Assembly: GCA_020721445.1 (NCBI GenBank)
Contig: DYMU01000004.1
Location: 112,200 to 176,199 of the forward strand
Origin: Gemmobacter nectariphilus
Lineage (GTDB): Bacteria; Pseudomonadota; Alphaproteobacteria; Rhodobacterales; Rhodobacteraceae
Length of the DNA: 64,000 bases
Direction of reading: 5' to 3'
Positions within the stretch are counted from its first letter, which is position 1, and every line of letters starts with the position of its first letter. Under the pieces are notes generated by a model. The model was not told the origin of the DNA. It saw nothing but the letters and a program-made list of their open reading frames with translations, and searched no databases. The translations under genes were made by a program, and so were the position numbers. Shown here piece after piece: positions 1-64,000 of the stretch.

Positions 1-169
1 CGGGCCCCTCCCGCCCTGTCGCCTCACGCATGATCACATTCGTATGAGGCGATATGTCGCCCCGTCAAGCAATGTCGCATCCGGGGCGCGGAAGGGCGCT
101 ATTTTGTGTTCGCAAGACGGGCCGGGCGTTAACACAAAGGGCAGGACCACACCGCACAAGGAGCGCGCG

Positions 170-1729
170 ATGGACATCACATCAGTCGATTCGGCCCACG
201 CCCCGCGGCGCGCGCGCGGCGGCGGCGGATCGGCACGCCGGGCCGAACGCACCGCCGTTTCGCTGGACAGCGCCCGGTTCATTCAGCGCAACATCCCGAA
301 CTTCGACATCCTGAACGATGAAGCCCTTGCGATCATCGAATGGAACGCCGAAACCGTGCTGGAGGAAATCGGCGTCAACTTTGTCGAAAACCCCGCGGCC
401 CTGGCGCTGTGGCGCGCCGCAGGGGCCGATGTGCAGGGTGAGCGGGTTCATCTCCCGCGGGGCCTTGCGCGCAAGCTGTGCGCCACGGCCCCCGGCAGTT
501 TTACCCAGCATGCGCGCAACCCCGCGCGCAATGTCGAGATCGGCGGCCGCAATCTGGTGCTGGCCCCGGTCTATGGCCCGCCCTTCGTGCGCGATCTGGA
601 GGGCGGGCGGCGCTATGCCACGATTGCCGATTTCCAGAACTTCGTGAAACTGGGCTATATGAGCAAATGGCTGCACCATTCGGGTGGCACGGTATGCGAG
701 CCGACCGACGTGCCGGTGAACAAGCGCCATCTGGACATGCTGCACGCCCATATGGTGCTGTCGGACAAGCCCTACATGGGGTCAGTCACCGAACCCAGCC
801 GGGCCGAGGACTCGGTTCAGATGTCGAAGGTCCTGTTTGGTGCCGATTTCGTTGACCGCAACACGGTGATGACCTCACTGATCAACATCAACAGCCCGCT
901 GACCTTTGACAGCATCATGATGGGTGCGCTGGAGGTTTACGCGCGCGCAAATCAGGCAGTGATCATTTCTCCATTCATCGTCGGCGGTGCGATGGCCCCG
1001 GTCACGGTGGCAGGCACGCTGACGCAAGTGCTGGCCGAGGTGCTGGCAGGCGTGGCCTATTCCCAACTGATCCAGCCCGGTGCCCCGGTGATCTTTGGCG
1101 CCTTCGTCACCAGCATCGACATGAACTCGGGCGCGCCGACCTTTGGCACACCCGAGGCCGCGCATATCACCTATGGCGCGGGGCAACTTGCCCGGCGGAT
1201 GGGGCTGCCCTACCGGTCGGGCGGGGCGTTCTGCGGATCGAAATTGCCCGATGCGCAGGCGGCCTATGAGACGGCGAACAGCCTGAACACCGCACTGCTG
1301 GCGGGGGTGAACTTCATGCTGCACGCCTGCGGCTGGCTGGAGGGCGGGCTGGTCAGCAGCTATGAGAAATACGTGATGGACGCCGACCAGTTGGGCGCGC
1401 TGCACCATCTGGCCCAAGGCGTGATGATCGACACCAACGGTCAGGCAATGGAGGCCCTGCGCGAGGTCGGCCCCGGCGGCCATTTCCTGGGCTGTGCCCA
1501 TACCCAGGCCAATTTCAAATCGGCGTTCTGGCGCAGCGACCTGTTCGACTACAAGCCGTTCGAGACCTGGGCCGAGGAAGGCGCCCGCGACACCCAGTCG
1601 CTGGCTGCCGTGCGGGTCAGAAAGCAGCTTGGCGACTATCAGCAGCCCGCCCTGGATGACGGGGTGCGCGAGGCGCTGGACGATTACGTGGCCCGCAAGA
1701 AGGCATCTGTGCCGGATGCCTTCATCTGA
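170..1729 (+). CDS. Trimethylamine methyltransferase family protein (MttB superfamily, non-pyrrolysine type)
   Basis: Long uninterrupted ORF with MttB-like segments (AETVLEEIGVNF, GGTVCEPTDVPVN, GGAFCGSKLPDAQAAYE); start set at ATG 170 after a GGAG-like RBS rather than ORF-track 44. Confidence 0.88.
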   Translation: MDITSVDSAHAPRRARGGGGSARRAERTAVSLDSARFIQRNIPNFDILNDEALAIIEWNAETVLEEIGVNFVENPAALALWRAAGADVQGERVHLPRGLARKLCATAPGSFTQHARNPARNVEIGGRNLVLAPVYGPPFVRDLEGGRRYATIADFQNFVKLGYMSKWLHHSGGTVCEPTDVPVNKRHLDMLHAHMVLSDKPYMGSVTEPSRAEDSVQMSKVLFGADFVDRNTVMTSLININSPLTFDSIMMGALEVYARANQAVIISPFIVGGAMAPVTVAGTLTQVLAEVLAGVAYSQLIQPGAPVIFGAFVTSIDMNSGAPTFGTPEAAHITYGAGQLARRMGLPYRSGGAFCGSKLPDAQAAYETANSLNTALLAGVNFMLHACGWLEGGLVSSYEKYVMDADQLGALHHLAQGVMIDTNGQAMEALREVGPGGHFLGCAHTQANFKSAFWRSDLFDYKPFETWAEEGARDTQSLAAVRVRKQLGDYQQPALDDGVREALDDYVARKKASVPDAFI

Positions 1730-1800
1730 TACCTGATCCGACGGCCGGCCCGGGGGCAGGGCAGGCCGTCGGCGCCGGCCCGGTTCAGACCGGGTTAAGG

Positions 1801-1833
1801 CTGGTTTCAGACTGGTTTCAGACTGGTTTCAGA
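1801..1833. repeat. 11-bp tandem repeat (ctggtttcaga x3, degenerate fourth copy)
   Basis: ctggtttcagactggtttcagactggtttcagactgggg read directly. Confidence 0.9.
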
Positions 1834-1840
1834 CTGGGGT

Positions 1841-2119
1841 TCAAACCGGGCGCACCAGAACCCGCGCTTCGGCCAGCACCGCAATCAGCACTTCAATGTG
1901 ACGGGCGATCGAATAGCTGGCGTTGCCGGTCTTGCGGTCGGCTTCCATGCGTCCCTCTTCGGTCAGCAACTGCGACAGCGCCGCCTCGGGCGAGGCCGGC
2001 AGGTCGATCAGCCGCTTAAGATCACGGTCCCGGCGATAGTCGGTCAGACCGAACCTTGCGGCGCGCAACAGCAGACGGGGGCGGCGCAGATCGGCAAGGC
2101 GGGTGCGGAAATCAGACAT
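1841..2119 (-). CDS. DUF6477-like small protein
   Basis: 92-aa ORF MSDFRTRLADLRRPRLLLRAARFGL..., resembles a Rhodobacteraceae DUF6477 protein. Confidence 0.6.
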   Translation of the reverse strand: MSDFRTRLADLRRPRLLLRAARFGLTDYRRDRDLKRLIDLPASPEAALSQLLTEEGRMEADRKTGNASYSIARHIEVLIAVLAEARVLVRPV

Positions 2120-2336
2120 GGGACAGCTCCTGTTGTGTCTGCATCACCATAAAGCAGCACAACCATGCGTTGCCTTTTTTTGGGGATAGCCGCTCGGTCC
2201 CTTCGAATTCGCTTCATATTTTTAACAAATTATCCACACAGCCGCCGAAATTAACCAAGGCGTAACCTAATCTACCTCAGGTTGCGTTAACCAAAATTAA
2301 AGGGCAAGACACCGCGCGGCGGCCCCGGAAACAAAG

Positions 2337-3455
2337 ATGACATCGAACCTGTCCGCTGACTTTACCTTGCCTGCCTGGTTGCCAGATACCGTTCGGCTTT
2401 ATCTGGACCATACAGGTGTCGGGGTTCCCATCCGCGAACTGGCGCGACGCGAAGGGGCACATGCCTCGACCGTGATGCGCAAGGTCCGTCGCCTTGAGGC
2501 ACGGCGCGAAGACCCGCTTGTGGATGAAGCCCTTGCCCTGTTGGGGGACAGATCGACCGCATCAGCCAAAAAGGATGGTCCCAAGATGACTGTGATGCCG
2601 CATGCGCAACCCCAAAAACTGGATGATATCACCCTTGCCAGCGAAGGGCGCCGCATCCTGCGCCGTCTGGCCGAGCCGGGGGCGGTGCTGGCCATTGCGC
2701 CAGACATGGAAAAGGCCGTGGTCATCCGCGCCTTTCCCGATGGCAAACAGGCCCGCACCGGCGTGGTCGACCGGGCCGTGGCCCAGGCCTTTGCGCTGAA
2801 GGACTGGATCGTATGCGCCAAGCAAGGCCGGGTGTCGCGCTATGAGATCACCTCGGTCGGGCGGGCCGCGCTGAAGCGGCTGATTGACGAGGCGGATCTG
2901 GCGCGCCATGCGCATCAGGCCGGTCTGGCCGAAGCCGCGATGCCCTTTGCCGATCAGCACCGCACCTGGGACATCCGCCACGTCGCCGAGGGCGGGCAAA
3001 CCCGCCGCGTCCGCTATAACCTTGCCGAAAGCCCGATCGCGCTTCTGGGGCGGCGGCGCGACAAGGATGGCCAGCCGTTTCTGGAACCCGACCTGATCCG
3101 CGTGGCCGAACGGCTGCGCGAGGATTTCGAACTGGCGCAGATGGGCCCCCGGGTGGCGCAAAACTGGGAACGCTTCCTGACCGCGGGCGACCGTGGCGCG
3201 TTTCGCCCCGACGCGGGCCATGGCGAAGGCCCGTCGCGCGCCCGCGAACGGGTGGCTGCGGCCCTGCGCGATCTTGGCCCCGGTCTGGGCGATGTGGCGC
3301 TGCGGGTGTGCTGCTTTCTGGAAGGCATCGAGACGGCGGAAAAGCGCATGGGATGGGCTGCACGGTCCGGCAAGGTGGTGCTGCGCATCGCGTTGCAACG
3401 CTTGCGCCGGCATTACGAGGAAACCATGGGCGGCGCGCATCCGCTGATCGGCTAG
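2337..3455 (+). CDS. DUF6456 / helix-turn-helix domain protein
   Basis: N-terminal HTH-like region ([23 protein letters not shown]) and C-terminal DUF6456-like region. Confidence 0.65.
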
Positions 3456-3573
3456 GGCCGGGGCACCGTCATGGCCTGCCGCCGTGCCGATGGTGCGGCG
3501 GCAGAGCCGTTGCCTTTCCGCCGGTTCGGCCTTATGTCCTTGGGCCTACGACAGACCCGGGGGGCACCTTATC

Positions 3574-4524
3574 TTGCGCGATCTGAACATTCCCGATCAA
3601 CGCCACCCCGAAAAGGCGCATCGCCCCGACAATGCCCAGCCGAAGAAACCGTCGTGGATCAGGGTCAAGGCCCCCACCTCCGAAGGCTACAAGCAGACCC
3701 GCGCCATTCTGAAGGACAAAAAGCTGGTCACGGTCTGCGAGGAAGCCGGCTGCCCGAACGTCGGCGAATGCTGGAGCGCGGGCCATGCCACCATGATGAT
3801 CATGGGCGAGATCTGCACCCGTGGCTGCACCTTCTGCAATGTCGCCACCGGCAAGCCGCAGACCCTTGATGCGTTCGAGCCAGGGCGTGTGGCCCATGCG
3901 GTGGCGGAACTGGGGCTGAAACATGTGGTGATCACATCCGTCGACCGCGATGATCTGGACGATGGCGGGGCCGAGCATTTTGCCCAGACCATTCGCGCCG
4001 TGCGCCACCGCAGCCCGGGCACCACGATTGAAATCCTGACGCCGGATTTCCTGAAATGCCCGGCCTCGGCATTGGAGCGGGTGGTCGAGGCGCGGCCCGA
4101 TGTGTTCAACCACAACCTGGAAACCGTGCCGGGCCTGTATCTGGAGGTGCGCCCCGGCGCGCGGTATTTCCACAGCCTGCGGCTGTTGCAGCGCGTCAAG
4201 GAACTGGACCCCGCGATGTTCACCAAATCCGGCATCATGCTGGGCCTTGGTGAAGACCGGGCCGGCGTGTTGCAGGTGATGGACGATCTGCGCAGCGCCG
4301 ATGTCGATTTCCTGACCATCGGCCAATACCTGCAACCAACCCCCAAGCACCATGCGGTCGCGCGCTTCGTGCCCCCCGACGAGTTCAAGGCCTTTGAAAC
4401 CGCTGCCTATGGCAAGGGCTTTCTCATGGTCTCAGCCACTCCGCTGACCCGGTCGTCCTATCATGCGCGGGAAGATTTCGCCCGCCTGCGCGCGGCGCGG
4501 ATGGACAGGCTGGGCCGCGGCTGA
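3574..4524 (+). CDS. lipA: Lipoyl synthase
   Basis: Radical [16 protein letters not shown] and [13 protein letters not shown] motifs; probable TTG start at 3574. Confidence 0.95.
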
Positions 4525-4544
4525 GTCAATTGGGCCGGTGCAAG

Positions 4545-4600
4545 AGAGGGGCTCTGCCCCTCGGCTGCGCCTCACCCCGGGGTATTTCTGCCAAGAGGAA
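4545..4600 (+). repeat. Copy of a GC-rich palindromic extragenic repeat (ggggctctgcccctcggctgcgcctcaccccggggtatttctgccaagaggaaa)
   Basis: Same architecture as copies at 21258-21318 and 21338-21389. Confidence 0.6.
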
Positions 4601-4635
4601 ATCAGTGCCGGGTCTGGTCTTGGTGGGTGGCGGCG

Positions 4636-5091
4636 TCAGCGGGTGCGGCCGTAGAGCACCTCTGCCCGGCGCTCAAAGGCCCGCACCACGCGCTGCATGG
4701 CGTCGTTGAACACCACGCCGATGATGCCTTGCAAAATGGCATTGCGAAACTCGAAATCCACAAAGAAATCGACCTCGCAGCCGCCGGGGGCATCGCGAAA
4801 CTCCCATGTCGACTTCATGTATCTGAACGGGCCGTCCAGATATTCGGTGTCGATCTTGCGCATTGCGGGCCATAGCGTCACGCGGCTGCCGAAGCGTTCG
4901 CGAAACACCTTGAAGCTGATCACCAGATCGGCCTCCATCACCTCGGAGCCGTTGGCCTGACGGGTGCGCGACCGGATGCGGGCGGCGGAATTCCAGGGCA
5001 GGAATTGTGGGTAAGATGCCACATCCGACACCAGAGCATACATCTGATCAGCGCTGTAGGGCATCATACGGGTTTCGGTGTGGGTCGGCAT
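4636..5091 (-). CDS. COQ10/RatA-type START-domain protein (ubiquinone-binding)
   Basis: MPTHTETRMMPYSADQMYALVSDVASYPQFLPW, typical COQ10 family. Confidence 0.88.
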   Translation of the reverse strand: MPTHTETRMMPYSADQMYALVSDVASYPQFLPWNSAARIRSRTRQANGSEVMEADLVISFKVFRERFGSRVTLWPAMRKIDTEYLDGPFRYMKSTWEFRDAPGGCEVDFFVDFEFRNAILQGIIGVVFNDAMQRVVRAFERRAEVLYGRTR

Positions 5092-5155
5092 GTGCAGTTT
5101 CCGTGACTTGGTCTTTGCAATTGAGTAGAAAGCCCGCAGAAATCAAGAGGACAGC

Positions 5156-5704
5156 ATGACCGAGCGACCATATGTCATCGACCAGATGATCAGCGCCAAA
5201 GCCATCGCAGCAAGGGTCGAGGCACTGGCGCGCGAGATCACCAGCCATTTTGCCGACAGTGACAAGCTGGTGGTGGTGGGGCTTTTGCGCGGGTCTTTCG
5301 TGTTCATCGCCGATCTGGTGCGCGAGATCGACCTTCCCGTGGAGGTCGATTTCCTTGAGGCCTCGAGCTATGGCGACACCATGCACTCCTCACGCGAGGT
5401 GCGTATCCTCAAGGACTTGCGCGGCGAGATTGCCGGGCGGGATGTGCTGGTGGTGGAAGACATCGTCGATACCGGCTTTACCCTGAGCCATGTCCTGCAT
5501 CTGCTGGAGGCGCGGGAGCCGAAGCGGTTGAAGGTCTGCGCGCTGTTGGACAAGCCGACGCGGCGCGAGGTGCCGATCAAGGCCGACTGGATCGGCTTCG
5601 AGATCCCCGATGAATTCGTCGTGGGCTATGGCATCGACTTTGCGCAGCGCAACCGCAACCTGCCCTATATCGGCAAGGTGCGGTTTACGGACGATGCGGC
5701 ATGA
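5156..5704 (+). CDS. hpt: Hypoxanthine phosphoribosyltransferase
   Basis: PRTase motif [29 protein letters not shown]. Confidence 0.93.
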
Positions 5705-5874
5705 CGCCGATCTGGCTGCTGCGGATGGCCAAGTGGCTGCGCCATCTGCCGTCCTGGGGGCGGGTCAAGCTGGTGGTGGGTGTGGTGCTGGCCTGTCTGG
5801 TGCTGGCCGGGATCGAGGTCATCTTCGGCTGGCCCGAGGCTTTGACGGTGGAAAGGCTGCGGCCTCGGCCTTGA
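5701..5874 (+). CDS. Small single-TM protein (57 aa), translationally coupled to hpt
   Basis: ATGA overlap with hpt stop; [57 protein letters not shown]; not in ORF track because below length cutoff. Confidence 0.65.
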
Positions 5875-6017
5875 GCCCCAGAGCCCGCCTGCAGAGCCTG
5901 CCCCCCGAGAATGATCCCCTGACCATGACCGGTCACGAAAAGGGCATCTGACCTTTGGCGCCACTTGCGCTATCGTGGGATCAAGGCGCTGATTTTCTGC
6001 TTGAAAAGGGAGGGTTC

Positions 6018-6908
6018 ATGTCCCGCTTGCCGCTGTTTTTGCTGTTTGCCGCCGTGGTCGGCGGGGCGATCTTCTGGCTGGTGACCGGGCCCGACGCCTT
6101 GCCTGCGGATCATTTCGCGGGGGTGACCGGCGATGCCGCCCGCGGCGAAGGCATCTTTGCCGCGACCGGCTGTGCGTCTTGCCACATGGCGCCGGGGGCC
6201 AAGGGAGAGGCGCAACTGGTGCTGGCCGGTGGGCAGCGCTTTGTGTCAGACTTCGGCACCTTCGTGGCCCCCAACATCAGCCCCGATGCGACCCATGGCA
6301 TTGGTGGCTGGTCGCTGATGGACCTGGCCAACGCCGTGCAGCGTGGCGTGACGCCGGATGGCCAGCACCTGTATCCGGCCTTGCCCTATTGGTCCTATGC
6401 CCGGATGCAGCCGCAGGATGTGGCCGATCTTTACGCCTATCTGCTGACCCTGCCGCCCAGTGACGCAGCAAGCCTGCCGCATGATCTGGGGTTTCCGTTC
6501 AACATCCGCCGCGTGGTGGGCGGCTGGAAAATCCTGAACCGGGAGCGCGATTTTGTGGTGCAGGGCGATCTGACAGAACCCGAGGCGCGCGGTCGCTATA
6601 TCGCCGAGGCGATGGCGCATTGCGGTGAATGCCACACGCCGCGCAATGCCCTTGGCGGGCTGGACACCGCGCGCTGGCTGGCGGGCGCGCCCAACCCGTC
6701 GGGGCAGGGCGATATTCCCAACATCACCCCGGCCAGGCTGAGCTGGAGTGAGGCGGACATCGTGGCCTATCTGACCACCGGTTTCACGCCCGATTATGAC
6801 ACGGCGGGTGGCCATATGGTGCATGTGGTGGAAAACATGGCCAGACTGCCCGACAGTGACCGGGCGGCGGTGGCGGCCTATCTCAAACGCGTGCCGGGTA
6901 TCGAGTAG
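6018..6908 (+). CDS. Diheme c-type cytochrome
   Basis: Two CXXCH motifs (CASCH, CGECH) and N-terminal signal anchor. Confidence 0.88.
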   Translation: MSRLPLFLLFAAVVGGAIFWLVTGPDALPADHFAGVTGDAARGEGIFAATGCASCHMAPGAKGEAQLVLAGGQRFVSDFGTFVAPNISPDATHGIGGWSLMDLANAVQRGVTPDGQHLYPALPYWSYARMQPQDVADLYAYLLTLPPSDAASLPHDLGFPFNIRRVVGGWKILNRERDFVVQGDLTEPEARGRYIAEAMAHCGECHTPRNALGGLDTARWLAGAPNPSGQGDIPNITPARLSWSEADIVAYLTTGFTPDYDTAGGHMVHVVENMARLPDSDRAAVAAYLKRVPGIE

Positions 6909-6970
6909 CGCTGGCCGCTGTCTGCCGGGCGTTCGGTGGCAAGTCGCCTGAAATGGCAAAGGCGCGCCGG

Positions 6971-7438
6971 TCAGCCGCGCAGTGCGCGTGCCAGCAAGGT
7001 CAACGCGTGGTTTACCGTGGCGGCGCGCACCTTGGCGCGGCCGATGGCGCCGAACTCGACGGTTTCCACGCTGACCCCCTGGGCGCAGGCAATGCCAAAG
7101 CACACCCGGCCTTCGGGCTTGAACCCTGACCCGCCTGGCCCGGCGATGCCGGTCACTGCCACCGCGACTGTTGCCTCAGAGCGTTGCAACGCGCCTTGCG
7201 CCATTTCTGCCGCGACCTCTTCGCTGACCGCGCCCAGTCGGTCCAACGTCAGCGGCGACACCCCCAGCATCGATACCTTGGCGGCATTGGAATAGGTGAT
7301 GAAGCCGCGATCGAACACGTCGGATGACCCGGCCACATCGGTCAGCGCCGCCCCGATCAAGCCGCCGGTGCAGCTTTCTGCCGTGGCGATCTTTGCCCCT
7401 TGGGCGCGGGCAAGCGCAAGCACCTGATCGGCTGTCAT
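6971..7438 (-). CDS. CinA C-terminal domain / nicotinamide-nucleotide amidohydrolase
   Basis: [44 protein letters not shown]. Confidence 0.9.
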
Positions 7439-7932
7439 CGCATCAACACCCCATGCGCCACCCCGGCGGCGATGATTGTGGCCAGCCCGGCAAACAGCCC
7501 GGCCCAAAGGTCATCCAGCATAACCCCCTTGGCATCACCGCGACGGTCGGCGCGGCCGATGACCCAAGGTTTCCAGATGTCGAACAGCCGGAAGAACAGG
7601 AATGCCGCGACCCAACCGGGGTAGGCGGCCAATCCCCAATCCTCCATCCCGCGCGACCAGAAGGCGGCGGCGGGAAACAGCAGTGCCAGCCATTGGCCTG
7701 CGACCTCGTCGATCACGATCTCGGACGGGTCTTCGCCGGGGCGGTCACGCAAGGCCTGTTCGCAGGCCCAAAAGCCAAGCGCAGTCACGGCGACAGTGGC
7801 CGCCACCAGCACCGGAAAGCCCAGCAGATGGTCAATTGCCATGCCAAGGGCAATCGCCAATGCCGAACCCCAGGTGCCGGGCGCCGGGCGCAACAGGCCG
7901 ACATAGCCAAAGGTGGTGATCGCGCGGATCAT
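7435..7932 (-). CDS. pgpA: Phosphatidylglycerophosphatase A
   Basis: [22 protein letters not shown]; PgpA family. Confidence 0.9.
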
Positions 7933-9056
7933 GCCTGCACCAGGGCGCAGGTTGCCAAGGCAGCGATGCCCTCTTCGCGCCCCGTGAACCCCAGCCGTTC
8001 GGACGTGGTGGCTTTCACGCTGATCCTGCCCGCATCGACCCCCATGATCTCGGCCAAAGCCGCGCGCATCGCCGCCTGATGCGGGCCGACCTTGGGGCGT
8101 TCGCAGATCAGCGTCACGTCACAATTGGCAAGCCTGTAGCCGCGCTGCGCCACCCGGTCCATCGCGTGGCGCAAGAAGATGTGGCTGGCGGCACCCTTCC
8201 ATTGCGGATCAGAGGGCGGAAAATGCACGCCGATATCGCCCTCGGCCAAGGCGCCATAGATCGCGTCGGTCAGGGCATGCATGCCGACATCGGCATCGGA
8301 ATGGCCCAGAAGGGCGCGGCCATGCGGCACCTTCACCCCGCACAGCCAGCAGCCATCGCCTGTCGTGAAGGCATGCACGTCAAAGCCGTTGCCCAGCCGG
8401 ATATCCATGCTGCGTCCTTTCAAGATCGCCTCGGCGCGGGCGAAATCCGCCGCAAAGGTCAGTTTCAGGTTGTCTTCGTCGCCCGGCACGATGGCAACCG
8501 CATGGCCCGCCCAGCGGGCAACCTCGACATCATCGGCGGCGTGGCCGGGATGGGCGCGGTGGGCGGCAAGGATGGCGTCAAAGCGAAAGCCTTGCGGGGT
8601 TTGCGCCCGCCAAAGACCGTCGCGGCTGGCGGTGCCTTCAACCTGTGCGCCGCCGCGCCACAGCGCATCGGTCACGGCCAAGGCAGGGGCGGCCCCGACG
8701 GACCCGTCCAGCGCCGTCAGCACGCCTGCGATCACCCGCGCGGGCACCAGCGGGCGCGCGCCATCATGGATCAGAACACTGGTCACGTTCTGGCCTTCCA
8801 GCGCGATCAGGGCGTTGCACACCGATTCGGCCCGCGTCGCGCCACCGGGTACCATTTGCAGGCCAAAGCCTGTGGCGCGGGGGCGGTCATCGGGGTGGAT
8901 CACCAGCACAATCCGGTCAACACGCCCGCGAAAGGCGTCGATGGTATGGGCCAGAACCGGGCGTCCGGCCAGCAGTTGCCATTGCTTTGGCACATCCCCC
9001 CCGGCGCGGGTGCCCCGGCCAGCGGCAACGATGATGGCGGCTGTTGTCATGTTCAC
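7929..9056 (-). CDS. ispDF: Bifunctional IspD/IspF (MEP pathway)
   Basis: N-terminal IspD ([16 protein letters not shown]), C-terminal IspF ([26 protein letters not shown]). Confidence 0.95.
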
Positions 9057-9207
9057 CTCATGCCCCGTGGTTAAATCACCGCAGTGGCTTGCGCAACCTG
9101 TGCAGAAATCGCACGTAGGTGATTAAAAAATGTGCAATGCATGTTTTTACGTCATTTCCATGAGGGCCAGATTTGTTATCCTTGGGTCCGGGGCTTACTT
9201 GTTAGCT

Positions 9208-10221
9208 GTGCGCATAAGGATTGGGCAATTGGCCATTTCGCTCGACTCGGTTGTGATTGACCCGCCGGTGCTGCTGGCGCCGCTGGCGGGAATCACCGAT
9301 CTGCCGTTCCGGCAGGTGGTGGCGCGGTTTGGCGCGGGGCTGGTGGTGTCGGAAATGGTGGCCAGCGAAGACATGGTGCGGGCGCAACCGCTGGCCCGGG
9401 CGCGGGCCGAACTTGGCTTTGACGAGGCGGCCACGTCCGTGCAACTGGCGGGCCGCGATCCCTATTGGATGGCCGAGGCCGCGCGCTATGCCGAAGGGCA
9501 GGGCGCGCGGGTGATTGATATCAACATGGGATGCCCGGCCAAGCGGGTGACGGCGGCGGGCGGCAATGGGGCCTGCGGGTCTGCGCTGATGCGAGAGCCT
9601 GATCTGGCGGTGCGGCTGATCGCGGCGGTGGTGGCTGCGGTCAAGGTGCCGGTCACGCTGAAAACCCGGCTGGGCTGGGACCATGACTGCCTGAACGCGG
9701 CCGATCTGGCGCAAAGGGCCGAAGGCGCGGGGGTGCGGATGATCACCATCCATGGCCGCACCCGCAACCAGTTCTACAAGGGCCGCGCCGATTGGGCCGC
9801 CATCCGCGCGGTCAAGCAGGCGGTCAGCATCCCGGTGATCGCCAATGGCGATATCACCTGCCCCCAGACAGCGGCGCAGGCCTTGCGCCAATCGGGGGCC
9901 GATGGGGTGATGGTGGGGCGCGGTGCCCAAGGCGCGCCGTGGCGGCTGGCGCAGATTGCCCATGCGCTTTATGGCACGCCCGCGCCGATGGTGCCCACCG
10001 GAACGGCGCTGGCCGATCTGATCATCGACCATTATCAGGCGCAGCTTTCGTTTTACGGCCGCAAACTGGGGGTCAAGACCGCCCGCAAGCACCTGTCGTG
10101 GTATCTGGAAGAAGCGGGCACCCTGCACCACCGTGCCGCGATCCTGACGTCAGATGATCCGGCGCAGGTGGTGGCACTTTTGCGCGCCAGCTTTGCCCAA
10201 CCCGGAAAGGCCGCCGCATGA
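9208..10221 (+). CDS. dusB: tRNA dihydrouridine synthase DusB (NifR3)
   Basis: DINMGCPAKRV, TIHGRTRNQFYKG; precedes ntrBC; probable GTG start at 9208. Confidence 0.92.
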   Translation: MRIRIGQLAISLDSVVIDPPVLLAPLAGITDLPFRQVVARFGAGLVVSEMVASEDMVRAQPLARARAELGFDEAATSVQLAGRDPYWMAEAARYAEGQGARVIDINMGCPAKRVTAAGGNGACGSALMREPDLAVRLIAAVVAAVKVPVTLKTRLGWDHDCLNAADLAQRAEGAGVRMITIHGRTRNQFYKGRADWAAIRAVKQAVSIPVIANGDITCPQTAAQALRQSGADGVMVGRGAQGAPWRLAQIAHALYGTPAPMVPTGTALADLIIDHYQAQLSFYGRKLGVKTARKHLSWYLEEAGTLHHRAAILTSDDPAQVVALLRASFAQPGKAAA

Positions 10222-11342
10222 CCGCCTATCGCACGCCCTATCCGGTGCCGGGGGTGATCTGGGCCAGCCTGCCGATCCCGGCGCTGCTGATTGGCCATGA
10301 TGGCCGCATCGTCGAGGTCAACCTGGCTGGCGAGACCTTTCTGAACGCCTCGTCGCGCAGCCTGCTGGGCCAGCCTGCGCTGGACCGCCTGTCGATCGAC
10401 GCGCCGATGGAAGAGGCCTTTCTGCGCGCCCGCGAAAACCAGTCGCCGATCTTTTTGAATGATGTCGATGTCACCAACGGCGAACGCGCGCCGGTGCAGT
10501 GCAATATTCAGGTGGCACCGATGCACGACAACGCCAACTATCTGATGCTGCTGATCCACCCGCGCGACATCGCCGACCGTCTGGGCCGGTCCATGAGCGT
10601 GAAGTCGGCGGCGAAATCGGCCATCGGCATGGCCGAAATGCTGGCGCATGAGATCAAGAACCCGCTGGCCGGCATCTCGGGGGCGGCACAACTGATCAGC
10701 ATGAACGCCAATTCCGAAGACCGCGAATTGACCGATCTGATCGTCGAGGAAACCCGGCGCATCGTGAAACTGCTGGAACAGGTCGAACAGTTCGGCAACC
10801 TGCGCGCGCCCGACCGCCGCCCGGTGAACATCCATGACGCGCTGGACCGCGCCCGAAAATCGGCTCTGGTGGGCTTTGCCGCGCATATGCAGATCGTCGA
10901 GGATTACGACCCCTCGCTGCCCTCGACCTATGCCGACCCCGATCAGTTGATGCAGGTCTTCCTGAACCTGATCAAGAATGCCGCCGAGGCCAGCAAGGGC
11001 AGACCTGGCACCATCCGGCTGCGTACGTTTTACGACCTGTCACTGCGCCTGCGGCGCAAGACCGGCACCCCGTCGGTGTTGCCGCTGACGGTTGAAATCA
11101 TCGACGATGGACCCGGCATCCCGCCGGAAATCGCCGCCGATATCTTTGAACCCTTTGTTTCGGGCCGCGAAAACGGCACCGGACTTGGCCTTGCGCTGGT
11201 GTCAAAGATCATTTCCGACCACGAGGGCTGGGTTCAGGTCGACACGGTTCCGGGCCGGACCGTGTTTCGCGTATCGCTTCCCGTGGCCCCCAAGAAGCCC
11301 GAGGCCGCAAAGGCCGAAGCCTTGAACAAGGAGAAAAGCTGA
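10218..11342 (+). CDS. ntrB: Nitrogen regulation sensor histidine kinase NtrB
   Basis: H-box [18 protein letters not shown]-box DDGPGIPPE; operon context. Confidence 0.95.
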
Positions 11343-12709
11343 TGGATGGCACCGTTCTGGTGGCAGATGACGACCGCACGATCCGCACGGTCCTGACGCA
11401 GGCGCTGACCCGCGCCGGCTGCAAGGTGCATGCCACCAGCAGCCTGATGACGCTGATGCGCTGGGTCGAAGAGGGCAAGGGCGATCTGGTAATTTCCGAT
11501 GTCATCATGCCCGATGGCAACGGTCTGGACGCACTGCCGCGCATCGGCAAGATGCGCCCCGGTCTGCCGGTGATCGTGATCTCGGCGCAAAACACCATCA
11601 TGACCGCGATTCAGGCCGCCGAGGCCGAGGCCTATGACTATCTGCCCAAACCGTTTGACCTGCCCGATCTGATGAAACGTTCGGCCCGGGCGCTGGAACA
11701 GAAACGCCGCGCGCCCAAGGTGGCGGTGCAGCCGCTGCGCGAGGCGGGTGATGACCTGCCGCTGGTTGGCCGCACCCCGGCGATGCAGGCGCTGTATCGG
11801 CTGGTGGCGCGGGTAATGAACTCCGATCTTACCGTGCTGATCAATGGCGAGTCCGGCACCGGCAAAAGCCTGATTGCCCGCGCGATCCATGATTTCTCGG
11901 ACCGCCGGACGCTGCCTTTCGTGGTGGCGCAGGCGGGCGATCTGCAAGGGGTGGACGGGCCTTCGGCGCTGATGGCGCGCGCCAAGGGCGGCAGCATCGT
12001 CTTTGACGAGGTGGCCGATTACGACGACGAAACCCAGGCCCGCATCGTGCGGATGCTGGACCTGATGGGTGACGGCGCGCCGCGGGTTATGGCGACCAGC
12101 CAGGTTGATCTTTCGGCGCGGATGGAGGCGGGCGCATTTCGTCAGGATCTGTTCTATCGCCTGTCGGGCGTTGTGCTGCATGTGCCCAGCTTGCGCGAAC
12201 GGGTGGATGACATACCGCTGCTCGCGGATCATTTCCTGACCAAGGGCGAGCGTGATCTGGGCACCATCCGCCGCCTGTCGAACGACGCGCGCGATCTGGT
12301 GCGCGGCTATTCCTGGCCGGGCAACGTGCGGCAGTTGGAAAATGCGCTCAAGCGGCTGATGGTCACCTCGTCCGAGGCCGAAATCAGCCGTGCCGAGGTC
12401 GAATCGGTTCTGGGCAACCAGCCGGTGATGGAACCGCTGAAGGGCGGCGGTGAAAACGAAAAGCTGTCGGCCAGCGTGGCGCGGCATCTGAAGCGCTATT
12501 TTGATCTGCACGGCGGACAATTGCCGCCGGCGGGGGTGTATCAGCGGATTCTGCGCGAAGTGGAAATGCCGCTGATCGAAATTGCGCTGGATGCGACAGC
12601 CGGAAATCAGGCCAAATGTGCCGATCTTTTGGGGATCAACCGCAATACCTTGCGTAAGAAGATTACCGACCTCGATATCCGCGTGACACGGCGGCGCAAA
12701 CTGATGTAA
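11342..12709 (+). CDS. ntrC: Nitrogen regulation response regulator NtrC (GAFTGA-less)
   Basis: Receiver domain, Walker [10 protein letters not shown]-terminal HTH; no GAFTGA motif. Confidence 0.95.
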
Positions 12710-12807
12710 AACCGCAACATGGTTTGTGTCGGTTTCGCTTGGGTGCGGAACCGGGGCAGACAGTGGCGCAGGGGTTCGCATCGCGCGCCTGGTTCGGGGG
12801 GTAACGG

Positions 12808-15072
12808 GTGGTTCAGCGCGCTTTGGGGTCCACGACTTGGGATCGGCTGATGCGTTTGCGCCGCGCCCGGCGGGTGCAGACGGTCACGGCCTTTGGTCTG
12901 GTGGTGCTGGGTCCGGTGCTGGCGGCGGCCACCTTCCTGACCTTGGGTCCGTTCAACCAAGGCTCGAACAGCCCGTCGTTGCGGCTGATCCTGCTGGCCG
13001 ATGTGGTTTATATTCTGGTGGTGGCGGCCTTGGTGCTGGCGCGGGTGGCGCGGCTGGTGTCGGACCGGCGCAGCCAATCGGCAGGCTCGCGCCTGCACAT
13101 GCGGCTGTCGGGGGTGTTTGCGCTGGTGGCGCTGGTGCCCACGGTGCTGGTCGCGGTGTTTGCGGTCCTGACGGTGAACATCGGGCTGGAGGGCTGGTTT
13201 TCCGAACGGGTGCGATCGGTTGTCGGCACCTCGCTGTCGGCAGCCGAAGCTTATGAACGCCAAAGCCGTGAGGATCTGCTGGAAGATGCCAATGCCCTTG
13301 CCGCCTATCTGAACGTCGCCAAGCAATCGACGTTTTTCCTGCGCGACGATCAGTTGCGCCCGCTGTTGACCCAAGGCCAGGCGGCCGTGCAGCGCGGCCT
13401 GAAGGAAGCCTTCCTGATCGACGGCAGCGGCACCTTGATGACGCGGGGCGAACGGTCGTATCTGTTCGACTTCGAACAGCCGACGCCGGAGCAGTTGGAC
13501 CTTGCGCGCACCGCCGGTCCGCAGGTGGTGGAAGACTGGGCCAACAACGAATTTCGCGCACTGGTGCACCTTGAGGCGTTTGCCGACCGCTATCTGTTCG
13601 TCAGCCGCGAGGTGGATGGCAACCTGTTGTCGCTGCTGGACGACACCCAGGAAACCGTGCGGCTGTACAACCAGCTTGAGGCCGATCGGGGCCGGGTGCT
13701 GTTCAACTTTGGCCTGATCTATCTTGGCTTTGCCATCATCCTGATTCTGGCCGCAATCTGGCTGGGCCTGTGGTTTGCCGAACGGCTGTCGCGTCCGGTG
13801 GGGCGGCTGGCGGGGGCGGCGCAGCGGGTGGGCGGCGGCGATCTGGATGTGCAGGTGTTGGAAGAACCCGGCGACGATGAAATCGCCATGTTGGGGCGGC
13901 TGTTCAACCAGATGACCCGGCAGCTCAAGGGCCAGCGCGAGGCGCTGATGGACGGCCACCGCCAGACCGAACGGCGGCGGCGGCTGTTCGATTCGGTGCT
14001 GTCGAACGTGACGGCTGGGGTGATCGGGTTGAACCCTGATGGTCAGATCGACTTTGTCAACCGGGCCGGCGAACGCCTGCTGGACATGGCCAATGCTGGA
14101 CATGATCTGCCCTTGGCCGAGGCCGTGCCGGAATTCGCGCCGTTGTTTGACCGGCTGCGCGACGGCAGCGCCCCCGCAATGCAAGAAGAGGTGCGGCTGA
14201 CCCGCAAGGGCAAGCTGGAAAGCCTGCTGGTTCGGATGAGCATGCGGCGCAGCGAATCCGGACGGCTGGAAGGCTATGTGGTGGCGTTTGACGACGTGAC
14301 CGATCTGGTCAGCGCGCAGCGGATGGCGGCCTGGGGCGATGTGGCGCGGCGCATCGCGCATGAGATCAAGAACCCGCTGACGCCGATTGCGCTTTCGGCC
14401 GAACGGATCAAGCGCAAGTTCCGCAGCCAGGTGGCCGAGCCTGCCGATCTGGAGCAATACACCGATGTGATCGTGCGCCAGACCAATGACTTGCGCCGCA
14501 TCGTGGATGAGTTTTCCAAGTTCGCAAGGATGCCCGAACCCGACCGCCGCGAAGCCGATCTGAGCCGGGTGTTGCGCGATGCGGTGACATTGCAGGAAAG
14601 CGGGCAGCCCTTGGTGCGTTTTGTGACCCAGATCCCGGCCGAGGCGGTGATGATGGATATTGACACCACGATGATCAGCCAGGCCTTGACAAACCTGATC
14701 AAGAACGCCGGAGAAGCCATTGAAACCTTGCAGGAAAATGGCGCGCCCGATGGGCATGTGCCGGAAATTCGCATCCAGATGCAGCCCGAAGCCGATGGTG
14801 TTGTCATCCGCATCAGCGACAATGGCATCGGCCTGCCGCCTGACCGCGCGCGGCTGTTTGAACCCTACGTGACCACCCGTGAAAAGGGCACCGGCCTTGG
14901 CCTGCCCATCGTGAAGAAGATTATTGAAGAGCACGGCGGCCAGCTGTTCTTGCTGGATGCTCCGGTTTTTGAAGGCAATGCCCATGCGGGCGCGATGGCA
15001 GAGATTCATCTGCCCCGCCTGTCCCGCAAACGGGCGCGCAACAACATGGCCACGGCGGGCCAGGGAGGCTGA
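12808..15072 (+). CDS. ntrY: Sensor histidine kinase NtrY
   Basis: N-terminal TM segments, [25 protein letters not shown]. Confidence 0.95.
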   Translation: MVQRALGSTTWDRLMRLRRARRVQTVTAFGLVVLGPVLAAATFLTLGPFNQGSNSPSLRLILLADVVYILVVAALVLARVARLVSDRRSQSAGSRLHMRLSGVFALVALVPTVLVAVFAVLTVNIGLEGWFSERVRSVVGTSLSAAEAYERQSREDLLEDANALAAYLNVAKQSTFFLRDDQLRPLLTQGQAAVQRGLKEAFLIDGSGTLMTRGERSYLFDFEQPTPEQLDLARTAGPQVVEDWANNEFRALVHLEAFADRYLFVSREVDGNLLSLLDDTQETVRLYNQLEADRGRVLFNFGLIYLGFAIILILAAIWLGLWFAERLSRPVGRLAGAAQRVGGGDLDVQVLEEPGDDEIAMLGRLFNQMTRQLKGQREALMDGHRQTERRRRLFDSVLSNVTAGVIGLNPDGQIDFVNRAGERLLDMANAGHDLPLAEAVPEFAPLFDRLRDGSAPAMQEEVRLTRKGKLESLLVRMSMRRSESGRLEGYVVAFDDVTDLVSAQRMAAWGDVARRIAHEIKNPLTPIALSAERIKRKFRSQVAEPADLEQYTDVIVRQTNDLRRIVDEFSKFARMPEPDRREADLSRVLRDAVTLQESGQPLVRFVTQIPAEAVMMDIDTTMISQALTNLIKNAGEAIETLQENGAPDGHVPEIRIQMQPEADGVVIRISDNGIGLPPDRARLFEPYVTTREKGTGLGLPIVKKIIEEHGGQLFLLDAPVFEGNAHAGAMAEIHLPRLSRKRARNNMATAGQGG

Positions 15073-15073
15073 G

Positions 15074-16486
15074 ATGAGTATTTTGATTGTTGACGACGAA
15101 AAAGACATTCGAGAACTGATTGGCGATATCCTCAAGGACGAAGGCTATGCCATTCGCCTGGCAGGCAATTCCGACGATGCCATGGCCGAGATCAATGCCG
15201 ATCCGCCCAGTCTGATGATATTGGACATCTGGCTGAAGGACAGCCGGATGGACGGCATCGACATTCTGAAAACCGTCCGCCGCGACAACCCTGATGTGCC
15301 GGTGGTGATCATCTCGGGGCATGGCAACATTGAAATTGCTGTCGCGGCGATCAAGCAGGGCGCCTATGACTTCATCGAAAAGCCGTTCAATATTGATCAG
15401 TTGATGGTGGTGGTGACCCGCGCGATGGAAACCAGCCGGTTGCGCCGCGAAAACGCCAATCTGCGCCGCCGCGATGTGACCAGCGCCGAAATGCTGGGGT
15501 CCAGCCCCGCGTTCCGCACGTTGAAGGCGCAACTGGACAAGGTGACCAAATCCAACGGCAGGGTGATGCTGACCGGGCCGTCGGGGTCGGGCAAGGAAAT
15601 GGCGGCGCGCTTTATCCATGCCAATTCCAACCGTGCCAACGCGCCTTTTGTCAGCGTCTCTTCGGCCACAGTCGAGCCTGACCGGATGGAAGAGGTGCTG
15701 TTTGGCCGCGAAAGCCATGACCGTGGCGTGGAAAAGGGGCTGCTGGAACAGGCCCATGGCGGCGTGGTCTATTTTGATGAAGTGGCCGACATGCCCTTGG
15801 GCACGCAGTCAAAAATCCTGCGGGTGCTGGTGGAACAACAGTTCAGCCGCTCGGGCGGCACCGACAAGGTGCGCGTTGATCTGCGGGTGATTTCGTCCAC
15901 CACCCGCGATCTGCGCGCCGAGATCAGTGCCGGGCGGTTTCGGCAGGAACTGTATGACCGGCTGAACGTGGTGCCGATCCCGGTGCCCAGCCTTGAGGAA
16001 CGGCGCGAGGACATTCCCGAACTGACCCGGCATTTCATCGAGATGTTCCACCGCACCCAAGGCTTGCCGCTGCGCCAGCTGACGCAAGAGGCCGAGGCGA
16101 TGCTGCAAACCACGCAATGGCCCGGCAACGTGCGCCAGTTGCGCAATGTGATTGAGCGGGTGCTGATCCTGGGCGAACCCTCGGGGGCGATCGAGGCCAG
16201 CGAGTTGCCGGGGCAGGAAACCGTGGTCGAAGGCAATGGCCGGCTGGTGCTGGGCGGTGCCATGGCGACGCTGCCCTTGCGTGAGGCGCGCGAGGTGTTT
16301 GAACGCGAATACCTGCTGACCCAGATCAACCGCTTTGGCGGCAATATCAGCCGCACTGCGAATTTTGTCGGCATGGAACGCAGCGCCCTGCACCGCAAGC
16401 TGAAATCGCTGGGTGTTGTCACTACGTCCAAGTCAGGCGGGCGCTCGGCGCATTTCGATGACGACGACGGTGGCGACGACGAATAA
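15074..16486 (+). CDS. ntrX: Response regulator NtrX
   Basis: MSILIVDDEKDIRELIGDIL receiver plus AAA+ and Fis-type HTH; start at 15074. Confidence 0.95.
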   Translation: MSILIVDDEKDIRELIGDILKDEGYAIRLAGNSDDAMAEINADPPSLMILDIWLKDSRMDGIDILKTVRRDNPDVPVVIISGHGNIEIAVAAIKQGAYDFIEKPFNIDQLMVVVTRAMETSRLRRENANLRRRDVTSAEMLGSSPAFRTLKAQLDKVTKSNGRVMLTGPSGSGKEMAARFIHANSNRANAPFVSVSSATVEPDRMEEVLFGRESHDRGVEKGLLEQAHGGVVYFDEVADMPLGTQSKILRVLVEQQFSRSGGTDKVRVDLRVISSTTRDLRAEISAGRFRQELYDRLNVVPIPVPSLEERREDIPELTRHFIEMFHRTQGLPLRQLTQEAEAMLQTTQWPGNVRQLRNVIERVLILGEPSGAIEASELPGQETVVEGNGRLVLGGAMATLPLREAREVFEREYLLTQINRFGGNISRTANFVGMERSALHRKLKSLGVVTTSKSGGRSAHFDDDDGGDDE

Positions 16487-16610
16487 CCGCCCCGGCCCTC
16501 CTGACCTTGCCGACCGGACAGCGCCGCCACATTGACCCGCCCGCCGCCATCTGCGATGCATGGGGCAGCGTTGCGGGGTCTTGTTGCCCTGCGCCACTTT
16601 AGGGGCTGAC

Positions 16611-17987
16611 ATGAAGGTCATCATCTGCGGCGCGGGCCAGGTCGGCTGGCAGATTGCACGCCAGTTGTCCGGTGAACGCAATGACGTGACGGTGGTGGAC
16701 ATGAACCCCGATCTGGTGCGCCGGGCGACCGATACGCTGGATGTGCAAGGCGTGGTCGGCTTTGCCAGCTATCCCGATGTGCTGGAGCGGGCAGGGGCGC
16801 GCGACGCCGACCTGATCATTGCCGCCACACATTCCGACGAGGTCAACATGGTGACCTGTCAGGTGGCGCATTCGGTGTTCTCGATCCCGCGCAAGATTGC
16901 CCGCCTTCGGGCGCAAAGCTATCTGGATGCGATCTATTCCGATCTTTACCGCCGCGACCACTTGCCCATCGACGTGGTGATCTCGCCCGAGCGCGAGGTG
17001 GCCGAGGCGGCGCTGCAACGTCTGGCGGTTCCGGCCACCTTTGACACCGAAAGCTTCATGCTGGGCCGGGCGCAGCTGCTGGGCATGGCGCTGGAAGACG
17101 ATTGCCCGGTTCTGAACACGCCGCTGCGGCAGTTGAACGAGCTGTTTTCCACCCTGCGCGCGATTGTGGTCGGGGTGCGCCGGGAAGGTCGGCTGTTCGC
17201 CCCCGATCCGGGCGATCAACTGTTCGCGGGCGACCAGATCTATGTCTTTTCCCATTCCGAAGACCTGAACCGCACGCTGGAGATCTTTGGCAAGGCCACC
17301 CGCAAGCAAGAGCGTATCGTGATCATCGGCGGCGGTAACGTCGGCCTTGGCGTGGCCCGCGCGCTGGAGGCCCGGACCGACCGGGTGCGCGCCAAGATCA
17401 TCGAAAAATCGCGCGCCGTGGCCGAACGGGCGGCCGACGGTCTGGACCGGACCATCGTTCTGCATGGCGATGGCATGGACATGGACCTGCTGATGGAAGC
17501 CGCGATCGACCGCGCCGATGCGGTGCTGGCGGTGACCGACGACGACAAGACCAACCTGCTGGTGGCGGTGCGGGCCAAGCAGGCCGGGTGCCGGATGTCG
17601 ATCGCGCTGGTCAATGACCCGACGCTGGCACCGCTGATGGCACCTTTGGACATCGACGCCTACATCAACCCGCGCGCCACGACCGTGTCGTCAATCCTGC
17701 GCCATATCCGGCATGGCCGGGTGCGGGCGGTCTATTCCATCGGCGACAGCGAGGCCGAGATGATCGAGGCGCAGATCCTGTCCACCAGCCCGATGGCCGG
17801 CCGGATGATCCGCGAGATCGAGTTTCCCACCGGAGTGCTGGTCGGCGGCGTGATGAAGGGGGACAAGATGGTCAAGCCAACCTCTGACCTGCGGCTGGAA
17901 GCGGGCGATGTGATTGCGATCTTTTCCATGACCTCGGACGTGCGTGAGGTGGAGCGGCTGCTGCAAGTCTCCATCGACTTTTTCTGA
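16611..17987 (+). CDS. trkA: Trk system potassium transporter TrkA
   Basis: MKVIICGAGQVGWQIARQLS; two TrkA-N domains. Confidence 0.95.
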   Translation: MKVIICGAGQVGWQIARQLSGERNDVTVVDMNPDLVRRATDTLDVQGVVGFASYPDVLERAGARDADLIIAATHSDEVNMVTCQVAHSVFSIPRKIARLRAQSYLDAIYSDLYRRDHLPIDVVISPEREVAEAALQRLAVPATFDTESFMLGRAQLLGMALEDDCPVLNTPLRQLNELFSTLRAIVVGVRREGRLFAPDPGDQLFAGDQIYVFSHSEDLNRTLEIFGKATRKQERIVIIGGGNVGLGVARALEARTDRVRAKIIEKSRAVAERAADGLDRTIVLHGDGMDMDLLMEAAIDRADAVLAVTDDDKTNLLVAVRAKQAGCRMSIALVNDPTLAPLMAPLDIDAYINPRATTVSSILRHIRHGRVRAVYSIGDSEAEMIEAQILSTSPMAGRMIREIEFPTGVLVGGVMKGDKMVKPTSDLRLEAGDVIAIFSMTSDVREVERLLQVSIDFF

Positions 17988-19510
17988 TGCTGCGCGACCG
18001 GATTCTGGCAACGCCGCTGTTGCTGATCCTGGCGGGTCTGGCCGGGGTGGCGATGCTGCTGCCGGCCCTGCATGCCAATCTGACCAACAACCATCCGGTG
18101 GCGCGGGCGTTCTTTTACGCGGCCGTGCTGGTGCTGATCCTGGTCGGCATGGTCGGGATCGCCACCGCGAACTGGCGCCCCGGCAATGTCGCCCGCAGCC
18201 AGCTTGCCTCGCTGGTCGGGGCCTATGCGCTGATGCCGGTGATCTTTGCGCTGCCCTTTGCCCAGGCCGTGCCCGACACCAGCTTTCACAATGCCTGGTT
18301 CGAGATGGTGTCGTGCTTCACCACCACCGGGGCCACGGTGTATGACGCGCCCGGGCGGCTGACGCCGTCGCTGCATCTGTGGCGCGCCACGGTGGGCTGG
18401 CTGGGCGGGCTGTTCATTCTGGTGGCAGCCACGGCGGTGCTGGCGCCGATGAACCTTGGCGGGGTCGAGGTGATGACCGGCAGCGCCCCGGGGCGTGAGA
18501 CCGACGGGATGACCCAGATCAGCCGCGTCGCGGACCCGGCCGAGCGGTTTCTCAGTTTCAGCCTTTTGCTGTTTCCGATCTATGCCGGTCTGACCCTGAT
18601 CCTGTGGGTCGCGCTGATGATCGCGGGCGAGGTGAACATCGTGGCGCTGATCCATGCGATGGGAACGCTGTCCACCTCGGGCATCGGGATGCAGGGCGAT
18701 CTGCGCGGCCTGACCTCGGGGCTGTGGGGCGAGATGCTGATCGCGCTGTTTCTGGTTCTTGCCCTGACGCGGCGCTTTTATCCGGCCACGCAATTCGCCG
18801 CCGTGCAGGGGTCGGTAGCGCGCGACCCTGAACTGCGCCTTGCGCTGATCATCATAATTGGCACGACCCTGATCCTGTTCCTGCGCCACTTTCTGGGGGC
18901 CGTTTCGGTGGATGGCACCAGGGATCTGGCTTCTGCCTTGCGCGCGCTGTGGGGCATCGCCTTCATGTCGATCAGTTTTCTGACCACAACAGGCTACGAA
19001 TCCGGCGAATGGGGGGCGGCGCGCAACTGGTCTGGTCTGGGCAGTCCGGGGTTGGTGCTGATGGGGCTTGCCATCATCGGTGGCGGGGTTGCCACCACGG
19101 CGGGCGGGGTCAAGCTGCTTCGGGTCTATGCGCTTTATCGCCATGGCGAGCGCGAGTTGGAACGGCTGATCCATCCGTCCTCGATCGGGGGGCAGGGTCA
19201 GCAGGCGCGGCGGTTGCGGCGCGAGGGGGCCTATTTTGCCTGGCTGTTCTTCATGCTGTTTGCGCTGTCGATTGCGGTCAGCACGGCGTTTCTGGGCCTG
19301 TTCCAGATCGACTTCGAACCCGCCCTGGTGCTGACGCTGTCGGCGTTGACCACAACCGGCCAGTTGGCAGATCTGGCGGGCGGCACCGCGATCCCCTATG
19401 ACACGCTGGATCCCGTGGCAAAGTCGTTTCTGGCGGTGGTCATGGTGGTCGGGCGGCTGGAGACCCTGGCCATTTTGGCAATTCTGACGCCCTCTGGCTG
19501 GCAGCGCTAA
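17987..19510 (+). CDS. trkH: TrkH family potassium uptake protein
   Basis: Multi-[29 protein letters not shown] filter-type motifs. Confidence 0.93.
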
Positions 19511-19647
19511 GGCGCGCATTCGATAAAGGACTGATTTTTGGGCTGGAATCTGACGGATTACGGCCCCATACTGTGCGGCAATGCGCCACCGGCAGCCGTA
19601 TAAGCCGTGGGACAGGGGTGAAACGCGCAAGAACAAAGGCATTATCA

Positions 19648-19881
19648 ATGGCCGCCGACAAACAGAATTTGCAGGATGCCTTTCTGAACCATGTTCGGAA
19701 GGCGAAGGTTCCTGTGACGATCTTCCTGATCAACGGGGTAAAGCTGCAAGGCGTCATCACGTGGTTTGACAATTTTTGCGTGCTGCTGCGCCGGGACGGT
19801 CAGTCGCAACTTGTCTACAAGCACGCGATTTCCACGATCATGCCGGGCGCCCCGATCAACCTTTATGAAGGTGAAGACTGA
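19648..19881 (+). CDS. hfq: RNA chaperone Hfq
   Basis: [44 protein letters not shown]. Confidence 0.97.
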
Positions 19882-19964
19882 TTTCCGATTTACCGGACGA
19901 CGAAGACGACGATTTCTGGCCCGATGATGGCGGGATCGCTGCCTATGAAAGCGAAGGCCCGGCC

Positions 19965-21230
19965 ATGCGGGCTTTCGTGCTGCATCCCGATGTAAAATCG
20001 CAGCCCCGTCGCCGCCTGCCCGAACATGGGCTGGCCGAAGCGGTCAGCCTTGCCGCAGCCCTTCCGGCGATGGAGGTGGTGGGGGCCGAGGTGGTCCGCC
20101 TGCCGCGCCTGCACCCCGGCATGCTGTTCGGCTCGGGCAAGGTCGACGAGCTGAAGGCGCGCTTTGCCGCGGCAGACGTGGGGCTGGTGCTGGTCGATGG
20201 CCCGGTGTCGCCGGTGCAGCAGCGCAACCTGGAAAAGGAATGGGGCGTCAAGCTCTTGGACCGGACCGGGCTGATCCTCGAGATCTTCGCGGACCGCGCC
20301 CGCACCCGCGAAGGCGTGTTGCAGGTCGAACTGGCAGCGCTGTCCTTTCAGCGCACACGGCTGGTCCGGGCCTGGACCCACCTTGAACGGCAGCGCGGCG
20401 GCTTTGGCTTTGTCGGCGGCCCCGGCGAGACCCAGATCGAGGCCGACCGCAGGGCGATCGACGATCAGGTGATCCGGCTCAAGCGCCAGCTTGCCAAGGT
20501 GGTCAAGACCCGCGAGTTGCACCGCGCCGCACGCAAGAAGGTACCGTTCCCGATCGTGGCACTGGTCGGCTATACCAACGCCGGCAAATCGACGCTGTTC
20601 AACCGGATCACCGGAGCCGATGTGCTGGCCCAAGACATGCTGTTTGCCACGCTGGACCCGACGATGCGCGGCGTCACGCTGCCCGCACAGGGCAACGGGG
20701 TCGGGCGCAAGATCATTGTCTCCGACACCGTGGGCTTCATCAGCGACCTGCCCACCCAGCTGGTCGCCGCCTTTCGCGCCACGCTGGAAGAGGTGCTGTC
20801 GGCCGATTTGATCTTGCACATCCGCGACATCGCCCATCCCGAAAGCGCCGAACAGGCCGCCGATGTCGCCGATACCCTGACCACGCTGGGCCTGAACCGA
20901 TCCGTGCCGATGCTGGAGGTGTGGAACAAGCTTGATCTTGTCGAAGGTGCATCACGCGACGCCCTTGATCAGCAAGCCGCCCAACGCGACGATGTTCTGG
21001 CCGTCTCGGCCCTGACCGGCGAAGGCGTCGATGCCTTGCTGGATCGGGTGTCGGCGGTGTTTGACGAAGCCACCTCGGACTGCCGGATCACGCTGCCGTT
21101 CAGTGATGGCAAACGCCACGCCTGGTTGCATGAACAGGGCGTGGTCGCTGCCGAACAGCAGACCGAGGATGGCTGGGCGCTGACTGTCCGCTGGACGGCA
21201 CGACAGGAAAAACGCTACCGCGACCTCTGA
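19965..21230 (+). CDS. hflX: GTPase HflX
   Basis: GFVGGPGETQIEADRR, GYTNAGKSTLFN; frame remains open 5' to the hfq stop codon. Confidence 0.94.
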   Translation: MRAFVLHPDVKSQPRRRLPEHGLAEAVSLAAALPAMEVVGAEVVRLPRLHPGMLFGSGKVDELKARFAAADVGLVLVDGPVSPVQQRNLEKEWGVKLLDRTGLILEIFADRARTREGVLQVELAALSFQRTRLVRAWTHLERQRGGFGFVGGPGETQIEADRRAIDDQVIRLKRQLAKVVKTRELHRAARKKVPFPIVALVGYTNAGKSTLFNRITGADVLAQDMLFATLDPTMRGVTLPAQGNGVGRKIIVSDTVGFISDLPTQLVAAFRATLEEVLSADLILHIRDIAHPESAEQAADVADTLTTLGLNRSVPMLEVWNKLDLVEGASRDALDQQAAQRDDVLAVSALTGEGVDALLDRVSAVFDEATSDCRITLPFSDGKRHAWLHEQGVVAAEQQTEDGWALTVRWTARQEKRYRDL

Positions 21231-21257
21231 TCCGCGCGCCTTGCGCCAGCCTTGCCT

Positions 21258-22934
<1,677 letters not shown>

Positions 22935-23141
22935 TGCTTTGGCAGGGCGACCGGTGGCCAGACAAGCGCGGCTTTTGCTTCGGTTTGGGCGCGCAATCCC
23001 CGCTTCGCAGCCGGGCGGGCAGTCATTTCAAGGGGGCGATCTGATGGGCGGACGATCCGGCTGTCATGGTATCGGCGGGGCTGACATCAACGCTGCCTGC
23101 CCACCATCCTTGCCGAGGTGCGGCCCGCAGCGATGGTGCCT

Positions 23142-24299
23142 TGCATGACCCCGGCGGCCCGACTGTCCGCCGCGATCACCGTTCTGGACGGCATCTTGGC
23201 CGGCGATAGCGCTGAGCGCGCGCTGACCAATTGGGGCCGCGCCAGCCGCTTTGCCGGTTCGGGCGATCGGGCGGCGGTGCGCGATCTGGTGTTTGATGCG
23301 CTGCGGTGCCGCCGGTCGTTTGCCGCGCTTGGTGGCGCAATGACCGGGCGCGGCCTTGTGCTGGGCGGCCTGCGTGCGGCGGGCACCGATCCGGCGCTGC
23401 TGTTCACCGGCGACGGCCATGCACCGGGCCCGCTGACACCGCAGGATCAGGGCCACACGCCGCAGGGGGCCGAGGCGCTTGATCTGCCCGACTGGCTGGT
23501 GCCGGACCTGAGCCTGTCGCTGGGCGCGGACCTTGCGGCCGTGGCACAGGCGATGCAGCATCGTGCGCCGGTCTTCTTGCGCGTGAACATTGCCCGCATC
23601 ACCGGGCCTGCGGCGATTGCCGCCTTGCAGGCCGAGGGCATAACGGCGCATCCGCATGCCTTGGCCGACACCGCGCTGGAGGTGACGCAAGGCGCGCGCA
23701 AGATCCAAAGCAGCCAGGCCTATCTGACCGGGTTGGTCGAGTTGCAAGATGCCGCGTCGCAGGCGGTGGTGGCGCGGCTGCCGCTGCGCGAGGACATGCG
23801 GGTGCTGGACTATTGCGCCGGGGGCGGCGGCAAGACGCTGGCGATGGCGGCGCGCGCGCAGCTGCACCTGTTTGCCCATGACGCCAACCCCGCCCGCCTG
23901 CGCGATCTGCCGCCCCGTGCCGCGCGGGCCGGCGTGCAGGTCAGCCTGACCGACAGCCCGGCGGCTGGCCACTATGATCTGGTGCTTGCCGATGCGCCCT
24001 GTTCCGGTTCGGGCAGTTGGCGGCGCGATCCGCAGGGCAAATGGGCGCTGACGCCGGAAAAACTGGCCCAGACCCTTGCCCTGCAAGACCTGATCCTGGA
24101 CCGGATTGCCCCGCTGGTGGCCCCGGGTGGCGTGCTGGCCTATGCCACCTGTTCGCTGCTGGAGGTTGAAAACGGCGGCCGTATCGCCGGATTTCTGGCC
24201 CGCTGGCCCGGATGGCAGCAAACCGATCAGTTGCGTCTGACGCCGCTTTCCGGTGGGGACGGTTTCTTTCTTGCCCTGTTGACGCAAAAGACCGGCTGA
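23142..24299 (+). CDS. RsmB/NOP-type rRNA cytosine-C5 methyltransferase
   Basis: VLDYCAGGGGKTLAMAA, DAPCSGSGSWRRDP; ATG at 23142 preferred. Confidence 0.9.
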   Translation, partial: CMTPAARLSAAITVLDGILAGDSAERALTNWGRASRFAGSGDRAAVRDLVFDALRCRRSFAALGGAMTGRGLVLGGLRAAGTDPALLFTGDGHAPGPLTPQDQGHTPQGAEALDLPDWLVPDLSLSLGADLAAVAQAMQHRAPVFLRVNIARITGPAAIAALQAEGITAHPHALADTALEVTQGARKIQSSQAYLTGLVELQDAASQAVVARLPLREDMRVLDYCAGGGGKTLAMAARAQLHLFAHDANPARLRDLPPRAARAGVQVSLTDSPAAGHYDLVLADAPCSGSGSWRRDPQGKWALTPEKLAQTLALQDLILDRIAPLVAPGGVLAYATCSLLEVENGGRIAGFLARWPGWQQTDQLRLTPLSGGDGFFLALLTQKTG

Positions 24300-24341
24300 C
24301 CTAAACACGCCTAGGTTGTAATCGGTCTGGCCAGGACGCCA

Positions 24342-24356
24342 TTAAGGTCAGATTAA
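24342..24356 (+). promoter_or_regulatory. CtrA-type site TTAA-N7-TTAA
   Basis: ttaaggtcagattaa upstream of cckA. Confidence 0.55.
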
Positions 24357-24364
24357 CGATTTAC

Positions 24365-26713
24365 GTGCTTTCTGGCAGCAGAGCAACTTTTGGGGGTGCA
24401 CAGGGCGTGCTGGCGGGGCTTCAAGGTACATCCGAAGTGGTGGAAATCGCGCGCAGCCTTGCGGGGCGCGCCCGGTTCCTGCTGGCAGGGGCCTTGGCCG
24501 CCCTTGCGGTTTTCGCACTGTCTGCGCAGCCGTCGTGGCGGTTGGCGGCCCTTGTGGTTGCGGTCACGCTGGCGGGTCTGGTGCTGGTGCTGTGGGGCAT
24601 CGTCCGCGCCGCCGACTGGGCAGACCGGCGGGCGCTGCGGTCGGTGGCAAAGCTGGTCGGTCACGACGCAACGCCGTGTTTCACCACCGATGCCATGGGT
24701 CAGATCCAGTTTCGCAATACCGCGGCACAGGCGCGGTTTGGCCCTGCCTCGGCCACCCTGATCGCCGCCTTGCAAGACCACTTTGCCAGCCCGGCATCGG
24801 TGCTTTATCGTCTGCAATCGCGGGCAGATGCCGTCGGGGCCGCGCGCGAAGATGTGGTCACCCGGCGCGGCCATTCGCGGCTGTCGGTGCATCGCATTGC
24901 CAAGACGCAGTTCCTGTGGCGTCTGGAAGAATTCGTTGATCGCCCGCTGTCGGGGCGCGGCGCCGAAGGGCTAAGCCTGCCGATGCTGATTGCCAACAAG
25001 CAAGGCGTGATCCTGTTCACCAACGAAGCCATGCGTCGTCTGCTGGGCGGGCGGCCGAAACGGCTGGATCGCGTGTTCACCTCGCTTAACCCGCGCAATG
25101 GCGAAGAACTGGATGTCGCATGCCAGACCGGCCCGGTACGTGCCATTCTTGCCGAAATCTCTGGCCCGGGGGAACGGCGCGAGATCTATTTGCTGCCGGT
25201 ACCCCGGCGCGACGGTGCAGACCAGATCATGGCCGATTTTGAACATGTGCCGGTGGCGCTGTTGCGCTTTGCCGCCGATGGCACGCTGCTGGTGGCCAAC
25301 CGCGCCGGGCGTGAGGTTCTGGGCCTCAGCGCCAAGGGCCATTACATGTTTCACGATCTTTACGAAGGGTTGGGACGGTCGGTGCTGGACTGGCTGGGCG
25401 ACGTGGTGACCGAACGTCTTTCCCATGGCTCGGAAGTGTTGCGCGCGCGTCAGGGCCAGCCGGATGCTTTCCATCAGGTCACCTTGCGCCGCATCGTCGA
25501 TCAGGGGCGTGCCGGGGTCTTGGCCGTGGTGCAGGATGCAACCGCGCTCAAGCGGCTGGAAGCGCAATTCGTGCAAAGCCAGAAGATGCAGGCCATCGGC
25601 CAGTTGGCTGGCGGAATAGCCCATGATTTCAACAACCTGTTGACGGCCATCACCGGCCATTGTGATCTGTTGCTGCTGCGCCACGTGCAAGAGGACAAGG
25701 ATTTCGCCGACCTTGTTCAGATCAACCAGAACGCCAATCGCGCGGCCGCCCTTGTGTCGCAACTGCTGGCATTTTCCCGCAAGCAGACGCTGAAGCCCGA
25801 AAGGATTGACTTGCAAGAGGTGCTGGGCGACATGACGCATCTTCTGAATCGGCTGGTGGGCGAAAAGGTGCGCCTGCGCCTGTCGCATGCGCCTGACCTT
25901 GGTCCCATCCGTGCCGACAAGCGGCAGTTGGAACAGGTGTTGATGAACCTGGTGGTCAATGCGCGCGATGCGATGACGGAAGGTGGAGTCATCCGGGTTG
26001 AGACCGAGGCGCTGACCTTGCTGGAAGACCTGCGCCGCGACCGGGCGGTTGTGCCCGCTGGCAGCTATGCGGTGATACGCGTCACCGATACCGGATGTGG
26101 CATCCCGCCCGAACGCTTGGACAAGATATTCGAGCCGTTCTACACCACCAAGCGCCCGGGGGAAGGCACGGGCCTGGGGCTTTCCACCGTATACGGCATC
26201 GTCAAGCAATCCGGCGGCTTCATCTTTGTCGATTCGGCAGTAGATGAAGGCACTGTGTTCCATCTGTATTTCCCCAGCCATGCGCAGCACGACGAAGACC
26301 GGGCAAGCCTGCCGCCCGAACCCGCCCGCAAGATCGTTTTGCGCCAAGGGGAAGGCGTCGTGCTTCTGGTCGAGGATGAGGCCCCGGTCCGCGCCTTTGC
26401 CAGCCGCGCGCTGCGCTTGCGGGGCTATACGGTGCTGGAAGCGGATTGCGCCGAAGCGGCGTTGCGCCTGCTCGAAGACCCCGGCCTTGAGATTGATGTC
26501 TTTGTGACCGACGTCGTCATGCCCGGGATGGATGGCCCAAGCTGGGTGAAACAGGCCCGCGAACGGCGGCCAGATGTGCGCGTCGTCTTCATGTCCGGAT
26601 ATTCCGAGGACTGCCTGCAAGAAGAACAGGGCCGGTTGCCGAATGCGGTCTTCCTGGCAAAACCGTTCTCTCTCAATGAACTGGCCATCACCGTTCAGGG
26701 GCAGTTGCATTAG
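24365..26713 (+). CDS. cckA: Hybrid sensor histidine kinase CckA
   Basis: Two N-terminal TMs, PAS, IGQLAGGIAHDFNNLLTAITGHCDLLLLRH, C-terminal receiver; start could be GTG 24407. Confidence 0.9.
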   Translation: MLSGSRATFGGAQGVLAGLQGTSEVVEIARSLAGRARFLLAGALAALAVFALSAQPSWRLAALVVAVTLAGLVLVLWGIVRAADWADRRALRSVAKLVGHDATPCFTTDAMGQIQFRNTAAQARFGPASATLIAALQDHFASPASVLYRLQSRADAVGAAREDVVTRRGHSRLSVHRIAKTQFLWRLEEFVDRPLSGRGAEGLSLPMLIANKQGVILFTNEAMRRLLGGRPKRLDRVFTSLNPRNGEELDVACQTGPVRAILAEISGPGERREIYLLPVPRRDGADQIMADFEHVPVALLRFAADGTLLVANRAGREVLGLSAKGHYMFHDLYEGLGRSVLDWLGDVVTERLSHGSEVLRARQGQPDAFHQVTLRRIVDQGRAGVLAVVQDATALKRLEAQFVQSQKMQAIGQLAGGIAHDFNNLLTAITGHCDLLLLRHVQEDKDFADLVQINQNANRAAALVSQLLAFSRKQTLKPERIDLQEVLGDMTHLLNRLVGEKVRLRLSHAPDLGPIRADKRQLEQVLMNLVVNARDAMTEGGVIRVETEALTLLEDLRRDRAVVPAGSYAVIRVTDTGCGIPPERLDKIFEPFYTTKRPGEGTGLGLSTVYGIVKQSGGFIFVDSAVDEGTVFHLYFPSHAQHDEDRASLPPEPARKIVLRQGEGVVLLVEDEAPVRAFASRALRLRGYTVLEADCAEAALRLLEDPGLEIDVFVTDVVMPGMDGPSWVKQARERRPDVRVVFMSGYSEDCLQEEQGRLPNAVFLAKPFSLNELAITVQGQLH

Positions 26714-26881
26714 CGCAACGCAGGTCAGATTGACCGACGGCAAGGCATCACCGTCACGTCCCGTCTGACGCAGCACGCGCGCCTTGCCGACCGGCGTAAA
26801 CCATCCCTTAACCAATATGTGAAAATCCTGATCTGGTGAGAATATGCTTGAAATGTTCCTCTTTTATTCTCATAAGAGAAA

Positions 26882-26896
26882 GAACACTTGGGGAAC
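26882..26896. promoter_or_regulatory. Alphaproteobacterial LexA (SOS) box GAAC-N7-GAAC
   Basis: gaacacttggggaac, about 48 bp upstream of recA. Confidence 0.8.
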
Positions 26897-26943
26897 AAGC
26901 GCAATGATTGCCGCTGAACCGCGGCTGTGAAATAAGGAGCGGG

Positions 26944-28026
26944 ATGATGGCGGTGGCGAACCTCCTCGATTTGAACGGGAAGCGCGAAATGGACAAGTCA
27001 AAGGCGCTCGAAAGCGCTCTGGCACAGATCGAACGGCAGTTCGGCAAGGGCTCGATCATGCGTCTGGGCGCCAACAGCCCGGCGATGGATATCGAGGCAA
27101 CATCGACAGGCTCGCTTGGCCTTGATATCGCCTTGGGGATCGGGGGCCTGCCAAAGGGTCGGATCATCGAGATTTACGGCCCCGAAAGCTCGGGCAAGAC
27201 CACGCTGACGCTGCATGTGGTGGCCGAAGAGCAGAAAAAAGGCGGCGTCTGCGCCTTTGTCGATGCCGAACACGCGCTTGATCCGCAATATGCCAAGAAA
27301 CTGGGCGTTAATCTGGATGAATTGCTGATCAGCCAGCCCGATACCGGCGAACAGGCACTGGAAATCGTCGACACCCTGGTGCGATCGGGCGCGGTCAGCC
27401 TTGTGGTTGTCGATTCGGTGGCGGCGCTGACCCCAAAGGCCGAGCTTGAAGGCGACATGGGCGACATGCAGATGGGCAGCCAGGCCCGCCTGATGAGCCA
27501 GGCCATGCGCAAGCTGACCGCCAGCATTGGCCGCAGCAATTGCATGGTGATCTTCATCAACCAGATCCGCATGAAGATCGGGGTGATGTTCGGCAGCCCG
27601 GAAACCACCACCGGCGGCAACGCGCTGAAGTTTTATGCCAGCGTGCGGCTTGATATCCGCCGGATCGGCTCGATCAAGGAAAAGGACGACGTCGTGGGCA
27701 ACTCGACCCGCGTCAAGGTGGTGAAGAACAAGGTGGCCCCGCCGTTCAAGCAGGTCGAATTCGACATCATGTATGGCGAAGGCATCTCGAAAACCGGTGA
27801 GTTGATTGATATCGGCGTCAAGGCCGGTGTGGTCGAAAAATCCGGCTCGTGGTATTCTTATGGCGATGAGCGGATCGGGCAGGGGCGCGAAAATGCCAAG
27901 CTGTTCCTGAAGTCCAACCCCACCATCGCCAATGAAATCGAGGACAAGATCCGCGCGGCCAATGGGCTGGACTTTCACATGGCCGAAGGTGACGCCACCG
28001 CCGAAGACGATGTGATGGACACCTGA
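26944..28026 (+). CDS. recA: Recombinase RecA
   Basis: [36 protein letters not shown]. Confidence 0.98.
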
Positions 28027-28048
28027 CGGACCGGGAGGCGGGAAAGCG

Positions 28049-28078
28049 CGGGCCGGGCACACCCCGGCCCGCTTTTCA
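28049..28078 (+). terminator. recA intrinsic terminator
   Basis: cgggccgggcacaccccggcccgctttt. Confidence 0.7.
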
Positions 28079-28172
28079 GGGGCCGCCTCTACCCCCGGTG
28101 GACAGGGGCAGCGCACAAGGGTAAACGGTGGGCAAACCCGCTGAACCTCTGAGCCGAAGGGCCTTTATCACC

Positions 28173-30827
28173 ATGGCGTCGCTGAACGATATCCGCTCGA
28201 CCTTCCTCGATTTCTTTGCCCGCAACGGCCACAAGGTTGTGGACTCGTCGCCGCTTGTGCCGCGCAATGATCCGACGCTGATGTTTGCCAATTCGGGCAT
28301 GGTGCAATTCAAGAACCTGTTCACCGGGTTGGAGACGCGCGATTACACCCGTGCCACCACCGCGCAGAAATGCGTCCGCGCCGGTGGCAAGCACAACGAT
28401 CTGGACAATGTGGGCTATACCGCGCGGCACCACACGTTTTTCGAGATGCTGGGCAACTTCAGTTTCGGAGATTACTTCAAGGCCGAAGCCATTGCCTTTG
28501 CCTGGGAGTTGCTGACCAAGGATTTCGGTCTGGACCGCTCGAAACTGCTGGTCACGGTCTATCACACCGATGATGAGGCGGCCGAGATCTGGAAAAAGGT
28601 GGCCGGTTTTGATGACAGCAAGGTCATCCGCATCCCCACCGATGACAATTTCTGGCGGATGGGCCCGACCGGCCCCTGTGGCCCCTGCACCGAGATTTTC
28701 TATGACCATGGCGACCATATCTGGGGTGGCCCGCCCGGCAGCGCAGAGGAAGATGGCGACCGGTTCATCGAGATCTGGAACAACGTCTTCATGCAGAATG
28801 AACAGTTTGCCGACGGCACGCTGCGGCCGCTGGACATGCAGTCGATCGACACCGGCATGGGGCTGGAGCGTATTGGCGCGCTGCTGCAAGGCAAGCACGA
28901 CAATTACGACACCGACCTGATGCGCAGCCTGATCGAGGCCTCGGCCAATGCCACCAGCAGTGATCCCGATGGCCCCGGCAAGACCCATCATCGGGTCATC
29001 GCCGACCATTTGCGGTCCACCAGTTTCCTGATTGCCGACGGGGTGATGCCCAGCAATGAGGGTCGCGGCTATGTGCTGCGCCGGATCATGCGCCGTGCGA
29101 TGCGCCACGCGCATATGCTGGGGTCGCAAGACCCGGTGATGTTCAAGCTGGTGCCCGCGTTGGTGCGGCAGATGGGGGCGGCTTACCCCGAGTTGCAACG
29201 GGCCCACTCTTTGATCGAAGAGACGTTGAAGCTGGAGGAAACCCGCTTCAAGACCACGCTGGATCGGGGCTTGCGGCTGCTGGATGACGAGTTGGATGAC
29301 TTGCCCGAAGGCGCAGACCTGCCCGGCGCGGCGGCGTTCCGGCTGTATGATACCTATGGCTTCCCGCTGGACCTGACGCAGGATGCGCTGCGCGAACGCG
29401 GGCGCGCCGTCGATGTGGCGGGGTTTGACGCGGCGATGGCCGAGCAAAAGGCCAAGGCGCGGGCGGCATGGTCAGGCACGGGTGAAGCCGCCGACAGCCG
29501 GATCTGGTTCGAGATTGACGAAGAGCATGGCGTGACCGAGTTTCTGGGCTATGACACCGAAACCGCCGAAGGGGTGATCAATGCCCTGGTGCGTGACGGC
29601 GTGGCCATTGCCTCGGCCTCGGAAGGTGAGGCGGTGCAGATCGTCGTCAACCAGACGCCGTTTTATGCCGAATCGGGCGGGCAGGTGGGCGATACCGGCC
29701 TGATCCGCACCGCCACCGGCATGGCCGAGGTCACCGATACCCGCAAATCGGCGGGTGTGTTCCTGCACATCGCGCGGGTGATTGAGGGCAGCATCACCAA
29801 AGGCCAGCCCGCCAAGCTGGAGGTCGGTCATTCGCGCCGTCGCCAGATCCGCGCCAACCACTCGGCCACCCACCTGCTGCACGAGGCGTTGCGCCGCGCG
29901 CTGGGGGACCACGTCGCGCAAAAGGGCAGCCTGAACGCGCCGGACCGTCTGCGCTTTGACTTCAGCCACAACGCAGCCCTTTCCGCCGACGAGATCGGGC
30001 AGGTTGAAGTCGAGGTGAATGACTACATCCGCCAGAACAGCCCTGTCGAAACCCGTATCATGACCCCCGATGATGCCCGTGCCATTGGCGCGCAGGCGCT
30101 CTTTGGCGAGAAATACGGCGATGAGGTGCGCGTGGTGTCGATGGGCGTGCTGGAGGGCAGCGCCAAGGGGGCCGAGGGCAACACTTATAGTCTGGAGTTG
30201 TGCGGCGGCACCCATGTGGCACGCACCGGCGATATCGGGGCGTTCGTGCTGACCGCCGAGTCGGCCTCGTCGGCGGGCGTGCGTCGGATCGAGGCGCTGA
30301 CCGGGCAGGCGGCCTTGGCCGAATTGCGCCGGCGCGACAGACTGCTTGCCGAGGTGGAAGGCCTGCTGAAAGTGGGAGAGGCCGAGACGATTGCCCGCCT
30401 GCGCGCCGTGCTGGACGAACGTCGCGCCTTGCAAAACGAGGTCACCCAATTGCGCCGCGATCTGGCGATGGGGGGCAAGTCGGGCGGGGCCGAGGCCAAG
30501 ACAATCAATGGCTTGCAGTTCATTGCTCAGGTGCTTTCGGGCGTTTCGGGCAAGGATCTTCCGGCGATGATAGACGAGTTGAAGGCAAAGCTTGGCTCGG
30601 GGGCCGTGCTGCTGATCGCCGATACGGGCGGCAAGCCCGCGGTGGCCGCAGGCGTCACGGCAGACCTGACCGCGCGCCTGTCAGCGGTGGCGCTGGTCAA
30701 GGCCGCGGCCGAGGCGATGGGTGGCAAGGGCGGCGGCGGCCGGCCAGACATGGCGCAGGCTGGCGGCGCCGATATTGCCCAGGCTGACGCGGCGATTGCT
30801 GCCGCCGAAGCTGTGATCGGGGGATAG
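28173..30827 (+). CDS. alaS: Alanyl-tRNA synthetase
   Basis: [56 protein letters not shown]. Confidence 0.97.
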
Positions 30828-30830
30828 ATC

Positions 30831-31121
30831 ATGCCAACCGCCTTGTGGATTGCCCATGTCGAGGTGACCGACCCCGATGCCTACGCCACCTATGCCCGCG
30901 GTGCGGGGCCGGCGATTGCCGCGCATGGCGGGGTGTTTCTGGCCCGGGGTGGCCGATACGTCCAACTGGAAGGCCGCGACCGCGCCCGCAATGTGGTGGC
31001 ACGCTTTCCCAGCCTTGAGGCAGCGGTTGCCTGCTACAACAGCGCCGACTATCAGGCGGCCTTGGCGCATGCCAAGGGGGCCTCGGTCCGCGATCTGGTG
31101 GTGGTCGAGGAAATCGGCTGA
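30831..31121 (+). CDS. DUF1330 family protein
   Basis: MPTALWIAHVEVTDPDAYATYARGA...VARFPSLEAAVACYNSADYQ. Confidence 0.88.
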   Translation: MPTALWIAHVEVTDPDAYATYARGAGPAIAAHGGVFLARGGRYVQLEGRDRARNVVARFPSLEAAVACYNSADYQAALAHAKGASVRDLVVVEEIG

Positions 31122-31152
31122 TTATTTCAGCACAGTGACGCTGTTATTGCGC

Positions 31153-31188
31153 AGGCCTGTCGTAACATATTTACGACAGGCCTTTTTT
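31153..31188 (+). terminator. Intrinsic terminator, 13-bp perfect stem
   Basis: aggcctgtcgtaa-catat-ttacgacaggcctttttt. Confidence 0.92.
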
Positions 31189-31255
31189 GCGCGATATATG
31201 AAGGCGTAACACCTTGGGACAGTATCATGTTTTTCATCGCCGCAGGGGCACGCTG

Positions 31256-32056
31256 ATGTGCCGTTGGGCCGCCTATACCGGGGCGTCAATCTTTCTGGAA
31301 GAGATCATCAGCCGTCCGGGCCATTCGCTGATCCACCAGTCGCATTGCGCCACGCAATGCCATACCGCGATCAACGCCGATGGTTTTGGCGTGGCCTGGT
31401 ATGGCGAGCGGGCTGAGCCGGGGCTTTACCGCGATGTGATGCCGGCTTGGTCTGACCCCAATTTGCGCAGCCTGACCGCGCAGGTGAAATCGGGGTTGTT
31501 TCTGGCCCATGTCCGCGCCAGCACCGGCACCGCCACCAGCCGCAACAACTGCCATCCGTTCACCTATGGACGGTGGAGTTTCATGCACAATGGCCAGATC
31601 GGCGGCTATGATGCGTTCCGCCGCGATGCCGACATGCTGATCCCCGATGCGCTTTACCCCTGTCGCAAGGGCGCGACCGATTCCGAAGCCTTGTTCCTGA
31701 TCGCGATTGCCGAAGGTCTGGACGCCGACCCCAAGGGCGCGATGGAACGGGCGGCGGCCAAGCTGATCGCGCTGGCCCGCGCCAAGGGGGCGGCGCCGTT
31801 TCTGCGGCTGACCGGGGCCTTGTCGGATGGCAAACACCTCTATGCCATGCGCTATGCCACCGATGACCATGCGCCGACGCTGTATCACCGCTGGTCCGAT
31901 ACTCGTGGCGGCCGGGCGGTGGTGTCGGAACCGCTGGAGACAGATGAAGGCGGCTGGATCGAGGTTCCGCCCAATGTGTTTTGCACCTTTGAAGGCGAAT
32001 CTGTGGTGATGGAGGATTTTCATCCCTGCCGGATCGCCGCGATGGCGGCCGAATGA
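31256..32056 (+). CDS. Class II glutamine amidotransferase (YafJ-like)
   Basis: MCRWAAYTGASIFLEEIISRPGHSLIHQSH; HNGQIGG. Confidence 0.88.
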   Translation: MCRWAAYTGASIFLEEIISRPGHSLIHQSHCATQCHTAINADGFGVAWYGERAEPGLYRDVMPAWSDPNLRSLTAQVKSGLFLAHVRASTGTATSRNNCHPFTYGRWSFMHNGQIGGYDAFRRDADMLIPDALYPCRKGATDSEALFLIAIAEGLDADPKGAMERAAAKLIALARAKGAAPFLRLTGALSDGKHLYAMRYATDDHAPTLYHRWSDTRGGRAVVSEPLETDEGGWIEVPPNVFCTFEGESVVMEDFHPCRIAAMAAE

Positions 32057-32084
32057 AGATCGGCCCGTAACGACTTGGGATCAC

Positions 32085-32117
32085 AAAAAAAACCCGCCTT
32101 TCGGCGGGTTTTTTATT
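32085..32117. terminator. Bidirectional terminator between convergent genes
   Basis: aaaaaaaacccgcctttcggcgggttttttatt. Confidence 0.92.
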
Positions 32118-33934
32118 CAGGCGCTGCGCGATTGGCGCTTGCGTTCGTTCGGGTCCAGATAGCGCTTGCGCATCCGCACCGATTTGGGCGTGACCTCGAC
32201 CAGTTCGTCATCGTCGATATAGGCGATGCACTGCTCAAGGCTCAGCTTGACCGGGGTGGTCAGGCGCACGGCCTCATCCGTGCCAGATGCCCGCACGTTG
32301 GTCAATTGCTTGCCCTTCAGCGGGTTCACCTCAAGGTCATTCTCGCGGCTGTGTTCGCCGATGATCATGCCGGTGTAGACCGGTTCCTGCACGCCAATGA
32401 AGAAGTGGCCGCGATCTTCCAGTTTCCACATCGCATAGGCGACCGAAATGCCCGATTCCATCGAGATCAGCACACCTTGACGGCGACCCTCGATGGCGCC
32501 CTTGTGCGGCGTCCAGCCGTGGAACACGCGGTTCAAGACGCCGGTGCCGCGGGTATCGGTCATGAACTGGCCGTGATAGCCGATCAGCCCGCGCGACGGC
32601 ACATGCGCGATGATGCGGGTCTTGCCGGCACCGGCGGGCTTCATCTCGATCAGATCGCCCTTGCGCGGGCCGGTCAGCTTTTCGATCACCGGGCCGGTGT
32701 ATTCGTCATCAACGTCGATGGTGACTTCTTCCACCGGTTCATGGCGCACGCCGTCGATTTCCTGAAAGATCACGCGCGGGCGCGAGATCGACAGTTCAAA
32801 CCCTTCGCGGCGCATGTTTTCGATCAAAACGCCCATCTGCAATTCGCCGCGACCCGCCACTTCAAAGGCGTCGCCGCCGGGGGTGTCGGTGACCTTGATC
32901 GCGACGTTGATTTCGGCTTCCTTCATCAACCGCTCGCGGATGACGCGGGACTGCACCTTGTTGCCTTCCTTGCCGGCCAGCGGGCTGTCGTTGATCCCGA
33001 AGGTGACCGAGATGGTCGGCGGGTCAATCGGCTGGGCGGGCAGGGCGGTATCCACCTCAAGCGCGCACAGCGTATCGGCCACGGTGGCCTTCGACATGCC
33101 GGCCAGGGTAACGATATCGCCGGCCTCGGCGGCATCAATCGGGGTCATCACCAGCCCACGGTAGGCCAGTACCTTGGACACCCGGAACTGTTCCAGTTTT
33201 TCGCCATCGCGGCTGAGCGCCTTGATCGTCTCACCAGCGCGCAAGGTGCCTGCCTCAACCCGACCGGTCAGGATGCGACCGATGAACGGGTCGGCCGACA
33301 GCGTGGTGGCCAGCATCTGGAACGGCTCGGCCCGCCGCGCGATCTGCGCCGGTGCCGGAACATGTTTCAGCACCAGATTGTAAAGCGCCGACAGGTCTTT
33401 GCGCGGCCCGTCCAGTTCGGTATCGGCCCAGCCGTTGCGGCCCGACGCATAAAGCACCGGAAAATCAAGCTGGTCATCATCGGCGCCAAGGTTGGCGAAC
33501 AGATCGAACACCTCGTTCAGCGCCCGGTCGGGTTCGGCATCGGCCTTGTCGACCTTGTTCAAGACCACGATCGGGCGCAGGCCAAGGGCAAGCGCCTTTG
33601 ATGTCACGAACTTGGTTTGCGGCATCGGGCCTTCGGCGGCGTCCACCAGCAGCACCACGCCGTCGACCATGCTCAGGATCCGCTCAACCTCGCCGCCGAA
33701 ATCGGCGTGGCCGGGGGTGTCGACGATGTTGATCCGCGCGCCCGCCCATTCCAGCGAGGTGCACTTGGCCAGAATGGTGATCCCACGCTCGCGTTCAATG
33801 TCGTTGCTGTCCATGGCGCGTTCTGCGACGGCCTGGTTGTCGCGGAACGACCCCGACTGTTTCAGCAGTTCGTCCACAAGCGTGGTTTTGCCATGGTCGA
33901 CGTGCGCGATAATGGCGATGTTGCGAAGCTCCAT
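32117..33934 (-). CDS. typA: Translational GTPase TypA/BipA
   Basis: [46 protein letters not shown]. Confidence 0.96.
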
Positions 33935-34142
33935 CGGGAGGGGTCACTTTCAATAGGGTCTGACGATTGGCCTGCCCTTACCGCGAATCCAGCCGATTGG
34001 CCAGTGCCATCGCGCGGCGACCGGGCGCTTGTGGTGGCGCACCGGGATGATGGGTGGGAATTGATGGCAACTGTTGCCGTGGTGCCCTTTGCGGCCCCCG
34101 GGCTTTCGGGCACAGTGGTGGCAAAAGACCAATGAGGCAAAC

Positions 34143-35015
34143 ATGCAGGCACATCGCGCGGCCGGGGCCGTCAAGACCCTGAGGAAGGCTTCTGGATCAA
34201 CGAAAACCGAAACGTTGGGCAAGCTGGACACCAGCCCTGAACCCGAAAGCCCAAGGCCCGAAAACCCGGACAAGCTGGATCAGGTGCTGCGGCTGATCGA
34301 GGACAGTCTGCACCTGCAACGGGTGGCCTTGCTGGAGCCGGGCCGTATCCTGCGATTCTTTCACGATGCGCTGACGCAGGTGGCGCTGTGCCTGCCCGAG
34401 GCGGCCGAGGATTATACCCAGAAATCCATCCTGAAACATCGCAGCTTCCACCGCGCCAGACTGCTGGCCGCGGTGCAGGCGATGGGGCTGATCGGGCCCA
34501 AGACCACCCTTTGCGACATCGGTGCCAATATCGGCAATGATGCGGTCTATTTCGGCAAGGTGCTGGGGGCCAGGCGCATTGTGGCGTTTGAACCCTTGCC
34601 GCTGACCCATGCCACGCTGCGGCGCAATCTGGACCTGAACGGTCTGGGCGAGGCGCATGCCTACAACTGCATGCTGGGTGAGGCGTCGGGCCGCGGCAGG
34701 GTGGCGCGCTTCAACCCGCGCAATCTGGCCGCCACCAGCTTTGCCGCGTCGGACGGCGGGCCGATTCCGATGGTGGCGCTGGATGATCTGATTGACGCCG
34801 AAGAGTTGCAGGGCCTTGGCTTTGTCAAGCTGGATGCCGAGGGCGACGAGCTGGCAATCCTGCGCGGTGGGGCCAAGGTTCTGACAAGCCTGCGCCCGGC
34901 GCTGTGGCTGACGCTGCGCGGGGGCGCATTGGCGCAGGCGAAGGCGCTGTTGCAGCCCATGGGATACGCTGCGCACAGCATCGGCGCGCAGGACCATATC
35001 TTTACCGCGAAATGA
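34143..35015 (+). CDS. FkbM family methyltransferase
   Basis: LCDIGANIGNDAVYFGKVLGARRIVAFEPLPLTHATLRRNLDLN. Confidence 0.85.
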   Translation: MQAHRAAGAVKTLRKASGSTKTETLGKLDTSPEPESPRPENPDKLDQVLRLIEDSLHLQRVALLEPGRILRFFHDALTQVALCLPEAAEDYTQKSILKHRSFHRARLLAAVQAMGLIGPKTTLCDIGANIGNDAVYFGKVLGARRIVAFEPLPLTHATLRRNLDLNGLGEAHAYNCMLGEASGRGRVARFNPRNLAATSFAASDGGPIPMVALDDLIDAEELQGLGFVKLDAEGDELAILRGGAKVLTSLRPALWLTLRGGALAQAKALLQPMGYAAHSIGAQDHIFTAK

Positions 35016-35045
35016 AACGGGGCCGGGTTTCCCCGGCCCGCATGG

Positions 35046-36260
35046 TCAGCCTTGCAGCGCCTTGTTCAGGTATTCGTCGACCTTTTCCAGATAGCCCATC
35101 GTGGTCAGCCATTTCTGATCGGGGCCGACCAGCAGCGCTAGATCCTTGGTCATCCAGCCATCTTCAACCGTCTGCACACAGACCTTTTCCAGCGTGTCGG
35201 CAAAGCGGTGCAGGGCGTCGTTGTTGTCCAGCTTGGCACGGTGCTTCAAACCGCCGGTCCAGGCAAAGATCGACGCGATGGAATTGGTGCTGGTCTGCCG
35301 GCCCTTCTGGTGCTGGCGATAATGCCGCGTCACCGTGCCATGCGCGGCCTCGGCCTCGACGATCTTGCCATCAGGCGTCATCAGAACGCTTGTCATCAGA
35401 CCAAGGCTGCCAAAGCCCTGCGCCACGGTGTCAGACTGCACATCGCCGTCATAGTTCTTGCAGGCCCAGACATAGCCGCCCGACCATTTCATGGCGCTTG
35501 CCACCATGTCGTCGATCAGCCGGTGTTCATAGGTGATGCCGGCCTTCTTGAAGGCATCGGCAAATTCTTCGTCAAACACCTTCTGGAACAGATCCTTGAA
35601 GCGCCCGTCATAGGCCTTAAGGATGGTGTTCTTGGTCGAAAGATACACCGGCCAGCCCTTCAGCAGGCCATAGTTCAGCGACGACCGGGCAAAGTCGATG
35701 ATGCTGTCATCCAGATTATACATGCCCATGTAGACGCCCGCCGAAGGGGCGGAATACACGTCCCGCTCGATCACCGTGCCGTCGTCGCCGACGAATTTCA
35801 TCGTCAGCTTGCCCGCGCCGGGAAAGTGGAAATCGGTGGCGCGATACTGGTCGCCAAAGGCGTGGCGGCCGATCACGATCGGCTGGGTCCAGCCCGGCAC
35901 CAGACGCGGCACGTTGCGGCATATGATCGGCTCGCGGAAGATCACGCCGCCAAGGATGTTGCGGATGGTGCCGTTGGGCGATTTCCACATCTGTTTCAGG
36001 CCGAATTCTTCCACCCGCGCCTCATCTGGCGTGATGGTGGCGCATTTCACCGCGACGCCGACCTTCTTGGTCATCTCGGCGCTGTCGATGGTGATCTGGT
36101 CGTTGGTGCGGTCGCGCTCTTCAATGCCAAGGTCGTAATACAGCAGATCGACATCCAGATAGGGCAGGATCAGCTTTTTCTTGATGAAGTCCCAGATGAT
36201 CCGGGTCATCTCATCGCCGTCCATCTCGACGATGGGATTTGCCACCTTGATCTTGGTCAT
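35046..36260 (-). CDS. icd: NADP-dependent isocitrate dehydrogenase
   Basis: [36 protein letters not shown]. Confidence 0.97.
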
Positions 36261-36358
36261 ATTCGGCCCTTTCGGTATTGGTATCTGCTGCTGCCGCTAT
36301 AGCGGAGTGTGGGGCGTTTGGAAAGCGTTGTATGCGACGGCATACTGATATCCTGCGC

Positions 36359-36943
36359 CTATTGGAAGAAGGCCGCAGTCTTGGCGCGCACCCAATCCCA
36401 CAGCGCCGGCGCGCCGCGGGCGATCTTTGCGCCCACCCGGGTTTCCAACTGCTCGGCCGTGACGTTGTAGGTTATCCATGTGCCCCCCCCCGATTGCAGA
36501 TTGGCCATTACCGGCTGAACCCGGTCAAGGCTTTTGGCAAAGATCGAGTCGGGGGTTTGCGCCGCTTCAAATTCGTCCCACAAAGCGCGCAGATCGGCGG
36601 CCAGATCGCCCGGCAAAAGCCCAAAGATGCGATCCGCCGCACGGGATTCGGCGGCCATCGTGTCAGCCGAGCCATGCGCCTGCCCGCCCGCCGAATGAAT
36701 CGGCACATCGCCCACGTCAATCTCGACCAGATCATGGATCAGCAGCATCCGGATCACCCGGTTGATATCGACCCGCGGGCCAGCCTGATCGGCCAGCACC
36801 AGCGCATACAGCGCCAGATGCCAACTATGTTCACCCGAGTTTTCCGGCCGCGACCCATCGCACAACGTGCTGGCCCGCAGCACCGATTTCAGCCGGTCGG
36901 CTTCGTTCAGGAACGCAAACTGGGCTTCCAGACGGTCGGTCAA
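36359..36943 (-). CDS. HD domain-containing protein (5'-nucleotidase-like)
   Basis: ENSGEHSWHLALYAL, LLIHDLVEIDVGD. Confidence 0.85.
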   Translation of the reverse strand: MTDRLEAQFAFLNEADRLKSVLRASTLCDGSRPENSGEHSWHLALYALVLADQAGPRVDINRVIRMLLIHDLVEIDVGDVPIHSAGGQAHGSADTMAAESRAADRIFGLLPGDLAADLRALWDEFEAAQTPDSIFAKSLDRVQPVMANLQSGGGTWITYNVTAEQLETRVGAKIARGAPALWDWVRAKTAAFFQ

Positions 36944-37213
36944 TCAATGCCCGCCCTTTTCCGCCTCGCGCGGGGCTTCGGGCAGTTTTGCGCCCTTGCG
37001 CTTGGCGTCCATCGCCTTGTCAAAAAACTCGCGTGCGCGCTTTTCGGCCAGACGGATGCGGATCGAGGTCATGAACACCTCTTGCAGCGTGGGCGACGAT
37101 GCCCCCAGCACCTTGGCCACTTTTTCATAAAAGAACGGGTCTTCAAGTTCGACCGAGCCTGCCAGCACATCGCGGGCAAGGTCATCGGCCAGATCCTGAA
37201 TGAAGTCGCTCAC
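36944..37213 (-). CDS. Conserved hypothetical protein
   Basis: 89-aa ORF with 4-bp overlap to the upstream hydrolase gene. Confidence 0.6.
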   Translation of the reverse strand: MSDFIQDLADDLARDVLAGSVELEDPFFYEKVAKVLGASSPTLQEVFMTSIRIRLAEKRAREFFDKAMDAKRKGAKLPEAPREAEKGGH

Positions 37214-37869
37214 CGCGTGACCTCGCCCAAGCGGCGGCGCACATAATCGGACACGGTGTTGATCATCGGCTTCATATGCGCCTCTTCATCCTTGAAGAAA
37301 TGATCGGCACCTTCGATTTCCGTGTGGGTGATGGTGATGCCCTTTTGCTCATGCAACTTGTTCACCAGCGCTCGGGTGTCTTTCGGCGGGGCCACCTTGT
37401 CGGCGGTGCCGTTGATGATCAGGCCAGAAGACGGGCAGGGCGCCAGAAAGGAAAAGTCATACAGGTTGGCCGGCGGGGCGACCGAAATGAAGCCGGTGAT
37501 TTCAGGCCGCCGCATCAGCAGTTGCATCCCGATCCAGGCACCGAACGAAAACCCCGCGACCCAGCAATGCTTGGCATTGGGGTTCATCGATTGCAGGTAA
37601 TCCAGCGATGACGCCGCATCCGACAATTCACCAATGCCCTGATCGTATTCGCCCTGACTGCGCCCGACACCGCGAAAGTTGAACCGCAACACCGTGAAGC
37701 CCAGGTTGTAAAACGCGTAGTGCAGGTTATACACCACCTTGTTGTTCATGGTGCCACCATAGGCGGGGTGCGGATGCAGCACGATGGCGATCGGGGCGTC
37801 ACGGTCCTTTTGCGGGTGGTAACGGCCTTCAAGGCGACCCTCGGGGCCGGCGAAGATCACTTCGGGCAT
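37210..37869 (-). CDS. Alpha/beta hydrolase
   Basis: GTMNNKVVYNLHYAFYNLGFTVLRFNFRGVGRSQG; nucleophile GFSFGAW. Confidence 0.85.
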   Translation of the reverse strand: MPEVIFAGPEGRLEGRYHPQKDRDAPIAIVLHPHPAYGGTMNNKVVYNLHYAFYNLGFTVLRFNFRGVGRSQGEYDQGIGELSDAASSLDYLQSMNPNAKHCWVAGFSFGAWIGMQLLMRRPEITGFISVAPPANLYDFSFLAPCPSSGLIINGTADKVAPPKDTRALVNKLHEQKGITITHTEIEGADHFFKDEEAHMKPMINTVSDYVRRRLGEVTR

Positions 37870-37923
37870 GTCGTTCCTGCCTGTCTTTCCGCGAGCGATT
37901 TCTTGACGCTGTCACTCGGCATA

Positions 37924-37940
37924 TCTAGAACCATTCTAAG
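37924..37940. promoter_or_regulatory. Irr/ICE-like palindrome upstream of iscR
   Basis: tctagaaccattctaag vs TTTAGAA-N3-TTCTAAA, 12/14 defined positions. Confidence 0.5.
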
Positions 37941-38042
37941 CTTGGCGTCTGCCAGCCTACGGGTCGGTTTTCAGGTAATGGGCCGACTGTCCGGCGTCAA
38001 TCCATTTGCAGGCGGTATTTGCCGTCATTCAGGGGTCATGCG

Positions 38043-38516
38043 ATGAAACTCTCGACCAAGGGCCGTTATGCGATGGTCGCGCTTGCCGATCTTGCGCTGA
38101 CCGAGGCCAAGACGGGCGGTGACGATCTGGTGTCGCTGGCGGAAATTGCCAAGCGGCAGGATATCTCTTTGCCGTATCTGGAACAGTTGTTCGTCAAGTT
38201 GCGCCGCGCCGGTCTGGTCGATGCGGTGCGCGGGCCGGGCGGCGGCTACAAGCTGGCGCGCAACCCGTCGGAAATTCGCGTGGCCGATGTGATGCAGGCG
38301 GTCGAGGAAACCGTCGATGCGCTGCATACCGGGGCAGGGGCATCGGGCGGCGTGTCGGGCACGCGGGCGCAAAGCCTGACCAACCGGCTGTGGGAGGGGT
38401 TAAGCGCGCATGTCTACGTGTTCTTGCACCAGACCCGGCTGTCGGACGTGATCCGCAACGAAATGCACCCGTGCCCGGCCGTGCCCGCGCTGTTTCGCGT
38501 GGTGGATGAGGAATGA
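38043..38516 (+). CDS. iscR: Rrf2 family Fe-S regulator IscR (single-cysteine type)
   Basis: MKLSTKGRYAMVALADLAL; YLEQLFVKLRRAGLV; only one Cys. Confidence 0.93.
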   Translation: MKLSTKGRYAMVALADLALTEAKTGGDDLVSLAEIAKRQDISLPYLEQLFVKLRRAGLVDAVRGPGGGYKLARNPSEIRVADVMQAVEETVDALHTGAGASGGVSGTRAQSLTNRLWEGLSAHVYVFLHQTRLSDVIRNEMHPCPAVPALFRVVDEE

Positions 38517-39556
38517 TCCGCACCTATCTGGACTGGAACGCCACCACGCCCCTGCGCCCCGAAGCGCGCGCCGCAATGATCGCGGCGATGGATGTGGTCG
38601 GCAACCCGTCTTCGGTGCATGCCGAGGGGCGCGCGGCCAAGGCGCTGCTGGAAAAGTCCCGTGCGCAACTGGCGGCCGCGCTGGGGGCCGATGGCGCCGA
38701 CATCGTGTTCACCAGCGGTGCCACCGAAGCCGCGGCGCTGGCCTGCGCCGGGCGTGATCTGGCCTGCGCCGAGGTGGAACACGAAGCCGTGGCCGCCTGG
38801 TGTGATCCGCTGTTGCCGGTGGACAATGACGGCCGGATCGAGCTGCGCGAACCGGGCGAGTCTGCGGTGCAACTGGCCAATTCCGAAACCGGCATCTTGC
38901 AGGATTTGCCCGCCGGGGTGGCGGTGTCTGACCTGACGCAGGCCTTTGGCAAGGTGCCGATGGCCTTCAACTTGCTGGGCTGCGATATGGGGCTGGTGTC
39001 TGCCCATAAATTGGGCGGCCCGAAAGGTGTGGGCGCGCTGATCTTGCGCCAAGGTCTTGATCTGCATCCGCAATTGCGGGGTGGCGGGCAGGAAATGGGG
39101 CGGCGGGCCGGCACCGAAAACCTGATCGGAATCGCCGGTTTTGCCGCCGCGGCACAGGCCGCGATGCGCGATCTGGCCGCAGGCGTCTGGGAGGAAGTGG
39201 CCGAGTTTAGAAATATTCTAGATTCGGCATTGTCTGATTTGACAAACAATACTATTTTAGTCGGGAAAGGGGCCAACCGGCTTCCGAACACCACCTGCAT
39301 CATCGCCCCCAACTGGAAGGCCGAGACGCAGGTGATGGCGATGGACCTTGCAGGGTATGCCATTTCGGCGGGCTCTGCCTGTTCCAGCGGCAAGGTTCGG
39401 GCCAGCCGGGTGCTTCGGGCGATGGGGTTCGACGATGGGTTGGCGGGTCAGGCGATCCGCATCTCGATCGGCCCCGGCACGACGCGCGATCAGGTGTTGC
39501 GCTTTGCCGAAGTCTGGGGTGCGGCCTACCTTCGTGCGATGTCGCGCGCTGCTTGA
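38513..39556 (+). CDS. Cysteine desulfurase (IscS/NifS class)
   Basis: YLDWNATTPLRPEAR, SAHKLGGPKGVGAL, AGSACSSGKV. Confidence 0.93.
   Translation: MIRTYLDWNATTPLRPEARAAMIAAMDVVGNPSSVHAEGRAAKALLEKSRAQLAAALGADGADIVFTSGATEAAALACAGRDLACAEVEHEAVAAWCDPLLPVDNDGRIELREPGESAVQLANSETGILQDLPAGVAVSDLTQAFGKVPMAFNLLGCDMGLVSAHKLGGPKGVGALILRQGLDLHPQLRGGGQEMGRRAGTENLIGIAGFAAAAQAAMRDLAAGVWEEVAEFRNILDSALSDLTNNTILVGKGANRLPNTTCIIAPNWKAETQVMAMDLAGYAISAGSACSSGKVRASRVLRAMGFDDGLAGQAIRISIGPGTTRDQVLRFAEVWGAAYLRAMSRAA
39206..39222. promoter_or_regulatory. Irr/ICE-like palindrome inside cysteine desulfurase ORF, with candidate internal promoter just downstream
   Basis: tttagaaatattctaga vs TTTAGAA-N3-TTCTAAA, 13/14; followed by TTGTCT(39230)-N17-TATTTT(39253). 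Confidence 0.5.
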
Positions 39557-39595
39557 AGAATGGGCCGCAAGGCCATGGATACAAAGGATATGCCG

Positions 39596-41107
39596 ATGAA
39601 AGCTGTCGAGACAGAGGTGCGCGACGGGGTGGATCGCGAAACGATCGAAACCGTAGAGGCGATGTCCGGCAAGTATAAATACGGCTGGGAAACCGAGATC
39701 GAGATGGACTATGCCCCCAAGGGCCTGTCCGAAGACATCGTGCGCCTGATCAGCAGCAAGAACGAAGAACCCGAATGGATGCTGGATTGGCGTCTGGCCG
39801 CCTATCGCCGCTGGGTGCAGTTGCAAGAGCCGGATTGGGCGATGCTGAACTATCCAGCGATCGACTATCAGGATCAGTTCTACTACGCCAAACCCAAAAG
39901 CATGGCCGTCAAGCCAAAGTCGCTGGACGAGGTCGACCCCAAGCTGCTGGCCACCTATGCCAAGCTGGGGATTCCCTTGAAGGAACAGGCGCTTCTGGCG
40001 GGTGTCGAGGCGCCCGAGGGCGGCGAGCGGCAGGTTGCGGTGGATGCGGTGTTCGATTCCGTCAGCGTGGGCACCACCTTCAAGGCCGAACTGGCCAAGG
40101 CGGGCGTGATCTTCTGCTCGATCTCGGAAGCCATTCGCGAACACCCGGAACTGGTCAAGAAATACCTTGGCACCGTGGTGCCGCCTTCGGACAACTTCTT
40201 TGCCACGCTGAATTGCGCCGTGTTTTCCGACGGGTCTTTCGTCTATATCCCGCCCGGCACCCGCTGCCCGATGGAGCTTTCGACCTATTTCCGCATCAAC
40301 GCCGAAAACACCGGCCAGTTTGAACGCACGCTGATCATCTGCGACGAAGGGGCCTACGTCAGCTATCTGGAAGGCTGCACCGCGCCCAAGCGTGACACCT
40401 ATCAATTGCACGCAGCGGTGGTGGAAATTGTCATCCTTAAGGATGCCGAGGTGAAGTATTCCACCGTGCAAAACTGGTATCCCGGCGACGAAAACGGCGT
40501 CGGCGGCATCTACAACTTTGTGACCAAGCGCGCCGATTGCCGGGGCGACCGGGCCAAGGTGATGTGGACGCAAGTGGAAACCGGGTCGGCGATCACCTGG
40601 AAATACCCATCCTGCATCCTGCGGGGGGACGACAGTCAGGGTGAGTTTTACTCGATCGCCATCACCAACAACGCGCAACAGGCCGATACCGGCACCAAGA
40701 TGATACATCTGGGCAAACGCACCAAGTCGCGCATCGTGTCGAAGGGCATCTCGGCGGGCCGGGCGCAGAACACCTATCGCGGTCTGGTGTCGATGCACCC
40801 CCGCGCGGTGGACAGCCGCAACTATACCCAGTGCGACAGCCTGCTGATCGGGGACAAATGCGGCGCGCACACCGTGCCCTACATCGAGGTGAAGAACAAT
40901 TCTTCCCGCGTCGAACATGAGGCGACCACGTCGAAGGTCGATGAGGATCAGTTGTTCTACTGCCGCTCACGCGGGATGGATGAGGAAGAGGCGGTGGCGC
41001 TGGTGGTGAACGGGTTCTGCAAGGAAGTGCTGCAAGCCCTGCCGATGGAATTTGCCATGGAAGCGCAGGCGCTGGTCGCGATCTCGCTTGAGGGCAGCGT
41101 AGGGTAA
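39596..41107 (+). CDS. sufB: Fe-S cluster assembly protein SufB
   Basis: [36 protein letters not shown]. Confidence 0.96.
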
Positions 41108-41133
41108 TCGGTTTACTTTCAAAGGATTGCACG

Positions 41134-41456
41134 ATGATCGTGACAACCACACACAGCGTCGAAGGCCGCCCGATTGTCGATTACAAAGGCATCGTGACCG
41201 GCGAGGCGATCATGGGCGCGAACATCGTGCGTGACCTGTTTGCCGGAATCACCGATATCATCGGTGGCCGGTCCGGCGCCTATGAGACCAAGCTGGCTGA
41301 CGCCCGCGAAACGGCTTTGCGCGAAATGCAGGAGCGGGCCTATGGTCTGGGGGCAAACGCCATCGTGGGGGTCGATCTGGACTATGAGGTGACTATGAGG
41401 TGATCGGCCAGATGCTGATGGTCTCTGCCTCGGGCACGGCGGTGCGCCTTGGCTGA
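41134..41456 (+). pseudogene. YbjQ/UPF0145-family gene, frameshifted near the 3' end by an 11-bp tandem duplication
   Basis: [51 protein letters not shown]...; frame breaks after VDLDYEV; family-like tail [18 protein letters not shown] continues in another frame. Confidence 0.75.
41381..41402. repeat. 11-bp perfect tandem duplication (actatgaggtg x2)
   Basis: gatctgg-actatgaggtg-actatgaggtg-atcggccag. Confidence 0.95.
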
Positions 41457-41580
41457 CAGATGCTGCCGCACCCTTCCGACCCGGACCGGGCCCGACACAT
41501 CGCCTGAAACGGGTCTGGGCCGGTTCCAGAAACTGCAATAAGACGCGCCGCGTCCAATACGAATACCAAGAGGCACAGAA

Positions 41581-42336
41581 ATGTTGGAAATCAAGAATCT
41601 GCACGTCAAGCTTGAGGAAGAGGACAAGGTCATCCTGCGCGGGGTTGACCTCAGCATCGGCGCCGGTGAGGTGCATGCGATCATGGGGCCGAACGGCTCG
41701 GGCAAATCGACGCTGTCCTATGTGCTGGCCGGGCGCGAAGGCTATGCGGTGACCGATGGCAGCGCCACGCTGGACGGCGCAGACATGCTGGCGATGGAAC
41801 CGGAAAACCGTGCCGCCGCAGGGCTGTTTCTTGCGTTTCAGTATCCGGTCGAAATTCCGGGCGTCGGCAACATGACCTTTCTGCGCACCGCCGTGAACGC
41901 GCAGCGCAAGACCCGTGGTGAGCCTGAACTTTCCGCCGGGGATTTCCTGAAGATCGTGCGCGAAAAGGCCAAGACGCTGAAGATTGATGCCGACATGCTG
42001 AAGCGTCCGGTCAACGTCGGCTTTTCGGGCGGCGAGAAAAAGCGCAACGAGATTTTGCAGATGGCCATGCTGGAACCCCGGATGTGCATCTTGGATGAAA
42101 CCGACTCTGGCTTGGATGTCGACGCGATGAAACTGGTGTCGGAAGGCGTGAACGCGCTGCGCAGCGAAGGCCGGTCTTTCCTTGTCATCACGCATTATCA
42201 ACGGCTTCTGGATCATATCAAACCCGATGTCGTGCATATCATGGCAGCGGGCCGCATCATCAAGACCGGCGGCCCGGAACTGGCGCTGGAAGTGGAAAAC
42301 AACGGCTATGCCGACCTGTTGGCGGAGGCGCAGTGA
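41581..42336 (+). CDS. sufC: Fe-S cluster assembly ATPase SufC
   Basis: IMGPNGSGKSTLSYVLAGREGY; LDETDSGLDVDA. Confidence 0.96.
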   Translation: MLEIKNLHVKLEEEDKVILRGVDLSIGAGEVHAIMGPNGSGKSTLSYVLAGREGYAVTDGSATLDGADMLAMEPENRAAAGLFLAFQYPVEIPGVGNMTFLRTAVNAQRKTRGEPELSAGDFLKIVREKAKTLKIDADMLKRPVNVGFSGGEKKRNEILQMAMLEPRMCILDETDSGLDVDAMKLVSEGVNALRSEGRSFLVITHYQRLLDHIKPDVVHIMAAGRIIKTGGPELALEVENNGYADLLAEAQ

Positions 42337-43622
42337 TGGCGCAGCCGCAGGCAAAGACCGATGCGCTTGCTGCGCGGGTGGCCGGGCTTGCCGTCGCAGG
42401 CTCTGGCTGGCTGGGGGCTGCCCGCCGCGATGCCGCGGTGCGACTTTCCGCCATGGGGCTGCCATCACGGCGTGATGAATACTGGCGCTACACCGACCCC
42501 GTCAGCCTGACGCAAACCGTGGTCTTGCCCGCCGCGTTGTTTGAGACAGCCGACGAAGCCCCGGCGTTTGACGGGATTGACCGGTTGCGGCTGGTCTTTG
42601 TCGATGGGGTGTTTGATCCGGCGCAATCGGATGATCCGACGCTTGCAGGGGTCGAGATCACCGCCTTGCGCGCGGCCGGGACGACCGATATCCACTGGGC
42701 GCGCGATCTTTATGGCGTGCTTGAAGCGCGCGGGCAAACCCCGGTGCAGCGGCCTTTGGCCACCTTGAACACCGCCCACGCAACCGAGGGGCTGCTGATC
42801 CGGGCAACGGGCCGTGCGGCAAAGCCGGTCGACCTGATTTATCTGCGCAAGTCAGAGACTTCGGATGCGATGGTGCATCACTGCATCAAGGTTGAGGCCG
42901 GGGCTGAATTGACGGTTCTTGAAAACGGACCGGGGGCTGCGCGTTTTACCAAGGTGATGGAAGTGGACGTGGCCGAAGGTGGCCGGTTCCATCACGTCCG
43001 GGTTCAGGGTCGTGACGCCGAACGCCGCGCGGCCACGCATCTTTTTGCACGGGTGGGGGCCAATGCGCTGTTCAAGTCCTTTACCCTGACCGCCAATGGC
43101 CGCCTGACCCGCAACGATGCGGTGATCGAGCTTGCCGGCCATGACGGCGTGGCCCATGTCGCCGGGGCGGCCATGGGGGATGGCGATTTCCACCACGACG
43201 ACACCGTGTTCATGACCCATGCGGCCGAGCGGTGCGAAAGCCGTCAGGTGTTCAAGAAAGTGCTGAAGAACGGGGCTGTCGGGGTGTTTCAGGGCAAGAT
43301 CCTGGTCAAACCCGGCGCGCAGAAGACCGATGGGTATCAGATCAGCCAAAGCCTTTTGCTGGACGGCGCCAGCCAGTTTCTGGCCAAACCCGAGCTTGAG
43401 ATCTATGCCGACGATGTGAAATGCAGCCATGGCAGCACATCCGGCGCGATCGACGAGGTGGCGTTGTTCTATCTGCAATCGCGCGGCGTGCCCCGGCGGG
43501 TGGCGCAAAGCCTGCTGGTTCTGGCGTTTCTGGCCGAGGCGATTGCCGAAATCGACGATGAAGCCATCGCCGAAGACATTCGCAGCCGTCTTGAAGGCTG
43601 GCTGGCGCGGCACGAAGGCTGA
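42333..43622 (+). CDS. sufD: Fe-S cluster assembly protein SufD
   Basis: SufB/D family C-terminal region (VKCSHGSTSGAIDEVALFYLQSRGVPRRVAQSLLVLAFLAEAI). Confidence 0.94.
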   Translation: MMAQPQAKTDALAARVAGLAVAGSGWLGAARRDAAVRLSAMGLPSRRDEYWRYTDPVSLTQTVVLPAALFETADEAPAFDGIDRLRLVFVDGVFDPAQSDDPTLAGVEITALRAAGTTDIHWARDLYGVLEARGQTPVQRPLATLNTAHATEGLLIRATGRAAKPVDLIYLRKSETSDAMVHHCIKVEAGAELTVLENGPGAARFTKVMEVDVAEGGRFHHVRVQGRDAERRAATHLFARVGANALFKSFTLTANGRLTRNDAVIELAGHDGVAHVAGAAMGDGDFHHDDTVFMTHAAERCESRQVFKKVLKNGAVGVFQGKILVKPGAQKTDGYQISQSLLLDGASQFLAKPELEIYADDVKCSHGSTSGAIDEVALFYLQSRGVPRRVAQSLLVLAFLAEAIAEIDDEAIAEDIRSRLEGWLARHEG

Positions 43623-43623
43623 C

Positions 43624-44100
43624 ATGTCAGTTACGCAAGATATGCTTGAAAGCTGGCGCCGCCCGCGCGTGGTGGTGCAACGGCATTTGTCGCGCGGGCA
43701 GTCAGAGCCGTTTGCCTTCAGCCTGCTGGTGGTGTTTTTGATCCTTGCCTTTGTTGCGCAATGGCCGCGGGCATCGCGCGTAGCGTTCGAGGTCGAGGGC
43801 ACGCCCGTCGCGCCGCAAATGCTGGCCATAGCGCTGGCCCTGTTGGCCACCATTCCGCTGTGGTATGGTCTGGCTGCGCTAAGCCGTCTGGTCGGCCGGG
43901 CGTTTGGCGGCAACGGCAGCTGGTATCGCGCCCGGATCGCCCTGTTCTGGTCCTTGGTCGCGGTCACGCCGATGATGCTGCTGCAAGGGCTGGTGGCAGG
44001 AATGGTCGGGCCGGGGCCGGGCCTGACAGCGGTGGGCATGCTGGCGGGAGTGTCGTTTTTGTATTTCTGGATCAACGCCCTGATCGTGGCGGAGGGCTGA
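43624..44100 (+). CDS. YIP1-family integral membrane protein
   Basis: MSVTQDMLESWRRPRVVVQRHLSRGQSEPFAFSLLVVFLILAFVAQ, several TM helices. Confidence 0.7.
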   Translation: MSVTQDMLESWRRPRVVVQRHLSRGQSEPFAFSLLVVFLILAFVAQWPRASRVAFEVEGTPVAPQMLAIALALLATIPLWYGLAALSRLVGRAFGGNGSWYRARIALFWSLVAVTPMMLLQGLVAGMVGPGPGLTAVGMLAGVSFLYFWINALIVAEG

Positions 44101-44685
44101 ATGGATCTGTCTTTGGCAAGCCTGCTGACCATGGCGCGCGATACCGTGCAACGCCCGCGCGAAGGCGCGCGCCGGGTGATGCAGGCCAATGTGCCGATGG
44201 CGGCGCGCTGGATTGCGCTGATCCTGATGGCAGTGGTGTCGGCGCTGCTGGCGCATGTGTCCTTTGCGCTGCTGCCGGTCACCGCCCGGGCCGAGACTGC
44301 GGCGGTCATGCCCAGCCCGTTCGTGTCAGCGGTGATGCAGGGCGGGCTGATGCTGGCGGCGGTCGTGCTGATTGATGCGCTTGGGCGTTTCATGGGCGGC
44401 AAGGGCCGGTTTGAAGATGCGCTGATCCTGATGGTCTGGTTGCAGTTCATCTTGCTGATCCTGCAACTGGTGCAGATCGCCACGCAAATTGTGGCACCGC
44501 CCGTCTCGATGCTGGTCGGCTATTTTTCGGTCACGGTTTTCCTGTGGCTTCTCAGTCACTTCGTGGCCGAACTTCATGGCTTTTCTTCGGTGCTGAAAAC
44601 CTTTGGCGGCATCTTGTTGACGCTGCTTGCGGTGGGCTTCGTGCTGGCGTTTTTCTTTTCGGCATCAATGGGAAGTGCACTCTGA
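44101..44685 (+). CDS. YIP1-family integral membrane protein
   Basis: MDLSLASLLTMARDTVQRPREGARRVMQ..., multiple TM helices. Confidence 0.8.
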   Translation: MDLSLASLLTMARDTVQRPREGARRVMQANVPMAARWIALILMAVVSALLAHVSFALLPVTARAETAAVMPSPFVSAVMQGGLMLAAVVLIDALGRFMGGKGRFEDALILMVWLQFILLILQLVQIATQIVAPPVSMLVGYFSVTVFLWLLSHFVAELHGFSSVLKTFGGILLTLLAVGFVLAFFFSASMGSAL

Positions 44686-44686
44686 C

Positions 44687-45907
44687 ATGTATGACATCAC
44701 CGCCATCCGCGCCGATTTTCCCATCCTGTCGCGGCAGGTGAACGGCAAGCCGCTGGTCTATCTGGACAATGGCGCAAGCGCGCAAAAGCCGCGCGCGGTG
44801 ATCGAGGCGGTGACACAGGCCTATTCGATGGAATATGCCAATGTTCACCGGGGGTTGCACTACCTTTCGAACCTTGCCACCGACAAGTATGAAGCCGTGC
44901 GCGGCACCATCGCCCGGTTCCTGAATGCCGGGCACGAGGCCGAGATCGTCTTCACCTCGGGCGCGACCGAAGCGATCAACCTGATCTCTTACGCCTGGGC
45001 CGCGCCGCGCCTGCAGGCCGGGGATGAGATCGTGCTGAGTGTGATGGAACATCACGCCAATATCGTGCCCTGGCATTTCCTGCGCGAACGGCAGGGCGTG
45101 GTGCTGAAATGGGTGGAGTGTGACCAGAACGGCGATCTGGACCCGCAGGCGGTGCTGGATGCCATCGGTCCGCGCACGAAACTGGTGGCGATCACCCATA
45201 TGTCGAACGTGCTGGGCACGGTGGTCGATGTGGCGGCAATCTGCGCCGGCGCAAAGGCAGCTGGCGTGCCGGTGCTGGTCGACGGGTCGCAGGCGGCGGT
45301 GCATATGCCGGTGGACGCGCAGGCCCTGGGCTGCGATTTCTATGCCATCACCGGACATAAGCTCTACGGGCCAAGCGGTTCTGGGGCGATCTTCATTCAC
45401 CGCGACCGGATGGCCGAGATGCGCCCGTTTCTGGGGGGCGGCGACATGATCCGCGAGGTGACGCGCGACAGCGTCAGCTACAACGATGCGCCGTTCACCT
45501 TTGAGGCGGGCACGCCGGGCATTGTGCAGCAGATCGGGCTGGGGGTGGCGCTGGACTATATGACCGCGCTGGGGATGGACAGGATTGCCGCCCATGAACG
45601 CCAGTTGCGCGACTATGCGCAGGCGCGGTTTGCCGGGTTGAACTGGCTGACGGTGCAGGGCAATGCGGCCAGCAAGGGCGCGATCTTCAGCTTTACGCTG
45701 GAAGGTGCGGCGCATGCGCATGACATTTCTACCATTCTGGACAAGCGCGGCATCGCGGTGCGGGCGGGCACGCATTGCGCCATGCCGTTGATGGCCCATA
45801 TGGGGGTAGGGGCGACCTGCCGCGCGTCATTCGGGCTGTATAACACCACCGATGAGGTGGACGCACTGGTCAGCGGCCTCGAGTTTTGTCGCGATATATT
45901 CAGCTAG
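44687..45907 (+). CDS. sufS: SufS-type cysteine desulfurase
   Basis: YLDNGASAQKPRAVIEAV; ITGHKLYGPSGSGAIF; RAGTHCAMPLM. Confidence 0.96.
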   Translation: MYDITAIRADFPILSRQVNGKPLVYLDNGASAQKPRAVIEAVTQAYSMEYANVHRGLHYLSNLATDKYEAVRGTIARFLNAGHEAEIVFTSGATEAINLISYAWAAPRLQAGDEIVLSVMEHHANIVPWHFLRERQGVVLKWVECDQNGDLDPQAVLDAIGPRTKLVAITHMSNVLGTVVDVAAICAGAKAAGVPVLVDGSQAAVHMPVDAQALGCDFYAITGHKLYGPSGSGAIFIHRDRMAEMRPFLGGGDMIREVTRDSVSYNDAPFTFEAGTPGIVQQIGLGVALDYMTALGMDRIAAHERQLRDYAQARFAGLNWLTVQGNAASKGAIFSFTLEGAAHAHDISTILDKRGIAVRAGTHCAMPLMAHMGVGATCRASFGLYNTTDEVDALVSGLEFCRDIFS

Positions 45908-45962
45908 GCGCGTGTGTGCGACAATTTGCCCGACTGTATGCCGCGGTATGGTGAACGGCCAA

Positions 45963-45976
45963 TTGATCTAGCGCAA
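45963..45976. promoter_or_regulatory. Crp/Fnr-family box TTGAT-N4-CGCAA
   Basis: ttgatctagcgcaa, 52 bp upstream of octaheme cytochrome ATG. Confidence 0.45.
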
Positions 45977-46028
45977 AGTTATCAAAACCGATCCGGATGA
46001 CCCTTGCAGTGATCTGGCGGAGGACGAG

Positions 46029-47681
46029 ATGCGTAACAATACCCTTAGTCTTGCTGTGGTGCTGGCCGTGGCGGGACTGGTCGGCACCGCAAGGGCCGAA
46101 ACGGCGACCGAGCCTGCGTCGCTGGCGCCCGAAGTGCCGGGGCAGGGCAGCACGGCGGACCACAGCAAGTTCGAGGTGCTGAAGGGGCCGTTCGCCTCGG
46201 GCCCCGAGGTGACCAAAGCCTGCCTGTCTTGCCACACCGAAGCCAGCACGCAGGTGATGCACACCTTGCATTACAAATGGGACTACACCCACCCGGAAAC
46301 CGGGCAGAAGCTGGGCAAATCCAGCGTTCTCAATTCCTTCTGCGGCAACGTTGCATCAAATGAGGCCCGCTGCACCTCGTGCCACGCGGGCTATGGCTGG
46401 ACCGATGTGCGCCAGCCTGCGCCGACCGATCCGACAGCGGTCGATTGCCTTGCCTGCCACGATACCTCGGGTCAATACACCAAGCTGGACAATGCCGCGG
46501 GGCACCCGCCGGTGGGTGAGGTGCCAAAGGGCGCCAAGACCATTACCGGGGCCGATGCCTGGCCGGTCGATCTGGTCAAGGCTGCGCAATCGGTGGGCGA
46601 TCCAAGTCGTCAGAACTGCGGCAACTGCCACTTCTACGGCGGCGGCGGCGATAATGTGAAGCATGGCGATCTGTCGTCAGCCCTGATCAGCCCGGCGCTG
46701 AGCACCGATGTGCACATGTCGGCCGATGGGGCGAACATGACCTGCACCGCCTGCCATGTCAGCGAAAGCCACAAGGTTGCCGGGTCGCGCTATAACGTCG
46801 AGGCGCGCGATATTCCCGACAGTCACCTGCTGGGCCAACGCCGCGATGTGGCGACCTGTGAAAGCTGCCACAGCACCAAGCCGCATGACCTGACCCCGGT
46901 CGGGTTGAAGCTGAACGATCACACCGACCGCGTCGCCTGCCAGACCTGCCACATTCCCAGCTTTGCCCGGGGCGGGGTGGCCACCAAGACCAAATGGGAC
47001 TGGTCCACCGCCGGCAAGCTGAAGGATGGCAAGCCCTATCACGAAGACGGCTTTACGCAGTCTGACGGCAAACACCTGCACACCTATCTGTCGACCAAGG
47101 GCGATTTCGAATGGGGCGAAAACGTCGTGCCGCATTACGCCTGGTTCAATGGGCAGGTCGAATATACCACGGCGGATCAGACGTTTGACCCGTCAAAGCC
47201 GGTCGAGGTGAACCGCATCGCAGGCTCTGCCAGTGACCCCGGCGCGCGGATCTGGCCCTTCAAGGCGATGGACGGGCGGCAGGCCTTTGACACCGAGTTG
47301 AACACGCTGATGCACACCCAGGTCTACGGCCCCACCACCGTCAGCGCGTTCTGGACCAATTTCGACTGGGCCAAGTCGATCGAAGCGGCGGCCACCTATG
47401 TCGGGCAACCGTATTCGGGCAAGTTCGATTTCGTCGATACCAAGATGTATTGGCCGATCACCCATATGGTTGCGCCAGCGTCTGACGCGGTTGACTGCAA
47501 AAGCTGCCACACGCCGGGCGGGCGGATGGCGTCGATCACCGGCATCTATATCCCCGGTACCGGGCTGCCCTTGGGCGGCAAGCTGGGGCTGGTGATGCTG
47601 GCCTTGGCGATTGTCGGCGTGTTGGGCCATGGCGTCATTCGGATGGTGTCAGGCAAAGGGAATGAGGATCATCATGGCTGA
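46029..47681 (+). CDS. Octaheme c-type cytochrome, tetrathionate reductase (OTR) family, with signal peptide and C-terminal TM
   Basis: Eight CXXCH: CLSCH, CTSCH, CLACH, CGNCH, CTACH, CESCH, CQTCH, CKSCH. Confidence 0.88.
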   Translation: MRNNTLSLAVVLAVAGLVGTARAETATEPASLAPEVPGQGSTADHSKFEVLKGPFASGPEVTKACLSCHTEASTQVMHTLHYKWDYTHPETGQKLGKSSVLNSFCGNVASNEARCTSCHAGYGWTDVRQPAPTDPTAVDCLACHDTSGQYTKLDNAAGHPPVGEVPKGAKTITGADAWPVDLVKAAQSVGDPSRQNCGNCHFYGGGGDNVKHGDLSSALISPALSTDVHMSADGANMTCTACHVSESHKVAGSRYNVEARDIPDSHLLGQRRDVATCESCHSTKPHDLTPVGLKLNDHTDRVACQTCHIPSFARGGVATKTKWDWSTAGKLKDGKPYHEDGFTQSDGKHLHTYLSTKGDFEWGENVVPHYAWFNGQVEYTTADQTFDPSKPVEVNRIAGSASDPGARIWPFKAMDGRQAFDTELNTLMHTQVYGPTTVSAFWTNFDWAKSIEAAATYVGQPYSGKFDFVDTKMYWPITHMVAPASDAVDCKSCHTPGGRMASITGIYIPGTGLPLGGKLGLVMLALAIVGVLGHGVIRMVSGKGNEDHHG

Positions 47682-48339
47682 GCGTCAGGTTCTGGTTTAC
47701 ACACGGTTCAACCGGCTTTGGCATTGGTCGCAGGTGGCCTCGATCTTTGCGCTGCTGTTTACCGGCGCTGCGATCATGGGCCTGCATGACCTGATCCCTT
47801 ACGGGCTTGCTGTCACGGTTCATTCTCTGGTGGCGATTGCGCTTTTGGTGCTTTGGGCATTCGCGACGTTCTGGCTGTTCACCACCGGGGCGTGGAAGCA
47901 GTTCCTGCCCAGTCAGGTCGGCCTGTTGCAGGTGGCCAAGTTCTATGCCTGGGGGGTGTTTCATGGTGAAACCCACCCGTACCGCAAGATCTTGCGCCGC
48001 CGTCACAACCCGTTGCAGGCACTTGCCTATCTGGCGCTGAAGATCATGCTGTTTCCAGCGATCTGGATCACCGGGCTGATCTATCTGGGCTTCACCTTCT
48101 GGGAACATCTGGACCCAAGCGGCACCGCGATCTGGGCGGTGGCCAACCTGCATATCCTGTCGGCCTTTGCGATTGCGACCTTTGTGGTGGCGCATGTCTA
48201 TCTGCTGACCATCGGCCATGGCTTTCGCAAGCATGTGCAGCCGATGGTGACGGGGTTCGAATGTGTTGACCTGACGCCGGAACAGGAAGCCTATCTGCAA
48301 GAAGAAGAACCCGATCGCCTGCGCGAACGCTGCAAATGA
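47674..48339 (+). CDS. Cytochrome b/b561-type membrane subunit
   Basis: MAERQVLVYTRFNRLWHWSQVASIFALLFTGAAIM; multiple TM with His; ATG overlaps octaheme stop by 8 bp. Confidence 0.88.
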   Translation: MAERQVLVYTRFNRLWHWSQVASIFALLFTGAAIMGLHDLIPYGLAVTVHSLVAIALLVLWAFATFWLFTTGAWKQFLPSQVGLLQVAKFYAWGVFHGETHPYRKILRRRHNPLQALAYLALKIMLFPAIWITGLIYLGFTFWEHLDPSGTAIWAVANLHILSAFAIATFVVAHVYLLTIGHGFRKHVQPMVTGFECVDLTPEQEAYLQEEEPDRLRERCK

Positions 48340-48444
48340 CATCGGGCAAGCCCGGCAAAGCGCAGCGCCAACAACAGATCGCAGGCCCGGCAAGTGTGTG
48401 GCGGGCCTGCACGCTGTTTCGCGCGGCAAACGCCCGCTTTCCCG

Positions 48445-48473
48445 TTGCAGGACCGCGCTTTGGCCGTTATAGA
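48445..48473 (+). promoter_or_regulatory. Sigma70-like promoter of tRNA-Arg
   Basis: TTGCAG-N17-TATAGA ending about 12 bp upstream of tRNA 5' end. Confidence 0.75.
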
Positions 48474-48484
48474 CCTTCGGGCAG

Positions 48485-48561
48485 GCACCCATAGCTCAGC
48501 TGGATAGAGCGTTGCCCTCCGAAGGCAAAGGTCGCACGTTCGAATCGTGCTGGGTGCACCA
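48485..48561 (+). tRNA. tRNA-Arg(CCG), CCA encoded
   Basis: GCACCCA-TA-GCTCAGCTGGATAGAGC-G-TTGCC-CTCCGAA-GGCAA-AGGTC-GCACG-TTCGAAT-CGTGC-TGGGTGC-ACCA. Confidence 0.95.
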
Positions 48562-48604
48562 AACTCTCCAGATGTTTGACAGCGTGCCAGACGGCTTGGC
48601 GCGG

Positions 48605-49426
48605 TTACTTCGGTGGCTGATGGCGCAGCGTCGCGACCCGGACCCGCAGTGCTGCAAACCCGGTGCGGCCTGCGGTGCGCAAGGCCGGCAGAACCAGTCG
48701 GGCGGTGCGCGGGCCCAGTCTGGGGCGCAAGCGACCCCGATCAAGCCACAGGCGCAAGAGCAGCGTCACCGCCGCACCAAGGGCGACCCCGGCCACCACA
48801 TCCGACAGCCAATGCACCCCGATCATCGCCCGGCTGAACGCCACCAGCAGGCCGAAGGTCAAAAACCCCAGCGCGTGGCGCGGCCAGATCAGCGCCAGGG
48901 CCACCATCATTGCGGTGGCGGTTGTGGCATGGCCCGACGGAAAGCTGGCCCAACTGTGCACCGTGGTCAGTGGCGCGAAATCGAAGATGCCGATGGCTTG
49001 GGTATTGGTGGGGCGCGCGCGCCCGATGACGTTCTTGGCGATCACGGCGATCGTGCCGCTAAGGGCAATCGAGCCTAGAAAGAACGCCAGCTCTGCCCGG
49101 ACCCGCAGCAAGACCAGACGCTGCCGCCCGGAAGCCTGGGTCAGCGCCAGCATCAGCGGCCCCAGCAGGGCAAGGCCGATGCCAAGGGGCCAAGCCGAAT
49201 TGCCGGGTCGGGTAACCTGAAACAGCAGCCGTCGGGTGGTCGGGTCCATCGCATCGGCAAGGGCCTTGACCGGGCGATCAAGGGCGATGGCCAGCACCAG
49301 CAGTGCCACGGCGGCGGTCAGGGTCAACGAAAACCAGCTTTGCCGCTGAAGGGCCAGACGCAGCTTTCGCAGACGATCCGGGGCAGGGGCCAGCGGTGTT
49401 ACGGCAAAAAAGTGGCAGTGCTTCAT
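48605..49426 (-). CDS. PAP2-family phosphatase
   Basis: KNVIGRARP, FPSGHATTATAM, SRAMIGVHWLSDVVAG. Confidence 0.88.
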   Translation of the reverse strand: MKHCHFFAVTPLAPAPDRLRKLRLALQRQSWFSLTLTAAVALLVLAIALDRPVKALADAMDPTTRRLLFQVTRPGNSAWPLGIGLALLGPLMLALTQASGRQRLVLLRVRAELAFFLGSIALSGTIAVIAKNVIGRARPTNTQAIGIFDFAPLTTVHSWASFPSGHATTATAMMVALALIWPRHALGFLTFGLLVAFSRAMIGVHWLSDVVAGVALGAAVTLLLRLWLDRGRLRPRLGPRTARLVLPALRTAGRTGFAALRVRVATLRHQPPK

Positions 49427-51081
49427 GGCAGATCCTGTGGCATCAACAACTCAAGCTGCACCCAGCGCCCGGCACCGATGGCCATCCCTTCCACCCGGCC
49501 GACCACGCCATAGCCTTGCGGCAGCGGAGGGGCGCTGCCTTGCGGGCGCACCAGCACCAGACAGGCATCGGTTGTGGCATCGGGGGGCAGGGCGTCGGGC
49601 GTCAGCAGCAGCGTCCGGCCCTGGCCCAGCCAGACCAGCGACGGTTCGGTATAGCCCCAGCCAACCAGATGCGGCGCGGCGCAGCCCCGGTCGGCGGCAA
49701 GGCGCGTGGCCTCGGCCACGGCGGCGGTGCTGGGCCACAGCGCGGGCAGACGGGCAAGCCCGGCAAACAGCCCGGCATGCAGCGCTGCCCCGGTCAGCAC
49801 CGACCAAAGCACCAGCACCGCAAAGCGCCGTTGCCAAAGCGCCATCGCGGCGGCCACCGCCGCAAGGGTTGCGCCTGTCAGGCCAAGGCCAAGGGGCAGC
49901 AGCGCACCGGCCCCGGCGCCGCTGCTGAATGCCCCCCACAGCGCCGCGCCACCCAGTGCCAGACCGGGCAGCAGCGCCACCACAGCCACCCCGCGCAGCA
50001 ACCTGCCCGAGGCGGCCAGACCGGCGGGGGCATGCGCCGCGGCCAGCAGCGCAAGGGCCGGCAGCATCGGCAAGGTATAATGCAACAGCTTGGTCGGCAC
50101 CGCCTCGAACACCAGCCAAGACGGGATCAGCCAAGCCAGCAGGAACACCGTCGCGGCGTCACGCCGGGCCTGCCACAGTCGTGGCAGCGCCAGAACCAGA
50201 ACCGCCGTGGCGGGCCAAAGGGTAAACACGGTGGCCAGCGCATGGGTGCCGGGCGGTGCGCCCTTGCCCTCTTGCCCCGCGGACATCTTCGGCAACAGAT
50301 CGACACCCATCGAGTCGACCCAGAACGTGCCGCCGGTCTTGACGGTGATGGCAATGACCCAAGGCAGCACCAGCGCCAAGGCCAGCACAATCGGCCCGCG
50401 CCGTGCCAGCGGCTGCACCCATTGCGCCTTGCGCTGCCACAGCGACAGCACCAGCACCGTGAACCCCGGCACCAACAGCGCCATCGGCCCCTTGATCAGC
50501 ACGCCCAGACCAAGCGCGCCCCAGAACGCATAGGCCAGCCACCACGCTGGTGGCCGCGTTGCCATCCAAAGCCGGGCCAGAACCGCCTGCGTGGCAAGGA
50601 TGGTGGCCAAAAGCGCGGCGTCGGTCTTGGCAATCCGCGCCTCGCCGCCGATCACGAGGGTTGCGGCAAACAGCGCCGCCGCCACCAGCGCAGGCCCGGC
50701 ACCGATCAGCGGCAGGCCGATTGCCACCACCAGCACCACCGCCAGCACAGCGCCGATCAGCGAGGGCAGGCGATAGACCCAGAGCGGGGCCTGATCGCCC
50801 TGACCGCTGATCGCCACCGCCGCCGATTGCAACCAGTAAATGCCCACCGGCTTTTTGTGGCGCGGCTGATCCTGAAACCGGATATCCACCAGATCGCCCG
50901 TCTGCACCATCTGGCGGCTGGCCTGCACAAAGCGCGCCTCGTCGCGGTCGGTGACGGGAAGGCTGGCAAAGCCGGGCACAAACACCCCCAGCGCAATCAG
51001 CGCCACCGCCACGATCAGCAGCCAAGGCCGCGCCCGGGCGATACTGTCCAACCGTTGACCCAGATGGGCGATTGCGGTCAT
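49423..51081 (-). CDS. GT39/ArnT-like glycosyltransferase
   Basis: LPVTDRDEARFVQASRQMVQTGD...KKPVGIYWLQ; many TM helices. Confidence 0.88.
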   Translation of the reverse strand: MTAIAHLGQRLDSIARARPWLLIVAVALIALGVFVPGFASLPVTDRDEARFVQASRQMVQTGDLVDIRFQDQPRHKKPVGIYWLQSAAVAISGQGDQAPLWVYRLPSLIGAVLAVVLVVAIGLPLIGAGPALVAAALFAATLVIGGEARIAKTDAALLATILATQAVLARLWMATRPPAWWLAYAFWGALGLGVLIKGPMALLVPGFTVLVLSLWQRKAQWVQPLARRGPIVLALALVLPWVIAITVKTGGTFWVDSMGVDLLPKMSAGQEGKGAPPGTHALATVFTLWPATAVLVLALPRLWQARRDAATVFLLAWLIPSWLVFEAVPTKLLHYTLPMLPALALLAAAHAPAGLAASGRLLRGVAVVALLPGLALGGAALWGAFSSGAGAGALLPLGLGLTGATLAAVAAAMALWQRRFAVLVLWSVLTGAALHAGLFAGLARLPALWPSTAAVAEATRLAADRGCAAPHLVGWGYTEPSLVWLGQGRTLLLTPDALPPDATTDACLVLVRPQGSAPPLPQGYGVVGRVEGMAIGAGRWVQLELLMPQDLP

Positions 51082-51911
51082 GGCTTGTCCTTGGGCCTGT
51101 CCGATGGCGGCACGACGACCACGCCGGAAAGTACCTTGATCTGCGCCCATACCCCCCGAGCCTGTTCGGGCAGTTGCGCCAAAGCCTGCCGCGCGGCAGA
51201 CAGCAGGTCTTGCGGCGCACAGGACAGGCGGGCCGTGCCGATGTTCAGCACATGATACAGCGCCAGCGCCACAAACCCCGCAAACAGGCTGGAAAATACC
51301 GCATCGCTTAGGAAATGCCGGCCCAATGACAGGCGCAGCAGCGAGATCACCGTGACAAACCCCAGTGCCGCCGCCACCGCCCTTGTCTTGCCGCGTGCCG
51401 ACAGATGTGGCCACAACCAGACCGTCAGGCACAGCGCCCAGGTCGCGGCCAGCGCCACCTCGCCCGAGGTGAACGAGCAATTCGATGCACATTCATTGCC
51501 CACCTGCCACGGCGGGGTGAAGGACAGGGTGCCACCAAACTCGGTCAGGGTTTCGGGCCGCGCCCGCCCGACATGCGCTTTCAGGATCACATTGACGATC
51601 ACCCCCGGCACCAGCACCAGCGCAAGGCCGAAAAACGCCGCCAGTCGTTGCCATTCAGGCGTCAGGCGGCCGCGCGCGGCCAGTGCCAGCGCGGTGACGA
51701 TGCTCAGGAAGGTGCAAAGCTCCATGATCGTGCGCAAGGTGGCGTTGACTGTCGGCAGAATGCCGGATTTGGCGATGAACTGCCCGCTGTCGTTGGTCAG
51801 CGCCCGAGACACCGCAAGGTCGATGTGCGGCCAGGTGGCAAACAGGGTCTGCGCCAGCACGGTCACCGCCAGCAGCGCAACGGTCAGACGGGTGAACAAC
51901 GGATCGGTCAT
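51078..51911 (-). CDS. PAP2-family phosphatase (LpxE-like)
   Basis: KAHVGRARPETLTEFGG, FTSGEVALAATWAL, RLSLGRHFLSDAVF. Confidence 0.82.
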   Translation of the reverse strand: MTDPLFTRLTVALLAVTVLAQTLFATWPHIDLAVSRALTNDSGQFIAKSGILPTVNATLRTIMELCTFLSIVTALALAARGRLTPEWQRLAAFFGLALVLVPGVIVNVILKAHVGRARPETLTEFGGTLSFTPPWQVGNECASNCSFTSGEVALAATWALCLTVWLWPHLSARGKTRAVAAALGFVTVISLLRLSLGRHFLSDAVFSSLFAGFVALALYHVLNIGTARLSCAPQDLLSAARQALAQLPEQARGVWAQIKVLSGVVVVPPSDRPKDKP

Positions 51912-53389
51912 GGCGCGCCTTCGGGCATCAGGCAGGTTGGGTCAGGCAGCGCAAACAGGGAAAGGCTTTGGCCCTGATAGTGGCCGGGGCCGGCCAGCAG
52001 TTGCGCGGCGGGCAGGGCGGTGGGGCAGGGCAGCGGGGTGCCCGTGCGTTGCAGCACGAACACCGGGGCGGCGTCCAGACCAGGCTGAAACGGCTGCTTC
52101 AACTCCCAATGGTTGGCGGGGCGCACGGGCGGCGGCACGGCCCGCACCTGCCAGGGCTGATCGGTTGCAAACCACTCCAGGTCGGCCAACAGGTCGCGGT
52201 CGCGGGCGACAATCGTGGCGGCCTTCAGCCGTTGTGCCTGTGCGGTGACCCAGCCGCCCATTTCGTCATGGCCCATGTAACGCGCCAGCAGCAGGCGCCC
52301 GTCGGGCCGCTGCCAACCGGTCCCGATGGCTTTGGCCAGTGGCAAGGCCAGCGTCACCACCAGCGCAAGACCCAGTGAGATCAGCGTCAGCGCCCTGTGC
52401 TGCGCCAGCACGCCCGCCGCAAGGATCACCCCCGGCACGATGAACAGCACTGCCCAATTGGCCAGCGCCTTGCCGCCAAGCGCCTGCAAGGTGACAATCG
52501 CCAGCGGGGCGGCGGCCAGTGCGGCCAGACCGGCATCATCACTGCCACGCGGCGCGCGCAGCATCGCCCACAGACAGGCGGCAAACAGGATGGGACCGAT
52601 GACGACAAACTGCTCGGCCAGAAAACGCAGCGCGGGCAGGGCATAGACCGCCCTTTCGGCCCCCGCAGGCTGCGCGGTATCGGCCAGATGCAGAAAGGTG
52701 ACAAAGCCCTGCTGCGCCAGCCACAAAAGATGCGGGACCAGCATCAGCACGGCGACCAAAACGGCCACCGCCAGATCGCGCCCGCGGATGCGCCAACCCG
52801 GTGCAGCCCAAGCCGCCAGCGCCATGCCAAGGGCGGCATAGATCATCGCGTATTTCGACAGAAAGCCGAGGCCAAGGGCCACACCCAGCACCATCGCCCA
52901 ACCAAAGCCCGCTTTCCCGGTGGCGCGGCGCTGCGCCAGATGGTGCTGCGCCAGAAAGGCCAGCGTCGCCGCAAGCAACAGCGGTGTGTCGGTGGTGATC
53001 AGCGCCGCACCCAAGGCCACGGCGGGCGTGGTCAGGTAAAACAGCGCCGCAAGCGCCGCAGCAGCCGGCGGCAGCACCCGCAAGGCCAGCGCAAGCACCG
53101 CCAAGGCCGTGGCCCCGTGCAGCAAGGGCGACGACAGCCGGACCGACCAGACGCTTGTGCCGAACACTTCGGTAAAGCCGCGGATCAACCAGCCGATCAG
53201 CGGCGGCTTGGAATAGGCGCCAAAGGCAAGATCCTGGCCCCAAGCCCAGTATTGTGCCTCATCGGTGGAAAGCTGGGTCGCATCCAGCAGAGCCAGCGCC
53301 ACGCGCGCAAACGTCAGGACGGCAATCGCCAGCACGGCAAGCAAGGCAAACGGAACTGCTGCTGCCAGCGGTTCAGCTTTCGTGCGCAT
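51908..53389 (-). CDS. GT39-family glycosyltransferase
   Basis: LSTDEAQYWAWGQDLAFGAYSKPPLIGWLIR; many TM helices. Confidence 0.88.
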   Translation of the reverse strand: MRTKAEPLAAAVPFALLAVLAIAVLTFARVALALLDATQLSTDEAQYWAWGQDLAFGAYSKPPLIGWLIRGFTEVFGTSVWSVRLSSPLLHGATALAVLALALRVLPPAAAALAALFYLTTPAVALGAALITTDTPLLLAATLAFLAQHHLAQRRATGKAGFGWAMVLGVALGLGFLSKYAMIYAALGMALAAWAAPGWRIRGRDLAVAVLVAVLMLVPHLLWLAQQGFVTFLHLADTAQPAGAERAVYALPALRFLAEQFVVIGPILFAACLWAMLRAPRGSDDAGLAALAAAPLAIVTLQALGGKALANWAVLFIVPGVILAAGVLAQHRALTLISLGLALVVTLALPLAKAIGTGWQRPDGRLLLARYMGHDEMGGWVTAQAQRLKAATIVARDRDLLADLEWFATDQPWQVRAVPPPVRPANHWELKQPFQPGLDAAPVFVLQRTGTPLPCPTALPAAQLLAGPGHYQGQSLSLFALPDPTCLMPEGAP

Positions 53390-53690
53390 GCCGCAGCTTT
53401 TCGGTGTGGATCAGCCACAGGTTGCGCATGTAGATCACCAGCCCGGTGGCTTGACCCAGGATGAACACCGGATCCTTGCGCCACAGGGCATAGGTCAGCA
53501 AGACCACGCCCCCGGCCAGCGAGAAATACCAAAAAGCCACGGGAATCACGGACTTGCGCTGCTTTTCTGAGACAAACCATTGCACGATGAAGCGCATGGT
53601 GAACATCAACTGCCCGGTCAGGCCGACCATGACCCAGGTAAATTCACCCCAGTTTTCGACGTGCAGGGCAGACCACAGAATTTCACGCAT
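53373..53690 (-). CDS. Lipid-A-disaccharide synthase N-terminal (LABN) domain membrane protein
   Basis: QLMFTMRFIVQWFVSEKQRKSVIPVAFWYFSLAGGVVLLTYALWRKDPVFILGQATGLVIYMRNL. Confidence 0.88.
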   Translation of the reverse strand: MREILWSALHVENWGEFTWVMVGLTGQLMFTMRFIVQWFVSEKQRKSVIPVAFWYFSLAGGVVLLTYALWRKDPVFILGQATGLVIYMRNLWLIHTEKLRHAHES

Positions 53691-54525
53691 CGACAGGTTC
53701 CTTGGTGACGGGGGCAGGGGCATGAACTTCGGTCGGCACGGTGGTTTTGCGCCGCCGGATCAGCCAGGCCACCCCCAACAGATCAACCGCGCCCACCATG
53801 GCACGCCCCAGATTGCCGTATTTCGACCGACCATGCAGCCGCGCGGCATGGGTCACATCCACATGGGCAACGGCCCAGCCATCGCGCGCAAACAGCGCCG
53901 GCAGATAGCGGTGCTGGTGGTTGAAAAACGGCAAGGCCAGAAAGGCCGCACGGCGAAACGCTTTCAGCCCACAGCCGGTATCACGCGTGCCGTCGTTCAG
54001 CACCGCCGAGCGCAGCGCATTGGCAAACCGCGACGCCATCCGCTTGGACCAGGTGTCGCGTCGCCCGACACGCTGGCCGGCCACCAGACCAAGGCGCGGG
54101 TCAGCCGCAGGATTCAGCAAGGGGGCCAGCAACAGCGGCAGGTTTTCCGGCGGGTTTTGCCCGTCGCCATCCAGCGTGGCAATGATCGGGGCCCGCGATG
54201 CCAGAACCCCGGAATGCACCGCCGCGGACTGGCCGCCCGATTGACCATGTCCGATCAGCCGCACCTCGGGCGCATCGGCCATCAGGCGCAGGATCACAGC
54301 GCGGGTATCGTCGCCGGAACCGTCATCAACCAGAACGATCTCATAGCGGGCAAGTGGCGCAAGGGCAGCGCGTATCTTTTGCACCAAAGGCACGATATTT
54401 TGTGCCTCGTCTTTCAGCGGCACCACGATGCTGACATCTGGCGGCGGTGTTTCAGAGGTGGAAGCGGGCAGCGTGACCGTTGGCACAAACGCATCAAGGG
54501 TGGCCGCAGTGCGGTGCAAGGTCAT
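53683..54525 (-). CDS. GT2 family (dolichol/undecaprenyl-phosphate sugar transferase-like) glycosyltransferase
   Basis: SIVVPLKDEAQNIVPLV, EIVLVDDGSGDDT, ATLDGDGQNPPENL. Confidence 0.9.
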   Translation of the reverse strand: MTLHRTAATLDAFVPTVTLPASTSETPPPDVSIVVPLKDEAQNIVPLVQKIRAALAPLARYEIVLVDDGSGDDTRAVILRLMADAPEVRLIGHGQSGGQSAAVHSGVLASRAPIIATLDGDGQNPPENLPLLLAPLLNPAADPRLGLVAGQRVGRRDTWSKRMASRFANALRSAVLNDGTRDTGCGLKAFRRAAFLALPFFNHQHRYLPALFARDGWAVAHVDVTHAARLHGRSKYGNLGRAMVGAVDLLGVAWLIRRRKTTVPTEVHAPAPVTKEPVDA

Positions 54526-54797
54526 TCATCTGTCTCCTGCAGGGCGTTTGACACGCTCCTGTAACGGATTCACGAAACCCTATAAGCTGCTGTCGGATTT
54601 TTGCAAGGTATAGCGACAGGCGGTGCCCGCAAGACGGCAACAGACCGCCATCCGTGGCAACCGGGGCAGGCTTAGCGTGACCCATTACTCCTATAATCAG
54701 TATTATGTAATACAAATGGTAATTCCGCGATGGCATATATTCAATACTTGTGATGTATCAAAGGCTCGGCTATGCAAAAGGCCCGCAGGCGGAGCGC

Positions 54798-56552
54798 ATG
54801 ATGAGACGGTATTTCCCTATTCTTGACTGGGCGTCCACCTATGACAAGCCCACGCTGATGAGCGACCTGCTGGCGGCGATGATCGTCACCATCATGCTGA
54901 TCCCGCAATCGCTGGCTTACGCGCTGCTGGCGGGTCTGCCGGCCGAGGTCGGGCTTTACGCCTCGATTGCGCCGTTGATCCTTTATGCCGTGTTCGGCAC
55001 CTCGCGCACGCTGGCGGTGGGTCCGGTGGCGGTTGCCAGTCTGATGACGGCCGCCGCCGTGGGCGAACTGGCCACCCAAGGCACCCCGGAATACCTGAGT
55101 GCGGCCATTGCGCTGGCGGTCTGCTCGGGCCTGATGCTGCTGGTCATGGGGTTGTTGCGCTTGGGGTTTGTTGCCAACTTCCTCAGCCATCCGGTGATTT
55201 CGGGCTTTATCAGCGCCTCGGCGGTGCTGATTGCCGTGGGCCAGTTGCCCAGCCTTCTGGGGATCAAGGCCCCCGGCCATACCTTGCCCGAGATCTTGCA
55301 AGGCATCCTGACTGGGGTGGATACGACCAACATCTTCACGCTGTTGATTGGCATCTTTGCGACGGCCTTCCTGTGGTGGTCGCGCACCCGGCTGAAAGGC
55401 GAACTGCTGCGCCGCGGCATCGCGCCAGGCACATCGGCCGTTCTGGTGCGGGCGGCCCCGGTGGCGGCGGTGGCACTGACCACGCTGGTGGCCTATGGCT
55501 TTGGCTTGCAGGCGCAAGGCGTGGCCGTTGTCGGCGACATTCCGTCGGGTCTGCCGGTGCCGTCGCTGCCCTCGCTGGATCCGGCTTTGTGGCAGGCGAT
55601 CTTGCTGCCGGCGGCCCTGATTTCGCTGGTGGGCTATGTCGAAACCGTGTCGGTGGCGCAAACGCTTGCGGCAAAGCGGCGTCAACGCATTGATCCCGAT
55701 CAGGAATTGGTGGCGCTGGGGGTTTCCAATATCGGCGCCGGTCTGTCGGGCGGCTTTCCGGTGACGGGCGGCTTTGCGCGGTCCGTCGTCAACTTTGATG
55801 CCGGGGCCGAAACGCCCGCGGCCGGGGCCTTTACCGCCATCGGCATGGCCATGGCGACGCTGTTTCTGACCCCCCTGCTCTATCACCTGCCCAAGGCAAC
55901 GCTGGCCGCGACCATTATCGTGGCCGTTCTGGGACTGGTCGACAAGGACGCGCTGCGCCGGACCTGGGTGGCAAACCGGGCCGATTTCGCCGCCATGGCC
56001 GCAACCATAGCGCTGACCCTGCTGGCGGGGGTTGAAATTGGCATTGCCGCCGGCGTGGGCCTGTCAATTCTGCTGCATCTTTACCGCACCTCACGCCCGC
56101 ATGTGGCGGTGATCGGTCAGGTGCCGGGAACCGAACATTATCGCAACGTAAAGCGTCACCGCGTGGTCACCACACCCGATGTTCTGGCCCTGCGGGTGGA
56201 CGAGGCGCTTTATTTTCCCAACGCGCGGTTTCTGGAAGACACCATTCTGGGTGGTGTGGCCGAGGACAAGCGCATCCGCCATGTCGTGCTGAACTGCGTG
56301 GCGGTGAATGACATCGACAGCAGCGCGATCGAAAGTCTTGAAGCGATCAACACCCGGCTGAAGGATGCAAGCGTGAAACTGCATCTGGCCGATGTGAAAG
56401 GTCCGGTGATGGACCGCCTGCGCCGCACCCATTTCATCGACGATCTGACCGGTGGCGTGCATATGACGATGTATGATGCCATGCTGTTCCTTGCGCCCGA
56501 AGCCACCAAAGCGACCAGTGCCCTGCCCCGGATTGAGACGCTGAAAGCCTGA
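54798..56552 (+). CDS. SulP family anion transporter with STAS domain
   Basis: IPQSLAYALLAGLPAEVGLYASIAPLILYAVFGTSRTLAVGPVAVASLM; C-terminal STAS. Confidence 0.92.
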   Translation: MMRRYFPILDWASTYDKPTLMSDLLAAMIVTIMLIPQSLAYALLAGLPAEVGLYASIAPLILYAVFGTSRTLAVGPVAVASLMTAAAVGELATQGTPEYLSAAIALAVCSGLMLLVMGLLRLGFVANFLSHPVISGFISASAVLIAVGQLPSLLGIKAPGHTLPEILQGILTGVDTTNIFTLLIGIFATAFLWWSRTRLKGELLRRGIAPGTSAVLVRAAPVAAVALTTLVAYGFGLQAQGVAVVGDIPSGLPVPSLPSLDPALWQAILLPAALISLVGYVETVSVAQTLAAKRRQRIDPDQELVALGVSNIGAGLSGGFPVTGGFARSVVNFDAGAETPAAGAFTAIGMAMATLFLTPLLYHLPKATLAATIIVAVLGLVDKDALRRTWVANRADFAAMAATIALTLLAGVEIGIAAGVGLSILLHLYRTSRPHVAVIGQVPGTEHYRNVKRHRVVTTPDVLALRVDEALYFPNARFLEDTILGGVAEDKRIRHVVLNCVAVNDIDSSAIESLEAINTRLKDASVKLHLADVKGPVMDRLRRTHFIDDLTGGVHMTMYDAMLFLAPEATKATSALPRIETLKA

Positions 56553-56795
56553 CAGCCGCCCTGCAATCGGCACGCCCTGCGTCAGCGGTACGGCGACCAG
56601 ACCTTCTTTCAGGTTGTGTCGCGCATCGTCCATTATGGTCAGGCGTGTGACGCGAAAGCAGCAAAACGACAGCAACCGGAACCGTTATGCTGGGTTATGG
56701 TCACGGAACTTTTGACCGAAAGGTCAGATGACGTTAACATTCCGGCTAGGGATAGGGACACGTCGCGTAAACGGTGTCACGAAGTGGGGATCACC

Positions 56796-57578
56796 ATGAC
56801 GGCAGTTTTGCCGCTGATTTGTCGTATGGCCGAGGGTTCGTCGATAGACGAGGTGTGGGGTCATGCGGTGACCTTCTTTGGCAGCATCGGGTTTTCGCGG
56901 ATAAATTACGGCTTTACCCGGTTCTTTCATCAAAAAAGTGTCGGGGATCGGGACGATGCCGTTTTCCTGACCACGGGAAGCGACGAATACGTGCGGTTCT
57001 TCTTTCACAACGGCTTTTACACCCGCACCCCGGTGTATCGCTGGGCCTTGGCAAATACCGGGGCCTGCACGTGGCGATGGGTGAAAGACGCCTATGACGC
57101 CGGCCTGCTGACAGAAGATGAGGCCGATGCCGTCCGGCTGAACGTTGCCCAAGGGGTCACGGCCGGGATTTCGGTCAGCTTTCCCGAATCCTCGACCCGG
57201 TCCAAGGGCGCGCTTGGGCTGATTGCCGACCCCGGAATCGGGCACGATCAGGTCGACGCGATCTGGAAGACGCATCAGGATGAGATTTTGGCCGTCGCCC
57301 ACGCGATGCACCTGAAAATCATGACTCTGCCGCAACAGGCCGCAAAACTCAGCCTGACCGAACGGCAGCGTCAGGCGCTGGAATGGGTGGCCGATGGCAA
57401 GACCACACAAGATGTGGCGATGCTGATGGAGGTCTCGCCCGCCATGGTGGAAAAGCACCTGCGCCTTGCACGCGAGGCGTTGCAGGTTGAGACGACGGCG
57501 CAAGCTGTTGCAAAGGCTTCACTTTTGAACCTGATCTTCCCGCCCGTTGCAAAAAACCACAGGGTAGGGAAATCCTGA
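56796..57578 (+). CDS. LuxR-family regulator with autoinducer-binding-like domain (no luxI in window)
   Basis: C-terminal LTERQRQALEWVADGKTTQDVAMLMEVSPAMVEKHLRLAREAL. Confidence 0.88.
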   Translation: MTAVLPLICRMAEGSSIDEVWGHAVTFFGSIGFSRINYGFTRFFHQKSVGDRDDAVFLTTGSDEYVRFFFHNGFYTRTPVYRWALANTGACTWRWVKDAYDAGLLTEDEADAVRLNVAQGVTAGISVSFPESSTRSKGALGLIADPGIGHDQVDAIWKTHQDEILAVAHAMHLKIMTLPQQAAKLSLTERQRQALEWVADGKTTQDVAMLMEVSPAMVEKHLRLAREALQVETTAQAVAKASLLNLIFPPVAKNHRVGKS

Positions 57579-57818
57579 CTAACCTTACGTCACTTTTTAA
57601 CGTAATTTTAAGAAGTTCCGTGAGTGGTTGCCTTCTGGCTTGGAACGGCAAGTGGCAGACGATGCATTTTCATCGGCTCTGACGCTTGTTTTTGTTGCAA
57701 GGGACCGTCCCCGTCCCTTGGTTTGTGTGTCTGTCGGCATGGTCAATTATCGGTAATGCCTGCAGAAGTGTGTGCCCGTGCCTGATCCTTATCCCCATGG
57801 AAATGGCGCAAGAATGAA

Positions 57819-57855
57819 ACGGTGCGTCCCTGGGGGCGCACCGTTTTTCTTTGGC
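57819..57855 (+). terminator. Intrinsic terminator
   Basis: aaacggtgcgtccctgggggcgcaccgtttttcttt. Confidence 0.85.
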
Positions 57856-57863
57856 CCCTCGGC

Positions 57864-57892
57864 AAGAAAAAGGGCGACCCGAAGGCCGCCCC
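57864..57892 (-). terminator. Terminator of rpsB-tsf operon
   Basis: minus strand ggggcggccttcgggtcgccctttttctt. Confidence 0.85.
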
Positions 57893-57922
57893 GTTCAATG
57901 AACCATGCCAAGGGTCAGGGCT

Positions 57923-58831
57923 TCAGCCCTGAACCATCTTCGCCACTTCGGCGGCAAAATCTTCTTCTTTCTTCTCGATGCCCTCACCCACGGCGACGCG
58001 GGCATAGCCGACGATCTCGACCCCGGCTTCCTTGGCGGCCTGTTCCACCGTCAGATCAGGGTTGATCACGAAGGCCTGGCCCAGAAGCGTGTTTTCGGCC
58101 AGGAACTTCTTCATCCGGCCGGGAATGATGTTCTGGTGGATCACGTTTTCCGGCTTCGGCTTGGCCGAGGTTGCGTTTTCTTCCAGTGCCTTGGCGGTTT
58201 GCACGGTCAATTCACGCTCAACCAGCGTCGGGTCCATCGTGGCTTCTGACAGTGACAGCGGCGCGGTTGCGGCGATGTGCATGGCAAACTGCTTGCCAAT
58301 GGCCTGCGCCTTGTCTTCGGGGCCGTTCAGCGCCACCAGAACACCGATCTTGCCCATGCCTTCGGCCGCCGCGTTGTGGACGTAAGACACAACCGTGCTG
58401 CCTTCCAGAATGTGCATCCGGCGGAAGGTCATGTTTTCGCCGATGCGGGCGATGGCTTCCTGAATCACTTCGTCAACCGTCTTGCCATTCAGATGCGCGG
58501 CCTTGACGACTTCGATTGACTCGCCGGTGGTCAGGGCGACATTGGCCACGTCACGCACCAGCGCCTGAAAATCGGCGTTCTTGGCCACAAAGTCGGTTTC
58601 CGAGTTGATCTCGACAGCCACGCCCTTGCCATTGCTGACAGCCACGCCAACCAGACCTTCGGCGGCGACACGGTCCGCCTTCTTGGCGGCTTTCGCCAGG
58701 CCCTTGGTGCGCAGCCAGTCAACGGCGGCCTGCATGTCGCCATCCACTTCGGTCAGCGCCTTCTTGGCATCCATCATGCCGGCGCCGGTCGCTTCGCGCA
58801 GTTCCTTCACCATCGCAGCGGTGATTGTCAT
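57923..58831 (-). CDS. tsf: Elongation factor Ts
   Basis: [32 protein letters not shown]. Confidence 0.97.
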
Positions 58832-58909
58832 GGTCGGTCTCCTGATATCCATAGCTATGAAGTTGGCGGGGGTTATCCCCCCGCCATGTCACAAAACGAC
58901 GACAGCCGA

Positions 58910-59698
58910 TCAGGCGTCGATATCTGCGTCTTCGGCGGGTGCGTCTGCGGCAACAGCCTCTTCGACCGGAGCCTCTTCCAAGGCGCCAAGGTCGACGCCG
59001 GCGGCGCCCATCTGGGCGGTCATGCCATCAAGGGCTGCCCGAGAGATCAGGTCGCAATACATCGCAATCGCACGGGCGGCGTCGTCATTGCCGGGGATCA
59101 CGTAATCCACACCCTTGGGCGAGCAGTTGGTATCGACCACGGCCACAACCGGAATGCCCAGCTTGTTGGCCTCAAGGATCGCCAGATCTTCCTTGCCCAC
59201 GTCGATGATGAAGATCAGGTCCGGGGTGCCGCCCATTTCGCGGATGCCGCCCAAGGACGCTTGCAGTTTGCCCTGCTCGCGCTCCATGTTCAGGCGTTCT
59301 TTCTTGGTCAGACCTTCGGCGCCGTTGGCCAGCTTTTCATCAAACTGCTTCAGACGCTGGATCGACTGGGAAACGGTTTTCCAGTTGGTCAGCGTGCCAC
59401 CCAGCCAGCGGTGGTTCATGTAGAACTGCGCGCAGCGTTCTGCGGCGTCGGCGATCGGCTTTTGCGCCTGACGCTTGGTGCCGACAAACAGGATGCGACC
59501 GCCCTTGGCGACGGTGTCACGCACCACCTTCAGCGCCTGATCCAGCATCGGCACGGTCTGGGTCAGATCGAGGATGTGAATGCCGTTGCGGTCGCCGTAG
59601 ATGTACTGACCCATCTTCGGGTTCCAGCGTTGCGTCTGGTGACCGTAGTGAACGCCAGCTTCCAAAAGCTGACGCATGGTGAAATCGGGGAGCGCCAT
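58910..59698 (-). CDS. rpsB: 30S ribosomal protein S2
   Basis: [42 protein letters not shown]. Confidence 0.98.
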
Positions 59699-59918
59699 GT
59701 CCAATATCCTTTTTCCGGTTTGCGCCTCGGCGGATGATCTCAGGGTTGCCCCCAACCGGTGGACCATTCGGGATTTCTCCCCGAACTGGCCCGCATCCGC
59801 CTGTGAAGTGGCGTGTCCCTACCCTGCGCCTTGACGCTTTGCAAGGGCGCAGAGTGGCTGGCAGCGCAGAAAGCCGGGGGATTGCTAAGGAATGGGCGGT
59901 GTCCGGGCCTGCCCGGGC

Positions 59919-60638
59919 CTAGCGCAAGGCCGGGTTCTGCACTTTCACACTCGCAGCCTCTTTGCCGTTGGGATAGACCAACCCCGCCGAGATGATCAGC
60001 TTGGCCGCGTCTTCCACTGAAATGTCCAGAAAGATCACGTCCTTTTCGGCAACATAGACCAGAAATCCCGAGGTGGGGTTCGGCGTGGTCGGCACAAAGA
60101 CCGAAATAACGTCATGCACCCCATGCAGGTTCAGCCTCGCCTGCAATTCGCCCTTGGCCCGGGTGGACACAAAGCCGATTGCCCAGATGTTTTCCTTCGG
60201 GAATTCGACAAGGCACGACCGTTCAAAGCTTTGCTCGCTTTGCGAAAACACGGTTTCGGCAATCTGTTTCAAACCGTTGTAGATCGACCTGACCACCGGC
60301 ATCCGGTCCACCAGACGCTCGGCCCAGGTGATCAGCGACCGCCCGATCAGCCCCTTGGCGATCCAACCGATAACGACGGTGAACACCAAAAACACCATGA
60401 CGCCCACGCCGCGCAGCGGAAACTCGGCTTCGGGGCCAAACCATTGCCGGATCAGCGCCTCGGGCTTCCAGGGGCCGGGGATCAGCGGCAAGATCCAGCC
60501 GTCGATCCAGCCGATCACCGTCCAGATCAGATAGATCGTCAACCCGATCGGCAGAATGACCACAAGCCCCGTCAGGAACGAGGCGCGGATCTTGGCAAAC
60601 AGGCCGGGTCGTTTCTGGTTCTGGGTCGGCTCTGACAT
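59919..60638 (-). CDS. DUF502 family membrane protein
   Basis: RASFLTGLVVILPIGLTIYLIWTVIGWIDGW. Confidence 0.9.
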   Translation of the reverse strand: MSEPTQNQKRPGLFAKIRASFLTGLVVILPIGLTIYLIWTVIGWIDGWILPLIPGPWKPEALIRQWFGPEAEFPLRGVGVMVFLVFTVVIGWIAKGLIGRSLITWAERLVDRMPVVRSIYNGLKQIAETVFSQSEQSFERSCLVEFPKENIWAIGFVSTRAKGELQARLNLHGVHDVISVFVPTTPNPTSGFLVYVAEKDVIFLDISVEDAAKLIISAGLVYPNGKEAASVKVQNPALR

Positions 60639-60746
60639 GGTCCCTCTCAAGCTGCAAACGGCATAAGCGGCAATTGTGACAATCACAATGCGCCTGCGTC
60701 ACATGCGGCCGCAAATTCTGGGCGCTGCGGCGCAAAGCGGCGTTGC

Positions 60747-61661
60747 TTAGCCCTGCGCTGCCATTTCGCGGGCAATGGCCGAGGCCAGCCGCGCATTGTT
60801 CAACACCAGCGCGATGTTGGCGGTCAGTGACCTGCCAGCGGTCATTTCATACATCCGGTCCAGCAGGAACGGTGTCACCATCTTGGCCGATATCCCCTGC
60901 GCCTGCGCCTCGCGCAAAGCGGCCTCGATCGCCGGGGTAATCTCGTCCGACGGGATTTCCGCCTCGGGCGGGATCGGGTTTGCCACCAACTGCCCGCCGG
61001 GCAGGCCCAGCCGGGCGCGCATCAGGTGGGCGGCGGCGATCTGCGCGGCGCTGTCCATCCGCAAGGGCGCGGCAAGGCCCGCAGACCGTGACCAGAACGC
61101 TGGAAAATCATCCTGCCCATAGGCGATGACCGGCACGCCATGGGTTTCCAGCACCTCCAGCGTTTTGGGCAGGTCCAGAATCGCCTTGGCCCCCGCCGCC
61201 ACCACCGTTACCGGGGTTGCCGCCAGTTCCAGCAGGTCGGCCGAGATATCAAACGTGGTTTCCGCCCCGCGATGCACCCCGCCGATGCCGCCGGTGGCAA
61301 AAACCTTGATGCCCGCCAGATGGGCGCAGATCATCGTGGCCGCCACCGTGGTGGCCCCCATCGCCCCGGTCACAAGGCAGGCCGCCAGATCAGCGCGCGA
61401 CAGTTTGGCCACGTCCTGCGCCTGCCCCAGCCGGTCCAGCTGACCGGTGGTCAGGCCGATGCAGATCTGCCCGTCCATGATGGCAATCGTGGCGGGCACG
61501 GCCCCGCTGCTGCGCACCTCGTCTTCCACCGCGCGGGCGGTGTCAACGTTTTGCGGAAACGGCATGCCATGGGTGATGATGGTGGATTCCAGCGCCACAA
61601 TGGCCCGGCCCTCGGCACGGGCCTGCGCCACTTCGGGGGCAAGGGTAAGGGGAAGGCTCAT
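60747..61661 (-). CDS. psuG: Pseudouridine-5'-phosphate glycosidase
   Basis: ALESTIITHGMPFPQN, GGIGGVHRGAETTFDISADL. Confidence 0.95.
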   Translation of the reverse strand: MSLPLTLAPEVAQARAEGRAIVALESTIITHGMPFPQNVDTARAVEDEVRSSGAVPATIAIMDGQICIGLTTGQLDRLGQAQDVAKLSRADLAACLVTGAMGATTVAATMICAHLAGIKVFATGGIGGVHRGAETTFDISADLLELAATPVTVVAAGAKAILDLPKTLEVLETHGVPVIAYGQDDFPAFWSRSAGLAAPLRMDSAAQIAAAHLMRARLGLPGGQLVANPIPPEAEIPSDEITPAIEAALREAQAQGISAKMVTPFLLDRMYEMTAGRSLTANIALVLNNARLASAIAREMAAQG

Positions 61662-62545
61662 GATAAGGTCTCTCCTGAAACATGGTCTGCCGCGGCGCAC
61701 AGCGCCATGGTCAACGCCTTTGCGCGCGCCGCCCCGCGCGCTTCGGCCACGATATGCGCGGCCATGAAGGTATCGCCCGCCCCGGTCACCCGGGCAACCG
61801 GAACCGGCGGCGGGCGGTCGGTGATCACGCCCTGCCCGCGCCTGCCATCGGCGGCAAGGCATCCGCCATCGGTGACCAGCACCCGTGCAGCCCCACGGTC
61901 CAACAGCGCCACCGCCGCCTCTGCCGCGCAGGTGAACCGGCCCTTGGCGATCACTCCGGCCTCTTCTAGGTTGACATAAAGCGTGGCTTTGGGGTGGTCC
62001 AGCAGCGGCACCAACCGCGCGGCCTTGGCGGGGCTGGCGGCGGCCACCCGCAGATCAGCGCTTGCAAACAGGGGCGATCCGGCAATGTCCGACAGCAAGG
62101 CCCCGGTCAGATTGCCATCCAGCGCGATAAGCCCGGCAAAAGGTGCCTCGGCCGAACCCAGCCTGCCATCCGCCAGCGCGGCAATCACCTTTTCCCCCGC
62201 CAGTTCCAGTGAATGGGCGTCGGCCACGGCGGCAATCAGGCCGTTCGTGCCTTCGATTGCCATGTAGCGGTCGGTTGGCAGATCATCGGACCGATAGACA
62301 TGGCGGCAGTCCAGCCCCATCCGCAGGCAGGCGGCGATCAGATCATCACCCTCGCTGTCGCGCCCGACGGCACTCAGCAGCGTCGGGTGCAGGCCAAAGC
62401 GCGTCAGCGTCATGGCGATGTTCAAGGCCACCCCGCCGGGGCCCCGCGTGATCCGCCCCGGCACATCCGACCCCAGCCCCAGCGACGACGGCGCGCGACC
62501 GATGATGTCCCAATGGACCGACCCGATGCAAAGAATGTGGCTCAT
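61658..62545 (-). CDS. psuK: PfkB-family carbohydrate kinase (probable pseudouridine kinase)
   Basis: GGVALNIAMTLTRFG, VTGAGDTFMAAHI; overlaps psuG by 4 bp. Confidence 0.85.
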   Translation of the reverse strand: MSHILCIGSVHWDIIGRAPSSLGLGSDVPGRITRGPGGVALNIAMTLTRFGLHPTLLSAVGRDSEGDDLIAACLRMGLDCRHVYRSDDLPTDRYMAIEGTNGLIAAVADAHSLELAGEKVIAALADGRLGSAEAPFAGLIALDGNLTGALLSDIAGSPLFASADLRVAAASPAKAARLVPLLDHPKATLYVNLEEAGVIAKGRFTCAAEAAVALLDRGAARVLVTDGGCLAADGRRGQGVITDRPPPVPVARVTGAGDTFMAAHIVAEARGAARAKALTMALCAAADHVSGETLS

Positions 62546-62565
62546 GCCCGCGTTGTGCAGCAGGC

Positions 62566-63339
62566 TTACAGCGCCGTCCAGCCGCCATCGACCGAAATCG
62601 TGGTGCCTGTCACCTGCGCCGCCGCGTCCGAGCACAGATAGACCGCCGTTCCGCCGATCTGTTCCACCGTGGCAAACTGGCGGCTGGGCTGGCGTTCCAG
62701 CATCACCTCGCGGATCACGGTTTCACGGTCCATGCCATGCGTCTTCATCTGGTCGGGGATCTGCGCCTCGACCAAGGGCGTCAGCACATAGCCGGGGCAG
62801 ATGGCGTTGGCAGTGATGCCCTGACCCGCACATTCGAGTGCTGTGACCTTGGTAACGCCGACGATGCCATGCTTGGCCGCAACATAGGCCGATTTGAACG
62901 GGCTGGCGGTCAGGCCATGCGCCGATGCGATGTTGACCACCCGGCCCCAGCCCGCGGCCCGCATCATCGGCAGGGCCACGGCCGTGGTGTGAAACGCCGA
63001 ACTCAGGTTGATGGCAATGATCGCATCCCACTTGGCCACCGGAAAGCCTTCAATCGGCGCGACGTGCTGGATGCCGGCGTTGTTCACCAGAATATCGCAG
63101 GCCCCGGCCTGTTCGATCAGGCGGCGGCAGTCGTCGCCTTTGGACATATCCGCCGCGATATAGCGCACCGTCACGCCATGCCGCGCGGCAATGTCGGCGG
63201 CAAGGGCGTGGTCTTCGGCGCGGTCGGTAAAGCTGTTGATCACCAGATCGGCCCCGGCGCGCGCCAGTTCTTCGGCCACCCCCAACCCGATGCCGGAATT
63301 GGACCCGGTCACAACCGCCGTCTTGCCCTTCAGGATCAT
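62566..63339 (-). CDS. SDR oxidoreductase, probable 3-hydroxybutyrate dehydrogenase
   Basis: LKGKTAVVTGSNSGIGLGVAEELARAGADLVINSF; SAHGLTASPFKSAYVAAKHG; ANAICPGYVLTPLVE. Confidence 0.88.
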   Translation of the reverse strand: MILKGKTAVVTGSNSGIGLGVAEELARAGADLVINSFTDRAEDHALAADIAARHGVTVRYIAADMSKGDDCRRLIEQAGACDILVNNAGIQHVAPIEGFPVAKWDAIIAINLSSAFHTTAVALPMMRAAGWGRVVNIASAHGLTASPFKSAYVAAKHGIVGVTKVTALECAGQGITANAICPGYVLTPLVEAQIPDQMKTHGMDRETVIREVMLERQPSRQFATVEQIGGTAVYLCSDAAAQVTGTTISVDGGWTAL

Positions 63340-63416
63340 CTTCGCCCCCATGCTGCCTTTGCGTCAGACTACATGCTGCAAGCGCAAAGGACAGCGCATA
63401 AGCTTCGCGAAATGCC

Positions 63417-63492
63417 AAAAAAAACGCCAGCGCGAAGCTGGCGTTAAGTTATTGAGGCAGGTTTCATACAGGCAAGAAACCTATCGAGCAGT
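63417..63492 (-). ncRNA. Candidate intergenic sRNA (about 76 nt) with two hairpins and a Rho-independent terminator
   Basis: Minus-strand TTGGCC(63527-63522)-N17-TATAAA(63504-63499); hairpin aggtttc...gaaacct; terminator aacgccagcttcgcgctggcgtttttttt. Confidence 0.5.
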
Positions 63493-63605
63493 GACGCCTT
63501 TATACGCCGCCTTCCGGCGGGGGCCAAGTTAAAAGTTTGAAAAGGCACGAAAGCCTGCGTAGCGTGGGGCCCAAGAAACCAAGGCCACGGGGGATTGTTG
63601 CCACA

Positions 63606-64000
63606 ATGAGACGGGATTTTTTCCACAAGGCAGCTGCTTTCGCACTGACCACGGCGCTGGTTTTCTCGGCATCCGCAGGACTGGCGCAAAGCGGTGATTC
63701 CCCCGCCCATGGCATAGCTATGTATGGCACCCCGGCCCTCCCCCCGGATTTTGTGTCATTGCCACAGGTGAACCCCGATGCCCCCAATGGCGGCAAGATC
63801 ATCTTCGGCGAGTCCGGCAGTTTCGATTCGATGAACCCGTTCATCCTGAAAGGGCGCGCGCCGGCAGGCTTGTCGGCGATGACGGTCGAGACGCTGATGG
63901 GCCGTTCCTATGACGAACCCTTCACGCTTTACGGTCTTCTGGCCGAATCGATCACCACCGATCCGGCCCGCAGCTATGCCGAATTCACCCTGCGCGAGGC
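63606..64000 (+). CDS. Extracellular solute-binding protein of an ABC transporter, partial at window end
   Basis: MRRDFFHKAAAFALTTALVFSASAGLAQS signal peptide; APNGGKIIFGESGSFDSMNPFILKG. Confidence 0.85.
   Translation, partial: MRRDFFHKAAAFALTTALVFSASAGLAQSGDSPAHGIAMYGTPALPPDFVSLPQVNPDAPNGGKIIFGESGSFDSMNPFILKGRAPAGLSAMTVETLMGRSYDEPFTLYGLLAESITTDPARSYAEFTLRE

Follow-up and report, generated by a model that had tools for sequence, protein, structure and literature searches.

The isc-suf locus and a putative promoter upstream of iscR

The window analysed here is a stretch of 64,000 nucleotides (64 kb) of the Gemmobacter nectariphilus genome, and an isc-suf operon is encoded on its forward strand. 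The first operon gene, iscR (38043..38516, +), codes for an Rrf2-family regulator (Rrf2, Pfam PF02082); its best match was the IscR model TIGR02010, with a score under the curated cut-off. It is followed by an iscS-type ORF for a class-V cysteine desulfurase of 347 aa (38513..39556, +; Pfam Aminotran_5), which matched NifS/IscS models, but under their curated cut-offs. This ORF hosts the candidate internal promoter described below, and sufB (39560..41107, +; SUFBD_core) is the first gene 3' of it. The genes sufC (41581..42336, +) and sufD (42333..43622, +) were named from their sequence and from the operon order, as in Rhodobacter sphaeroides. An ORF for a sufS-like second cysteine desulfurase (44627..45907, +) also stands in the order found in that species. 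The region 3' of the suf genes (46029-48339) carries a multihaem cytochrome c gene and then a gene for a likely cytochrome-b-type membrane protein.

A putative promoter of iscR, named P2 after its R. sphaeroides counterpart, was assigned from its conserved arrangement (TTGACG-N17-TAGAAC, 37903..37931, +). An IscR-box-like sequence, GACGCTGTCACTCGG (37905-37919, +), overlies the -35 element; it was retrieved with the pattern GAC-N8-TCGG, whose chance matches are too frequent for it to be used alone. The window scan for ICE (Irr box) sequences placed one site, TCTAGAACCATTCTAAG (37924..37940, +), over the -10 element. An ICE was also found in the upstream region of iscR in 91 of 108 related loci, against 2 in the shuffled control. 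In the isc-suf operon of R. sphaeroides, P2 likewise combines an IscR box with an Irr box, the latter predicted by Rodionov (cited in PMC6956336).

The Irr box inside iscS and its probable effect on the coding sequence

The other ICE of the window, TTTAGAAATATTCTAGA (39206..39222, +), lies in codons 232-237 of the iscS-type ORF. When it was rescored against the palindrome TTTAGAA-N3-TTCTAAA, 13 of 14 positions matched, as the preliminary description had claimed, and the core TTAGAA-N3-TTCTA was matched at 11/11. The letters and positions given there for the palindrome and for a downstream TTGTCT-N17-TATTTT (39230/39253) were exact. The first T of the motif (39206) did not hold up among relatives, 16% of which have T at this position. 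ICE sites with at most three mismatches numbered 2 in the 64-kb window, against 0.17 expected. In the whole genome, two sites had at most one mismatch (the iscS-internal site and one 5' of a ccpA-like gene) and four had at most two; at three mismatches the number of sites was not above the control, so that only the top sites are meaningful.

The box is embedded in the AT-rich patch that had been noticed in this GC-rich ORF: the GC content of 39200-39299 is 0.45, and that of the remaining 100-base bins across 38000-40000 is 0.54-0.75. The rarity of codons used in the patch was borne out: the 3451 codons of nearby genes include AGA 0 times, CTA once, TTA once and ACT twice. The observed ICE score of 13/14 was reached by 0/1500 synonymous shuffles of iscS, the top shuffle scoring 11/14, and no shuffle (n=1500) reached the observed minimum GC. 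Given the protein, the probability of the ICE codons is ~1.1e-6.

Synonymous-site conservation across relatives, a check proposed with the first description of the site, was then computed from 104 dereplicated iscS orthologs. Synonymous-codon identity peaks, gene-wide, exactly at the ICE and at a second box downstream. In windows starting from codons 231-233 (ICE) the best identity was 0.86, against 0.39 expected (z 4.4); in windows from codon 245 on (downstream box) it was 0.82, against 0.41 expected (z 3.6). The constraint exceeds the amino-acid need, and the proposal of a regulatory signal overlaid on coding sequence is upheld against the second of the refuting conditions set with that first description. 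The next most synonymously constrained stretches of iscS are 38570-38590 and 39374-39406.

The ICE was scored in 213 distinct ortholog segments. Scores of at least 10/11 were obtained for 137 segments and scores of at most 7 for 75, with a single segment between. Among the 137 box-carrying segments, codon 232 specifies L, I, F or V, yet its TT ending is invariant, and the codon for R233 is AGA in 137/137, though the genes are GC-rich. The residues encoded are R-N-I-L with the box (N234 in 124/137, I235 in 126/137) versus R-D-x-L/M without it (D234 in 63/75, residue 235 mixed), a contrast that is partly definitional because the classes were set by ICE letters. The class definition does not account for how sharply the scores separate, nor for the different residues that box-less orthologs have. 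The G at 39221 spoils an otherwise perfect ICE and is consistent with a trade-off against an acidic residue (E/D) that is conserved. Since the promoter site sits in the reading frame, the residues that spell the two boxes (R-N-I-L and T-I-x-V-G) would be kept by selection together with their rare codons.

Distribution in the Rhodobacteraceae and the Irr regulator

The two-part pattern formed by the ICE and the downstream box was searched in 249 genomes of the family. The exact pattern was found in 93 of them, once per genome and nearly all in different genera, with 0 matches for the reversed control. A tolerant pattern was found in 157/249 genomes, again nearly all of different genera, and its reversed control gave only isolated matches. 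The module is present, almost letter-identical, in over half of the sampled family genera. Among ~140 genomes of other families no credible module was detected; two weak three-mismatch matches were unlike it. The fixed 28-nt spacing between the boxes was not scored as independent evidence, since its constancy is due in part to a coding region without indels. The two parts are separable: of the 213 segments, 120 have both, 17 the ICE only, 29 the downstream box only and 47 neither. About one-third of the family genomes have no two-part module even though most of these have irr, which counts against the P3 reading given below. In the openly licensed literature, no earlier report of family-wide conservation was found beyond the R. 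sphaeroides papers; one elsewhere is possible.

An irr ortholog is present in the genome (G000:C50:163055-163453), with 195.9 bits for NF045678 (cut-off 150) and 192.6 for NF045677 (cut-off 170). Irr orthologs were detected in 232/249 family genomes. The module occurs in 155/232 genomes with irr versus 2/17 without it (p ~1e-5 from raw counts that ignore relatedness). A tree-aware test of the module against irr loss had too few informative pairs and no power (median p 1), and the raw co-loss counts are a hint only.

The four best ICE sites of the genome are the iscS-internal site and those 5' of the ccpA-like, iscR and mbfA-like genes. For each of the four, the R. sphaeroides counterpart is an Irr target, either known or predicted. 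The strong sites L032:599-615 and L034:1501-1517 lie directly 5' of the ccpA-like gene (a di-haem cytochrome c peroxidase gene) and the mbfA-like gene (a membrane ferritin gene), respectively. In R. sphaeroides, ccpA and mbfA are the two verified Irr targets (PMC3413700). Their Irr boxes, like those of rhizobial Irr regulons, have the same palindrome as here. These ICEs lie 5' of genes, whereas the iscS ICE is inside coding sequence, so that codons and residues are constrained. A three-mismatch ICE, TTTGGAACCAGTCTAAG, was also seen ~140 bp 5' of an arginase-family gene (L036:1501-1657); this gene is a possible Irr target, though three-mismatch sites were not above the control.

Correspondence with promoter P3 of R. 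sphaeroides and proposed regulation of the suf genes

In the isc-suf operon of R. sphaeroides, a promoter inside iscS, P3, was mapped by dRNA-seq, with an A at -10 and TTG at about -34 (Nie, Remes, Klug 2019, PMC6956336). About 50 nt before the start site stands a putative Irr box, TTAGAAATATTCTAGA, and gel shifts showed in vitro binding of Irr to the P3 fragment that holds it; such binding was shown at P3 and not at P2. An IscR-box-like sequence, GACTATTTCTGTCGG, surrounds the start. IscR binds the P3 fragment in vitro and represses P3, which is up 2.5-2.8-fold when IscR is lost. A P3-lacZ fusion was active at ~150-200 Miller units (all PMC6956336).

The correspondence with the window is close. 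Positions 39207-39222 are identical (16/16) to TTAGAAATATTCTAGA. The -35-type element TTGTCT (39230..39235, +) has its TTG at -34 of the predicted start, the place of TTG in P3. The -10-type element TATTTT (39253..39258, +) puts A39254 at -10, in the place of the P3 'A at -10'. A candidate IscR box, TACTATTTTAGTCGG (39250..39264, +), was assigned from conservation and from its similarity to GACTATTTCTGTCGG, which it matches at 12/13 positions outside two variable ones; jointly with one other site, it is the best match to GACTATTTCTGTCGG in the genome. Unlike the box of R. sphaeroides, which belongs to another genus, it has T for G at the first base. The TTG is retained, in one of two registers, by 104/137 box-carrying relatives, and each column of ACTATTT (39251-39257) is at least 84% conserved. 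The hexamers TTGTCT/TATTTT gave no match in a sigma-70 consensus scan, which is uninformative for this bacterial group. Support for them comes from homology with P3 and from conservation, not from that consensus. Both published R. sphaeroides strings were found in one family genome (G087), with the same spacing as in the window.

With R. sphaeroides P3 the site has in common the gene and operon order, the 16-nt Irr box, the TTG/A distances and the IscR-like box over the start. We consider the patch to be the counterpart of P3, with a probability of about 0.9: transcripts for sufB onward would start near 39264, with Irr at the ICE and IscR at the start. The internal promoter with an Irr operator, of a kind already described in R. 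sphaeroides, is real and, by homology, almost certainly functional. The preliminary description had likewise proposed an Irr-type box serving an internal promoter for sufB onward, and the identical 16-nt box in an Irr-binding fragment, together with an active P3-lacZ fusion, sustains this (PMC6956336). The start near 39264 (+), placed by the R. sphaeroides spacing, agrees with its prediction. The term 'iron-responsive' is unsupported as worded, since wild-type P3 alone has no significant iron response in R. sphaeroides; iron dependence was seen there only if Irr or IscR was missing or if the upstream promoters were included (PMC6956336). 'Independently of iscR' stands as far as the promoters of iscR are concerned and fails for the IscR protein, given its binding and repression of P3. 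Identity, distances, conservation and the intact irr gene were obtained here from sequence, whereas the start, activity, binding and mutant effects were measured in R. sphaeroides; the same regulation and the exact start are presumed for this organism.

In the proposed mechanism, transcripts from the internal promoter would start near 39264 and include sufB with the genes that follow. The ICE (39207-39222, about -57 to -42) would be the binding site of Irr, and 39250-39264, spanning the -10 element and the start, that of IscR. Repression would be the main action of both, IscR acting at the start and Irr modulating from upstream, and the level of suf expression could thereby be adjusted independently of iscR and iscS. 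The two promoters have their boxes in opposite order: P2 has the IscR box over -35 and the ICE over -10, and P3 has the ICE on the upstream side and the IscR box across the -10 element and the start.

The sign of Irr action could differ here, because a centre near -50, as this ICE has, is atypical of a repressor site. A variant that is compatible with the P3 reading, and that we hold to be rather unlikely, makes Irr an activator or a fine-tuner, with IscR exerting most of the control over the internal promoter. It draws on the location of the ICE upstream of -35, on the modest effect of Irr and the larger effect of IscR at R. sphaeroides P3 (PMC6956336), and on the 29 segments in which the downstream -10/IscR module is retained but no ICE is present.

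The palindrome might instead work at the RNA level, as a hairpin of the operon transcript with a part in processing, pausing or attenuation. In the window the dyad can pair over a stem of 13 bp, GCCGAGTTTAGAA-ATA-TTCTAGATTCGGC (39200-39228), with a folding energy of -17.6 kcal/mol as RNA (z -5.4). This stem, strong here, is not kept: its outer pairs are broken in most relatives, and the median folding energy is -6.7 in box-carrying orthologs, weaker than the -9.4 of box-less ones. The core letters are invariant, without compensatory changes, and DNA binding accounts better for this invariance. The hairpin was rejected as very improbable. Even less credible is a translational role, in which a cluster of rare codons would slow ribosomes at one point of IscS. 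AGA, CTA, ACT and TTA are indeed very rare locally, but only the codons that spell the boxes are kept, not rare codons generally; the spacer between the boxes is free, and box-less orthologs have common codons at the same place. Finally, that the FRNILD coding merely resembles an ICE by chance and amino-acid constraint, with no selection on the DNA, would suit the conservation of R233, L236 and E/D237 whether or not the box is present, but is excluded by the codon probability (~1e-6) and the 0/1500 shuffles, by the rank of the two boxes as the top synonymously constrained windows of iscS, and by a codon 232 that varies among L, I, F and V but keeps TT next to an AGA in 137/137.

The P3 counterpart places earlier knowledge, a promoter in one species, beside two additions made here: its family-wide conservation and an operator that shapes the codons and residues of IscS. 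The literature found makes no mention of this conservation, of the influence on the protein or of the inverted order of the boxes between P2 and P3. Probably, most Rhodobacteraceae genera have retained within iscS an Irr operator and a promoter under IscR control, strongly enough for rare codons to be fixed and residues chosen (N-I for D-x), with either module repeatedly lost. A site that had been known from a single species was recovered here by comparative sequence analysis and is now seen in much of this large family. It clearly illustrates how a transcription-factor site can be preserved within a gene at the expense of codon choice and of the residues encoded. With natural variants that have both boxes, either or none, the roles that Irr and IscR each play at the suf genes can be tested directly.
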